From Alicyclobacillus mali NBRC 102425 (GTDB lineage: Bacteria > Bacillota > Bacilli > Alicyclobacillales > Alicyclobacillaceae): DNA of 59,018 nucleotides. Shown here piece by piece: positions 1 to 59,018 of this stretch (the first letter of the stretch is position 1; every line of letters starts with the position of its first letter). The stretch covers positions 1 through 59,018 of the forward strand of contig NZ_BCSG01000022.1 in NCBI RefSeq assembly GCF_001570745.1, written 5' to 3'. Under the pieces are notes generated by a model. That model saw only the letters and a program-made list of their open reading frames with translations. It did no database searches and was not told where the DNA came from. The position numbers and the translations under genes are program-made.

Positions 1-1
1 C

Positions 2-172
2 ACACCGGGCCACATCATCGTGTCGGCCCAGCTTCCGAAGGTGCCCGGAGGACTGCTGCCTCAGACGTCCACACGCCTCCCTCTCTGGATTGCGTTGGGC
101 CTCGCCCTGTTGATGCTCGGGGGTGGTTCCGCCGTTCCCGTGTGGCGGTGGACGCGGCGCTGGATGGTGTGA
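2..172 (+). CDS. C-terminal end of a sortase-anchored surface protein (partial, 5' truncated)
   Basis: Only the last 56 codons lie in the window. They show a textbook cell-wall sorting signal: LPQTS, then a hydrophobic stretch (LPLWIALGLALLML) and a short Arg-rich tail (WRWTRRW) before the TGA. LPxTS rather than LPxTG is the variant associated with class D sortases such as B. subtilis YhcS, whose substrate YhcR has LPDTS. A sortase gene starts three bases downstream, so the two form an enzyme/substrate pair. The nature of the exported part cannot be told from what is visible. Confidence 0.8.
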   Translation, partial: TPGHIIVSAQLPKVPGGLLPQTSTRLPLWIALGLALLMLGGGSAVPVWRWTRRWMV

Positions 173-175
173 GTC

Positions 176-808
176 ATGAAGGCGAAGCAGATGCGGCGGC
201 TCGCGCTCGGCGCGCGGGCCGTTCCGCTTCTTCTGGCGCTCATCGGGGCTGTGATGGCCGGTGACGCAGGATGGGCCTATTTGTGGGAGACCGCCTGGGT
301 GAACCTTCGCCCCCTTCCCGTCTATCAGCCTGGGCCTCGCGCAGCCGGTCAAGGTGCTGGGGATATCGCGCTCTGGATGCCTCCGCCCCGGCTGGGACAA
401 AAAATCGGTGAGCTCGTCTTTCCGGCCGAAGGCGTGCGCGTGCCTGTCGTCCAAGGGGACTCGTGGGCGGATCTCGCGCTTGGCGCTGGGCACGATCCGG
501 CCTCCGCTCTCCCTGGGCAGGGCAGCAACGTGTACGTCGCCGGACACCGCGACACGGTGTTCCACGTCTTGAGCCGCCTGCGCGTGGGCGATCTCGTCGA
601 ATTTGAAACAGCCTACGGGACGTTCACCTACCAGGTGACGGGTGCACAAATCGTCCCGCCGACCGACACGGCCGTGACCGCGCCGACGCCGCGAGAGACG
701 CTGACACTTCAGACCTGTTGGCCTTTTGACTACATCGGGTTCGCGCCGCTCCGCTACATCGTCCATACCCGCTTCCTTCACGGTCCGCGCTCAACGAACA
801 GAGATTGA
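176..808 (+). CDS. Class D sortase
   Basis: A 210-residue transpeptidase expected to cleave the LPQTS signal of the preceding protein and link it to the peptidoglycan. An N-terminal membrane anchor (about residues 13-32) precedes the sortase barrel. Catalytic residues are visible: His124 in AGHRDT, Cys181 in TLQTCWP and Arg193 in LRYIVH. The TLxTC signature is typical of class D. The start is three bases after the substrate gene stop, so co-transcription and perhaps coupled translation are likely. Length and motif order are normal for the family. The class assignment is from motif recall. Confidence 0.9.
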   Translation: MKAKQMRRLALGARAVPLLLALIGAVMAGDAGWAYLWETAWVNLRPLPVYQPGPRAAGQGAGDIALWMPPPRLGQKIGELVFPAEGVRVPVVQGDSWADLALGAGHDPASALPGQGSNVYVAGHRDTVFHVLSRLRVGDLVEFETAYGTFTYQVTGAQIVPPTDTAVTAPTPRETLTLQTCWPFDYIGFAPLRYIVHTRFLHGPRSTNRD

Positions 809-812
809 GGAT

Positions 813-832
813 CCCCCTTCGTCATGGGGGGG
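813..832 (+). terminator. Possible weak terminator after the sortase gene
   Basis: A run of five C and a run of seven G separated by eight bases can form a short GC stem just after the sortase stop. No clear T tract follows; more C-rich sequence does, so this could be a weak or factor-dependent stop. Confidence 0.3.
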
Positions 833-981
833 TTCCCCCGAATTCCCCCGGTTCTCGGGATATAGGCAGACTATTTCGGATTGTATACTCCAAGAAAGAT
901 GAGTGTCGTGGCGCGTGTCCCTGATGCAGGCCGAAGGGCTTGTACGGGAGGCATGGCGACTCGCGAGGGGGTGCGTGTCAC

Positions 982-2682
982 ATGGCGGTTGCGCTGAATA
1001 CAGAGGAGAGAAACGAGCTGGAGCGAGCGCGGCGCTTCATCGAACGGGAGCGTCGGAAGATCACGCCGAGCAAGCGCCAGCGCGAGGTGGTGAAAGCGCT
1101 TGTAAAACACGGCGTGCTTCATGCGTTGCGCGATCGGAGCCGAGACGAAGAGGCTCGCCAGCGCCTCTTGGGACAACGGCTGCGCGCAGCGTTTGAAGAA
1201 CTCGGCCCCACATTTATCAAGCTCGGGCAGGTCATCATGACCCGGCAGGAACTCCTGCCCGAAGCGGTGACGGCGGAGCTGGCCTACCTCCTCGACAGCG
1301 TGCCCCCGCTGCCTTTTCACTACATGATGGCCGTGCTCGAGGACGAGATCCCCAACTGGGCTGAGGTTTTTCGCTGGATCGACCCGAATCCGCTCGGTTC
1401 GGCTTCACTGGCGCAGGTGTATCGCGCGCAGTTGGCGGATGGTCGGATGGCGGCGGTCAAGATTGTCCGGCCGCTCGTCGATAGACTGTTCCAGGTGGAC
1501 ATCAACAACGTTCGCAAGCTCGTGCGGCGCTTGCAGAAATTGCTTCCGCCGCAGCTCGAGGTTTCCATCGATTTGAACGGCATTATTGAAGACTACTACA
1601 GCAGCACGATGAACGAGCTGGACCTGCGCCGCGAGGCGGAAATCATGGAAGAGCAGCGCGGCATGGTCCAGGAGTTCGAGACTCTGTACATCCCGGAAGT
1701 GTACCACGTCACGCAGCGCGTGCTCGTGATGGAGTTCATCGATGGGTGGAATCTGAAGGACTTTCCCGTCGACTTCTTCACCTTTGAAGAGCGCTTGGAG
1801 CGCATGACGGACCTCGCTCATTACTACGTGAAAGCGTTTGTCGAGGGCAATTACCACGCGGACCCGCACGCATCCAACCTGATGGTGGATAAGCGAACCA
1901 AGCGCATCGCCATTCTCGACTGGGGCCTGGTGGGGCGCATGGACGCGGCGCACACGGAGGCCATCTTCCGCATGCTCATGCACGTGCGCGTCAACCAGCA
2001 GGAGGACGCCATCGAGGCTCTGCTCGACATCTACGAACCGACCCGGTACACCGATCTCGTCCGCCTGCGCGATCAGCTTCGCTCCTTGCTCATTCACTAC
2101 ACCAACAGCACGCAGGCCAGCTACTACAACTGGGGCAACCTCCTGCTCACCACCATCGTGATCGCGGCGAAAAACTACTGCCGGATCCCGAACGGCCTGG
2201 CGCTTTGGACCAAAGGCTTTTCGGCAGCGGAGGGCACGGCGCGCTGGCTTTGCCCCGAGATCTCGTATCACCAACTGGTGGAGATTGCGGACGTCCAGAT
2301 CCTGCGACGCTGGATGATGCGCCGCTTCAACTATCACACCAACGCCAGCTTTGCGGCTGAGTTCGCGAAACTCACCGCGACGTTGCCGCGGCGCCTGAAC
2401 AAGATCCTCGAGCACTTCGAATGGAACGACTTTCGCGTCAACCTGGACGCGCAGTTGTCTCACCAGGCCGTGCGCACGCTGCATCGCGTGGTCAACAAGT
2501 TGCTTCTGGCCACCATGTCCGGGACGTTCTTCCTCGGCGGCGCCATCCTGCTCGCCTTTGCCGACACGCGGCCCGCTGCGCATGGCGGGATTGTCGATCT
2601 CGGCTGGGGCGGCGTGGCGGCCAGCGTGGCGCTCGGCCTCTCGGCGCTCTGGAGCACCATCCGATCCAAGAAGCGAATCTGA
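982..2682 (+). CDS. ABC1/AarF/UbiB family kinase-like protein
   Basis: A 566-residue atypical protein-kinase-like protein. The UbiB hallmark KxGQ appears in FIKLGQVIM, the kinase-like core contains ADPHASNLM (catalytic-loop equivalent) and LDWGLVGRM (DFG equivalent), and two hydrophobic segments close the C-terminus (about residues 515-555). UbiB/COQ8 proteins are ATPases that support isoprenoid-lipid metabolism at membranes. The substrate here is unknown; a menaquinone-related or other lipid role is only inference. The ATG at 982 follows an AGGGGGT ribosome site and is preferred over upstream TTG codons. A coiled-coil gene follows 21 bases later, probably in the same operon. Confidence 0.85.
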   Translation: MAVALNTEERNELERARRFIERERRKITPSKRQREVVKALVKHGVLHALRDRSRDEEARQRLLGQRLRAAFEELGPTFIKLGQVIMTRQELLPEAVTAELAYLLDSVPPLPFHYMMAVLEDEIPNWAEVFRWIDPNPLGSASLAQVYRAQLADGRMAAVKIVRPLVDRLFQVDINNVRKLVRRLQKLLPPQLEVSIDLNGIIEDYYSSTMNELDLRREAEIMEEQRGMVQEFETLYIPEVYHVTQRVLVMEFIDGWNLKDFPVDFFTFEERLERMTDLAHYYVKAFVEGNYHADPHASNLMVDKRTKRIAILDWGLVGRMDAAHTEAIFRMLMHVRVNQQEDAIEALLDIYEPTRYTDLVRLRDQLRSLLIHYTNSTQASYYNWGNLLLTTIVIAAKNYCRIPNGLALWTKGFSAAEGTARWLCPEISYHQLVEIADVQILRRWMMRRFNYHTNASFAAEFAKLTATLPRRLNKILEHFEWNDFRVNLDAQLSHQAVRTLHRVVNKLLLATMSGTFFLGGAILLAFADTRPAAHGGIVDLGWGGVAASVALGLSALWSTIRSKKRI

Positions 2683-2703
2683 ACAGCGGCGGAGGGGATG
2701 TGT

Positions 2704-3195
2704 ATGGCGGTGCAGTTTCAGTCAAGGGAACCCATGCCGGCCCGCGGCGGGACGCGTGAGACGGGCGACCTGTCGCGGGAAGCGCAGGAGCAGTTGACGA
2801 TTCAAAAACGCATGGAGGCGTTTTACCGCCAGTCCGGTGGCCCCAACAATCCGGATATCCCGAAAATTCTGGAGAAGCACCTGCTTTACGGGCGCGATCA
2901 CGGCCCAAAGGGCAAGCGCGAGACGCTCGAGGACGCTTTGCGCGACATGATCACCCAGGACTATTCCAACCAAATCCTTTTCAAGTGGTTCATGCAGATG
3001 CGCATGGAGCGGCAGAAGCGTGCGCAGGCGGATCACGCCGAATTGGCTCGTATGCGGGGCGAGTTGGAAGCTCTGAAGCAGCAGGTCCAGGCGCTGCGGG
3101 CGCTGATTGAGGAGCACGTCGTCCCCCAGCGCGCGGCGTCGAGCGGCGCGCAAGGGTGCGGCGAAATGTCAAGGGAGGAACAGCCATGGTCATGA
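2704..3195 (+). CDS. Coiled-coil protein of unknown function
   Basis: A 163-residue protein that I do not recognise. The middle has a motif rich in charged and aromatic residues (GGPNNPDIPKILEKHL, then YSNQILFKWFMQMRMERQ). From about residue 95 a heptad-like helix rich in Leu, Ala and Glu (MRGELEALKQQVQALRALIEE) predicts a coiled coil, so it probably oligomerises. The ATG at 2704 lies six bases after GGAGGGG; the ATG at 2698 is too close to it. Its end overlaps the aldehyde dehydrogenase start by ten bases. Position suggests a partner of the UbiB-like protein, but no function can be assigned. Confidence 0.75.
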   Translation: MAVQFQSREPMPARGGTRETGDLSREAQEQLTIQKRMEAFYRQSGGPNNPDIPKILEKHLLYGRDHGPKGKRETLEDALRDMITQDYSNQILFKWFMQMRMERQKRAQADHAELARMRGELEALKQQVQALRALIEEHVVPQRAASSGAQGCGEMSREEQPWS

Positions 3196-4718
3196 CGAGT
3201 GTGAGACTCCCCGAGTACGGCATGTTCATTGACGGCGAATACACGCCTGCGGAAAGCGGCGAGATGTTCGAGGTGGTGAATCCCGCCTCGGGTCAGCCCT
3301 GCGCGCGCGTGGCCAAGTCGGACGCGCGAGACGTGGACCGCGCTGTGCGGAGCGCGCGGCGGGCGTTTGAATCGGGCGAGTGGTCGCGCGCGAAGCCCCA
3401 CGAGCGAGCTCGGGTGTTGCTCCGGTTCGCGGACGAGATCGTCGCGCACGCGCAGGAGATCGCGTTTCTCGAAATCTTGACATCCGGTGCAACCGTGCGG
3501 CGCGTGTCGAGCGCGGATATGTTGCTCATTGTCGACCTGCTCCAGCAGACGGCCAAGTTCGCGCAGGAGTACGAATACGCCAAGACGCTTCCGCTGCGCC
3601 CGTTCCCGGCGCCGAGCCACAACCAGGTTTGGAGGGAGCCGGTCGGCGTCTGTGCGGGCATCACGGCGTGGAACTATCCGCTCATTCTCGCGATGTGGAA
3701 ACTGGCGCCCGCGCTCGCCATGGGCAACTCCATCGTCATTAAGCCGGCGTCCAACACGCCGCTTTCCACGCTCAAGCTGGCCGAGCTCGCCGTGAAGGCC
3801 GGGCTGCCGAAGGGCGTGTTCAACGTGGTCACCGGGCCGGGATCGTCCGTGGGCGAGGCGTTGGTCACGCACCCGGAGGTCGACAAAATTGCCTTCACCG
3901 GATCGACCGAGGTCGGCAAGCGGATCATGCAGCTCGCGGCGCAGGGCGTGAAGCGCGTGACGCTGGAGTTGGGCGGCAAGTCGCCGGCCATTGTATTGCC
4001 GGATGCGGATCTGGATCTCGCCATTCCCGGCATCCTGTTTGGCGTCTTCCTGCACAGCGGCCAGGTGTGCGAGTGCGGGACGCGCGTGATCGTGCACGAG
4101 GCGGTCTATGACGAGGTGGTGGAGCGGCTCGCGCAGCTGGCGTCGCAGATTCGCCTGGGCAACCCGCTCGACGACAAGGTGGGCATGGGGCCCATCATCT
4201 CGGAGACACAGCTCAAGTCCATCCTGGGTTATATCGAGTCCGGTAAAGAGGAGGGTGCTCGCCTCGTGTGCGGCGGTTCGCGCGCGGACGTGGTAGGGCT
4301 CGAAGGCGGGTATTTCGTCGAACCCACCATCTTCGCCGACGTCGATAACCGCATGAAGATCGCGCAGGAGGAGATCTTCGGTCCCGTGCTCGCGGTCATG
4401 AAGGCGCGGGACGTGGACGAGGCGGTGCGGCTGGCCAACGACACCGTCTACGGTCTAGCCGGCGGCGTCTGGACGCGCGATCTCAACCAGGCCTATCGCG
4501 TCGCGCGCGAGATTCGCGCGGGAACCATCTGGGTGAACGATTGGCACATGTTCCGCAGTGACGCGCCGTTCGGCGGTTACAAGATGAGCGGCTTTGGGCG
4601 CGAGATAGGCCAGTATGCGCTTGACGAGTACACCCAGCTGAAGCACGTGCACGCCTCCCTCGTGCACGAGGTGGAAAACCGCCACTGGTATTCCATCGTC
4701 CTGCCCGAGAAGGCCTGA
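3186..4718 (+). CDS. NAD(P)-dependent aldehyde dehydrogenase
   Basis: A 510-residue ALDH-superfamily enzyme oxidising an aldehyde to the acid. Cofactor-site motif FTGSTEVG, general base Glu261 in LELGGKSP and nucleophile Cys295 in SGQVCECGTR are all in place; the C-terminal FGGYKMSGFGRE is also typical. A second Cys at 297 is seen in many betaine/broad aldehyde dehydrogenases. The ATG at 3186 follows AAGGGAGGAA, so translation begins inside the previous gene. An iron-type alcohol dehydrogenase follows 30 bases later, suggesting a two-step alcohol-aldehyde-acid oxidation. The substrate is not evident. Confidence 0.93.
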   Translation: MVMTSVRLPEYGMFIDGEYTPAESGEMFEVVNPASGQPCARVAKSDARDVDRAVRSARRAFESGEWSRAKPHERARVLLRFADEIVAHAQEIAFLEILTSGATVRRVSSADMLLIVDLLQQTAKFAQEYEYAKTLPLRPFPAPSHNQVWREPVGVCAGITAWNYPLILAMWKLAPALAMGNSIVIKPASNTPLSTLKLAELAVKAGLPKGVFNVVTGPGSSVGEALVTHPEVDKIAFTGSTEVGKRIMQLAAQGVKRVTLELGGKSPAIVLPDADLDLAIPGILFGVFLHSGQVCECGTRVIVHEAVYDEVVERLAQLASQIRLGNPLDDKVGMGPIISETQLKSILGYIESGKEEGARLVCGGSRADVVGLEGGYFVEPTIFADVDNRMKIAQEEIFGPVLAVMKARDVDEAVRLANDTVYGLAGGVWTRDLNQAYRVAREIRAGTIWVNDWHMFRSDAPFGGYKMSGFGREIGQYALDEYTQLKHVHASLVHEVENRHWYSIVLPEKA

Positions 4719-4748
4719 CGCCATCGACGACTGCGAGGGGGTTCATCC

Positions 4749-5939
4749 ATGCCATACATCCGATCCGGTTTTCAATTCATGGCGAGAACGACCATCACAA
4801 ACGGCGTTGGCTCGCGCGTGCTCCTGCCCGAGACCGTGCGCGGGCTCGGCGGCAAGCGCGCGTTTGTCGTCACCGATCCTGGAATTGTGCGGGCCGGCTT
4901 GCTCGACAAGATATTGGAGCTGTTCGATCTCGTCCCGACGCCCGTGACCATCGCCGGCGTGTTCGATCGCGTCGAGCAGGACGCGAAGGCGCATATCATC
5001 AACGAGGCCGCGCGCGCGTACCGCGAGTGTGCCGCAGACAGCCTCATCGCCCTCGGCGGGGGCAGCGTGCTCGACACCGTGAAGGGCATCAAGTGGATGG
5101 TGAGCCGCGGTCTCACCGACATACGCCCCGCGCTCATCGGCAACGCGCTCGAGATGTGGCCCGAGGCGCAGCCCATCTTTATTCCGCACGTGGCGCTGCC
5201 CACCACCGCCGGAACAGGTGCCGAGGCTTCGCCCATCGCCGTGGTCTTCCACGACGATCTCGGCGTCAAGGTGAACCTCATCAACCCGTTCATCAACGCG
5301 GATATCGCCATTCTTGATCCCGAACTCACGGTCGGCCTGCCGCCCAGCATCACGGCCTTCACGGGCTTCGACGCGCTGACCCACGCCATTGAAGGCTTCT
5401 TCTCGCCGCAGGCCAACCCGTTCACCGACGCGTACGCCATTCAATCCGCGCGCATGATCTTCGAAAATCTGCCGAAGGCCGTGGCCAATGGGCAGGATCT
5501 GACCGCCCGCGCCAACATGCTCATGGCGAGCACGATGGCCATCATCAGCTTCAGCCTCGCCTTGAACGCCATTCCCGTGCACAACATGGCGCACGCCTTC
5601 GGCGCGAAGTTCGGCATTCCGCACGGCCTCGCGAACGCCGTGCTCTTGCCGAACGTGATGGCCGCGATGCCCGCGTTCTACCGCCCGCGCGTCGTCGAAT
5701 TCATGCAGGCGCTGAATCTCGACGCCCCTTCCGATCCCGACGCCGCCCTCGACGCGCTCATTCAGCGCATTCGCCATCTGCGCGAGCAGGTCGGCCTGCC
5801 CGCGACGTTCGCCGAGTACCAGCTCGACAAGCGTCAGCTCGGCAAGATGGTGGATCTGGTGCACGCCGATCCGTCCGGCGTCGTCTATCGCCTGCCGGAT
5901 GCCATCATTCAGCGCGTCACGCGAGAAGTGGCGAGTTAA
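4749..5939 (+). CDS. Iron-containing alcohol dehydrogenase
   Basis: A 396-residue group III (Fe-dependent) alcohol dehydrogenase. The nucleotide site GGGSVLDTVKG lies near residue 100. Metal ligands expected for the FucO/AdhB fold are present: Asp and His in FDALTHAIEG, and His residues in VHNMAHAFGAKFGIPHG. It probably interconverts a primary alcohol and the aldehyde used by the adjacent aldehyde dehydrogenase. The start ATG follows GCGAGGGGG. It is the last gene before a hairpin and a 270-base gap, so the UbiB-like to alcohol-dehydrogenase genes may be one transcript. Confidence 0.92.
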   Translation: MPYIRSGFQFMARTTITNGVGSRVLLPETVRGLGGKRAFVVTDPGIVRAGLLDKILELFDLVPTPVTIAGVFDRVEQDAKAHIINEAARAYRECAADSLIALGGGSVLDTVKGIKWMVSRGLTDIRPALIGNALEMWPEAQPIFIPHVALPTTAGTGAEASPIAVVFHDDLGVKVNLINPFINADIAILDPELTVGLPPSITAFTGFDALTHAIEGFFSPQANPFTDAYAIQSARMIFENLPKAVANGQDLTARANMLMASTMAIISFSLALNAIPVHNMAHAFGAKFGIPHGLANAVLLPNVMAAMPAFYRPRVVEFMQALNLDAPSDPDAALDALIQRIRHLREQVGLPATFAEYQLDKRQLGKMVDLVHADPSGVVYRLPDAIIQRVTREVAS

Positions 5940-6051
5940 GGCAAGGCGCAGGGTTGGAATGGGCTCCACATCTCATATTCCTCGGCGATCTCGCTCGTCG
6001 GTCGGGGGGAGTTTCAACAGCGAGCTCGTCGCCAACACAAATTGACGTCGT

Positions 6052-6080
6052 GGGCGCAGTTCAAATCGAGCTGCGCCCTT
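6052..6080 (+). terminator. Hairpin terminator candidate after the alcohol dehydrogenase gene
   Basis: GGGCGCAG pairs with CTGCGCCC across a 12-base loop, followed by only two T before mixed sequence. The strong stem in the gap before the acyl-CoA cluster fits a terminator, but the short T run keeps confidence moderate. Confidence 0.45.
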
Positions 6081-6122
6081 ACGTATGGCAACAACGGCCC
6101 GGTCGTTCCATGTCGTTCCCCA

Positions 6123-6151
6123 TTGCGTCCCTCTCCAGAAACCGCTATCAT
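6123..6151 (+). promoter_or_regulatory. Candidate sigma-A promoter of the acyl-CoA catabolic operon
   Basis: TTGCGT, 17 bases, TATCAT. It lies about 60 bases upstream of the first acyl-CoA dehydrogenase start, in the gap after the preceding hairpin. Downstream of it lies TTTCATATTCGTAAA (6181-6195), a degenerate relative of the inverted repeats at 7399 and 15481, which could be an operator. Confidence 0.45.
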
Positions 6152-6212
6152 GATCCCTGTAGTTCTCATTTGAACTCGGATTTCATATTCGTAAACGACG
6201 GAGGTGAGTCGC

Positions 6213-7379
6213 GTGGACTTTACGCTCCCATCCGAGCTGGAGGAAATGCGGCGGACGATTCGCGACTTTGTGGAACACGAGATTGAGCCGCTCGCCATGC
6301 AGATCGAGGAAGAGGATCACGTGCCGGACAGCGTGTTGGAAAAATCGAAGGAACTCGGCCTGTTTGGCCTCAGCATCCCGGAGGAGTATGGCGGCATTGG
6401 GCTCAACATGTTGGGCAAGTGCGCCATCTACGAGGAACTCGGCAAGACCATCAATGGATACACGACCATCATCGGCGCGCACAACGGCATCGGGTCGGTC
6501 GGCATCGTGGAGTTCGGCAACAAGGAGCAGAAGGAGAAGTATCTGCCCAGGATGGCGACAGGGGAGTGGCTCGGCGCGTTTGCGCTGACAGAGCCGCAGG
6601 CGGGATCGAACGCGGCGGCCATCAAGACGACGGCTGTGAAAAAGGGAGACCGCTACATCCTCAACGGCCAGAAGATCTACATCACAAACGCGCCGTATGC
6701 GCATGTGTTCACGGTGATGGCGGTCACAGATCCGTCCAAGGGGCCGAAGGGGATCACGTCGTTCATTGTGGAACGCGACTTTCCGGGTTTTCGCGTGGGA
6801 CACATTGAAAAGAAGATGGGGCTGCACGGCTCGCACACGGCGCAGATCTTCTTCGAGGACATGGAGGTCCCAGAGGAGAACGTCCTCGGCCGAGAGGGCG
6901 AGGGCTATGTCAACGCGCTCAAGATTCTGGCCAACGGCCGGGCGGGGCTCGCCGCAAGATGCCTGGGTTCCTGCGAATATCTGTTGGACAAATCGCTGGC
7001 GTTTGCACACGAGCGGATTCAGTTCGGCAAGCCCATCTTTGAGCAGCAGATCATCCAGCACTATCTCGCGGAGATGGCGCTCGAGATCGAACTTCTGCGC
7101 ACGTTTGTGTACCGCGTGGCGTGGATGACGGATCAACAGATGAACGTCATCAAGGAAGCCGCGATGCTGAAACTGTATGGGTCCGAGGTCTACAACCGCG
7201 TGGCGGACAAGGCGGTCCAGATCCACGGAGGGCTCGGCTTCATCGCGGAGTATCCCATCGAGCGGTTTTATCGCGACGCGCGCATCACGAGGATTTACGA
7301 GGGCACCTCGGAGATCCAGAAGAACATCATTGCGGCACAGTTGCACAAGGAGTATGAGCGCACCAAGGCGGATGCGTGA
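6213..7379 (+). CDS. Acyl-CoA dehydrogenase (conventional type)
   Basis: A 388-residue flavoprotein that introduces the alpha-beta double bond into acyl-CoA and passes electrons to ETF. The family features are complete: FALTEPQAGSNAA in the middle domain, the flavin/substrate region near RIQFGKPI, the signature QIHGGLGFIAEYPIER, and catalytic base Glu363 in IYEGTSEIQ. The GTG at 6213 is placed by GGAGGTGAG; a GTG at 6204 lies within that site. First gene of an acyl-CoA degradation cluster; unlike the second dehydrogenase (9203) it keeps the catalytic Glu, so ordinary beta-oxidation chemistry is expected. Confidence 0.93.
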   Translation: MDFTLPSELEEMRRTIRDFVEHEIEPLAMQIEEEDHVPDSVLEKSKELGLFGLSIPEEYGGIGLNMLGKCAIYEELGKTINGYTTIIGAHNGIGSVGIVEFGNKEQKEKYLPRMATGEWLGAFALTEPQAGSNAAAIKTTAVKKGDRYILNGQKIYITNAPYAHVFTVMAVTDPSKGPKGITSFIVERDFPGFRVGHIEKKMGLHGSHTAQIFFEDMEVPEENVLGREGEGYVNALKILANGRAGLAARCLGSCEYLLDKSLAFAHERIQFGKPIFEQQIIQHYLAEMALEIELLRTFVYRVAWMTDQQMNVIKEAAMLKLYGSEVYNRVADKAVQIHGGLGFIAEYPIERFYRDARITRIYEGTSEIQKNIIAAQLHKEYERTKADA

Positions 7380-7398
7380 TCGCGAAATCGAAATTCTA

Positions 7399-7412
7399 TT
7401 TCATCTATGAAA
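7399..7412 (+). promoter_or_regulatory. Perfect inverted repeat, candidate operator
   Basis: TTTCAT-CT-ATGAAA sits in the AT-rich 188-base gap between the acyl-CoA dehydrogenase and the first SDR gene. A near copy, TTTTATCAATGAAA, lies in the promoter region of the opposite-strand APH-type kinase (15481). The shared form suggests one regulator, possibly the IclR protein encoded at 13067, but this is inference. Confidence 0.4.
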
Positions 7413-7567
7413 AAATTCTGGCGGTCAGTCGTCCGGCTGTGATAGGATGAAGATGTGCAATCAGCCTGAACGTTGGACCCATTCCGACATCGGCGAGCCG
7501 GTGGCTCAGGACGGACGATGTCAGCGCTTACGCGAACTGCCGGCGGGATGATGAGAGAGGAGTATGG

Positions 7568-8332
7568 ATGATGGGCAAGTTGGATGGACAAGTGGCGATT
7601 GTGACGGGTGCAGCGCGCGGCATTGGTGCCGCGACGGCCAAGCGGTTGGCGGCGGACGGCGCGAAGGTCGCCGTGTTTGACATCAAGGAAGAGCTGACGA
7701 AGGACACGGTTGAGGCCATCCGGCAGGCGGGCGGCGAAGCCATCGGCGTCGGCTGTGACGTGACCAAGGCGGACGACGTGGAGCGGGCCGTCGAGTCGGT
7801 CGTGCAGCAGTGGGGCCGATTGGACATCCTCGTCAACAACGCGGGCGTCATCCGCGACAACCTGCTCTTCAAGATGACCGAAGAAGACTGGGACATGGTG
7901 ATGAACGTCCACCTCAAGGGTGCGTTCCTCTGCAGCCGCGCGGCCCAGAAGTACATGGTGCAGCAGAAGTCCGGGAAGATCATCAACCTTTCGAGCACGT
8001 CTGCTCTTGGCAACCGTGGCCAGGCCAATTACTCGGCAGCAAAGGCTGGCATGCAGGGTTTCACGCGGACGCTCGCAATTGAGCTCGGGCCATTCGGTAT
8101 TCGCGTGAACGCGGTCGCGCCTGGCTTTATCGAGACGGACATGACGCGCGCCACGGCCGAGCGCGTCGGTGTCGACTACGAGGCGTTCAAGCAGGCGGCC
8201 TCGCAGCAGATTGCGCTGCGGCGCACGGGCAAGCCGGAAGATGTGGCGAACGTCATTGCCTTCTTCGCCAGCGACGACTCTTCGTACGTGTCGGGCCAGG
8301 TGATCTACATCGACGGCTGCCGCCATCGTTGA
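7568..8332 (+). CDS. SDR-family oxidoreductase, FabG/acetoacetyl-CoA reductase-like
   Basis: A 254-residue classical short-chain dehydrogenase. The Rossmann glycine motif TGAARGIG lies at residues 14-21, NNAG follows near 90, and the catalytic Ser/Tyr/Lys set is seen as NLSSTSA and YSAAK. The C-terminus ends VSGQVIYIDG, as in 3-oxoacyl reductases. In this cluster it could oxidise a 3-hydroxyacyl-CoA or reduce a keto group of an acyl-CoA. Two ATG codons in tandem (7568, 7571) both fit the GAGAGGAG ribosome site. Preceded by the candidate operator at 7399, so it may have its own promoter. Confidence 0.88.
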   Translation: MMGKLDGQVAIVTGAARGIGAATAKRLAADGAKVAVFDIKEELTKDTVEAIRQAGGEAIGVGCDVTKADDVERAVESVVQQWGRLDILVNNAGVIRDNLLFKMTEEDWDMVMNVHLKGAFLCSRAAQKYMVQQKSGKIINLSSTSALGNRGQANYSAAKAGMQGFTRTLAIELGPFGIRVNAVAPGFIETDMTRATAERVGVDYEAFKQAASQQIALRRTGKPEDVANVIAFFASDDSSYVSGQVIYIDGCRHR

Positions 8333-8397
8333 GGACGTGGCCGATCGCGCCGGTATGGCGTGATCGGCCGCATGGACTTGAAAAGGGGGGCTCTCGG

Positions 8398-9171
8398 ATG
8401 AGCGTGTTCGACCTGTTCCGCCTCGACGACAAGGTCGCCATCGTCACAGGTGGTGGACGTGGCCTGGGGCAGCAGATCGCGGAGGCGTATGCGGAGGCGG
8501 GGGCAAAGGTGGTGCTCTGCTCGCGCCGCGTCGAGAACTGCGAGGAGGTCGCGAAGGAGCTGGCCGATCGCGGCGCTGAGGCCGTCGCGCTTCCCCTCGA
8601 CGTCACGGATGAGGCGTCCATCGACGCGCTGGTCGGTGAGGTGGTGGCTCGATTCGGACGGATCGACGTGCTCGTCAACAATTCCGGCACATCCTGGGGG
8701 GCGCCCGCGCTCGACATGCCGTACGACGCGTGGATGAAGGTGCTGCAGACAAACCTGACTGGCGCATTCCTCATGTCGCAGCGCGTCGCGCGGCACATGA
8801 AGGATCAGGGTGGCGGCAAAATTGTCAACATCGCGTCCGTGGCGGGCATGCGCGGATCGCCGCCGGAGGTGCTGGACGCGGCGGGTTACGCGGCCTCGAA
8901 GGGCGGACTCATCGCCATGACGCGCGATCTCGCCGTGAAGTGGGCGCGCTACCGCATCTATGTGAACGCAATTGCTCCTGGGTTCTTCCCGACCAAGATG
9001 ACGCGTGTCGTGCTCGAGCGCGGTGGCAACCTGATTCATCTTCGCACGCCGCTCGGGCGCGTGGGCGGGGACCAGGACCTGAAGGGCGCGGCGCTGTTTT
9101 TCGCCACCGCGGCTTCCGACTACGTGACGGGACAGGTCCTCGCCGTGGACGGCGGCACGACGGCGATGTGA
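8398..9171 (+). CDS. SDR-family oxidoreductase
   Basis: A 257-residue short-chain dehydrogenase distinct from its neighbour. It has TGGGRGLG (residues about 16-23), [11 protein letters not shown] in place of the usual [13 protein letters not shown] and the YAASKGG catalytic Tyr/Lys. The end reads [12 protein letters not shown]. The overall form is like gluconate-5-dehydrogenase-type SDRs. The ATG at 8398 follows AAAAGGGGGG at a normal distance; an in-frame ATG at 8329 has no such site. A role as the keto- or hydroxyacyl-CoA oxidoreductase of the pathway is inferred from position. The substrate is unknown. Confidence 0.88.
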
Positions 9172-9202
9172 CGATCGCGACTCGCGTGAAGGAGCGGTGT
9201 TT

Positions 9203-17561: not shown

Positions 17562-17587
17562 ACGAAGCCGTCGTGCCGCATACCGTA
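17562..17587 (+). promoter_or_regulatory. Candidate sigma-K promoter of yabG
   Basis: AC, 15 bases, CATACCGTA. The -10 matches the sigma-K consensus CATANNNTA exactly, 24 bases before the yabG start. In B. subtilis yabG is transcribed by sigma-K in the mother cell. Confidence 0.55.
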
Positions 17588-17611
17588 GTCTAGAGCCCGC
17601 CAAGGGAGGCG

Positions 17612-18478
17612 ATGACGGTGTGGCACATTGGCGATCGCGTCACGCGCCGCTCGTACGGCCACGACATATGCTTCGTGATTGTTGAATTGGACGAAAGCTC
17701 GAAGACCGCCATCCTCAAAGGAATGGACGTGCGCCTGATGGCCGACGCGCCCTTTGACGATCTCGCCCCTGTCACCGAGGAGGATATGCGCGCGTTCGAG
17801 GCGATGCGCACGCAGGTGGTCGGCGAATGCCTCCGCATCATTCGATCCCGCCGCGCCCACGACTCGGAGAAGCGGCTTCTCCGCAAGGAAGCGCGGTACC
17901 GTGCGAATCCCGATTTTTTCGAGCGCCCCGGCACCGTGCTCCACATGGACGGCGACGGCAGTTACCTGCAGAAGTGCCTCGCCATGTACGAGGAGCTCGG
18001 CATTCGCGCCGTCGGGCAGCACGTGGCGGAATCGGAGATGCCGGGAAAGGTCGTGCATCTGCTCGAGACGTATGCGCCGGATATCCTGATCATCACCGGC
18101 CACGACGGCGTCATCCGCAAGGGCAAGGACTGGGCGGACATCAAGAACTACCGCAACTCGCAAAACTTCGTGAAGACGGTCGCCAATGCGCGGAAATACG
18201 TGCGCAACATGGACGATCTCGTCATCATCGCGGGGGCGTGCCAGTCGCATTTTGAGGCGTTGATCGAGGCGGGCGCCAACTTCGCCTCGTCGCCGCAGCG
18301 GATCATGATCCACGCGCTCGATCCCGTCTTTATCGCGGAAAAGGTGGCGTTCACGCCCATTCACGAGACGGTGAACCTGTACGACGCGGTGAAGTCCACC
18401 TACACAGGGACGGACGGGATCGGCGGCCTGGAATCGCGCGGAAAGTACCGGCTTGGTCTGCCGAAATCCTTGTACTGA
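17612..18478 (+). CDS. yabG: Sporulation-specific protease YabG
   Basis: A 288-residue Cys-type peptidase that trims spore-coat proteins late in sporulation so that they can be cross-linked. The start WHIGDRVTRRSYGHDICFVI and the central block YAPDILIITGHDG are recognisable YabG signatures, and the length matches the B. subtilis protein (about 290). The conserved His and Cys of the family are likely in ITGHDG and IIAGACQSHFEAL. It begins the run of genes conserved with the B. subtilis yab region; veg follows after a 220-base promoter region. Confidence 0.95.
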   Translation: MTVWHIGDRVTRRSYGHDICFVIVELDESSKTAILKGMDVRLMADAPFDDLAPVTEEDMRAFEAMRTQVVGECLRIIRSRRAHDSEKRLLRKEARYRANPDFFERPGTVLHMDGDGSYLQKCLAMYEELGIRAVGQHVAESEMPGKVVHLLETYAPDILIITGHDGVIRKGKDWADIKNYRNSQNFVKTVANARKYVRNMDDLVIIAGACQSHFEALIEAGANFASSPQRIMIHALDPVFIAEKVAFTPIHETVNLYDAVKSTYTGTDGIGGLESRGKYRLGLPKSLY

Positions 18479-18603
18479 AGCCGTACTGTCGGGAAGTCAC
18501 ATGGGCGCGTGGCGCAGCAGCCGCTGCTGGCGCGGTGGCTTCGCCCTTCATCTCGGCGGGGTGAATTCACCGAACTTCGCCACAGATCCCCGTAAAATAC
18601 CCA

Positions 18604-18633
18604 TTGACACCGAAAAACATGCGGTGATATACT
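18604..18633 (+). promoter_or_regulatory. Upstream sigma-A promoter of veg
   Basis: TTGACA, 18 bases, TATACT. It lies 42 bases upstream of a second, near-consensus promoter, forming a tandem pair. Confidence 0.7.
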
Positions 18634-18645
18634 CATTAAATTTCA

Positions 18646-18675
18646 TTGACACCATGTTCCGCGCGATGGTATAAT
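18646..18675 (+). promoter_or_regulatory. Main sigma-A promoter of veg
   Basis: Consensus TTGACA and TATAAT with an 18-base spacer, 26 bases before the veg start. The B. subtilis veg promoter is also very strong. Confidence 0.85.
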
Positions 18676-18700
18676 GAAGCGCGGAAAGAGGTGGTGTGTG

Positions 18701-18976
18701 TTGGCCAGGAATGCGCTCCACGACATTAAGAAGAGTCTGGATGGACTCGTCGGTGAACGCGTGTTGCTCCGAGCAAACGGAGGCAGGCGAAAAACCATTG
18801 AGCGCTTCGGGGTTCTCGAAGAGACGTATCCGTCGGTATTCGTCGTCAAGCTCGACCCGCCGGACGGATCGTTTGAGCGCGTCTCGTACAGCTATGCGGA
18901 CGTGCTGACCGAGACCGTCGAGCTGATGCTGTGCAAGGAGGACGGGAACACCACCAAGTTCGTGGTCGAACACTGA
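18701..18976 (+). CDS. veg: Veg protein
   Basis: A 91-residue small protein. The core [20 protein letters not shown] and [19 protein letters not shown] match B. subtilis Veg nearly residue for residue. Veg promotes biofilm formation by antagonising SinR and is highly expressed from a constitutive promoter; whether SinR exists here is unknown. The TTG at 18701 is chosen because it lies seven bases after AGAGGTGG and gives the normal N-terminal length. It sits between yabG and sspF as in Bacillus. Confidence 0.93.
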
Positions 18977-19110
18977 ACCTCGAAGATGGACCGGGGTCTC
19001 GGCAAGGACAGGCCTCGTCACATACATGAGACAGGATGAATCGCACCGGGGTGAGGCGCTTGCCTTGCCCTTTTTTGTTGCCCGTCGGCGTGTCGCCGGC
19101 AGGACAAGGT

Positions 19111-19140
19111 GCATAGAACGTGCCAAGCGGGCGCATCGTA
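19111..19140 (+). promoter_or_regulatory. Sigma-G promoter of sspF
   Basis: GCATA, 18 bases, CATCGTA. Both elements match the sigma-G consensus (GHATR and CATHNTA) and the spacing is ideal. It ends 35 bases before the sspF start. Confidence 0.8.
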
Positions 19141-19174
19141 AGCCTGTCGCCTCTGACCCAGGGAGGGATTTGGC

Positions 19175-19360
19175 ATGGCACGGCGGAGAAGCACCATGTC
19201 AGATGCGTTCAAGGTGGAACTGGCCAAGGAGCTCGGGTTCTACGACACGGTCCAGCGCGAGGGCTGGGGCGGGATCAAGGCGCGCGACGCCGGGAACATG
19301 GTGAAGCGCGCCATCGAGATCGCAGAACAGGCGTTGGCTGAGAAGTCCGGGCAGAGGTGA
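19175..19360 (+). CDS. sspF: Small acid-soluble spore protein, SspF type
   Basis: A 61-residue alpha/beta-type SASP that coats and protects DNA in the forespore. [19 protein letters not shown] and [18 protein letters not shown] match B. subtilis SspF closely. The start ATG follows CAGGGAGGG. It is preceded by a consensus sigma-G promoter and followed by a strong terminator, so it is a single-gene forespore transcript. Confidence 0.96.
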
Positions 19361-19364
19361 CCGG

Positions 19365-19393
19365 GGCGGCCGGGATGATCCCGGCCGCCTTTT
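19365..19393 (+). terminator. Rho-independent terminator of sspF
   Basis: GGCGGCCGGG and CCCGGCCGCC form a 10-bp stem around ATGAT, followed by TTTT. It separates sspF from the cyanophycin operon. Confidence 0.93.
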
Positions 19394-19402
19394 GCTGCAA
19401 TC

Positions 19403-19432
19403 GCATGATGGCAAGCCATTTCGGAAAGATTA
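19403..19432 (+). promoter_or_regulatory. Candidate forespore (sigma-F-type) promoter of the cyanophycin operon
   Basis: GCATG, 15 bases, GGAAAGATTA. The -10 fits the sigma-F consensus GGNRANAHTR at every position; the -35 fits GYWTA at four of five and the sigma-G form GHATR fully. It lies between the sspF terminator and cphB, 38 bases before the start codon. No sigma-A promoter is evident in this gap. Confidence 0.5.
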
Positions 19433-19470
19433 TCTGGATGATCTAACCAATAACCTGGGAGGGCGTGCGG

Positions 19471-20307
19471 TTGGGGCAGAAAGGACCTCTCGTCATCATC
19501 GGCGGCGCGGAGGACAAGGTGGGTGAGTGCCGCATCCTGCGCCGATTTCTCCATCTCGGCGGCGATAAACACGCGCGGGTCCTCGTCATCACCGTGGCGA
19601 CGAAGACGCCGGTCGAGGTGGGCGCGGAGTACGTGGATGTGTTTCACCGCCTCGGCGTGGACGACGTGCGGACGTTCGACGTGTCCACCCGCGAGGCTGC
19701 GAACCGCGACAGCGCGGTGCAGATGATCGCGCAGGCGACGTGCATCTTTTTCACCGGTGGTGAACAGGAGCGCATCACGAAGCTCCTGGGGGGAACCAAG
19801 GCGGACGCGGCGCTGCACGAGGCGCACCGCAACGGCGTCGTGCTCGGCGGCACGAGCGCGGGCGCCTCCATGATGTCGAGCACCATGATTGTCGAAGGCG
19901 AGGGCGAGACGAATCCTCGTCCGTCCATCGTGCACATGGCACCCGGCATGGAGTTTCTCGATGGCTGCGTGATCGACCAACACTTCGCGCAGCGGGGCCG
20001 GCTCGGAAGACTCCTGTCGGCGGTCGCGCAGTATCCGCATCATCTGGGACTTGGCATTGATGAGGACACGGCCGTCGTGGTGCACGACGGGCACGTGCTC
20101 GAGGTCATCGGCCGCGGAGCGGTGAGCGTCGTAGATGCGGGCAGCGCGACGTACTCCAATCTCGACCGCATTCGCCGGGACGAGTCGCTGGCGCTTTGCG
20201 ACGTGATACTGCACACGCTGCCCGAGGGCTGCGGATTCCTGCTGCGCGAACGCAGGCCCATCCCCGACTTCCCACACTGGCTTCGCCAGAAGGAGCTATC
20301 CTCATGA
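19471..20307 (+). CDS. cphB: Cyanophycinase
   Basis: A 278-residue serine peptidase of the S51 family that cuts the Asp-Arg polymer cyanophycin into beta-Asp-Arg dipeptides. Recognisable are the N-terminal LVIIGGAEDK, FTGGEQERI and the nucleophile Ser129 in GGTSAGASMM, then the DQHFAQRGRLGRL block. No signal peptide is seen, so it acts in the cytoplasm. The TTG at 19471 is seven bases from GGGAGGG; GTG at 19465 is too close. It overlaps cphA by four bases (ATGA), so degradation and synthesis enzymes are made together. Confidence 0.94.
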   Translation: MGQKGPLVIIGGAEDKVGECRILRRFLHLGGDKHARVLVITVATKTPVEVGAEYVDVFHRLGVDDVRTFDVSTREAANRDSAVQMIAQATCIFFTGGEQERITKLLGGTKADAALHEAHRNGVVLGGTSAGASMMSSTMIVEGEGETNPRPSIVHMAPGMEFLDGCVIDQHFAQRGRLGRLLSAVAQYPHHLGLGIDEDTAVVVHDGHVLEVIGRGAVSVVDAGSATYSNLDRIRRDESLALCDVILHTLPEGCGFLLRERRPIPDFPHWLRQKELSS

Positions 20308-22949
20308 ACATCGTGCGCATTCGCTTCATCGAGGGGCCCAACATCTTTATCCACCGCCCCATTCTCCTGGCCCGCTTGGATCTCGGGGTCTACACGGGCA
20401 AAGAGAGCATCGACATCCCTGGACTCGGAGAGCGCCTTCTGCATCACTTCCCAGGTCTGCGCCAACACCACTGTGCCAAGGGCCGGCCGGGCGGCTTCAT
20501 CGAGCGGCTCGAGGACGGCACCTATTTCGGGCACATCTGCGAACACGTGGCCATCGAAATTGGCCATCTCGCAGGCATTCCGGCCAACTACGGCAAGACG
20601 GTGTACGCCGGGCGGCCGGGGCTGTACGACGTGGCCATCGAGTGTGCGTCGTTTCCCGCCCAGCGCCACGCGCTCGAGGCCGCCGTGGACGTGGTGCGTT
20701 CGCTCGCCGAAGGCCGCGAACCGGGCGATCTCGACGCGCTGGTTCGGGAAGTCGCGCGGCTCTACGAGGATGACCGCCTCGGCCCGAGCACGCAGGCCAT
20801 CGTGGACGCGTGTCGGCGGCGCAACATCCCCGTCCGGCGACTGCAGGCGAGCTTCCTCGAGCTCGGGTACGGCGTGCACCGCAAACGCATCGAGGCCACC
20901 CTCACCGACCGGACGTCGTGCGTCGCGGCCGACATCGCGAGCGATAAGGCGCTTACCAAGCACCTGCTCGAAGAGGCGGGGCTCGCCGTGCCGCCGGGCG
21001 GGGTGGCGGCGGACGAGGCCGAGGCCGTTTTTCTCTGGCGCCACCTCGGCGGGCCCGCCGTCGTCAAGCCGCTCGACGCGCGCCAGGGCCAGGGCGTATC
21101 GCTGCGCCTCGAGTCCGAGGCGGAGGTGCGCGCTGCATTTCGCGAGGCCAGGCGGTACGCGCGGGAGGTCATTGTCGAAGCGTATGTGCCAGGCGAGAAC
21201 GTGCGCGTGCTGGTGGTCGACGGCCGCGCCGTCGCCGCGTCCGTGCGCGAGCCCGCCTTCGTGGAGGGGGACGGCGTGCACACGGTCCGTGAGCTGGTCG
21301 ATCTCGTCAACCGCGATCCGCGCCGCGGCGAGGGCCACGAGAAGCCGCTCACCAAGATCGCGATCGACGAGATCGCGCGGCAGGTGCTTCTGCGCCAGGG
21401 CATGTCGCCTGAGTCGGTGCCGCAGCTGGGCGAGCGGGTGGCGCTGCGCGAGAGCGCCAACCTTTCGACGGGCGGCGAGGCGCGCGACGTGACGGACGTG
21501 TTGCACCCATCCTACCTGCGCATCGCCGAGCGGGCCGCCGAGGCCGTGGGCCTTGACGTGTGCGGCGTCGATCTCGTCGTTCCCTCGCTCACGGCTCCCG
21601 CGGACGCCGGCGGATGGGCGGTGATTGAGGTGAACGCGTGTCCGGGCATCCGCATGCACGAGCACCCGTCGAGCGGCTCGCCGCGCCGGGCTGCGGAAGC
21701 CATTGTGGAGTCGCTGTTTCCGGCGGGATCGGACGGCCGAATTCCCATCGTGTCCATCACGGGCACCAACGGCAAGACGACCACCGCGCGGCTCGTCGCG
21801 CACGGGTTCGCCGTCGCGGGCAAGACGGTGGGGCTCACGACAACCGGCGGCGTGTACGTCGGAGGCGAGTGCGTGTTAAAGGGCGATACCACGGGTCCGA
21901 TGAGCGCGCGGCTCGTGCTTTCGAATCCGCGCGTCGAGGTCGCTGTGCTCGAGACGGCGCGCGGCGGGATTGTGCGCGGGGGGCTCGCCTACGATATCGC
22001 GGACGTCGGCGTCATCACCAACCTCTCGCTCGATCACGTCGGCCAGGACGGGCTCGAGTCCATCGACGACATCGCCTTTGTCAAAGCGCTCGTCGGCGAG
22101 TGCGTCCGCGACGACGGCGCGGTGGTCCTGAACGCGGATGATCCCCGTGTCCTCGCCCTGTCGCCGCGCTTTCGCGCGCGGCTGGTGCTCGTGTCGCAGG
22201 TTCCGGAAAACCCGCACGTCGCCCGGCACGTGCAGGCGGGCGGCATGGCGGTGGTGGTCTCGGACGGCGTGGTCTACGAGTGGCAGGGCGGCATCCAGCG
22301 GCCCATCCTCGCCGTCGGACAAATTCCCATCTGCCTGGGCGGTCTCGCGCGCTTTCACGTCGAAAACGCGGCGTTGGCGGCGGCCGCCATGCGGGCAGCG
22401 GGCCTCTCTCGCTCCACGGTTGCCAAGGCGCTCGCAACATTCTTGCCCCAGCAGAACGCCGGCAGGCTCGAGATGTACGTGTTGCCGAACGGGGCGCGCA
22501 TCGTACTGGACTACGGTCATAACCCGGCCGGCTTCCGGGAGGTCGGACGATGGCTCCAGGCGCTGCCCTGCAGGCGCCGCGTCGGCGTGGTGGGTGTTCC
22601 GGGCGACCGGGCCGATCACGTCGTGGAGGAGGCGGGGCGGGCCCTCGCACCGTGGTTCGACGAATTCATCGTGAAGGAGGACGCCGATTTGCGCGGTCGC
22701 GCGCCTGGCGAGATCGCGGACATCCTGCGCTCTTCCATCGCACGGGCGTGTCCCGAGAAAAAGGTGGAGGTCGTCCCGGACGAGCGAGAGGCCGCGCTCG
22801 CTGCCGCGAAGGCGCTCGGGCCGGAAGACGTCGCCTGCGTGTTTTACGAGCGCCTTGCGCCGCTCAAGGAGGCGCTTGAGGAGCTCGGCGCGCGGCCGTG
22901 GCACAGGGTTCTGGCGGACGGAGCAGGCGAGCGGCTTGCGATGCTGTGA
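20304..22949 (+). CDS. cphA: Cyanophycin synthetase
   Basis: An 881-residue enzyme that builds multi-L-arginyl-poly-L-aspartate from Asp, Arg and ATP. Domain order is standard for CphA1: an N-terminal domain, an ATP-grasp domain (KPLDARQGQGVSLRL, about residues 255-270, and IEVNACPGIRMHEHP near 440-455), then a Mur-ligase-like domain with the P-loop SITGTNGKTTT near residues 485-495 and DYGHNPAGF near 735. It uses the ATGA overlap with cphB. The pair is inserted between sspF and ispE, which are neighbours in B. subtilis. A nitrogen-reserve role during spore formation is inferred. Confidence 0.95.
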   Translation: MNIVRIRFIEGPNIFIHRPILLARLDLGVYTGKESIDIPGLGERLLHHFPGLRQHHCAKGRPGGFIERLEDGTYFGHICEHVAIEIGHLAGIPANYGKTVYAGRPGLYDVAIECASFPAQRHALEAAVDVVRSLAEGREPGDLDALVREVARLYEDDRLGPSTQAIVDACRRRNIPVRRLQASFLELGYGVHRKRIEATLTDRTSCVAADIASDKALTKHLLEEAGLAVPPGGVAADEAEAVFLWRHLGGPAVVKPLDARQGQGVSLRLESEAEVRAAFREARRYAREVIVEAYVPGENVRVLVVDGRAVAASVREPAFVEGDGVHTVRELVDLVNRDPRRGEGHEKPLTKIAIDEIARQVLLRQGMSPESVPQLGERVALRESANLSTGGEARDVTDVLHPSYLRIAERAAEAVGLDVCGVDLVVPSLTAPADAGGWAVIEVNACPGIRMHEHPSSGSPRRAAEAIVESLFPAGSDGRIPIVSITGTNGKTTTARLVAHGFAVAGKTVGLTTTGGVYVGGECVLKGDTTGPMSARLVLSNPRVEVAVLETARGGIVRGGLAYDIADVGVITNLSLDHVGQDGLESIDDIAFVKALVGECVRDDGAVVLNADDPRVLALSPRFRARLVLVSQVPENPHVARHVQAGGMAVVVSDGVVYEWQGGIQRPILAVGQIPICLGGLARFHVENAALAAAAMRAAGLSRSTVAKALATFLPQQNAGRLEMYVLPNGARIVLDYGHNPAGFREVGRWLQALPCRRRVGVVGVPGDRADHVVEEAGRALAPWFDEFIVKEDADLRGRAPGEIADILRSSIARACPEKKVEVVPDEREAALAAAKALGPEDVACVFYERLAPLKEALEELGARPWHRVLADGAGERLAML

Positions 22950-22952
22950 TCC

Positions 22953-22981
22953 TTGACATTGGCACTCCGCCTCGGCATGCT
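22953..22981 (+). promoter_or_regulatory. Candidate promoter of ispE-purR
   Basis: Perfect TTGACA, 17 bases, CATGCT, starting three bases after the cphA stop. The -10 is weak. A promoter here would free the housekeeping ispE-purR-ridA genes from the cyanophycin operon. Confidence 0.4.
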
Positions 22982-23004
22982 AGTCCTAGTCGAGGTGGGG
23001 CGCT

Positions 23005-23883
23005 TTGTTGTTGCAACGCGCGTACGCGAAGATCAACCTGACCCTGGACGTCCTCGGGCGCCGCGACGACGGCTATCACGAGGTGGACATGGTCATGCAG
23101 ACCGTGGATTTGTCAGACGTCATCTGGCTCGAGCCGCGAGAAGACGGCGAGATCACCATGGAGAGCGCGTCGTCCTCGGTGCCGGTGGACGAGCGGAACC
23201 TGTGTGTGCAGGCGGCGCAGGCGTTCAGGCAACGGACGGGTTTTGCTGGCGGCGTGCACATTCAGCTCGAGAAGAACATCCCTGTCGCCGCGGGGCTCGC
23301 CGGTGGGTCGAGCGACGCCGCGGCCGTTTTGCGCGGGCTGAATCAGCTGGCAGGCGCGGGGCTCACGCTGGACGAGCTCGCGGATATCGGCGCGGAGGTG
23401 GGCTCCGATGTCCCTTACTGCGTGTACGGCGGGCTCGCCATCGCGCGCGGGCGAGGCGAGCGGGTGGCTCGCTATCCGCACGTCCCAAGCATGTACGCGG
23501 TGCTGTTGCACCCGCGCCTCTTCGTCTCAACTGCGGACGTCTACCGCGGCCTTGAGCCTTCCGATTTCACCTCCTCCCCGCGCAGCGAAGAGATGGTTCG
23601 CTGGCTGGCGGAGGGAGATCACGAGCGGGCCGTCGCACTCGTATACAACGCTCTGGAGCGCGTCACCCTGAACCTCTATCCGGAGCTTCGGGCGCTCAAG
23701 GAGCGCGTGACCTCCATCGCGCAGCGGCCTGTGCACATGTCGGGATCGGGGCCGACGATGTTCGTGCTCACGCCGGTGCAAACGCACGCGCAGCGGCTGT
23801 ACAACGCGCTCCGCGGCATCATGAAAGACGTGTACGTGTGCCGGTTTGTCGGCGGCTACCATCAGGCACACGCGCCGAGCTAG
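23005..23883 (+). CDS. ispE: 4-diphosphocytidyl-2-C-methyl-D-erythritol kinase
   Basis: A 292-residue GHMP kinase that phosphorylates CDP-methylerythritol in the MEP route to isoprenoids. AYAKINLTLDVLGRRDDGYHE at the N-terminus, the ATP loop PVAAGLAGGSSDAAA (about residues 93-107), DVPYC and HMSGSGPTMF at the C-terminal end are all diagnostic. Three consecutive TTG codons (23005, 23008, 23011) follow GAGGTGGGG, so the exact start is uncertain by one or two residues. purR follows ten bases later, as in B. subtilis. Confidence 0.95.
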   Translation: MLLQRAYAKINLTLDVLGRRDDGYHEVDMVMQTVDLSDVIWLEPREDGEITMESASSSVPVDERNLCVQAAQAFRQRTGFAGGVHIQLEKNIPVAAGLAGGSSDAAAVLRGLNQLAGAGLTLDELADIGAEVGSDVPYCVYGGLAIARGRGERVARYPHVPSMYAVLLHPRLFVSTADVYRGLEPSDFTSSPRSEEMVRWLAEGDHERAVALVYNALERVTLNLYPELRALKERVTSIAQRPVHMSGSGPTMFVLTPVQTHAQRLYNALRGIMKDVYVCRFVGGYHQAHAPS

Positions 23884-23893
23884 GAGGCGAGCC

Positions 23894-24721
23894 ATGCAGC
23901 GGCATGAACGAATCATCCGCCTGACTCGCCGGCTCGTGGAGCGCCCCATGGCGCCCATCAGCATCTCTGCGCTCGCCGACGCGTGGGGCGCGGCCAAGTC
24001 CACGCTGAGCGAGGACGTGCAGCTGGTCCGCGAAGTGCTCGCCGAAGATGGTTCGGGCCGCGTGGAGACGCTCGTCGGCGCGCAGGGCGGCGTGCGCTTT
24101 GTGCCCCAGGTCGCCCGCGACCGCGCCGAGGCCTTTCTGTGGGCCGTCGCGCGTCGGCTCGCCTCGCCCGATCGCGTCATCGCCGGCGAGTTCCTGTACG
24201 CGTCGGATGTGCTGGGCGATCCGGACGTGATCGACACGGCGGGCGCTATGGTGGCGAGCCGATTCGCCCACGCGGGCGTCGAGGTGGTGGTGACCGTCGA
24301 GACGAAGGGCATCCCGCTCGCCGCGAGCGCCGCGCGGTACTTGCATGCGCCGCTCGCCATCGTCCGGCGCGAGCAGCGTGTGACAGAGGGCGCGTCGCTC
24401 ACGACGCACTATGTGTCCGGATCGGCGAAGCGCATCCAGACAATGTCTCTGAGCACCCGGCTCGTCCCGAGGGGCGCGCGGGCACTCATCGTGGACGACT
24501 TCATGCGCGCGGGTGCCACGGCCCGGGCGGTGGCCGAGCTTATCGGCGAGTTTGGGGGCGAGGTCTGCGGCACGGCGGTGTTCATGGCCACGTCGCAGCC
24601 CGCGCAGAAGATGGTCGCCGACTACGTGGCCCTGCTCGAAGTTGGCCCCGTGCGCGAGGGCGGCTTTGACGTCCGACCGAATCTCGGCGCGCTGGAGCGC
24701 CGCGCCTCGCATGTCGACTGA
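23894..24721 (+). CDS. purR: Purine operon repressor PurR
   Basis: A 275-residue repressor of purine genes in Gram-positive bacteria. An N-terminal winged helix (ERIIRLTRRLVERP, with ISALADAWGAAKSTLSED) precedes a type-I phosphoribosyltransferase-like effector domain; its PRPP loop reads ALIVDDFMRAGATARA near residue 200. PRPP releases the protein from its operators. Start ATG lies directly after AGGAGG. The ispE-purR-ridA-spoVG order is the same as in B. subtilis. Confidence 0.95.
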   Translation: MQRHERIIRLTRRLVERPMAPISISALADAWGAAKSTLSEDVQLVREVLAEDGSGRVETLVGAQGGVRFVPQVARDRAEAFLWAVARRLASPDRVIAGEFLYASDVLGDPDVIDTAGAMVASRFAHAGVEVVVTVETKGIPLAASAARYLHAPLAIVRREQRVTEGASLTTHYVSGSAKRIQTMSLSTRLVPRGARALIVDDFMRAGATARAVAELIGEFGGEVCGTAVFMATSQPAQKMVADYVALLEVGPVREGGFDVRPNLGALERRASHVD

Positions 24722-24734
24722 GGAGGTCTTGTTG

Positions 24735-25109
24735 ATGCAGATCATTCACACGGATCAGGCGCCGAAGGCCATCGGCCCGTATTCGCAGGCGGTCCAGGTG
24801 GACCGATTCGTCTACACCTCCGGCCAAATTCCGCTCACGCCCGAGGGCGAGATGGTCCAGGGCGGCGTGAAGGAGCAGGTGGAGCAGGTGTTCCGCAACC
24901 TCGACGCGGTGCTCACGGCTGCGGGCGCGCGGCGCAACCAGGTGGTGAAAGCGACCATCTTCATGACGGATCTCGCCGAGTTCCAGGTGGTCAACGAGGC
25001 GTGCGAGGCGTTTTTCGGCGATCACAAGCCCGCTCGCTCCACCGTGCAGGTGGCCGCGCTGCCCCGTGGAGCCAAGGTCGAGATCGAGCTCGTCGCGTTT
25101 CTCGGGTGA
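24735..25109 (+). CDS. ridA: RidA family enamine/imine deaminase
   Basis: A 124-residue YjgF/YER057c/UK114 protein (B. subtilis YabJ). It hydrolyses reactive 2-aminoacrylate-type enamines. Typical are PKAIGPYSQAVQ at the start, YTSGQIPL, and the substrate-binding Arg in PARSTVQVAALPRGAKVEIE. The ATG at 24735 lies eight bases from AGGAGG that overlaps the purR stop; a TTG one codon upstream is possible. Confidence 0.95.
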   Translation: MQIIHTDQAPKAIGPYSQAVQVDRFVYTSGQIPLTPEGEMVQGGVKEQVEQVFRNLDAVLTAAGARRNQVVKATIFMTDLAEFQVVNEACEAFFGDHKPARSTVQVAALPRGAKVEIELVAFLG

Positions 25110-25168
25110 GCCGAGGCGGAAAACGGAGAACGAGGTCGAATTTTTGAAAAAATGATGACGATCGCTGC

Positions 25169-25196
25169 AGGAGTTTGCCACCCGGATGTTGAATTG
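25169..25196 (+). promoter_or_regulatory. Candidate sigma-H promoter of spoVG
   Basis: AGGAGTTT, then about 14 bases, then GAATTG. This resembles the B. subtilis spoVG sigma-H promoter (AGGAT..GAATTG) in both elements and spacing. The 25 bases upstream are AT-rich, also like the classical spoVG promoter. It ends 50 bases before the gene. Confidence 0.55.
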
Positions 25197-25246
25197 GTCG
25201 TGCAAGACAGATGTGACCAATTCGCGACATCAGGGTGGTGAAGAGG

Positions 25247-25546
25247 GTGCAGATCACCGATGTAAGGCTTCGCCGGGTGGCGAGTGAAGGCCGCATGAAG
25301 GCGATCGCGTCCATTACCATCGACAGCGAGTTCGTCGTCCACGACATCCGCGTGATCGATGGCAATAACGGCATGTTTGTCGCGATGCCGAGCAAGAAAA
25401 CGCCGGACGGAGAGTTTCGGGACATCGCGCATCCGATTTCGTCGTCCACGCGCCAGAAGATCCAGGAGGCGGTCCTCGCCGCGTATTATCGCGCGCAGGA
25501 GGCAGAGGTTGAAAACTCCCCGCCGATTCGCGACTCGGCCATGTGA
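25247..25546 (+). CDS. spoVG: Septation/regulatory protein SpoVG
   Basis: A 99-residue nucleic-acid-binding regulator affecting asymmetric septation and sporulation. The block [26 protein letters not shown] and [12 protein letters not shown] is almost identical to B. subtilis SpoVG. GTG at 25247 gives the normal N-terminus and stands eight bases from AGGGTGG; upstream GTGs at 25235 and 25238 would add an atypical extension. Confidence 0.95.
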
Positions 25547-25558
25547 AGCTTGTGTGAA

Positions 25559-25587
25559 AAGTCCCTGGCGAAAGTCAGGGCTTTTTT
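25559..25587 (+). terminator. Rho-independent terminator of spoVG
   Basis: CCCTG and CAGGG, extended by AAG/CTT around a one-base bulge, enclose an 8-base loop and are followed by six T. Twelve bases after the spoVG stop. Confidence 0.85.
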
Positions 25588-25607
25588 GTGATCGCGCGGC
25601 CGCGAAA

Positions 25608-25636
25608 TTGAAATGCACCCCCCCATCGGGTACACT
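25608..25636 (+). promoter_or_regulatory. Sigma-A promoter of glmU-prs
   Basis: TTGAAA, 17 bases, TACACT, between the spoVG terminator and glmU, 56 bases before the start codon. Confidence 0.65.
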
Positions 25637-25692
25637 TTGTGGCGACAAGATTTGTGGGAGCGCACACATGGCGCGCTCGGAGGAGATATTGC

Positions 25693-27105
25693 ATGGCGCA
25701 AACCGCTGTCGTGCTGGCCGCGGGGCACGGCACACGCATGAAATCAGAGACACACAAGGTGTTGCACCCGGTATGCGGCAAGCCGATGATTCATCACCTT
25801 CTGGATAGCCTCCGCGACGCGCGGATGGACCATGTCGTCGTCGTGGTTGGACAGCATCGGGAACAGGTGGAGGCGTCCATTCAAGGGCGCGCACAGGTTG
25901 CGGTTCAGGAGCAGCAGCTCGGTACGGCAGACGCTGTGCGAGCGGCGCTGCCGCTCATCACTTCCGATACAGAGACGGTTGTCGTGCTGTATGGCGACGC
26001 ACCGCTCATTCGGCCGGAGACCATTGTGCACCTGATGCGGCTGCGCGAGGAGAACCGCGCAGCCTGTGTCGTGCTTGCGGCGGAAGTGACGAATCCGAAG
26101 GGCTTGGGCCGCGTCTTTCTGGACCCTCGCGGCCAGGTGGAGCGCATCGTCGAGGAGAAGGACGCGACGCCGGAAGAGCGCGCGCACAGGCTCATCAACA
26201 CGGGCATCTACGCGTTTCGGCGCGACGCGCTGGAAGAGGCCCTTCGCGAGGTCAAGAACGACAACGCGCAGGGGGAATATTACCTGACGGACACGGCGCT
26301 CATCCTGTCCCGCCGAGGCGAGCGCGTCATCGCGCACATCGCGGAGGACGAGGACGAAATTGCGAGCGTGAACAACCGCGTGGAACTGGCGCGCGTGGAG
26401 GCCATCTGCAGGCAGCGCATTCTGACGCGCTGGATGATGGAAGGGGTCACGGTGGTGGATCCCGGCTCTACCTACATCGAGGCAGAGGTGGAACTCGCGC
26501 CGGACGTCACCTTGCTCCCCGGCACCATGCTCGCGGGCCGCACGCGAATATCGTCGGGAACAGTCATCGGACCGCACACGCGGCTGGTGGACACGGTCGT
26601 GCGGGAAGGCGCGCGCGTCCAGTACACGGTGGCGGTCGAGGCCGTGATCGGCGAAAATGCCGAGGTGGGGCCGTTCGCCTACCTGCGCCCGGGCGCGGAG
26701 ATTGGGCAGCGGGTGAAGATCGGCGACTTCGTCGAGGTGAAAAACAGCCGCATCGGCGATGACACCAAGGTGAGTCACCTGGCATACGTGGGAGACGCCG
26801 AGATCGGCCGCAACGTCAACGTCGGGTGCGGGGCCATCACCGTGAATTATGACGGCGAGCGGAAGCACCGGACGGTTGTAGGTGACGACAGCTTCATCGG
26901 CTCAAACGTGAACCTGATTGCGCCGGTGACCATCGGCAAGGGCGCGTACGTCGTCGCGGGAACGACGGTGACGGACGACGTCGGCGACGACGGCTTCGCC
27001 ATTGGCCGCGCGCCGCAGACCACCAAGCCGAATTACGTCCGGGCGTGGAAGGCCCGCAGGCAGAATCGGAATCCGGAGAAGGGCGGGAACCATTGTGGCC
27101 ATTGA
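25693..27105 (+). CDS. glmU: Bifunctional UDP-GlcNAc pyrophosphorylase / glucosamine-1-phosphate acetyltransferase
   Basis: A 470-residue enzyme making UDP-GlcNAc for the cell wall. The N-terminal uridyltransferase domain starts [13 protein letters not shown], with [11 protein letters not shown] and [10 protein letters not shown] following. The C-terminal left-handed beta-helix acetyltransferase contains [24 protein letters not shown] and [15 protein letters not shown]. Start ATG follows GGAGGAG. Its 3' end overlaps the prs start by 11 bases. Confidence 0.96.
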
Positions 27106-28039
27106 CGCCGACTTGAAGCTCGTCACGGGAAATGCCAATCCCGCATTGGCGCAGGAGATTGCCGACTACATCGGGGTCCCGCTGGCGGACTGCCAAGTCG
27201 GGCGGTTTTCGGACGGCGAGGTCCGCATCCGCCTGGGCGAGAGCGTGCGCGGCGCAAACGTGTTCATCATTCAACCCACGAGCCAGCCGGTGAACGAGCA
27301 CCTCATGGAACTCCTCATCCTGATGGACGCGGTCAAGCGCGCTTCGGCGCGCACCATCAACGTCGTGCTCCCGTACTATGGATACGCGCGGCAGGATCGC
27401 AAAGCCCGTGCGCGCGATCCTATCACGGCGAAGCTCGTCGCCAATCTGCTGCAGACGGCCGGCGCGAGCCGCGTCATCTCGATGGACCTGCACGCTGGCC
27501 AGATTCAGGGCTTCTTCGACATTCCGGTGGATCACCTCATCGGCATGCCCATCCTGGCGGATTACTTTCTGGACAAGCAAATTGACAACCCCGTGGTGGT
27601 CTCGCCCGACATGGGCGGCGTCACCAGGGCGCGCGCGTTTGCGGAGCGCCTGGGCGCCCCGCTCGCCATCATCGACAAGCGGCGGCCGGACGCGAACGTG
27701 GCGCAGGTGATGAACATCATCGGCGACATTGAGGGCAAGACGGCCATCCTGATTGACGACATGATCGACACGGCGGGGACCATCACCGCGGGCGCGGCGG
27801 AGCTTTTGAAGCGAGGCGCGCGCGGGGTGTACGCGTGTTGCATTCATCCCGTGCTCTCGGGCCAAGGCGTGGAGCGCCTGCGGGATTCCGCTGTCGAAGA
27901 GGTGGTCGTCACCAACACCATCGCGCTGCCCGAACACAAGCGGATCGACAAAATCAAGGTGCTGTCGGTGGCGGAACTCATCGCGGAGGCCATCATTCGC
28001 GTGCACACGCAGCGCTCCGTGAGCCAGCTGTTCGACTGA
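27095..28039 (+). CDS. prs: Ribose-phosphate pyrophosphokinase
   Basis: A 314-residue PRPP synthetase supplying purine, pyrimidine, His and Trp synthesis. [33 protein letters not shown] (ATP-binding flexible region), [13 protein letters not shown] and the PRPP loop [13 protein letters not shown] are intact. GTG at 27095 is inside the end of glmU, so translation is coupled. pth follows 13 bases later; the ribosomal L25-type gene ctc that lies between prs and pth in B. subtilis is absent. Confidence 0.96.
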
Positions 28040-28052
28040 GGAGAGACGGACC

Positions 28053-28628
28053 TTGAAAGTCATCGTGGGGCTCGGAAATCCGGGGCGCGAGTACGAGCGC
28101 ACCCGGCACAACGCCGGGTTCATGGCCATCGACATCTTGGCGGAGAAACTCGCGGCGCGCGTGGATCGGGCCGACTTCCATGCGCTCGTCGGCGACGCGC
28201 GCCACGCGGGCGAAAAGGTTCTGCTGGTGAAGCCGCACACGTATATGAACGTAAGCGGCCTTTGCGTGGGCGAGATCGTCCGCTACTATCGGGTCGATCC
28301 GGCCCAGGACCTGATGGTTCTGTACGACGATATGGACTTCCCGCCGGGCGTCGTGCGCCTGAAAGCGCAGGGGTCGGCCGGGGGGCACAACGGGATCAAG
28401 TCCATCATTGATTCGCTCGGCACGGAGAAGTTTGGGCGCGTCCGCATCGGCATCGGCCGGCCGCCGAAAGGAGCGCCGATCGTGCCGTACGTTCTGGGAG
28501 CGTTTTCGCGAGAGGAAGAGCCACACGTCCGCCAAGCGCTCGAGACGGCCGCGGAAGCCGCGCTGTTCGCCGTCGAGCGCGGCTTTGCCGAAGCCATGAC
28601 GCGCTACAACGCGGCGGCCAGGGCCTGA
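28053..28628 (+). CDS. pth: Peptidyl-tRNA hydrolase
   Basis: A 191-residue esterase that frees tRNA from dropped-off peptidyl-tRNA (B. subtilis SpoVC). GLGNPGREYERTRHNAGF carries the catalytic His and substrate-binding Asn, with KPHTYMNVSG, YDDMDFPPG and GSAGGHNGIKSI following. The TTG at 28053 follows GAGGAGAG. Confidence 0.96.
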   Translation: MKVIVGLGNPGREYERTRHNAGFMAIDILAEKLAARVDRADFHALVGDARHAGEKVLLVKPHTYMNVSGLCVGEIVRYYRVDPAQDLMVLYDDMDFPPGVVRLKAQGSAGGHNGIKSIIDSLGTEKFGRVRIGIGRPPKGAPIVPYVLGAFSREEEPHVRQALETAAEAALFAVERGFAEAMTRYNAAARA

Positions 28629-28647
28629 GCCGCCGCGAGCGGCGGAG

Positions 28648-28677
28648 GTATGGGACGCGCATCGTCTCTCCATACTA
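28648..28677 (+). promoter_or_regulatory. Forespore (sigma-G/F-type) promoter of fin
   Basis: GTATG, 18 bases, CATACTA; both elements fit GHATR and CATHNTA. It ends 44 bases before fin. In B. subtilis fin is transcribed in the forespore by sigma-F and sigma-G. Confidence 0.65.
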
Positions 28678-28721
28678 AGGGGAGACCTGTCTGACATTCG
28701 TCTGACAAAGGGGCGATCCCG

Positions 28722-28961
28722 ATGCGCTTCGAATACGTCTGCCGCTATTGCAGACAGAAAATTGGGGCGGTGGAGGCACCGCACTGGTCGCTCGGCGATG
28801 CGATGGAGCGGCTCGGTTTGCACCATCTCGAGCCGGATCACCAGTGGGACGTCATCCGCCCACGCGACAATCAGTTTGAGATCCAGACCGTTTGCGACGC
28901 CTGCGAGCAGGCCGTCGCGATGCATCCTGAGTTGCTCTTGGAAGGAAGTATCATACAATAA
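28722..28961 (+). CDS. fin: Anti-sigma-F factor Fin
   Basis: A 79-residue zinc-ribbon protein. Cys7, Cys10 (CRYC) and Cys58, Cys61 (CDAC) form the metal site, and LGLHHLEPDHQWDVI matches the middle of B. subtilis Fin (YabK). Fin binds sigma-F and helps the forespore switch to sigma-G. It lies between pth and mfd exactly as in B. subtilis and has a candidate forespore promoter. The N-terminal part is slightly longer between the Cys pairs than in Bacillus. Confidence 0.92.
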   Translation: MRFEYVCRYCRQKIGAVEAPHWSLGDAMERLGLHHLEPDHQWDVIRPRDNQFEIQTVCDACEQAVAMHPELLLEGSIIQ

Positions 28962-28995
28962 ATCCAGGTACATGCGTGAGCTGGGAGGGGAAAAG

Positions 28996-31900
28996 GTGAA
29001 GGGTCTCGTCGAACTCATGGCCGCGGACGGGGCGCTTTCGTCATTGGCGGATGGGATGGGGCCGCGCCGAAACGACATGCTCATCACGGGCGTGACCGGC
29101 GCCGGGCGGCAGCTCGTGATGGCGGCCTTGTACCAGCTGCGCAATCGCCGTCTCCCAGAGTCGATGATTGTGGTGACGCACACAGCCAGTCACGCCCAGA
29201 CCGTCTGGGAAGATTTGAAGGAGTATCTGCCGGACGCGCGGGTCTATCTGTATCCGGAGCGAGACAACGCGCTCGTCGACTACCTGGCGTCGTCGTCGGA
29301 TGTCCTGGCGGATCGGCTGCACGTGCTTGAGGCCCTCGCGCAGGAGGGCCCTGTCGTCGTGGTCACCACGCTTCTCGCGGCCTGGCAACCGGTGACAAAA
29401 AGGCACCACTTTCTACACTCGCTGGTGAACCTCGCGGTAGGGGAGACCAAGCCCATCGACGATGTGGTGGCTCAGCTTGTGCGCGGCGGCTACGAGCGGG
29501 TCAATCTCGTCGAGAGCCGCGGCCAGTTCAGCGTGCGCGGCGGCATCCTCGACGTCTTCCCGCTGGGCCATGATCTCCCGTACCGCATCGAGTGGTTCGA
29601 CACCGACATTGACTCCATCCGCACGTTCGATCCCGCCACGCAGCGATCCCAGGACAAGCGGGATCGCGTGTCGTTTGGCCCGGCGTTCGACCTGATGCTT
29701 CCGCAACCCGTTGCGGACATGGTGGCAGATGAACTTCAGATGCGTCTGGATGCCAGGCTGAAGACGGTGACGGATGCGACGCTTCGCGATCGGCTGGAAC
29801 AGGCCATCTCCGCGGATATCCGGAAACTCCGCGATGGCCAGGCGTTCGCTGGTCTCGCCCGGTATCAGCTTCTGTTCCCGGATCACGCGGACACGCTGTT
29901 CGATCACGTCCCGCAGCCCGCATTCGTCTGCTTCGACGAGACGGCCCGCATCCTGGAGCGCGCGGACGTGCTCGAAAAGGAGTTTCGCGAGTGGCTGTCG
30001 GGCGCCATCATGCGGGGCGAGGTGCTCTCGGGCACGGTGGATGCCCTTCACTATGAGGCGAAGTTCCAGGAGTTGAACCGGGCCAAGGTGCATTTTTCCA
30101 CGTTCGCCCACACGCGGGGAAGCCAGCGGTATCAGCAGGTCCTCAACATCTCGGCGCGCAGCATGCAGAATTTCCATGGGCAGATGAACGTGTTGAAGCA
30201 GGAGCTCGCGCGTTGGGAGAAGGCGCACACGCAGGTGATATTTGCGGCGGCGACCAAGGAGCGTGCGGATCACCTGGCGCGCGTCCTGGACGACTACCGC
30301 ATTCAGGCGGACCAGGTGGAGGTGTTTACACCGGGGTCCAAGGTGCCGCAAATTGTCGTCGCCAACCTGTCGAGCGGGTTCGAATTGCCGATGCACCGCA
30401 TGGCCGTGATCGTCGAGACCGAGGTGTTCACGGCAAAGCGCAGGCACCGCCAGACGCGCGCGCAGGTCTCGGATGCGGAGCGGATCAAGAGCTACCAGGA
30501 GCTGAATGTCGGCGACTACGTCGTGCACGTGAATCACGGCATTGGCCGCTACATGGGCATCAAGACGCTCGAGGTGGAGGGGCGCCGCAACGACTACCTG
30601 TACCTGAGCTACGCGGGTGGCGACAGCCTGTACGTGCCCGTGGATCAGATTGATCAAATCCAGCGTTACATTGGCTCGGGCGAACGGGAGCCAAAGCTGC
30701 ACAGCCTGGGATCGAGCGAATGGCAGAAGACGAAGAACCGCGTCAAGAAGTCGGTGCGCGACATCGCCGGGGATCTCCTGAAGCTCTACGCGAAGCGCGA
30801 AGCGACGCCTGGCCACGCGTTCTCGCCCGACACGCCCTGGCAGGCGGACTTCGAGAACATGTTTCCGTACGAGGAGACGCCGGATCAGCTTCGCGCCATC
30901 GCGGAGATCAAGCGGGACATGGAGAAGGCGCGCCCGATGGATCGGCTCCTGTGCGGCGACGTGGGCTACGGCAAGACGGAGGTCGCCATGCGCGCGGCGT
31001 TCAAAGCGGTGATGGACGGGAAACAAGTCGCGGTGTTGGTGCCGACGACGGTCCTCGCGCAGCAGCACTACGAGACGTTCAAGGAGCGGTTCGCCGGCTT
31101 CCCGGTGAAAATCGAGATGCTGAGCCGCTTTCGCACGCGCAAGGAGACGCAGGAGGTGTTGAAGGGACTCAAGGAGGGGACCATCGACATCGTCATTGGC
31201 ACGCACCGGCTTCTGCAGAGTTCCGTGCAGTTCAAGGACCTCGGGCTCCTGATTGTGGACGAAGAGCAGCGCTTCGGCGTGACGCACAAGGAGAAGCTGA
31301 AACAACTGCGCGCGAACGTGGATTGTCTGACGCTCACCGCGACGCCCATCCCGCGCACGCTCCACATGTCCATGCTCGGCGTGCGCGATCTCTCCATCAT
31401 TGAGACGCCGCCCGAGAACCGGTTTCCGGTGCAGACGTACGTCGTGGAGTACAACGAGGGCCTTGTCAAGGAGGCCATTGAGCGCGAACTCGCCCGGGGC
31501 GGACAGGTGTACTTCGTCTACAACGACGTCCAGTCCATCCACCGCATGGCCGAGCGCGTGCAGTCGCTCGTGCCGGATGCCCGCGTGAGCGTGGCGCACG
31601 GTCAGATGGCCGAGGCGGAGCTCGAGCGCGTGATGCTCGACTTTCTAGAGGCGGAGTACGATGTGCTCATCACGACCACCATCATCGAGACGGGGCTCGA
31701 CATTCCGAACGTGAACACCTTGATTGTGTACGACGCCGACAAGTTCGGCCTTTCTCAGCTCTATCAGCTGCGCGGCCGCGTCGGTCGATCCAACCGGATT
31801 GCGTACGCATATTTCACCTATCAACCGGCCAAGGTGCTGTCGGAGGTCGCGGAAAAGCGGCTGGCGGCCATCAAGGAGTTCACCGAACTCGGCAGCGGCT

Positions 31901-32547
31901 TCAAGATCGCCATGCGCGACCTGTCCATCCGCGGCGCGGGTAATTTGCTCGGGGCCGAGCAACACGGCTTCATCAACTCGGTGGGCTTCGACATGTACAC
32001 GGAAATGTTGCAGCAGGCCATCCGCGAGCTGCGCGGCGAGCAGCTGGAGAGGCCCGTCGAACCGACCATCGATGTGCCTGTCGAAGCGTACATCCCAGAC
32101 ACCTATATTTCCGATCCGTCGCAGAAGGTGGCCATGTACAAGCGATTCCGGGCGATTCAGGCCGTGTCCGAGGCGGACGATCTCGAGGACGAGCTCATCG
32201 ATCGCTACGGCGATCCGCCGCAGGAGGTGCGCAATCTGCTCGACGTGACGAGGCTCAAAAGCCTCGCGATGCACGCACACGCGGATCACATCGCGACGCA
32301 GGGAGCCGACACGACCGTGCGGTTCCCGAACGAGAAGCACGCGCCGGTCGATTATCCGAAGCTCCTGTCCATGGCGGTCAAGCACAAGGCGCAGGTCACC
32401 TCTCGGCCGAACGGCATGATCTTTGTGGTGTTCCGCACCAAGGGCGTGGCTGGAGACGAGATCGTCCGAAGGCTCATCGCCTTCTTGGCCGATTACCTGG
32501 AGATGGTGCGGCAATCCAAACAGCAGGAAGAGGTGGCGGGCGTCTGA
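28996..32547 (+). CDS. mfd: Transcription-repair coupling factor
   Basis: An 1183-residue DNA translocase that removes stalled RNA polymerase and recruits UvrA. The UvrB-like N-terminal region shows FSVRGGILDVFPLG; the RNAP-interaction domain begins near YVVHVNHGIGRY; the RecG-like motor has Walker A GDVGYGKTE (about residues 654-662), DEEQRFG near 755 and TATPIPRTLHMSMLG; the C-terminal TRCF domain ends the protein. GTG at 28996 follows GGGAGGGG by five bases and gives the family length; an upstream open frame overlaps fin and is not used. Confidence 0.96.
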   Translation: MKGLVELMAADGALSSLADGMGPRRNDMLITGVTGAGRQLVMAALYQLRNRRLPESMIVVTHTASHAQTVWEDLKEYLPDARVYLYPERDNALVDYLASSSDVLADRLHVLEALAQEGPVVVVTTLLAAWQPVTKRHHFLHSLVNLAVGETKPIDDVVAQLVRGGYERVNLVESRGQFSVRGGILDVFPLGHDLPYRIEWFDTDIDSIRTFDPATQRSQDKRDRVSFGPAFDLMLPQPVADMVADELQMRLDARLKTVTDATLRDRLEQAISADIRKLRDGQAFAGLARYQLLFPDHADTLFDHVPQPAFVCFDETARILERADVLEKEFREWLSGAIMRGEVLSGTVDALHYEAKFQELNRAKVHFSTFAHTRGSQRYQQVLNISARSMQNFHGQMNVLKQELARWEKAHTQVIFAAATKERADHLARVLDDYRIQADQVEVFTPGSKVPQIVVANLSSGFELPMHRMAVIVETEVFTAKRRHRQTRAQVSDAERIKSYQELNVGDYVVHVNHGIGRYMGIKTLEVEGRRNDYLYLSYAGGDSLYVPVDQIDQIQRYIGSGEREPKLHSLGSSEWQKTKNRVKKSVRDIAGDLLKLYAKREATPGHAFSPDTPWQADFENMFPYEETPDQLRAIAEIKRDMEKARPMDRLLCGDVGYGKTEVAMRAAFKAVMDGKQVAVLVPTTVLAQQHYETFKERFAGFPVKIEMLSRFRTRKETQEVLKGLKEGTIDIVIGTHRLLQSSVQFKDLGLLIVDEEQRFGVTHKEKLKQLRANVDCLTLTATPIPRTLHMSMLGVRDLSIIETPPENRFPVQTYVVEYNEGLVKEAIERELARGGQVYFVYNDVQSIHRMAERVQSLVPDARVSVAHGQMAEAELERVMLDFLEAEYDVLITTTIIETGLDIPNVNTLIVYDADKFGLSQLYQLRGRVGRSNRIAYAYFTYQPAKVLSEVAEKRLAAIKEFTELGSGFKIAMRDLSIRGAGNLLGAEQHGFINSVGFDMYTEMLQQAIRELRGEQLERPVEPTIDVPVEAYIPDTYISDPSQKVAMYKRFRAIQAVSEADDLEDELIDRYGDPPQEVRNLLDVTRLKSLAMHAHADHIATQGADTTVRFPNEKHAPVDYPKLLSMAVKHKAQVTSRPNGMIFVVFRTKGVAGDEIVRRLIAFLADYLEMVRQSKQQEEVAGV

Positions 32548-32582
32548 GCCGTGCCGCGCTCAGCCCTCATGGGTTCGCTGGT

Positions 32583-32612
32583 GCATAGAGGATCTGGACG
32601 AGTCGCATAATA
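32583..32612 (+). promoter_or_regulatory. Sigma-G promoter of spoVT
   Basis: GCATA, 18 bases, CATAATA, matching GHATR and CATHNTA exactly, 51 bases before the spoVT start. B. subtilis spoVT is a sigma-G gene. Confidence 0.8.
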
Positions 32613-32663
32613 CAGTCACGCCGGATTCCGTTGCACCAAACTTCATGAGGGTGAGGGATCTTT

Positions 32664-33206
32664 TTGAAAGCCACAGGCATCGTGCGGAGAATTGATGATC
32701 TCGGTCGCGTTGTGATTCCGAAGGAAATTCGACGGACGTTGCGCATTCGCGAAGGCGATCCCTTAGAGATATTCGTGGACCGCGATGGCGAGGTCATCCT
32801 GAAGAAGTATTCGCCCATCGGTGAACTCGGGGACTTTGCCAAGGAGTATGCGGATTCGCTCGCCGAAAACACGGGACACATCGCGATGATTGCGGACCGG
32901 GACGTGATCATCGCCGTGTCGGGAGCGCCGAAGAAGGAGTTTTTGGACAAGCCTGTGAGCGAAGACATCGAACAGGCCATGGAAGATCGCAAGACGGTGC
33001 ACGATTCGACGGCGGGGGAGTACGCCATCGTGCGGGATCGCCCGGAGCGGTTCGGCGCGCGCGTCGTCGCACCCATCATCGCCGCGGGCGATCCGATTGG
33101 CGCGGTCATCCTCGCCACCCGCGAAGAGGGCGTGCGGATGGGGGAGACCGAGGTCAAGTTGGCGGAAACGGCCGCCGGGTTCTTGGGGAAACAGATGGAG
33201 CAATGA
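32664..33206 (+). CDS. spoVT: Stage V sporulation regulator SpoVT
   Basis: A 180-residue forespore transcription factor that tunes sigma-G genes. The N-terminal AbrB-type swapped-hairpin domain (TGIVRRIDDLGRVVIPKEIRR) is followed by a GAF-like domain (AMIADRDVIIAVSGAPKKEF). Length and both domains match B. subtilis SpoVT. TTG at 32664 follows GAGGGTGAGGG. In B. subtilis the flippase-like gene yabM follows; here it is missing and a terminator comes next. Confidence 0.95.
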   Translation: MKATGIVRRIDDLGRVVIPKEIRRTLRIREGDPLEIFVDRDGEVILKKYSPIGELGDFAKEYADSLAENTGHIAMIADRDVIIAVSGAPKKEFLDKPVSEDIEQAMEDRKTVHDSTAGEYAIVRDRPERFGARVVAPIIAAGDPIGAVILATREEGVRMGETEVKLAETAAGFLGKQMEQ

Positions 33207-33539
33207 GCAATCTCCGTCCATAAAATACCATATGTGCATGGGGTGTGCAAGTGAGATTCGGACGGATGAGTGCCAGCGGCGCATGTCAGAACCGACCACC
33301 GCGCATCGCCATCGGGCCTCCCGCGCTGGGGAAACAGAGACCAGCGGGAGGCCGTTTTGTGTGCACAGGCAGTGTGCAGTATCATGTGGGAAATGTGGAT
33401 TTGGACCAACTGGACCGAGGCGGCTTGCGGGACGCATTGGAACGCCGCATCGCCAAATGCGTGGTCTCCATCCCGAGGACCTCGAATGCCTGAAGCGCGA
33501 GCAGCATTGAAGCGGTTTTGCGATGGAGGGATACGTGCG
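33207..33539. other. 333-base gap between spoVT and mazG
   Basis: It holds the spoVT terminator (33315-33358) and, after it, an unassigned 180-base stretch. A short frame from GTG 33388 (MGNVDLDQLDRGGLRD...) ends at 33493, about 35 codons, but has no convincing ribosome site. This is the place of yabM (a SpoVB/MurJ-like flippase) in B. subtilis; no remnant of such a membrane protein is visible. Confidence 0.5.
33315..33358 (+). terminator. Rho-independent terminator of spoVT
   Basis: GGCCTCCCGC and GCGGGAGGCC form a 10-bp stem with further CTGG/CCAG pairing inside, followed by G and TTTT. About 110 bases after the spoVT stop. Confidence 0.8.
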
Positions 33540-35021
33540 TTGAGCATCCTGCACATTGTCGGATTGGGCCCCGGAGATCCAGACAGCATTCCGCTCGGCT
33601 CGTACGAGATCATGCGGCGCGGCTGGCCCGTGGTGCTTCGCACGCGCGAGCACCCCGCCGTGAAGAGGCTCGAGGAAATGGGCGTCACCTATCAGACGTG
33701 TGATGATCTTTACGACGCGTGCGACACGTTTGAGGCCGTCTACGAGGCGATTGTCGCGCGACTGCTCCACCTCGCAGAGGGCCATCCGCACGTCGTCTAC
33801 GCGGTTCCGGGCCATCCTCTCGTGGCCGAGCGCGCGGTCCAGATCCTGTTGGCGCAGTCGCACCCGGGTGTGGAGGTCGAGGTGGGCCCGGGCCAGAGTT
33901 TTCTCGATCTCGCCGTGGCAAGGCTCGGAATCGATCCGGTGGAGGGACTCCTGCTCCTCGACGGCCTCGCGCTTCGGCACGATCAACTCAACCCGCGCCT
34001 GCACACCTTCGTCGCCCAGGTGTATGATCGCGCCGTGGCGAGCGAGGTGAAACTCACCTTGATGGAGCTCTACCCGGACGAGTACGAGGTCGTGGTGGTG
34101 CGCGCGGCCGGCGTTCACGGAGAAGAGCGGATGGAGCGCGTGGCGCTGTACGAGATCGACCGCCTTCCGTGGATCGATCACCTCACGACCCTGTACGTGC
34201 CGCCAGCCAGGGACGCGGCCGTGTTGTACCGGGACCTGCACGAGGCCCCACGCATTGTCGAGGTGCTGCGCGGGCCAAACGGTTGTCCGTGGGATCGGAA
34301 GCAGACGCACGCGTCGCTGCGCAAGTACGTCGTCGAGGAGGCGTACGAGGTCGCGGAGGCCATCGACGAGGGCGATGCAGATCACCTCGCGGAAGAGTTG
34401 GGGGATCTCCTGCTGCAGATTCTTCTGCACGCGCGCATCGCGGAGGAAGCGGGCGAGTTCTCGCTGCGCGATGTGTTCGCGGGGCTTGCTGCGAAGCTGG
34501 TCCGCCGCCACCCACACGTGTTCGGGGATGAGGTGGCGAAGACGGCAGACGACGTCCGCGGCATTTGGGAGCAGGTAAAACAGGAGGAGCGTAGAAATGA
34601 AGAGCGTGAAGAGAGCGTTTTGTCAGGCGTGAAGCTCTCCGGGCCAGCGCTCGCCGTGGCGCAGGCGGTCCAGAAGGCGGCGGCCAAGGTCGGGTTTGAC
34701 TGGGCCAACGAGGCCGACGTATGGCAGAAGGTCAAAGAGGAAATGAATGAACTTGACATCGAGCGAGGTCGGGAGCCGCGGGATGTGGCCAAGCTCGCAG
34801 CGGAAGCCGGGGATGTCCTGTTTGCCGTCGTCAACCTCTGCCGGTTTCTCGATCTCGACGCCGAGGCCGTCCTGGCGCAGGCGACGCGCAAATTCGCCCG
34901 CCGATTCCGGTACGTGGAGCAACGGATGCGCTCAGATGGAGGATCGTGGGAAACCGCGTCGCCAGAAACGCTCGACGCGTACTGGAATGAGGCAAAAATC
35001 GCATTTTCGCAGTCGAACTAG
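33540..35021 (+). CDS. mazG: Tetrapyrrole methylase-MazG fusion protein (YabN type)
   Basis: A 493-residue two-part protein. The N-terminal SAM-dependent tetrapyrrole-methylase-like domain (LHIVGLGPGDPDSIPLGS, VYAVPGHPLVAERAV) spans about residues 1-220. The C-terminal part is a tandem MazG nucleoside-triphosphate pyrophosphohydrolase with CPWDRKQTHASLRKYVVEE and the metal-binding EEAYEVAEAI, then EELGDLLLQI, and a second domain with EEMNELDIE and EAGDVLFAVVN. It probably cleans the nucleotide pool; the methylase substrate is unknown. TTG at 33540 follows TGGAGGG by nine bases. Confidence 0.94.
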   Translation: MSILHIVGLGPGDPDSIPLGSYEIMRRGWPVVLRTREHPAVKRLEEMGVTYQTCDDLYDACDTFEAVYEAIVARLLHLAEGHPHVVYAVPGHPLVAERAVQILLAQSHPGVEVEVGPGQSFLDLAVARLGIDPVEGLLLLDGLALRHDQLNPRLHTFVAQVYDRAVASEVKLTLMELYPDEYEVVVVRAAGVHGEERMERVALYEIDRLPWIDHLTTLYVPPARDAAVLYRDLHEAPRIVEVLRGPNGCPWDRKQTHASLRKYVVEEAYEVAEAIDEGDADHLAEELGDLLLQILLHARIAEEAGEFSLRDVFAGLAAKLVRRHPHVFGDEVAKTADDVRGIWEQVKQEERRNEEREESVLSGVKLSGPALAVAQAVQKAAAKVGFDWANEADVWQKVKEEMNELDIERGREPRDVAKLAAEAGDVLFAVVNLCRFLDLDAEAVLAQATRKFARRFRYVEQRMRSDGGSWETASPETLDAYWNEAKIAFSQSN

Positions 35022-35085
35022 CAGGATTCCTGGCGAGAAGAACGAATAACATTCCCGACATTCCCACGAAAGGGGTATCGCACGC

Positions 35086-35358
35086 GTGAATAAGATGGAA
35101 CTCATCAACCGTGTCGCGGAAAAGACCAACTTGAAGAAGAAGGACGCGGAGAGTGCGGTCAACGCCGTGTTCGAGATCATCGAGGAGGCCCTCGCCAACG
35201 GCGAGAAGGTGCAGATCATCGGCTTCGGCACGTTTGAGACGCGTTCTCGGGCTGCGCGCTCCGGCCGCAATCCGCAGACGGGCGAAGTCATCGAGATCCC
35301 GGCTTCCACGGTGCCTGCGTTCAAACCGGGCAACAAGCTCAAGGAAGTCACGCGCTGA
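35086..35358 (+). CDS. hup: HU-family DNA-binding protein
   Basis: A 90-residue histone-like protein. [20 protein letters not shown], the IGFGTFE turn and the arm [13 protein letters not shown] with the tip Pro are diagnostic. It bends and compacts DNA as a dimer. In B. subtilis the HU gene is elsewhere; here it stands between mazG and rqcP, an arrangement known in several clostridia and thermophilic Bacillota. GTG start with AAAGGGG upstream. Confidence 0.95.
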
Positions 35359-35361
35359 ACC

Positions 35362-35664
35362 TTGCGACTCGATAAGTTTCTCAAGGTGTCCCGCTTGATC
35401 AAGCGCCGCACACTGGCGAAGAAGATCTGCGATGCCGGGCGCGTAGATGTCAACGGACGCCCCGGCAAAGCGGCGACGGACGTCGCCGTGGGGGACGAGA
35501 TCGTCATCCACTACGGCAACAAGACCGTGACGGTTGTCGTCCGGCGCCTCGCGGAGAATCCGCGGCGGGACGAGGCGGCCTCTCTTTACGACATGGTCCG
35601 CGTGGAACCGCGCGCGGGCGACGTCGACGAAGAGTTTGTCGACGACGAAGCGGAAACTCCATAA
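35362..35664 (+). CDS. rqcP: S4-domain protein RqcP (YabO)
   Basis: A 100-residue RNA-binding protein of the ribosome-associated quality control system; with RqcH it adds Ala tails to stalled nascent chains. The S4 domain is complete: MRLDKFLKVSRLIKRRTLAK and VNGRPGKAATDVAVGDEI. An acidic tail (DVDEEFVDDEAE) follows. TTG start three bases after the hup stop; ribosome site GGAAG lies inside hup, so the two are coupled. Confidence 0.93.
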   Translation: MRLDKFLKVSRLIKRRTLAKKICDAGRVDVNGRPGKAATDVAVGDEIVIHYGNKTVTVVVRRLAENPRRDEAASLYDMVRVEPRAGDVDEEFVDDEAETP

Positions 35665-35675
35665 GCCCGGTTCGG

Positions 35676-35700
35676 GACCGGCCCGTGCGGCCGGTCTTTT
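35676..35700 (+). terminator. Rho-independent terminator after rqcP
   Basis: GACCGGCC and GGCCGGTC enclose CGTGC and are followed by TTTT, 11 bases after the stop. It separates the mazG-hup-rqcP genes from the yabPQ sporulation genes. Confidence 0.92.
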
Positions 35701-35775
35701 ACTGTTCCCAAGGACGCGGCCGCCCGCCTGTTCGGGCCGGCGTTCCGGGCCTGCGCGGTTCGCGCGTTCCCTCGG

Positions 35776-35803
35776 TCTACATGTCCACCCTCCGTCATAC
35801 ACT
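35776..35803 (+). promoter_or_regulatory. Possible sigma-E promoter of yabPQ
   Basis: A -10 CATACACT matching the sigma-E form CATANNNT, with a poor -35 (TCTACAT) 13 bases upstream. B. subtilis yabP and yabQ depend on sigma-E. The location 30 bases before yabP, just after a terminator, supports it. Confidence 0.35.
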
Positions 35804-35833
35804 CGGAGCGACAGGATGGTTGGAGGTGTCGGC

Positions 35834-36094
35834 ATGGATCCGGCCGAGGGACACGATGTGCACATCCTCGCCAGGCGGGAGATCGAGGTGACAGGGGTTG
35901 AGCGCCTTGAGCGGTTCGACGCGGAGGCCTTCGTGATCTCGACGCGGGCGGGCGAGCTTTGTGTCGAGGGCCGCGCCCTCGCCATCAAGGCGTTCGATCG
36001 GCAGGCGGGGATCATTCGCATCGAGGGCGACATTGGTGCCCTGATTTACGGGGATCATCGCCGCGCAGCGCGGTGGGGGCGGCTTCGGCCATGA
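35834..36094 (+). CDS. yabP: Sporulation protein YabP
   Basis: An 86-residue protein with the YabP/YqfC fold pattern: HDVHILARREIEVTGVERLERFD then FVISTRAGELCVEGRAL and IRIEGDIGALIY. YabP is needed for spore maturation in B. subtilis, although its biochemical role is unknown. ATG at 35834 after GGAGGTG. Overlaps yabQ by four bases (ATGA). Confidence 0.92.
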   Translation: MDPAEGHDVHILARREIEVTGVERLERFDAEAFVISTRAGELCVEGRALAIKAFDRQAGIIRIEGDIGALIYGDHRRAARWGRLRP

Positions 36095-36687
36095 GCGCGG
36101 GGCAGAACGTGGCCTATGTGCTGTGGATGATCGCCTCGGGCGCGGCGATGGGCGCGGTGTTCGACTGGTACAACACCATCTCGGGCGGCTTCCGCTGGCT
36201 GCGGCGCCTACGGCCGTTGTGCGATCTCGCCTTTTGGACGGCATCCGCCTTCTTGGTGTATCTGCTCACGTTTCGCACCATCGACGGCGAATTCCGCTTA
36301 TGGACGCTGGTGCTGCTCGCGGTGGGATACGGGCTGTACCGCCTGACACTCAGGCGGCGGGTGATGCGGAGCGCGTTCGCGGTCGTGGCGGTCATCCGCT
36401 TCATCGTGCGAATTGTGCGCCGCGCGTTGGAGATGGTGGTGGTATGGCCGCTCAGGCTGTTGGCACGCCTCGCCCTGGGCGTCGGGCGCGCGCTGTATCG
36501 AGCGGGGATCGTGGTGGAAAACGGCCTGTGCCGCATGGTCGCCATCCTCTTCGCCGTCGTCACATTCCCCGTTCGCCGCTACGTTCGTCGAGACGCCGCA
36601 TGGCGAAAAAAACTAGTCGCCTGGCAAGAGGATTTCTGGCAGCGCGCGTCGAATTGGTTGATTCAAAGCCGCAAGTCGGCACGTTGA
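36091..36687 (+). CDS. yabQ: Spore cortex biosynthesis protein YabQ
   Basis: A 198-residue membrane protein. Four or so hydrophobic segments occupy the first 100 residues (NVAYVLWMIASGAAMGAVFDW, LAFWTASAFLVYLLTF, LWTLVLLAVGYGLYRL). The GAVFDWYN motif is typical of YabQ. It is required for cortex formation. A basic, partly hydrophobic second half is longer than I expect from the short family members. Translationally coupled to yabP. Confidence 0.88.
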   Translation: MSAGQNVAYVLWMIASGAAMGAVFDWYNTISGGFRWLRRLRPLCDLAFWTASAFLVYLLTFRTIDGEFRLWTLVLLAVGYGLYRLTLRRRVMRSAFAVVAVIRFIVRIVRRALEMVVVWPLRLLARLALGVGRALYRAGIVVENGLCRMVAILFAVVTFPVRRYVRRDAAWRKKLVAWQEDFWQRASNWLIQSRKSAR

Positions 36688-36748
36688 CGCCTTCACTGGG
36701 GCGCCGGCGCGCACAGCGCGGTCAGTTCTCACAGAGGAGCGTTTCGCC

Positions 36749-37096
36749 ATGCGAGCAGTCGAATCACGCCCGCTGACCAGCGTCAGGCAAGAGCCTCATC
36801 GGCAGCGCCGGAACTTCCCTGTGCGCATCCGATACGTGGCTGCGCTCGTCATCTGTGCGTGGGCGTTCTTTTACTTCTGGCATGCGGAACGTCCCCAATT
36901 GCGCCAACTGGCGGCGGAGAACGCCAAACTGGAGCGACAACTGACTTCGCTCCAGGCCGAGCAGCGCACGTTGCAGACACAGAAGCAACAATTGAACAAT
37001 CCGGCGTACATTGAAAAGTACGCGACGGAGCATCAGAACCTCGTGATGCCCAACACCGTGCCGTTCGATCTGCAGTCGCCGTCAAAGTCTCACTGA
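36749..37096 (+). CDS. divIC: Septum formation initiator DivIC/FtsB
   Basis: A 115-residue bitopic division protein. A basic N-terminal tail, one membrane segment (YVAALVICAWAFFYFWH, about residues 28-44), then a coiled coil (LRQLAAENAKLERQLTSLQ) and the family motif NNPAYIEKYATE. It works with FtsL and DivIB at the septum. ATG after CAGAGGAG. Follows yabQ as in B. subtilis. Confidence 0.92.
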   Translation: MRAVESRPLTSVRQEPHRQRRNFPVRIRYVAALVICAWAFFYFWHAERPQLRQLAAENAKLERQLTSLQAEQRTLQTQKQQLNNPAYIEKYATEHQNLVMPNTVPFDLQSPSKSH

Positions 37097-37243
37097 GGTC
37101 GCGGACGTGGGTGAGTCGAAAGGGCGCAAGGCGGATATCCTACGGATGAGCGGAGGTGGCCACCGGGGCTTCACGCCGTATGTCAGGCAAGCCGTTCATC
37201 GGATTCTTTTCGTTCAAGCGGACAGGGAGGAACAGGCAACTTT

Positions 37244-37648
37244 ATGGCCATTGAGGTCGGGAGCAAAGTGACGGGCAAAGTGACGGGAATCACGCGGTTT
37301 GGCGCATTTGTCACGTTGCCCGAAGGCGAGACGGGTTTGGTGCACATCTCCGAGATCTCGGACGACTACGTCCGCGACGTCAACGATTACCTGAAGGTGA
37401 ACGATGAGGTCACCGTCAAGGTGCTGAGCGTCAGCGGAGATGGGAAAATTGCCCTGTCCATTCGCCAGGCCAACGAATCGTCGTCTGGCCGCACGCACCG
37501 CGGAGGATCGCGAGGGGGTCAGCGCCAGGAGCGGCGCCAGGGATTCGAACAGATCATGAATCGATTTCTCAAAGACAGCGAAGAGCGCCTTGCACAGCTC
37601 CGGCGGAGCGAGGCGAAGCGGGGTGGCCGCGGCGGTCGTCGCGGCTGA
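37244..37648 (+). CDS. yabR: S1-domain RNA-binding protein YabR
   Basis: A 134-residue protein with one S1 domain (GSKVTGKVTGITRFGAFVTL, GLVHISEISDDYV, KVLSVSGDGKIALSIRQ, residues about 6-75) followed by a Gly/Arg/Gln-rich linker and a basic tail ending RGGRGGRRG. It resembles general stress protein 13/YabR, probably RNA- or ribosome-associated. Exact role unknown. It keeps its place after divIC. Confidence 0.92.
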   Translation: MAIEVGSKVTGKVTGITRFGAFVTLPEGETGLVHISEISDDYVRDVNDYLKVNDEVTVKVLSVSGDGKIALSIRQANESSSGRTHRGGSRGGQRQERRQGFEQIMNRFLKDSEERLAQLRRSEAKRGGRGGRRG

Positions 37649-37711
37649 TATCGAACCGCGTTCGCACCTCTTTGCGGCGAGGCACACTTCGCGAGAAAAT
37701 CGTGAAAAAAG

Positions 37712-37741
37712 CACCGGGTTCTGCGAAGGGCCCGGTGTTTT
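37712..37741 (+). terminator. Rho-independent terminator after yabR
   Basis: CACCGGG and CCCGGTG form a 7-bp stem with a 12-base loop, preceded by six A and followed by TTTT; the A/T flanks extend the pairing. Confidence 0.8.
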
Positions 37742-37809
37742 CGCGTCATAAGATGCATCGCTTTCATCACATCGCTGCCGCGCGGCGAACGCCTGAGAGG
37801 AGAAGTTTC

Positions 37810-38010
37810 GTGCAGGAAGACACCTACTACCTCGAGTACGAGCTTGACGACGGCACGCGGCTCTTTCTCGCCTTCGACAACGAGAACGACCGCGACGGTT
37901 GCCACATCTCACTCGATATGTACAAGGCCCAGCTCGGCCCCATCACGCAGGAGGTGCTGGACCGCATTCTGGGCAAATTCAACGGGCGGATCGCCGGCTT
38001 TCCGGGCTAA
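37810..38010 (+). CDS. Small hypothetical protein
   Basis: A 66-residue acidic protein (begins QEDTYYLEYELDDG, with LAFDNENDRDGCH and ILGKFNGRIAGFPG) that I do not recognise. GTG at 37810 follows GAGAGGAGAAG at a good distance and a terminator lies upstream, so it should be a separate transcript. The beta-rich start and helical end suggest a compact soluble domain. It faces cmpA convergently. Codon use looks like its neighbours, so a real gene is likely. Confidence 0.6.
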   Translation: MQEDTYYLEYELDDGTRLFLAFDNENDRDGCHISLDMYKAQLGPITQEVLDRILGKFNGRIAGFPG

Positions 38011-38089
38011 GGCGCGTTCCGCTTCAGATGCCGCACCGGCGCGCCGGGGTCGCGGCGGAGGGCCGGGCCAGCAATTTTCATGGCTCCCC

Positions 38090-38212
38090 TCACGGCTCCG
38101 CTTTCACATCCGACCGGCGATATCGATAGTACGCTTCGTTCAGCATCACGATGGCCTTGCGATCGCGATTGAGGAACGCTCTCCTGAGTTGACTCCGAAG
38201 CCATTCCGGCAT
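38090..38212 (-). CDS. cmpA: Cortex morphogenetic protein CmpA (40 aa)
   Basis: A 40-codon gene, too short for most ORF cut-offs. The product starts MPEWLRSQLRRAFLNRDRKA and continues with IVMLNEAYYRYRR. This is the pattern of B. subtilis CmpA, a 37-residue sporulation protein with a MPxWLxxQ start, an AFLxxD core and a LNxxxYxYR end. CmpA acts as an adaptor for ClpXP-dependent removal of mis-assembled SpoIVA during spore coat assembly. A GAGGTGAT ribosome site lies eight bases before the ATG. No strong sigma-E promoter was found; CATACAAC upstream is one base short of the consensus. Confidence 0.75.
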   Translation of the reverse strand: MPEWLRSQLRRAFLNRDRKAIVMLNEAYYRYRRSDVKAEP

Positions 38213-38361
38213 TCCACATCACCTCGCTCGTCGCCAGTTGTATGTAGTGTACGCGGCGGGGACACAAATGGCGCCCAGAAATCTCGCGCTTCGAAGGCTC
38301 CGCTTCGGCTCAAAGCGCGAACGGGGCCGATCCACGCGTCACGCCTGCACCGCACACCGCC

Positions 38362-38817
38362 CTACACCAGAAGATCCAACCGGCTTCGCACTTGTTCGAC
38401 AACCACGCCCGCCTTCGACAGCAGTTCCATCGCGTACGGGTCCGGCCGATACTCGAACTCGTAAAACACACGCCGGATCCCGGCCTGAATCAGGCTCTTC
38501 GTGCACGTCAGGCAGGGCGTGTGCGTCACATACAGATCCGCGCCTTCCGCCGCAATGCCAAATCGCGCGCACTGCAACAGCGCGTTCTGCTCCGCGTGAA
38601 TCGCCCGCACGCAGTGGCCATCCACCACCTTGCAGCCCACGTCCACGCAGTGCTCGTCCCCGTGGATGCTGCCGTTGTATCCGCTGGCAATGATCCGCTT
38701 GTCCCGCACCAACACGCACCCCACCTGCAGTCTCGTGCAGGTCGATCTCGCCGCCATCACCCGCGCCTGCGACGCGAAGAAGCTGTGCCAGTCCATCCGC
38801 TCTCGCTTCATCTCCAT
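38362..38817 (-). CDS. comEB: dCMP deaminase family protein (ComEB-like)
   Basis: A 151-residue zinc deaminase. His74 and catalytic Glu76 (HAEQNA) and Cys102/Cys105 (PCLTC) form the active site; SGYNGSIHGDEHC is typical of deoxycytidylate deaminases, which make dUMP for thymidylate synthesis. Several starts are possible; ATG at 38817 is chosen because GAGAGGG lies about 11 bases upstream and the DW-x-x-F-A start is normal for the family. Divergent from spoIIE. Confidence 0.9.
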   Translation of the reverse strand: MEMKRERMDWHSFFASQARVMAARSTCTRLQVGCVLVRDKRIIASGYNGSIHGDEHCVDVGCKVVDGHCVRAIHAEQNALLQCARFGIAAEGADLYVTHTPCLTCTKSLIQAGIRRVFYEFEYRPDPYAMELLSKAGVVVEQVRSRLDLLV

Positions 38818-38888
38818 GTCGATCACGCCCTCTCCGTGCCGAACGATGTCCAGAATTCTCGAAAACTTTCCCGCTGTTGCAGACGCCA

Positions 38889-38897
38889 TTTGACAAA
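38889..38897 (-). promoter_or_regulatory. Spo0A box overlapping the spoIIE -35 element
   Basis: On the minus strand the site reads TTTGTCAAA, a perfect match to the 0A-box consensus TTTGTCRAA. It covers the -35 hexamer of the spoIIE promoter. A weaker related sequence (TTCTCGAAAA) lies about 30 bases further upstream. Confidence 0.65.
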
Positions 38898-38923
38898 ATC
38901 TGCAGTTCTGCCTGCCCTATAAT
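38890..38923 (+). promoter_or_regulatory. Spo0A-dependent sigma-A promoter of spoIIE
   Basis: Perfect TTGACA and TATAAT, but separated by 22 bases instead of 17. Over-long spacing with overlapping 0A boxes is the known arrangement of B. subtilis spoIIE and spoIIG, where Spo0A~P repositions sigma-A RNA polymerase. It ends 33 bases before the gene. Confidence 0.8.
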
Positions 38924-38955
38924 GGCCATACACATGGATGAAAGGGGACGGATGT

Positions 38956-41421
38956 ATGGTCGGAAAGCGAATCAGGGGCGGGCCGAACACTTCACACCTC
39001 AAGGCGAACCGGGCGGCCCGCGCGCAGGCTGCCTCTCGCTGGACCCTTCGGGCGTGGCGCCGCGCCCTGCTCATCGGCGCGCTCGCATTTCTCCTCGGCC
39101 GCGCCTCCATCGATCACGCCGTGGCGCCGTTTGCCCTCGCCTATTACGCGGTCGTCATGGCGCTTGCGGGCGAGCGCCGCGCGTGGCCCGCGTATGCCGG
39201 TATCCTCGGCGCGTTCACAGCGGGCGTCGACGGAGGTCTCGAACTCGCCGCGGCCATCGTGTTGTACAAGCTCGTGCACCGGATGATCTTCCGCCGCAAG
39301 ACCGCGGACATCATCTGGGCGCCTGTCCTCGCTGGCGCCGTGGGCTTCGTGGTTCACCTCGCCACGTTTGGGACAAGCCTCACGTTCGCCGAGGCGCTGC
39401 TCGCCTTCAGTCAGGGCGCCCTCGTCACCATCTTAGCGCTCATCTTCCTGCAGTGCATTCACCTCTTCCTCGGCCAGGAGCTCACGCGCACGCTGCGCTA
39501 CGAGCAGGTGATGAGCGTCGTCATCCTCATCGCCTCCGTCATCATGGGCTTCGACGGGCTCGCCATCCACGGCGTTCCGCTCGCGCTCTTGGCCATCGAC
39601 TGGATTGTGCTCGTGCTCTCCGTCACCGGCATTGGGCCCGCCGTGTCCGGGGCCGTCGCCATCAGCATGCTGTCGCTCTTGAGCCACCAGGCATCGCTCA
39701 TGGAGGTGGCGGTCCTCGGCTTTATCGCGCTCATCTGCGGCCTGATGCGCGACGCCAACCGGTTTGCCGTGGCCGCCACCTTCGTCGCCGGGGTCGGCGT
39801 GCTCACGCTCGCCTACGCCCACGCCTATGCGCCCCTCCTCGTGCAGATGACGGCCGCCGGCGCCGCGTCGGTGCTGTACCTCCTGACGCCCCGGAGTCTC
39901 TTTGCCGAGCTTCGCTCCTTCGTGCCCGGGACGCCTGAACATTCCGCCGACGAGCGCACGCGCGCCGAGCGGGTGCACGCGCTCATGACCGAGAAGATCC
40001 ACGAGGTCAGCCAGATCTTCGAGGAGCTCGCCGACACCTTCTCCGACGTGAGCGGCAACGACTACCTCTTGATGCGCGATCTCGTCACGCAGACCATCCA
40101 GAAGACCCGCGACAGCGTCTGTTCGCTCTGCCCGCGCCAGACCCTCTGCTGGGGGCGCGAGATGCTGCAGACCTACAACGCCATGAAGCACACCCTGACC
40201 CAGATTGAGTCCGCCAACGGCCGCCGCGCCGCGCCCACGCCGGAACTCAGGGATCGCTGCATTCGCCTCGATCCGATGATGAGCACGCTGCGCTACAACC
40301 TCGATCTCACGCACCGCGACTACAAGTGGCTGAAAAAGATGATGGAAGAGAGAAAGCTCGTGGCGCATCAGCTGGCGGGGGTGGCGGATGTCGTCCGGGC
40401 CATCGCGAAGGAGCTCGAGATGGAGCAGAAGACGCTCCTGTCGGATCGCGAGAAGATTGTGAGCGCGCTTGAGGAGCTCGGGCTCTACGTGGACGACGTC
40501 CGCATCGTAAGCCTCGAGCCGGGTCGCGTGGAAATTGAGGTGGTGCAGCCGTCCGAGAGCGCGCACGAGACGTCTGCGCGCATGATTGCGCCCCTTCTGT
40601 CGGGCATCCTCGGCGAGCACATCACCGTCGCCAAGCTCTCCGTGCCGCCGCACGGCGGACCCTGCACGGCGACCTTCGCCTCGGCGCGCCAGTATCAGGT
40701 GCATGCCGCGGCCATGGCCATCGCGAAGGACGGCCGCCCCGTCTCCGGCGATACCCACACGGCGGTCGATCTCGGCAACGGCCGCTATGCCCTCGCCATT
40801 TCCGACGGCATGGGCAACGGCGAGCGCGCGAAGCAGGAGTCGAAGTCGGCCATCGACCTCCTGAAGCGGCTCATGAAGGCAGGATTCGACGAAAAGCTCG
40901 CCGTGCGGACCATCAACTCCGCGCTCGTGCTGCGCTCGCGCGAGGAAATGTTCACCACGCTCGACATGGCCGTGATCGACCTGTTCCACGCCAAGTGCGA
41001 GTTTCTGAAGGTTGGCTCCGCGCCGAGCTACATCAAGCGGGGGCAGGAGGTCATCAAGGTCACCGGCAACAGCGTGCCCATCGGTATCCTCGAGGAGATC
41101 GAGGTGCAGACCATCGAAGTCCAGCTCCTGCCGGGCGACGTGCTCATCCTCGTCTCGGACGGTATCTACGACGCGGCACCGGAAGGCGCGGACACGGACG
41201 ACTGGGTGCAGGCGGCGCTCGCCCAGATCCGCTCGACAGATCCGCAGGCCCTCGTGGACGAGCTCGTGGAGATGGCGGTCGAGGCTTCGCACGGCAAGGT
41301 GCGCGACGACATGACCGCGGTGGCGGCCGTGATCGAGCGGTATCAGGAGCAGTGGGCGGCCATCCGGCTCCCGAACGTCCCGAGTCTCCGGTCCGCCGAG
41401 CGCAAGCGCCGCATGGCTTGA
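38956..41421 (+). CDS. spoIIE: Stage II sporulation protein E (PP2C phosphatase)
   Basis: An 821-residue protein that dephosphorylates SpoIIAA to switch on sigma-F and helps place the polar septum. The first 330 residues are a multi-span membrane domain; a central region with a Cys cluster (CSLCPRQTLCWG) follows; the C-terminal PP2C domain has ISDGMGNGERA near residue 615 and LVSDGIYDA near 732, carrying the metal-binding Asp residues. ATG at 38956 is seven bases from AAAGGGGA. In B. subtilis two tRNA genes lie between spoIIE and yabS; none is seen here. Confidence 0.96.
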   Translation: MVGKRIRGGPNTSHLKANRAARAQAASRWTLRAWRRALLIGALAFLLGRASIDHAVAPFALAYYAVVMALAGERRAWPAYAGILGAFTAGVDGGLELAAAIVLYKLVHRMIFRRKTADIIWAPVLAGAVGFVVHLATFGTSLTFAEALLAFSQGALVTILALIFLQCIHLFLGQELTRTLRYEQVMSVVILIASVIMGFDGLAIHGVPLALLAIDWIVLVLSVTGIGPAVSGAVAISMLSLLSHQASLMEVAVLGFIALICGLMRDANRFAVAATFVAGVGVLTLAYAHAYAPLLVQMTAAGAASVLYLLTPRSLFAELRSFVPGTPEHSADERTRAERVHALMTEKIHEVSQIFEELADTFSDVSGNDYLLMRDLVTQTIQKTRDSVCSLCPRQTLCWGREMLQTYNAMKHTLTQIESANGRRAAPTPELRDRCIRLDPMMSTLRYNLDLTHRDYKWLKKMMEERKLVAHQLAGVADVVRAIAKELEMEQKTLLSDREKIVSALEELGLYVDDVRIVSLEPGRVEIEVVQPSESAHETSARMIAPLLSGILGEHITVAKLSVPPHGGPCTATFASARQYQVHAAAMAIAKDGRPVSGDTHTAVDLGNGRYALAISDGMGNGERAKQESKSAIDLLKRLMKAGFDEKLAVRTINSALVLRSREEMFTTLDMAVIDLFHAKCEFLKVGSAPSYIKRGQEVIKVTGNSVPIGILEEIEVQTIEVQLLPGDVLILVSDGIYDAAPEGADTDDWVQAALAQIRSTDPQALVDELVEMAVEASHGKVRDDMTAVAAVIERYQEQWAAIRLPNVPSLRSAERKRRMA

Positions 41422-41517
41422 AGGCGGCCCGCAACGGATTCTATCAAGCTTTTGGGAATGAAACGGTTCCACCTCGGCGATACTGGCGACTAGCAAGTTT
41501 CGCGGAGGTGGATTGTT

Positions 41518-42237
41518 TTGTCCAGGGAAGCGACCATCCGGCAGATCCTCGTCATCACCGACGGCTGTTCCAACATCGGGCCCGATCCCGTCGAGGCCGC
41601 GCGCCGCGCGCATCGGCACGGCATCGTCGTCAACGTCATCGGCATCGTGGGGCGCGGCGACGCGGGCGAGCAGGGGTATCACGAGGCGCACTCCATCGCG
41701 GACGCGGGTGGGGGCATGTGCCGCATCGTGCAGCCTGCGGACATCTCGGCCACCGCGCAGATGATGACGCATCAGACCATGCAGATGACGCTTCAGCAGG
41801 TGGTCAACCAGGAACTCCTCGCCGTCATGGGCAAGTCGACGGAGGATTTGCCGCCCGCCGAGCGCGCCCGCGTCATGCAGGTGGTGGAAAAGCTCGAGGA
41901 CGAGGTGGCGCTCCATCTCGTCGTCTGCCTCGACACGAGCGCGAGCATGCGCGAAAAGATCCCGACCGTGCGCGAGGCGGTGCGCGATCTCGCCCTGTCG
42001 CTCAAAGTGCGCTCCGGCCCCCTGGCGGTGAGTGTCATCGCGTTCCCCGGCAAGGGCGAGGAGGCGACGCGGCTCGTCCAGCCCTTCTCCTCCGAGGTGA
42101 ACGTCGCGGCGCTCGAGGCCGAGCTCGTGGCGCGCGGCGGCACGCCGACCGGCCCAGCCATCGATCACGCCGCCGATCTTCTCCTCTCGAACGCGCGCAA
42201 CGTGGACGAGGACGCCCCGCGGCGTGAGTTCGGATGA
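41518..42237 (+). CDS. yabS: VWA-domain protein YabS
   Basis: A 239-residue protein with von Willebrand A-type segments. MIDAS-like motifs are seen as ILVITDGCSNIG near the start and VVCLDTSASMREKIP near residue 145, with ARGGTPTGPAIDHA near the end, as though permuted. The family is found beside yabT in spore formers. Function unknown; a metal-dependent protein-interaction role in sporulation is inferred. TTG start after GCGGAGGTGG. Overlaps yabT by four bases. Confidence 0.85.
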   Translation: MSREATIRQILVITDGCSNIGPDPVEAARRAHRHGIVVNVIGIVGRGDAGEQGYHEAHSIADAGGGMCRIVQPADISATAQMMTHQTMQMTLQQVVNQELLAVMGKSTEDLPPAERARVMQVVEKLEDEVALHLVVCLDTSASMREKIPTVREAVRDLALSLKVRSGPLAVSVIAFPGKGEEATRLVQPFSSEVNVAALEAELVARGGTPTGPAIDHAADLLLSNARNVDEDAPRREFG

Positions 42238-43142
42238 CCGGTCCTGCCCGCCCGCTCGCGCCCGGCACGTGGGTGGAGGGCAAGTGGACGCACCGGCGCT
42301 GGCGCATCCGCGGCGTCCTCGGCACAGGCGCGAACGGGATTGTCTACGCGGTGGAGCGGGACGACGGGCTCCCCGGGGCCATGAAGGTGTGCGAGACAGC
42401 GGGCCAGGTGGCGTTCGAGTGGTCGCTTTTGAACCTCGTGCGAGGGCCGGGATCGCCGTTTCCAGCGCCGCAGCAGATCGACGACTCCAATCGCGCCGGC
42501 GCCCGCTTCTTTTACGTCATGGAGCGCATTTCCGGCAAGCCGCTCGACAAAGTCTGGCCGGCGCTTGCGCCCGCCACGCGCAAACAGGTCATGATTCGCA
42601 TCGTCGAAGGGCTCGCCAAGCTGCACGCCACCGGCCATGCGTTCTGCGACGTCAAGCCGCAGAACGTGCTCGTCCAGGAGGCCAGCGGCGAGGTGCGCTT
42701 CGTCGATCCCGGCGGCGTGACGCCGTTTGGCAAAGCCGTCCGCCAGTTCACGCCGACAACCGACGGCGCCTTCTTCGGGCTGTGCGACAGGCGCGCCGGC
42801 GCGGCGTACGACGTCTTCGCCGTGGCGCTCATGGCCGTATCGCTCGACGCGCCGTCGCCCGCGAATCTGTACGATCTCCCGCCCGAGAAGCGGCGCGAAT
42901 GGCTCCTGCGCGCGGTGGCGGATCAGGTGGACGGGGCGTGGCGACCCGTGTGGAACCGCGTGCTGCGCCGGGAGATTCGGGACGCCGACGCGCTTCGCGC
43001 CGCCATCGCGGAGGTGCGCGTGAAGGTGGAGCAGGCGAGGGCGGGGCAGCGCGATTGGACGGCCGCGTTCATGTGGGCGAGCGTCGCGAGCGCCGTGATC
43101 ACCACCGCCTGCGCCTGGGCGCTCTACCTCCGCATCATCTGA
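42234..43142 (+). CDS. yabT: Ser/Thr protein kinase YabT
   Basis: A 302-residue Hanks-type kinase with a C-terminal membrane segment (FMWASVASAVITTACAWALYL). It has the Gly loop LGTGANGIVY, the Lys in AMKVCE, the catalytic loop HAFCDVKPQNVL and FVDPGGV where other kinases have DFG. B. subtilis YabT is a DNA-activated sporulation kinase that phosphorylates RecA and AbrB. The variant metal motif DPG is worth noting but the Asp is kept. ATGA overlap with yabS. Confidence 0.9.
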   Translation: MTGPARPLAPGTWVEGKWTHRRWRIRGVLGTGANGIVYAVERDDGLPGAMKVCETAGQVAFEWSLLNLVRGPGSPFPAPQQIDDSNRAGARFFYVMERISGKPLDKVWPALAPATRKQVMIRIVEGLAKLHATGHAFCDVKPQNVLVQEASGEVRFVDPGGVTPFGKAVRQFTPTTDGAFFGLCDRRAGAAYDVFAVALMAVSLDAPSPANLYDLPPEKRREWLLRAVADQVDGAWRPVWNRVLRREIRDADALRAAIAEVRVKVEQARAGQRDWTAAFMWASVASAVITTACAWALYLRII

Positions 43143-43259
43143 GCCAACGGTTTCAGCGGCTTCGATGGGCGGCCCCACTTTGCTACAATGAAGGGAGCAA
43201 GGGCACGTCCACGCGGGACGAAGCGCGGGCGGTCCACACGGGAAACGGCGGGAACACCC

Positions 43260-44687
43260 TTGGAACGAGCGGGGCATCTCCTCACGCACGTGATTTCCTT
43301 CTTCCAACAGCATCGGCTTGAGACCGCCCACGCGGTGTTAGGCGTGTCCGGCGGCGTGGATTCCATGGTGCTTCTGCACCTGTGCCAGCGCGCCGCAGAG
43401 GAGGCGCCGCGCGCCTTGGGCGGTTTTTCTGTGGTCCACGTGCATCACGGCCTGCGCGAAGCGGCGGATGGCGACGCGGCTTTCGTGGAGCAATATTGCC
43501 GAGATCGCGGCATTCCGTGCGAAATTGTCCGCGTGACGGTCGTGGATGGCCGCGGCGAAGGGTTGGAGGCGGCGGCTCGGCGCGCGCGGTATGAGGCGCT
43601 CGCGGAACGGGCGCGGGCGAAGGGCGGCGTCATCCTCGTGGCGCATCACGCGCAGGATGAGCTCGAGACCTTCGTCATGCGCCTGTTGCGCGGCGCGGGC
43701 CCGGGTGGACTTGGCGCCATGCGCCCGGACGTGGAGATGAACGGCGTACGGGTGCTGAGGCCGCTCCTGGCGGTGGAGAAGGGCGAGATCGAGCGGTACG
43801 CGGCTCGGCACGGGCTTTTGCACGTCGAGGACGAGACGAACGAAGATCTCCGGTTTTTTCGCAACCGCGTCCGCCAGGTGGTCATCCCAGCGCTCCGCGC
43901 CGTCGAACCGCACGTGGAGGAAAAGGTTCTGCAGGCGCTCGAGCTCTTGTGGGAGGAGGACGCGTACATGCGCGAGCTGGCGCGTGAGGCTGTGCGCCGC
44001 GTTGCCGTGCGCGGCGCCGACGGCCGAATCGCCTTGTCCGCCAGCCGCCTCGCTGAACTTCACGTTTCTTTACAACGCAGGGTGATTCACATACTATTGA
44101 ATTGTTTCTCCGCGCGCGAGTGGACGTTGGCCCACGTCGAGGCAGTTCGCCGCCTGGCCCTCTCGGGGCCTCCGTCCGGCGAAGTCCATCTCGCGGCGGA
44201 TGTGCGGTGCGTCAGATCCTACGATAACCTGTACATAGGTCAGCCGCCCATCGCGCGCCCCGCGGTGGAGGCCGCGGTGGCGTGGGATCTTGATCGGGCG
44301 GCGGAGGCGCGCATCGGGATAGGCGAGGCGCGCTGGCGGTTCCGGCGGCTGCGCGTGGCGCATCCGGCATCTCCCCGCATGCCGTCGCCTTGGAGGCTCC
44401 TTTTGCCTGCCGACGTGTCCCGCGCCGCAATCTTCATCGGGGTGCCGACGAGCGAGCGGGTGAAGCTTTTCGGCGGGAACGGAACCAAGAAACTGCAAGA
44501 CGTCTTCACCGACGCCAAGTTGCCGCGGGACCTGCGCGCGCGCTGGCCCATCCTTCGGGTGGACGGCGAAATCGTCTGGATCCCCGGCATCATGCGATCC
44601 GGCGCGCACCTGTGGCGCGGCGGGCCCGCGTTTGTCATTCAAGCGCGACCGCCTGTGGCGTGCCAACGCGCGCTTGGCCAGCGGTAG
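43260..44687 (+). CDS. tilS: tRNA(Ile)-lysidine synthetase
   Basis: A 475-residue PP-loop enzyme that converts C34 of tRNA-Ile (CAU) to lysidine so that it reads AUA. LGVSGGVDSMVLLHL is the ATP pyrophosphatase loop (about residues 28-42), followed by VHVHHGLREAADGD and AHHAQDELETFVMRLLRG; the C-terminal domain ends normally. The TTG at 43260 is chosen because the ATG at 43188 lies within a TACAAT -10 element and would add an unusual basic extension; the ribosome site at 43260 is weak. Confidence 0.92.
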   Translation: MERAGHLLTHVISFFQQHRLETAHAVLGVSGGVDSMVLLHLCQRAAEEAPRALGGFSVVHVHHGLREAADGDAAFVEQYCRDRGIPCEIVRVTVVDGRGEGLEAAARRARYEALAERARAKGGVILVAHHAQDELETFVMRLLRGAGPGGLGAMRPDVEMNGVRVLRPLLAVEKGEIERYAARHGLLHVEDETNEDLRFFRNRVRQVVIPALRAVEPHVEEKVLQALELLWEEDAYMRELAREAVRRVAVRGADGRIALSASRLAELHVSLQRRVIHILLNCFSAREWTLAHVEAVRRLALSGPPSGEVHLAADVRCVRSYDNLYIGQPPIARPAVEAAVAWDLDRAAEARIGIGEARWRFRRLRVAHPASPRMPSPWRLLLPADVSRAAIFIGVPTSERVKLFGGNGTKKLQDVFTDAKLPRDLRARWPILRVDGEIVWIPGIMRSGAHLWRGGPAFVIQARPPVACQRALGQR

Positions 44688-44731
44688 CGGCGGTGGCCAA
44701 ACAATTTTACAGCGGACATGGGGAGGCACTC

Positions 44732-45274
44732 ATGCATCCTGATCTGGAGCGTATCCTGTTCGATGAGGAAACCCTGCAGGCCAAAGTGGCCGAGATGGGA
44801 GCGACGCTGAGCCGAGACTACGCGGGCAAGACGCCTCTTCTCATCTGCATCCTCAAGGGCGCGGCGCTGTTCATGAGCGATCTCGTCAAGCGCATCGATG
44901 TTCCCATCGAGATGGACTTCATGGCGATTTCGAGCTACGGCCAGTCGACGAAGTCGTCCGGCGCGGTCCGCATTTTGTACGATCTCGAGCGCCCGGTCGA
45001 AGGTCGCGATGTCATCATCGTGGAGGACATCGTGGACACGGGCCTCACGCTCGCGTACCTGCGCGACACGATGATTCGGCGGCAGGCAGCGAGCGTGAAG
45101 ATTGTCTCCCTCTTTGACAAGCCGAGCGGGCGAAAGGTCGACATTCAGCCAGACTACTTCGGTTTCACAGTGCCGGACGCGTTCATCGTCGGCTACGGCC
45201 TCGACTACGCGGAGCGGTATCGCAACTTGCCATACGTGGGCATCCTCAAGTCTGACATCTATGCGACAGGTTGA
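44732..45274 (+). CDS. hpt: Hypoxanthine phosphoribosyltransferase
   Basis: A 180-residue purine salvage enzyme (HprT). LICILKGAALFMSDLV, the flexible loop SSYGQSTKSSGAVRI and the PRPP loop VIIVEDIVDTGLTLAYL are all present. In B. subtilis HprT also binds TilS and FtsH-region regulation is linked to it; the tilS-hpt-ftsH order is kept. ATG follows GGGGAGG. Confidence 0.95.
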   Translation: MHPDLERILFDEETLQAKVAEMGATLSRDYAGKTPLLICILKGAALFMSDLVKRIDVPIEMDFMAISSYGQSTKSSGAVRILYDLERPVEGRDVIIVEDIVDTGLTLAYLRDTMIRRQAASVKIVSLFDKPSGRKVDIQPDYFGFTVPDAFIVGYGLDYAERYRNLPYVGILKSDIYATG

Positions 45275-45303
45275 CGCGCGTCTCCCTGGCGGGCGTCTTT
45301 CTT
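45273..45303 (+). terminator. Terminator candidate after hpt
   Basis: GACGCGCG and CGGGCGTC pair with one mismatch around a 9-base loop and are followed by TTTCTT. It starts within the stop codon of hpt. Confidence 0.5.
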
Positions 45304-45323
45304 GCTAGGAACGCCCATCCTGG

Positions 45324-45334
45324 TATGGTACAAT
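45324..45334 (+). promoter_or_regulatory. Extended -10 promoter of ftsH
   Basis: TATGGTACAAT contains the extended TG motif and TACAAT, 30 bases before the ftsH start. No good -35 is present at 17 bases; TTGCTA lies 21 bases upstream. Confidence 0.5.
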
Positions 45335-45364
45335 AGTCGCGCCGTAACCGAGAGGAGGTAAGGC

Positions 45365-47173
<1,809 letters not shown>

Positions 47174-47197
47174 ACAGGGCCTAAGACGAAAGTGGAC

Positions 47198-47241
47198 AGC
47201 GGGATGCGCCAGGGAGGTGGCGGCATCCCGCTGTTCCTTTT
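47198..47241 (+). terminator. Rho-independent terminator of ftsH
   Basis: AGCGGGATGC and GCATCCCGCT form a 10-bp stem, followed by TTCCTTTTT. An almost identical copy stands at 51227. Whether it also serves the convergent lipoprotein gene is unclear. Confidence 0.85.
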
Positions 47242-47395
47242 TGAGGCAGGACAAGGCGCCGATATGGCGCGGAGCCTGATGGTCGACAAAGGGCACGTTG
47301 CGGCCGGTCGGGGCACGTGGTCTGCCAGTCGTTCCTGTGCCGTCGCCTTGCGCTCAGTGCGTCACGTTGAGCGCGGGATAGCCGGCAGGTGGACG
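47198..47395. repeat. Duplicated ftsH-3'/lipoprotein-3' segment, copy 1
   Basis: About 200 bases comprising the ftsH terminator, the spacer and the end of the convergent lipoprotein gene recur at 51227-51424 with only scattered differences up to the gene ends (for instance TTTGAGGCAGGACAA and GGTCGACAAAGGGCACG in both). The two copies lie 4.03 kb apart in the same orientation. Confidence 0.9.
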
Positions 47396-48211
47396 GCCGT
47401 CCTGGAAGTAGTTCACGGTGTAGAGCGCCGGACCGACGATTTCCTCACCGCGGACGCCACGCTTCTCGAGCACGGCCGCCACTTGGATGAGCTGATTCCA
47501 ATACCCGCTTGGCGGATAGAACTCGGCGTACACATTGCAGATGGAACTCGGCGGAATCAGGACGCCGCCGTCTGTGAGCGGTCTCGCGTCCTTTGGATAG
47601 CCGCCGGAGAAATCGGCCTGATTCAGTTCGTAACCCGTCTTGGAGAACCGAAATCCTCCGGCCGTTTCAAGGCCGAGGAGGCGAATCGGGAGGCCGGACG
47701 TGTTGACGAACTGCACGTCAAAGGAATGAACGGTGTGGGAGATATCCCCGGATTCTCCTCCAGGTACGATGCGAGCCTCAAGCCACGAGACCGGACGTTG
47801 TGCGACGCGGGTGTATGCCTTGCCGAGATCAAACGATTGCTCGCCGTTTGCGAGATTCACGTGGAGGCGGACCGGATCGGCCTGATACGCGCCCGCCGCG
47901 TGGACGGTCCACAGCAGCGCGTATTGGTAGAATTCTGGAGTTTGACTCGCTTGCACATGCACGGGCGCGACAGGTTGGAGCGCGTTCGATTCAAGCGTCG
48001 CACCGCGGAGCGAGAGACGTTCTTCATTGTGCGGATTCGTGATATTCACCTGTAAATTGACTGTTCCTCCTGGAGCAGTCACGACGGAGTACAGCCACTT
48101 GTTGTAGACAGTCCAGCGATCCGGCGGTGCACTGGCATGCCCGCAGCCTGTGAGGAGGCTTGCGGACAGAGCGGCCATACCGAACGAGATCCAGATGCGT
48201 GAGCGGTTCAC
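47354..48211 (-). CDS. Lipoprotein of unknown function, paralog A
   Basis: A 285-residue exported lipoprotein. A signal peptide with the lipobox LLTGC (Cys at about residue 23) is clear. The mature part has a beta-sandwich-like composition with NITNPHNEERLSL, NALQPVAPVHVQ, YALLWTVHAAG, GLETAGGFRFSK and a C-terminus ending ALNVTH. I do not recognise the family. A paralog is encoded at 51384-52250 and a decayed copy at 50552-51048. GTG start after AAGGGGGAG. Convergent with ftsH across a shared terminator region. Confidence 0.85.
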   Translation of the reverse strand: MNRSRIWISFGMAALSASLLTGCGHASAPPDRWTVYNKWLYSVVTAPGGTVNLQVNITNPHNEERLSLRGATLESNALQPVAPVHVQASQTPEFYQYALLWTVHAAGAYQADPVRLHVNLANGEQSFDLGKAYTRVAQRPVSWLEARIVPGGESGDISHTVHSFDVQFVNTSGLPIRLLGLETAGGFRFSKTGYELNQADFSGGYPKDARPLTDGGVLIPPSSICNVYAEFYPPSGYWNQLIQVAAVLEKRGVRGEEIVGPALYTVNYFQDGRPPAGYPALNVTH

Positions 48212-48224
48212 GCGACTCCCCCTT

Positions 48225-48254
48225 AGTATGAATGGTTACGTGTGTATGTTGCAA
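48225..48254 (-). promoter_or_regulatory. Candidate promoter of lipoprotein A
   Basis: On the minus strand TTGCAA, 18 bases, CATACT, directly upstream of the ribosome site. Good -35, acceptable -10. Confidence 0.45.
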
Positions 48255-48457
48255 TTTGTTCGATTGCCGCGGATGAAGGAGCCTGGCGGGTATACTGCAT
48301 CGATTAACATAGTCTTAATAGATTGGGCTTCAGTACACAATGGTCATGCTGGCGAGCTACTGTCTATGGACTGCCCGCAAGGGATTAACAGGACGGGGCT
48401 AGCCGCCCCGCCGAGCTCCAATCTTAAGAACAAACATTGCTGACGCATCACAAGAGA

Positions 48458-50245
48458 TTAGTGAGTCACCGTGATGCCTTGCGAAATTGGCGTCCAGTCG
48501 GTTTGCTGATTGTAAATTATCCATTTCTTGGAATTAGGCTGATACTCAAATGTGTACGTCCATGCCCCGCTGTCCCCTGTATAGTTGCCCGCATAGGACT
48601 CAATATCATTCATCTGGAGACCCGTCTGACCATTGCTAAGCTGCACCAATGTCAAGGTTGGGCTTGCCGTCATCTTTTTGTAGATTTCCTGATCTGTCCA
48701 CAAGTCTGAGCGCTGAACATCGTTTTGGTAAAGCGGTCCATCAGGTGCGAGATATTTGAGTACCGGCTGAAAGTTATTCTCCGAGTAGGCTTTGGCCTTG
48801 GCTGCATTGAACTCGTCGACCAACTTGAAGAGTGCCTGAAACACAGTGCTATTGGGATCCGGAATGGGCTGCGTCTGGACTTGATCACCTTGGACGGTCC
48901 CGGATTCCTGATACGTGCCCCAAGGCTCCTGGATCGAAAGTGTTATATGTTTTCCATTCAGCGAAGGCACGGGTGATATCGTTCCAGTATTGACTCCCCA
49001 GCCCGGTTCCATATTCACCACTGCCTGCTTGCCGTTGACGATGACGTTGGCCTGCCCTACGATGTCCGGAGACTGAATGGTGAGTGTGTCGCCCTGCACC
49101 TGAACATTGGTCTCATCCTGAGTAGGTTGCACTTGTGCTGTTTGCACGCACGTTCCAAACGGAGTGGGTATGGATGCGACCACCGTATACATTGCTGGTG
49201 GGGCGTAGAAAGTGTTCGACACAGGCTCGTGGCCCAGTTCCAATTTTGTACCACTTGGCGCTGCAATGTGCACGGAGTACACCGGAATATCGATTTGATA
49301 TGAAATGAACCCAAGTACGTTCCGGGGCGTGGCTTGGACCGAGCCTGAAGTGTCTAGAATGGATTGCAGTGTTGAACCATTCGCATACGTATTTTCCTCG
49401 AGCGGGGATAGAAATTGCTTCAAGTCATCCATATGGTTTTCATAGTACTGGACAAACTGCTGCCACACCGGTTGCGGGACGGGGTGACTGGTCGCGGAAA
49501 GGTGAATCACGGAATCGGTAGCTCCGTCCTGAACTGCAACAATAAAACGCCCGACCGTCCGCGTGAGTGAGTGCTGGGTATTGTAGACGGAACGGGCTAC
49601 AAAGTAACCTATCATGATCACAACAATGGCGCCGAGGGAGTACATGATGCGACGGTTTCGAACAAACCGGATTGTACGAACGCGATGACGAATTGCATGC
49701 GGGGTCGGCCCTTTTCGGCTTTTCGACAACAGGTGAGATGTCATGCGAATGATCGGTTCATCTTTCCAGTTCATCTGTCCGTCTGCTGACCGACTTGCTG
49801 TCCGAACAAGCCATATGGACCATATTGTCAGCGCGATAGCGTCAAACAATGTGAAATAGAAGCCGTACGAGGGGGAAGTGATTGCGTCCAATATCGATGA
49901 GGCGCCCGACGACGCCTTCGGGTTGACTCCGAGCTGGTCACTCAGTTGCGCGGCGGCCACCTGGTGCACTAAGGGATTCGATATGATGCAGAGCAGCAGA
50001 CTCGCTACGCCAGATACGAGACTTACCCAAGCGCGTAAGATTACAGAGCGCAGGAGTGCGCTAAGGATTAAGATGCACCCAAAGATGGTCAGCAGGATTC
50101 CTAGGGGGCCTAGCTGAAAAGCTGACAGATGTAGTTGCATGATGACCACATTAAAACTGAACCATGGGAACAGTGAAAACAGAATTAAGAGACCGCCGAG
50201 TACGGGAGCGGTCATGAAGCGCAAACGCTCTGGTTGAAACGACAT
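48458..50245 (-). CDS. Membrane protein with a TcaA/YvbJ-like extracytoplasmic region
   Basis: A 595-residue protein. About four N-terminal membrane segments (residues 12-150) are followed by a cytoplasmic loop, a further segment (YSLGAIVVIMIGYFVAR, near 203-219) and a long outside part. That part has a TcaA-like layout: an NTF2-like repeat (RTVGRFIVAVQDGATD), beta domains (SGTKLELGHEPV, NGKQAVVNMEPG) and a C-terminal NTF2-like domain (YKKMTASPTLTLVQL). The ending ITVTH resembles the lipoproteins' NVTH. Very strong ribosome site AAGGAGGT. Function unknown; cell-envelope sensing or wall-associated by analogy. GC content is lower than in neighbours. Confidence 0.75.
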   Translation of the reverse strand: MSFQPERLRFMTAPVLGGLLILFSLFPWFSFNVVIMQLHLSAFQLGPLGILLTIFGCILILSALLRSVILRAWVSLVSGVASLLLCIISNPLVHQVAAAQLSDQLGVNPKASSGASSILDAITSPSYGFYFTLFDAIALTIWSIWLVRTASRSADGQMNWKDEPIIRMTSHLLSKSRKGPTPHAIRHRVRTIRFVRNRRIMYSLGAIVVIMIGYFVARSVYNTQHSLTRTVGRFIVAVQDGATDSVIHLSATSHPVPQPVWQQFVQYYENHMDDLKQFLSPLEENTYANGSTLQSILDTSGSVQATPRNVLGFISYQIDIPVYSVHIAAPSGTKLELGHEPVSNTFYAPPAMYTVVASIPTPFGTCVQTAQVQPTQDETNVQVQGDTLTIQSPDIVGQANVIVNGKQAVVNMEPGWGVNTGTISPVPSLNGKHITLSIQEPWGTYQESGTVQGDQVQTQPIPDPNSTVFQALFKLVDEFNAAKAKAYSENNFQPVLKYLAPDGPLYQNDVQRSDLWTDQEIYKKMTASPTLTLVQLSNGQTGLQMNDIESYAGNYTGDSGAWTYTFEYQPNSKKWIIYNQQTDWTPISQGITVTH

Positions 50246-50551
50246 GATAATGGACCTCCTTGCCCGCTCCAGAGTAAGCAGGGGTGGTGTTCGAACGGAA
50301 GCAAGATGAGTGCAAGATGTACAACCATAAGAGAGTTCTTTCTTGGCTGGATCACCCCCCTGAATGCCTATCCTTCTGTTCGTATGGCATATTTGTGTTC
50401 ATGTGGGGAAGGATGTGCTTCACACTCAGCATGGTATTGTATATCAACTTGCCAAAAGTGTCGAGATATAACGAAAATGTAATATCAAAGATTATCGGGT
50501 ATCTGCCTGTTGATGAGCTAGGAGTAATAGGGTAACTGGCCTGGCTATGGG
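50246..50551. other. 306-base gap upstream of the TcaA-like gene
   Basis: AT-richer than the core genome. It contains the likely promoter of the TcaA-like gene (50436-50464) and so an expected leader of nearly 190 bases. No coding sequence with a credible start is visible on either strand. Confidence 0.5.
50436..50464 (-). promoter_or_regulatory. Candidate sigma-A promoter of the TcaA-like gene
   Basis: On the minus strand TCGACA, 17 bases, TACAAT. It implies a long 5' untranslated leader of about 185 bases before the start codon at 50245. Confidence 0.5.
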
Positions 50552-51048
50552 CTAGATCCGTCCGCTAGTCAGTTTGACCCGCGTTGCCGACAGGCGCCAG
50601 GGGGTGTAGGGTTGCTCAAGCCACTTCCAAGGATGCTCGACGACGCCTGTGTGCACCTTGCCGAGAGCAAAGGATTGAGCGCCTGTTGCAGGCTGGACCG
50701 TTATGCGGAACGGATTACCTTGACGCGTGCCCGTAGCACGGGCCTTGCAGAGGAGCGCATATCGGTATACGACTTGACTTTCGCTCGTCTCGATATGCAC
50801 AGGTGCAACAGGCTGGAGTGCGTTCGAATACATCTCTGCGTTCTGAAGTGGAAGTCACTCCTTCTGGTATGGGTTCGTGATATTCATCTTGAAGACCCAC
50901 GTTCTCTTCGGGGCTTGCCACGACAGAGTACAGCCGCTCGCTAAAGACGGTCCAGCGATCGCTGGTATGCTTGTGTGCCCGCAGCCGTAGCGGGGCTTGT
51001 GGACAGCACGGCGACACCGAACGAAATCCAGACGCGTGCGCGGTGCAT
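50552..51048 (-). pseudogene. Decayed lipoprotein copy C
   Basis: A third copy of the lipoprotein family broken by several frameshifts. Reading across frames gives a start HRARVWISFGV (close to paralog A's SRIWISFGM), SDRWTVFSERLYSVVASPEE, MNITNPYQKE, and then SNALQPVAPVHIETSESQVVYRYALL up to VVEHPWKWLEQPYTP, after which similarity stops. The lipobox Cys region is damaged and roughly 120 C-terminal residues are missing. It is adjacent to a remnant of the ftsH 3' end. Confidence 0.8.
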
Positions 51049-51163
51049 GCGGCCTCGCCTTATCTGAACCATTATGTGTGTTATACACTTCGCTCGTGTG
51101 CCGCGCATGAGTCTTCGGGCCCATTTTGCGCTGGGCATCGGGTAACATGCGGGGATGCGTGGA

Positions 51164-51202
51164 CTGGAGGTATTTCAGGAGATTCCGGAGCGGTATCGGT
51201 GA
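51164..51202 (+). pseudogene. Remnant of the ftsH 3' end
   Basis: Reads L-E-V-F-Q-E-I-P-E-R-Y-R-stop, against [12 protein letters not shown]-stop at the end of the intact ftsH. At DNA level GGAGATTC and GGTATCGGTGAA are shared or nearly so. It is followed by the duplicated ftsH terminator, so the duplication carried part of the ftsH end with it. Confidence 0.75.
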
Positions 51203-51226
51203 ATGCGTGCAAGGGCGAAAAGCAGA

Positions 51227-51270
51227 AGCGGGATGCGCCAGGGAGGTGGCGGCATCCCGCTGTTCCTTTT
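51227..51270 (+). terminator. Duplicate of the ftsH terminator
   Basis: The same AGCGGGATGC/GCATCCCGCT stem and TTCCTTTTT tail as at 47198. Confidence 0.8.
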
Positions 51271-51424
51271 TGAGGCAGGACAACGCGCCGATATGGCGCG
51301 GAGCCTGATGGTCGACAAAGGGCACGCTGCGGCCGGTCGGGGCATGTGGCCTGCCAGTCGGTCCGCGTGCCGTCGCCTTGCGCTCATTTCGTCACGTTGA
51401 GCGCGGGATAGTACGCGGATGGAT
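51227..51424. repeat. Duplicated ftsH-3'/lipoprotein-3' segment, copy 2
   Basis: Second copy of the block at 47198-47395, here followed by the 3' end of lipoprotein B. The spacer between terminator and gene end is nearly unchanged, while the lipoprotein coding sequences have diverged more. Confidence 0.9.
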
Positions 51425-52250
51425 CTGCGTTCAGGAAGTAGTTCAGCGTGTACATCCCTGTACCCACGATCTCCTCGCCGCGGACACCGCCTCTCTCGAG
51501 CACGGCTGCCACCTGGATCAACTCATTCAAGTACCCACTCGGTTGTTTGAACTCCGCATACACGTTGCAGGTAGCGTGCGGCGGGATAACGACACCGGCG
51601 CTTGTGAGCGGTCTCGCATCCTTTGGATAGCCACCTGGAACGTCCTTGCTGTTCATCACATAGCCAACCTTTGAAAACTGAAACCCTCCGGCTGTTTCTA
51701 GACCCATGAAGCGCACCGGGACGTTCGAATGATTCGCAAATCGAAAGCCAAAATCGTGCGGCCCCGTCAGGTAGTCGGGCTGTCCTGCTTCTCCGCCAGG
51801 CAAGTAGGGGAGCGCGAGCCAATCGACGGGGTGCTCGACGACGCGGGTATACGCTTTACCGAGAACAAAGGACTGGTTTCCCGTCGCAAGACGAACGGTG
51901 ACGCCGACCGGATCCCCTTGATACGTGCCGGCAATGCGGACGTTCCAAAGGAGTGCATATTGGAATACGACTTGACTTTCGCTCGTCTGGATGTGTACTG
52001 GCGCGACGGGTTGGAGCGCATTTGCATGCAGCTCTGCACCTTGCAGCGGAAGCTGTTCTTTTCGGTAAGGGTTCGTGATATTCGCCTGAATCGTGATGGT
52101 CTGGCCGGGGCCTGTCACCACAGAATACAGCCACTTGTTGAAGATGGTCCATCGATCCGTCGGCCCGCTCGGGTGCCCGCAACCCGTGGCCAGCCCGGTT
52201 ACCAAAGCCGCAATCGAGGTGAAGGTGACGAGTCTGGATGAGCGTGTCAT
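51384..52250 (-). CDS. Lipoprotein of unknown function, paralog B
   Basis: A 288-residue lipoprotein, lipobox LATGC (Cys at about residue 24). It aligns with paralog A throughout: DRWTIFNKWLYSVVT, NITNPYRKEQLPLQG, NALQPVAPVHIQ, GLETAGGFQFSK, GGYPKDARPLT, VRGEEIVGTGMYTLNYF and the end ALNVTK. The middle has diverged (LPGGEAGQPDYLTGPHD). The start ATG overlaps the stop of an upstream frame (52247-52645) as ATGA, and its own ribosome site is weak, so it may be translated by coupling. Function not known. Confidence 0.85.
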   Translation of the reverse strand: MTRSSRLVTFTSIAALVTGLATGCGHPSGPTDRWTIFNKWLYSVVTGPGQTITIQANITNPYRKEQLPLQGAELHANALQPVAPVHIQTSESQVVFQYALLWNVRIAGTYQGDPVGVTVRLATGNQSFVLGKAYTRVVEHPVDWLALPYLPGGEAGQPDYLTGPHDFGFRFANHSNVPVRFMGLETAGGFQFSKVGYVMNSKDVPGGYPKDARPLTSAGVVIPPHATCNVYAEFKQPSGYLNELIQVAAVLERGGVRGEEIVGTGMYTLNYFLNADPSAYYPALNVTK

Positions 52251-52645
52251 GAGTTCGTCACATCCCGATGTGAATATTCAAATTGTTTCCATCTATAAGC
52301 TGTACACGCGACTGGAGAGCCTACGGGCCAGCTGCCACCTGGGTGGTTTACGACATATTCTTGTTGGTGGACGTTTCTGCATAAATAGTCGTTCCGCCAC
52401 ATGATTTCATATTTTCGATTGCTCGGAACAGATATTTGGAAACCGGTGTTTTCTCCATAGCATGTTGGGTTCGAGTCAAGTGGAGTCACCGCTCCATAGG
52501 CAACCGTGAAGTGCATGCGCATGTGACAGACAAACCGACAAATAGGATTTGTGCGGTACGACTGAGGCGCAGAAACCGTCGGCCGTGCATGACAATTGTC
52601 CCCCTTTGCGCGGATGTATATGTCGTTTATACATCCCCCACACAC
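52247..52645 (-). CDS. Uncertain small protein coupled to lipoprotein B
   Basis: An open frame of up to 132 codons whose stop forms an ATGA overlap with the lipoprotein B start. The product has several Cys residues and an aromatic-rich second half (SVPSNRKYEIMWRNDYLC, CTAYRWKQFEYSHRD). No signal peptide or ribosome site identifies the start; the ATG giving HFTVAYGAVTPLDS (near 52519) is an alternative. I recognise no family. The rest of this 580-base gap up to 52833 holds a copy of the repeat seen at 51107 and nothing else I can identify. Confidence 0.3.
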   Translation of the reverse strand: MCGGCINDIYIRAKGDNCHARPTVSAPQSYRTNPICRFVCHMRMHFTVAYGAVTPLDSNPTCYGENTGFQISVPSNRKYEIMWRNDYLCRNVHQQEYVVNHPGGSWPVGSPVACTAYRWKQFEYSHRDVTNS

Positions 52646-52833
52646 ACCTCACATGAGTCTTCAGACCCATTTGGTGCTAGCAAAGTGATAGCACTAAACT
52701 GGCCTGAGTGCCCCCTGCTGACGCTGCGCTGCGGTGAAATGTGTGAGCGGGCAGCAGGATCTGGGGCACCTCGCCTTGAATGAAGATAGGGTGTTTGCTC
52801 AACAGGGATAGGACATGCGGAGGGATGCGCCCC

Positions 52834-53916
52834 GTGAGGTGGGTGGCCACACAGTACGTAAAACCGAATTCCATTTTGGCACAACGCGTGCCGGACAAGC
52901 GGGGCCGCACCCTGCTGGCGCGAGGCGTGATCTTGACCGAAAACTTGATCCGCCGCCTCATCGAACTCGGTGTGCGGGCGGTGTGCATCGAGGACAGCGC
53001 CACGGAGGACATCGTGGTCCGAGAAGTGGTGCGGGAAGACACCAAGGTTCGCCTGTTCGGCATGACATACGACACATTGCATGAACTCGCGGTCACCCAA
53101 TTTGCGCCGCACGTGCGGGCGTTTCAGATTCGGAAGATGTTTACGCCGGTGGTGGAGGACGTGATCGACGAACTCCGGTCCACGGGGGCGGCTGCGGATC
53201 AGCTGAGCACCGTGTATGTGCAGGACGGAGAACTCTTCCACCACTCGGTCAACGTGATGTTTTACGCAGTGACGCTCGGCCTGAGGCTTGGCCTGAACCG
53301 ACACGACCTCGTCGATCTCGGCATTGGCACGCTCCTGCACGACGTCGGCAAGCTGCGGTTGGATCGGAAGATCCTGCAGAAGCCGGGGCGGCTCACGGAC
53401 GAGGAGTTTCGCATCATTCAGCAGCACGCGCGCATCGGGTACGATATTCTGATGAAGCAGGGCGATATCTCGGCGAGATCGGCCGTGATTGCCCTCCAGC
53501 ATCACGAGCGGCTGGACGGAACCGGCTATCCTGACCGCTTGGTGGGCAGGGACATTCACCTGTTCAGCCAGGTGGCGATGGTCGCGGATGTCTACGAGGC
53601 GCTCACGGCCAACCGCGTCTACCGCAGGGCGTTCCTGCCGCACGACGCCCTTGCCATCCTGGAGAACGACGCGGCGCAGGGCAAGCTGCCAAAGCGCGTC
53701 ATGGAGGCGTTCCTTGCCACGGTGTCCCTGTATCCGCTCGGCATGTCCGTGCGGTTGTCGGACGGGACGCTGGGCGTCGTGGTGGTGCCATCGGCGCACA
53801 ACCGGCAGTATCCCATCGTGCGCGTCATTGAGGATGCGGATGGGCGCCCGGTGGAACCGTATGAGATCGATCTCGCCAACGCGCGGGACGTGCACATTGC
53901 GACCTGCGAGGCGTGA
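52834..53916 (+). CDS. HD-GYP domain protein (probable cyclic-di-GMP phosphodiesterase)
   Basis: A 360-residue protein. The N-terminal domain (YVKPNSILAQRVPDKRGRTL) resembles the region preceding HD-GYP in many Bacillota proteins. The HD-GYP core is complete: H136/H137 (FHHSVN), H169-D170 (HDVGK) and H223 in HHERLDGTGYP, then the second metal region DVYEALTANRVYR. A short beta domain closes the C-terminus. GTG at 52834 is nine bases from GGAGGG; ATG at 52825 directly abuts it. Substrate is inferred from the motif. It takes the place held by coaX before hslO in B. subtilis. Confidence 0.9.
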   Translation: MRWVATQYVKPNSILAQRVPDKRGRTLLARGVILTENLIRRLIELGVRAVCIEDSATEDIVVREVVREDTKVRLFGMTYDTLHELAVTQFAPHVRAFQIRKMFTPVVEDVIDELRSTGAAADQLSTVYVQDGELFHHSVNVMFYAVTLGLRLGLNRHDLVDLGIGTLLHDVGKLRLDRKILQKPGRLTDEEFRIIQQHARIGYDILMKQGDISARSAVIALQHHERLDGTGYPDRLVGRDIHLFSQVAMVADVYEALTANRVYRRAFLPHDALAILENDAAQGKLPKRVMEAFLATVSLYPLGMSVRLSDGTLGVVVVPSAHNRQYPIVRVIEDADGRPVEPYEIDLANARDVHIATCEA

Positions 53917-53955
53917 GACAAGGCGGCGGGACTGCGAGCCCGCCGCGCAGGGGGA

Positions 53956-54855
53956 ATGGACATGTCGAAAGACCGCGTGATCCGCGCCATCGCGCGGGAG
54001 GGGCGCGTGCGGGTCCTCACCTGCCACACCACCGAGCTCGTGCGCGAGCTCGCGAGGCGCCACCAAACCTGGCCGGTGGTCACGGCGGCGCTCGGCCGCA
54101 CGGCGTCCATCGCCGCGATGATGGCGATGCTGCTCAAGAATCACGAGTCCGTCACGGTCAAGATTGAAGGCGACGGGCCGATTGGCTACCTGGTGATGGA
54201 GGCGCTGCCGTCGGGCGATGTGCGCGGCTATCCCGGCAACCCGCACGTGCACCTGCCGCCCAACAGCCAGGGCAAGCTGGACGTGGGCGGCGCCATCGGG
54301 CGGGGGCACCTGTACGTGGTGCGGGACACGGGGCTGAGATCGTACTACACGTCGTCGAGCGAGCTCGTCTCGGGCGAGATTGCGGACGACTTCACCTATT
54401 ACTTTGTCACGTCGGAGCAGACGCCGTCCGCGGTGGGCGCGGGCGTCCTCGTCGGCACGGACAACGTGCCCATCGTGGCGGGCGGATTCCTGATTCAGCT
54501 CATGCCCGGGCACACGGAGGAGGACGCCGCGTACGTGGAAGAGCGCCTGGCGGAGGTGCCGAGTGTCACGGGCTTTTTGGGGAAGTCCCCGGCTGCGGAC
54601 GCGCTTTTGTTCAAGCTGTTCCCGGACGCGCATATCCTAGCCATGCAGGACGTGCGCTTCCGCTGCAAGTGCAGCTATCCCCGCTTGCGCGACGTGTTGC
54701 TGAGCCTCGGCGCCAAGGAGTTGCGGTCCATGCGCGACGAGCAGGGCCAGGCCGAGCTCACGTGTCACTTCTGCGGCAACGTCTACACGTTCGGGCGAGA
54801 GGAGCTCGACGAGATGATTGCCGAGATCGAGCAGCAGGGGGTGGGCGCGCCGTGA
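53956..54855 (+). CDS. hslO: Redox-regulated chaperone Hsp33
   Basis: A 299-residue holdase chaperone activated by oxidation. The zinc-binding switch Cys237-x-Cys239 and Cys270-x-x-Cys273 (CKC and CHFC) is complete near the C-terminus. VKIEGDGPIGYLVMEA and NPHVHLPPNSQGKLDVG are family blocks. ATG codons at 53956 and 53962 both fit GCAGGGGG. The stop overlaps the folP start (GTGA). Confidence 0.95.
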   Translation: MDMSKDRVIRAIAREGRVRVLTCHTTELVRELARRHQTWPVVTAALGRTASIAAMMAMLLKNHESVTVKIEGDGPIGYLVMEALPSGDVRGYPGNPHVHLPPNSQGKLDVGGAIGRGHLYVVRDTGLRSYYTSSSELVSGEIADDFTYYFVTSEQTPSAVGAGVLVGTDNVPIVAGGFLIQLMPGHTEEDAAYVEERLAEVPSVTGFLGKSPAADALLFKLFPDAHILAMQDVRFRCKCSYPRLRDVLLSLGAKELRSMRDEQGQAELTCHFCGNVYTFGREELDEMIAEIEQQGVGAP

Positions 54856-55640
54856 CGGTGGTCATGGGGATTCTGAACGTGACGCCGGATTCGTTCTCGG
54901 ACGGCGGCCGGTATCTGGATCCGGAGGCGGCCGTGGCGCGCGCGCTGGAGATGGAGGAGGAGGGCGCCGGCATCATCGACATCGGCGCCGAGAGCACGCG
55001 GCCCGGTCACACGCCGCTCTCGCCGGACGAGGAGTGGCGCCGCTTGGAACCGGTGTTGGCGCGGCTCGCGGGGCGGCTCAAGGTGCCCATCTCCATCGAC
55101 ACGTACCACGCCGAGACCGCGCGCAGGGCCGCGCAGTACGGCATCGCCATCGTGAACGACGTGTCCATGCTGCAGGATGTGGACATGCCTGCCGTCGTGC
55201 GCCGTCATGGCCTGCGCTACGTGCTCATGCACACGCGCCGCGAGGTGCTGCCCGGGCTTCCCGTGGCCGCCATGGTGGAAGAACTCCGCCGCCCACTCGC
55301 GCGGCTCCTCGAAGAAGGCGTGCCCGCGCGAGACATCCTCGTCGATCCCGGCATCGGCTTCGGCAAGACGCGCGAGCAGGATCTCGCCTGCCTCGCCGAG
55401 ATCGGCCGCTTTCAGGCGCTCGGCCACCCGGTGCTCGTCGGCGCGAGCCGCAAGCGGGTCGTCGGCCACGCTTTGGGCGGCGTGCCGGTGGGCGAGCGGC
55501 TCGCCGGATCGCTCGCCGTGGTGGCGCACGCGTGCATGGCGGGCGTGGACATCGTGCGCGTCCACGACGTGCGCGATTCGGTGCGCGTGTTGCGGATGAT
55601 GGAGGCGATTTTGGGGCATGGCGGATCCTTCGCTTCATGA
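54852..55640 (+). CDS. folP: Dihydropteroate synthase
   Basis: A 262-residue folate enzyme joining p-aminobenzoate to the pterin pyrophosphate; the sulfonamide target. MGILNVTPDSFSDGG and the second signature IIDIGAESTRPG are perfect, followed by DPGIGFGKT and VGASRKR. GTG at 54852 overlaps hslO. Next comes folK with a 23-base overlap; folB, which separates the two in B. subtilis, is missing, as are pabB, pabA and pabC upstream. Confidence 0.95.
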   Translation: MTVVMGILNVTPDSFSDGGRYLDPEAAVARALEMEEEGAGIIDIGAESTRPGHTPLSPDEEWRRLEPVLARLAGRLKVPISIDTYHAETARRAAQYGIAIVNDVSMLQDVDMPAVVRRHGLRYVLMHTRREVLPGLPVAAMVEELRRPLARLLEEGVPARDILVDPGIGFGKTREQDLACLAEIGRFQALGHPVLVGASRKRVVGHALGGVPVGERLAGSLAVVAHACMAGVDIVRVHDVRDSVRVLRMMEAILGHGGSFAS

Positions 55641-56118
55641 CGCGTACATCGGGGCCGGATCGAACGTCGGCAGGCGCATCGTTCACCTCGGCTTCGGTAT
55701 CGAGGGGCTCAAGGCGCTTGGCGAGATCGCGGGCGTGTCGAACGTGTATGAGACCGCGCCCGTGGGCTACCTGGACCAGGGCGACTTCCTGAACCTCGCC
55801 GTCCACCTGCGCACGCCGCTTTCGGCGCACGAGCTCCTGCGCGCGCTGCTCGCCATCGAGCGGAGGGCCGGGCGCACGCGCGAGATCCGCTTCGGCCCGC
55901 GCACGCTCGATCTCGACCTGCTCCTGTACGACGATCTTGTGCTCGACGAGCCGGAACTCACGCTGCCGCACCCGCGCATGTGGCAGCGGGCGTTTGTCAT
56001 GGTGCCGCTCGCGGATCTGAACCCCGACCGCCTCGCCCCGACGGGCGAGACGTGGGCGGATCTCGCGGCGCGCCTTCGCCAGAAAGACGAGGTGCATGAG
56101 GTTGGACGCTTTTGGTAG
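55618..56118 (+). CDS. folK: 6-hydroxymethyl-7,8-dihydropterin pyrophosphokinase
   Basis: A 166-residue HPPK that makes the substrate for folP. YIGAGSNVGRR, VSNVYETAPVGYLDQGDFLN, and the catalytic FGPRTLDLDLLLYDD with LPHPRMWQRAFVM match the family. ATG at 55618 lies within the end of folP; its 3' end overlaps the regulator gene by 23 bases. Confidence 0.95.
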   Translation: MADPSLHDAYIGAGSNVGRRIVHLGFGIEGLKALGEIAGVSNVYETAPVGYLDQGDFLNLAVHLRTPLSAHELLRALLAIERRAGRTREIRFGPRTLDLDLLLYDDLVLDEPELTLPHPRMWQRAFVMVPLADLNPDRLAPTGETWADLAARLRQKDEVHEVGRFW

Positions 56119-56458
56119 GCGGCTGCGCGCCTTTCGCAAACTGAAGCAGATGACCCAGGCCGATCTCGCCCGCGCCCTCGGCGTGAGCCTCGCCACCATC
56201 GGCGGCATTGAGCGAGGCACGCGGCAACCGACGGAGCATCTCGTGCACGCCATCGCCAGCGCGCTCTCCGTCGATGCGCGGGAGCTGTGCGGACTGGCCT
56301 GGCAGGCCGAGCCCGAGGCTGCCGAAGCGCGGGATGCAGCGGGCGATGCGGGCTTGGCGGCCGATGCCCGCCAGTGTGACCCGGGCGTGGGCCTGGCGTC
56401 CGCGCGGCGCGAGGTGCCAGCGATTCAGCCGCAAATCCCGAGACTAAGGGCCACTTGA
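56096..56458 (+). CDS. XRE-family helix-turn-helix protein (YazB-like)
   Basis: A 120-residue protein. Residues 6-60 form a Cro/CI-type DNA-binding domain (QMTQADLARALGVSLATIGGI, then ERGTRQPTEHLVHAIASAL). It occupies the position of B. subtilis yazB after folK but is nearly twice as long; the second half is Ala/Arg-rich and shows no domain. ATG overlaps the end of folK. A target is unknown. Confidence 0.82.
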   Translation: MRLDAFGRRLRAFRKLKQMTQADLARALGVSLATIGGIERGTRQPTEHLVHAIASALSVDARELCGLAWQAEPEAAEARDAAGDAGLAADARQCDPGVGLASARREVPAIQPQIPRLRAT

Positions 56459-56531
56459 GCGCCGGAGAAGGTGATGCCGCGGACAGCTTGCCTGAGTCTG
56501 CAGAGCCCCGGCAGGACGCGGCAATGGTACG

Positions 56532-56560
56532 TTGACAATCTGTGGGGCCCTCTCTATAAT
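56532..56560 (+). promoter_or_regulatory. Sigma-A promoter of greA
   Basis: Consensus TTGACA and TATAAT with an ideal 17-base spacer. It gives a leader of about 140 bases before greA, in which no riboswitch was recognised. Confidence 0.88.
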
Positions 56561-56707
56561 GGCGCATAGATCCGCGAGTGACGATTCCTTTTTCCGTAAA
56601 ATGGTATCTTGGATGGCTCACAGCGCGCGTGCTGCCAGCGATGGCATGCACGCTTCTCGCTATTCCGGAGCCTTGAAGCACCGACTGGGAGCAAAGGAGA
56701 GACAGCC

Positions 56708-57184
56708 ATGGCAGATAAAGAAGTGTTGCTCACGCCCGAGGGCCTGCGCAAGCTCGAGGAGGAGTTGGAGCTCCTGAAGAGCGTCAAGCGGCGCGAGGTT
56801 GCGGAGCGCATTAAGGTTGCCATTAGTTACGGAGATATTAGTGAGAATTCTGAGTACGAGGACGCGAAGAACGAGCAGGCGTTCATCGAAGGCCGCATCA
56901 TGACCCTCGAGAAGCAGCTGCGCAACGCGCGCGTCATCAACGAGGACGAGGTCGACACAAACGTCGTCAGCATCGGATCGACGGTCAAGGTGTTGGATCT
57001 GGATCTGGACGAGGAAGTGGAGTACACCATCGTCGGCTCCGCCGAGGCCAACCCTGCGGAGAACAAAATCTCGAACGAGTCGCCCGTGGGCAAGGCGCTG
57101 CTCGGCAAGCAGATTGGCTCGACCGTCGAGGTGAACGTGCCCGCAGGCGTCATTAAGTTCAAAATCCTCGAGATTAAGCGGTAA
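56708..57184 (+). CDS. greA: Transcription elongation factor GreA
   Basis: A 158-residue factor that rescues backtracked RNA polymerase. The N-terminal coiled coil carries the catalytic acidic tip [16 protein letters not shown], and the C-terminal globular domain ends [23 protein letters not shown] after AAAGGAGAG. Own promoter and terminator. The greA-lysS pairing is known in other Bacillota; dusB, which lies before lysS in B. subtilis, is absent here. Confidence 0.96.
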
Positions 57185-57229
57185 GCGTATTCCGCGACAG
57201 CGCGCCCGACTTTTGGCATTCGGTTTTGC

Positions 57230-57255
57230 GGACGAGGCCCTGAGCCTCGTCCTTT
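57230..57255 (+). terminator. Rho-independent terminator of greA
   Basis: GGACGAGGC and GCCTCGTCC form a 9-bp stem around CCTGA, followed by TTT. Confidence 0.82.
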
Positions 57256-57364
57256 GCATGTCTGCCGGAGGTCGGGCGAGATCGCCCGCTGTCCGCGGGC
57301 CGGCAGGGGCGGAGGCGTTCGCGCGCCTTCGGTTTGCAACTTGCGCCGTTTTGTCCAATGATGA

Positions 57365-58906
<1,542 letters not shown>

Positions 58907-58922
58907 ACGGCGCGGGTGCGGT

Positions 58923-58954
58923 GGCGCGGGCCGATGCCATCCGGCCCGCGCCCT
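58923..58954 (+). terminator. Rho-independent terminator of lysS
   Basis: GGCGCGGGCCG and CGGCCCGCGCC form an 11-bp stem with an 8-base loop, followed by C and TT. The T tract is short but the stem is very strong. Confidence 0.7.
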
Positions 58955-59003
58955 TCGCCCGGCGCGTATTTGATAAACTAAAAATTTCCTTGCCCGATCC
59001 CGC

Positions 59004-59009
59004 TTGACA
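59004..59009 (+). promoter_or_regulatory. -35 element of a promoter continuing past the window
   Basis: A consensus TTGACA preceded by the AT-rich stretch GATAAACTAAAAATTTCC, which resembles an UP element. In B. subtilis an rRNA operon follows lysS, so this may be an rRNA promoter; the -10 is beyond the end. Confidence 0.4.
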
Positions 59010-59018
59010 CCGAGGGGT

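Follow-up and report, generated by a model that had tools for sequence, protein, structure and literature searches.

A putative forespore (sigma-F) operon for cyanophycin, cphB-cphA, in Alicyclobacillus mali and other endospore-forming Bacillota

Why should the genes for making and breaking down cyanophycin, a polymer of aspartate and arginine, lie among sporulation genes? The window analyzed here, the whole 59,018-nucleotide stretch of contig NZ_BCSG01000022.1 from Alicyclobacillus mali NBRC 102425, raises this question through its gene order, which runs sspF, a strong hairpin, a promoter, cphB, cphA and ispE. Our preferred answer, to which we assign a probability of roughly three in four on the basis of sequence comparison, is that cphBA is a sigma-F forespore operon of endospore formers that would make cyanophycin for the spore, and that it is ancestral and was lost in the Bacillus subtilis lineage. 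The features concerned are as follows; a PurR family match in the window also scored over its cut-off in the profile search.

17612..18478, plus strand: yabG, sporulation peptidase, a neighbor (TIGR02855, 362.7 bits; cut-off 270.4)
18674..18976, plus strand: veg, a neighbor (NF046033, 145 bits; cut-off 135)
19175..19360, plus strand: sspF, small acid-soluble spore protein, a neighbor (PF00269, 29.7 bits; cut-off 22)
19363..19391, plus strand: probable terminator of sspF, a hairpin and a short run of T (folding energy -27.3 kcal/mol, z -3.9)
19403..19407, plus strand: GCATG, the -35 element of the sigma-F type forespore promoter (sequence; pattern in 30/40 family regions)
19423..19432, plus strand: -10 element GGAAAGATTA of the same cphB promoter (sequence; upstream GG)
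19457..19463, plus strand: ribosome binding site GGGAGGG of cphB (sequence)
19471..20307, plus strand: cphB, cyanophycinase (TIGR02069, 304.6 bits; cut-off 126.6)
20304..22949, plus strand: cphA, cyanophycin synthetase 1 (TIGR02068, 1100.9 bits; cut-off 850)
23005..23883, plus strand: ispE, conserved downstream neighbor (TIGR00154, 253.7 bits; over cut-off)

An earlier sequence-only reading had pointed to the overlap of cphB and cphA, their bracketing by sspF and ispE, the terminator, and GCATG followed after 15 bases by GGAAAGATTA, and direct reading confirmed all of these. The overlap is ATGA, with the cphA ATG at 20304 and the cphB TGA at 20305-20307, and the 15-base spacer between GCATG and GGAAAGATTA occupies 19408-19422. 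A simple terminator scan missed the hairpin, though its fold is stable. The start of cphB is likelier to be the TTG at 19471, 7 bases 3' of GGGAGGG, than the GTG at 19465, which lies very near that site.

Both proteins score as equivalogs of their families. The CphA match spans TIGR02068 profile positions 1-860 of 862, and its nearest solved structure is 7lg5, Synechocystis CphA1 (664.8 bits, all three domains). Like that enzyme, the window CphA has the Cx19HxxEH motif with its HxxEH primer site, the GTNGKT loop, the Asp-His (DH) of the M domain and the Asp-binding NLS loop; unlike it, it has Gln at H267 and Asp at E215, and a developmental setting. The residue aligned with R309 is present as well. 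Of 140 other CphA sequences from Bacillota, 127 share the Gln; the Asp, read off the alignment and by inspection of six sequences, is shared by the five besides the window's. In SuCphA1, changing H267 of the G domain to Ala gives an inactive enzyme, according to excerpts of PMC9262961, which with excerpts of PMC9427784 is our source for the roles of functional residues in the N, G and M domains. Cyanobacterial CphA-like ORFs had no Mur loop and were left out as a control. The window CphB, with its serine nucleophile motif in place, aligns over nearly its full length with 7uqv, its nearest solved structure (263.5 bits), and 3en0 (158.2 bits). It shares with these family S51 enzymes the GTSAGA serine motif, which like DQHF is invariant in 23 aligned CphB, and departs from them in genomic setting and promoter.

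The promoter carries most of the argument. The pattern GHATR-N14-16-GGNNANNNT[AG] was composed after inspecting the 40 upstream regions of the family, starting from the B. subtilis consensus; the unchanged pattern was then applied to 99 other phylum loci, to 10 other Bacilli and to 37 cyanobacteria. It lies 5' of cphB in 30/40 family members, against a shuffle mean of 0.6 and maximum of 3 (means of 0.2 to 0.6 across runs). Across ~716 kb of family loci, the cphB strand holds 32 strict matches, 30 of them 5' of cphB, and the opposite strand 19. In the window, the -35 pentamer, the 15-base spacer and a -10 with upstream GG are all found at 19403-19432. The forespore-type promoter proposed by the sequence-only reading has emerged stronger than claimed, extending to 30/40 of the family and part of the phylum. 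Ten family members lack the strict pattern: three, in genus g5, have only a sigma-G type, and seven have neither, including a close relative (L086) with GCATC as its -35.

An ordinary vegetative nitrogen reserve, placed by chance amid sporulation genes, would have precedents, as cyanobacteria store nitrogen as cyanophycin and Clostridium ljungdahlii appears, in excerpts of PMC13241827, to use it under growth stress. Against this, the sigma-A pattern was found in 1/40 family cphB upstream regions (3.3 expected) versus 37/39 at veg, a hairpin separates sspF from cphB, and cphB is rare in SpoIVA-negative genomes (4/62, versus 121 of 336 SpoIVA-positive genomes); we regard this explanation as very unlikely. 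Mother-cell promoters fare no better: pattern scans of the same regions gave 0/40 for sigma-E and 0/40 for sigma-K (14/39 for sigma-K at yabG), and sigma-A, sigma-E and sigma-K promoters for cphB, unenriched in the family, were rejected. Because C. ljungdahlii expresses cphB and forms granules under growth stress (excerpts of PMC13241827), cyanophycin use is probably not purely forespore in all species.

Which forespore factor would read the promoter is a closer matter. In the family, the spoIIR control yielded GNWTA-N15-GNNNANNNT in 29/30 regions, in a scan that allowed a wider -35 (GTTTA included) and held the -10 to its first G alone, and a GG-type -10 in 22/30. Since sspF was a weak sigma-G control (5/38; its upstream region in the window reads GCATA-N18-CATCGTA, a sigma-G type), spoVT was chosen instead, and it has GNATA-N18-CATAATA in 28/30 and the GG pattern in 0/30. 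Neither forespore pattern occurred upstream of gpr, a forespore gene (0/30), which counts against the sigma-F reading. We assign the cphB promoter to the sigma-F type because GG precedes its -10, as at spoIIR and not at spoVT. That sigma-G is instead the main reader is unlikely, and has three points in its favor: the -35, GCATA or GCATG, is nearer that of spoVT than the GTTTA of spoIIR, 3/40 family members have a pure sigma-G type, and the spoIIR of the window's own genome has GT rather than GG. The GG found in 30/40 cphB regions and absent from spoVT speaks against it, as does the conserved G on that side of the -10 that marks sigma-F promoters in Clostridioides difficile (excerpts of PMC3789822).

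For the comparison beyond the family, 124 phylum genomes besides the window's exceeded the cut-off; 101 of these were fetched and 99 loci scored, two without an anchor (L168, L177) being left out. The sigma-F pattern lay 5' of cphB in 41/99 (shuffle mean 2.1, max 7), and in 7/10 other Bacilli (shuffle 0.08). Named loci were the best 80 of 562; one Sorangium and two loci with <200 bases upstream were left out, and the pattern occurred in 20 of the 40 Firmicutes scored from the other 42 (shuffle 0.72; genomes partly overlapping the phylum set), as opposed to 1/37 cyanobacteria (shuffle 0.38). Outside the family, 32 of 42 matches fell within a single 14-base span, itself picked after seeing the matches. 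The remaining 58/99 phylum loci lack the pattern, and in 16 of 36 outside families (e.g., f11, f23, f29, f44 and f96) no fetched locus has either the sigma-F or the sigma-G type. Other patterns in this set were slightly above chance for sigma-E (6/99; shuffle 3.0) and sigma-K (4/99; 1.5), with no excess for sigma-A (30/99 vs 27.4).

The sequence-only reading held that the operon had been inserted between sspF and ispE, genes that are neighbors in B. subtilis. That adjacency is what favors a recent insertion or horizontal gain in the window's lineage, together with the presence of B. subtilis among five controls with any cyanophycinase match (2 of 14 controls scored over the cut-off). Synteny largely contradicts the claim, and the trees disfavor it. 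The yabJ marker was left out of the neighborhood comparison. Among 97 usable phylum loci outside the family (4 incomplete loci left out), ispE lies 3' of cphBA in 82, across 29/36 families, and at next-gene distance in 80 of those 82; sspF lies 5' of cphB in 8/10 loci from other Bacilli families. CphA and IspE tree distances outside the family agree at 0.56 (permutation max 0.13). The window's own family, where 40/41 genomes have cphB, forms one clade of 34 in the CphA, CphB, IspE and GlmU trees. Insertion is thus disfavored, to the point of being scarcely credible. Because cphB-cphA-ispE is widespread, sspF-cphB recurs in other Bacilli and the CphA and IspE trees agree, the B. subtilis arrangement looks derived, and loss of cphBA in that lineage is the simpler reading. 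This suggests that cphBA is an old feature of spore-forming bacteria rather than a recent arrival, and ancestral in the sspF/ispE-spoVG region.

The last degradation step would fall to an isoaspartyl dipeptidase. IadA is encoded in the window's genome away from cphBA (474.8 bits, G000:C19:67960-69120) and scores over the cut-off in 36/41 family genomes; the IaaA family PF01112 was found in 0/41. Upstream regions of iadA were fetched for 20 of the 36, and a forespore-like -10 alone, a pattern picked after seeing the sequences, occurs in 11/20 (shuffle mean 1.3, max 5), as well as in 7/34 glmU and 1/38 ispE regions. According to excerpts of PMC10206079, 10.1% of 179 CphA1-bearing Firmicutes genomes encode IadA or IaaA, and the detection of IadA in 36/41 genomes here bears on the missing Firmicutes isoaspartyl dipeptidase.

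In the forespore operon that we favor, polymerase carrying sigma-F, and perhaps later sigma-G, would start ~30 bases 5' of cphB, beyond the sspF terminator. To judge from family and motifs, CphA would be a CphA1, equipped with the primer-making site, that builds cyanophycin from Asp and Arg inside the forespore, and CphB would free beta-Asp-Arg for cleavage by IadA. A hydrolase and a synthetase in one operon carry the risk of a futile cycle. In what is the weakest step, breakdown would most likely come at germination and outgrowth, supplying early nitrogen, carbon and arginine. One potential alternative is that cyanophycin is forespore-expressed but structural, helping to assemble the spore or adding to its volume instead of nourishing germination. 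All of the promoter evidence is equally compatible with such a role, and a Clostridium perfringens cphA mutant, in work ascribed to Liu and colleagues in 2016, reportedly forms fewer, smaller spores. PMC5532821 also cites a spore-matrix role in that species. Breakdown is better suited by the position of cphB as first gene and by the presence of a dipeptidase gene whose forespore-like -10 is weaker, and we consider the structural alternative somewhat unlikely. At its fullest, our proposal is that cyanophycin is an ancestral forespore polymer of endospore-forming Bacillota, with cphBA in the early forespore regulon beside ispE before the Bacilli and Clostridia split and lost in the B. subtilis lineage, and with IadA also forespore-controlled in Alicyclobacillaceae; this we advance tentatively, at a little under even odds.

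Spore roles for cyanophycin have already been suggested in clostridia, and what would be new is broad forespore control. C. perfringens and segmented filamentous bacteria, like A. mali, form spores and carry both cphA and cphB. In the segmented filamentous bacteria cphAB likewise adjoins ispE, in a cphAB-ispE-ger neighborhood for which a germination role was proposed (excerpts of PMC9482736). The window differs from both in having sspF 5' of cphB and in coming from Bacilli, and the literature searched describes no sigma-F control of cphAB in either. Bacillus horikoshii 20a is a further spore former with cyanophycin genes, but its synthetases are CphA2-like, three in tandem and 2.76 Mb from the cyanophycinase (PMC5532821), whereas the window CphA1 adjoins cphB. 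Hence the novelty suggested by the sequence-only reading holds in part: neither a forespore-controlled cphBA nor broad forespore control of cyanophycin genes was found in the literature searched, while the clostridial spore role and the germination role in segmented filamentous bacteria were already in print.

The nutrition of a waking spore is known mostly from B. subtilis. Germinating spores of that species draw amino acids from the degradation of their small acid-soluble proteins. If many spore formers load an Asp-Arg polymer into the forespore, B. subtilis would be without a widespread part of spore biology.

In the window, cphB and cphA stand within the gene order yabG, veg, sspF, cphB, cphA, ispE, purR, spoVG, glmU, prs, pth, as read from open frames and profile searches, with family models backing the first seven genes (yabG to purR). 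Both the ATGA overlap of cphB with cphA and the arrangement before cphB of a hairpin, GCATG, 15 bases and GGAAAGATTA, as described in the sequence-only reading, were borne out, the latter at 19363-19432:

19363-19391, + strand: hairpin 3' of sspF
19403-19407, + strand: -35 element GCATG, upstream of cphB
19423-19432, + strand: -10 element GGAAAGATTA, 15-base spacer from GCATG
Between the -10 and the cphB start, + strand: GGGAGGG
19471, + strand: likely TTG start of cphB
20304-20307, + strand: ATGA, overlap of cphB and cphA

Directly 3' of the -10, at 19436-19451, lies a block, GGATGATCT[AG]ACCAAT, that is common to five of six near relatives.

The predicted promoter recurs beyond the window. 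The pattern GHATR-N14-16-GGNNANNNT[AG], fixed after the family sequences had been read and then used unchanged elsewhere, occurred upstream of cphB in 30/40 Alicyclobacillaceae (shuffle mean 0.6), 41/99 other loci of the phylum (2.1) and 7/10 loci of other Bacilli (0.08). Among the best 80 of 562 named loci, it was found in 20/40 Firmicutes (0.72), which overlap the phylum set, and in 1/37 cyanobacteria (0.38). At neighboring genes of the family loci, the TA-ending form gave no matches in nine sets, and the T[AG]-ending form matched glmU in 2/34 and none of four other gene sets; the latter form also matched yabG in 1/39 and veg in 0/39 and, in the phylum loci, purR in 3/46, glmU in 5/81 and nothing in three sets. 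Of the 42 matches outside the family, 32 cluster at 93-106 bases upstream of CphB's conserved GG. Across the six near relatives, conservation was 0.87 for the -35 and 0.82 for the -10, versus 0.48 for the first 11 spacer bases, while the last four spacer bases were also identical. The sigma-F type precedes cphB in 10 of the 15 family genera, one genus (g5) has only a sigma-G type (3/3), and 7/40 family genomes have neither; in the phylum set, the sigma-F type appears at least once in 17/36 families and either type in 20/36. At one locus (L086, in genome G002), the -35 reads GCATC, not GCATG. In all six loci of one bacterial family (f72: L048, L049, L054, L057, L089 and L090) and in Thermoanaerobacterium saccharolyticum (L343), cphBA lies away from ispE and has a sigma-G type element, GTATA-N18-[CA]ATANTA, upstream.

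As references for the two forespore factors, we used spoIIR and spoVT, which we take to be sigma-F and sigma-G genes, respectively. Family spoIIR promoters have a G-pentamer, a 15-base spacer and GNNNANNNT in 29/30 cases, with GTTTA in 26 of the 29, and 22 carry GG (in the genome of the window, GT takes its place), while family spoVT promoters read GNATA, 18 bases, CATAATA in 28/30, with the GG pattern in 0/30. In Clostridioides difficile, sigma-F promoters are distinguished by a conserved G on the upstream side of the -10 (PMC3789822). The cphB promoters pair this GG with a spoVT-like -35. From sequence, we read them as sigma-F promoters, with possible additional use by sigma-G. Scans of the 40 family cphB upstream regions returned one sigma-A, no sigma-E and no sigma-K match, and the same scans recovered sigma-A at veg (37/39) and sigma-K at yabG (14/39); the 99 phylum regions gave 30 sigma-A (27.4 expected), six sigma-E (3.0) and four sigma-K (1.5) matches. 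Neither forespore pattern was found upstream of gpr (0/30), and hence the patterns are incomplete.

That cphBA had been inserted between sspF and ispE, as initially proposed, was not supported. Cyanophycinase exceeds the cut-off in 40/41 family genomes, the sole miss being 62% complete, and cphA adjoins cphB in all 40. Cyanophycinase also exceeds the cut-off in 125/398 phylum genomes and in 69/398 class genomes, including 30 of Alicyclobacillaceae and nine of a second family in the same order. Of 101 phylum loci fetched outside the family, 97 were counted for synteny (four were incomplete): 82 of them (29/36 families) have ispE no more than 5.5 kb downstream, in 80 cases at the spacing expected of a next gene. 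An insertion is disfavored by this synteny, by sspF, which directly precedes cphB in 8/10 loci from nine other Bacilli families (ispE was found in 5/10 of these short stretches), and by the gene trees. Among the best 80 of 562 named loci, Alicyclobacillus pomorum, A. contaminans and Tumebacillus permanentifrigoris have sspF-cphB-cphA-ispE. In midpoint-rooted trees of 116 loci, Alicyclobacillaceae form a single clade of 34 (support 1.0) for CphA, CphB, IspE and GlmU. Among loci outside the family, the distances of CphA follow those of IspE (0.56, permutation maximum 0.13) and GlmU (0.33, maximum 0.14), and IspE tracks GlmU only weakly (0.23, maximum 0.16); these relationships lend moderate support to vertical descent.

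Both window proteins match their equivalog models (CphB, cyanophycinase, 304.6 bits, cut-off 126.6; CphA, cyanophycin synthetase, 1100.9, cut-off 850), with 7uqv and 7lg5, respectively, as nearest solved structures. CphA carries Cx19HxxEH, the Mur GTNGKT loop and the M-domain Asp-His; the first of these sites enables SuCphA1 to produce its own primers (PMC9262961). The C-HxxEH pattern is present in 40/40 family, 140/140 other Bacillota and 9/10 other Bacilli sequences and GTNGKT in 40/40, 137/140 and 10/10, where the set of 140 includes some genomes twice. Gln occupies the position of SuCphA1 H267 in 40/40 family and 127/140 other Bacillota sequences, and, since clostridial and Desulfitobacterium synthetases are active, we take it as a probable clade difference rather than a loss. 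At two loci (L041 and L138), cphA matches are split over two overlapping ORFs, possibly through a frameshift or assembly error, and three Bacilli genomes (G308, at L177; G591; G608) have 852-862-codon ORFs with two tandem cyanophycinase-like domains. Among the best 80 of 562 named loci, cyanobacteria (L286-L353) have a CphA-like ORF near cphB in 28/37, mostly on the opposite strand, and the Mur GTNGKT pattern is absent from every one of the 28.

Cyanophycinase was found over the cut-off in 121/336 phylum genomes with SpoIVA versus 4/62 without it (odds ratio 8.2, p 5e-7, ignoring relatedness), the four exceptions being genomes 75%, 61% and 90% complete and a weak match in a complete genome. 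The other 215 of the 336 SpoIVA-positive genomes sampled have none over the cut-off; therefore, cyanophycin is not required for sporulation in general.

Cyanophycin enzymes are already known, and the polymer reportedly has a role in C. perfringens spores. This spore role is cited in PMC5532821, and one is likewise reported or proposed for segmented filamentous bacteria (PMC9482736) and for C. ljungdahlii, in which cphB is among up-regulated sporulation genes (PMC13241827). Forespore sigma control of cyanophycin was not found in the titles and abstract openings searched, nor was literature on an Alicyclobacillus cyanophycin synthetase, in a collection that covers a minority of subscription journals. 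With a clostridial spore role already in print, what appears to be new here is the placement of cyanophycin genes under predicted forespore-type sigma control.

For breakdown of the polymer, IadA can cleave beta-Asp-Arg. It exceeds the cut-off in 36/41 family genomes, with one copy in the window's genome, and IaaA was found in 0/41. All five genomes without IadA over the cut-off belong to the window's genus; one, the genome with the GCATC -35 at L086, has a fragmented iadA match under the cut-off (G002:C1:1051453-1052293), and four (G004, G007, G008 and G013) keep cphB with neither IadA over the cut-off nor IaaA, such that a different dipeptidase may act there. A GG-type -10 lies upstream of iadA in 11/20 fetched regions (shuffle 1.3), and the window's genome has a sigma-G type GCATA-N18-CATCATA there; we regard these forespore-type elements as a lead only. 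Making the hydrolase and the synthetase together would pose a futile-cycle problem: CphB might be kept in check up to germination or, alternatively, cyanophycin may turn over within the forespore.
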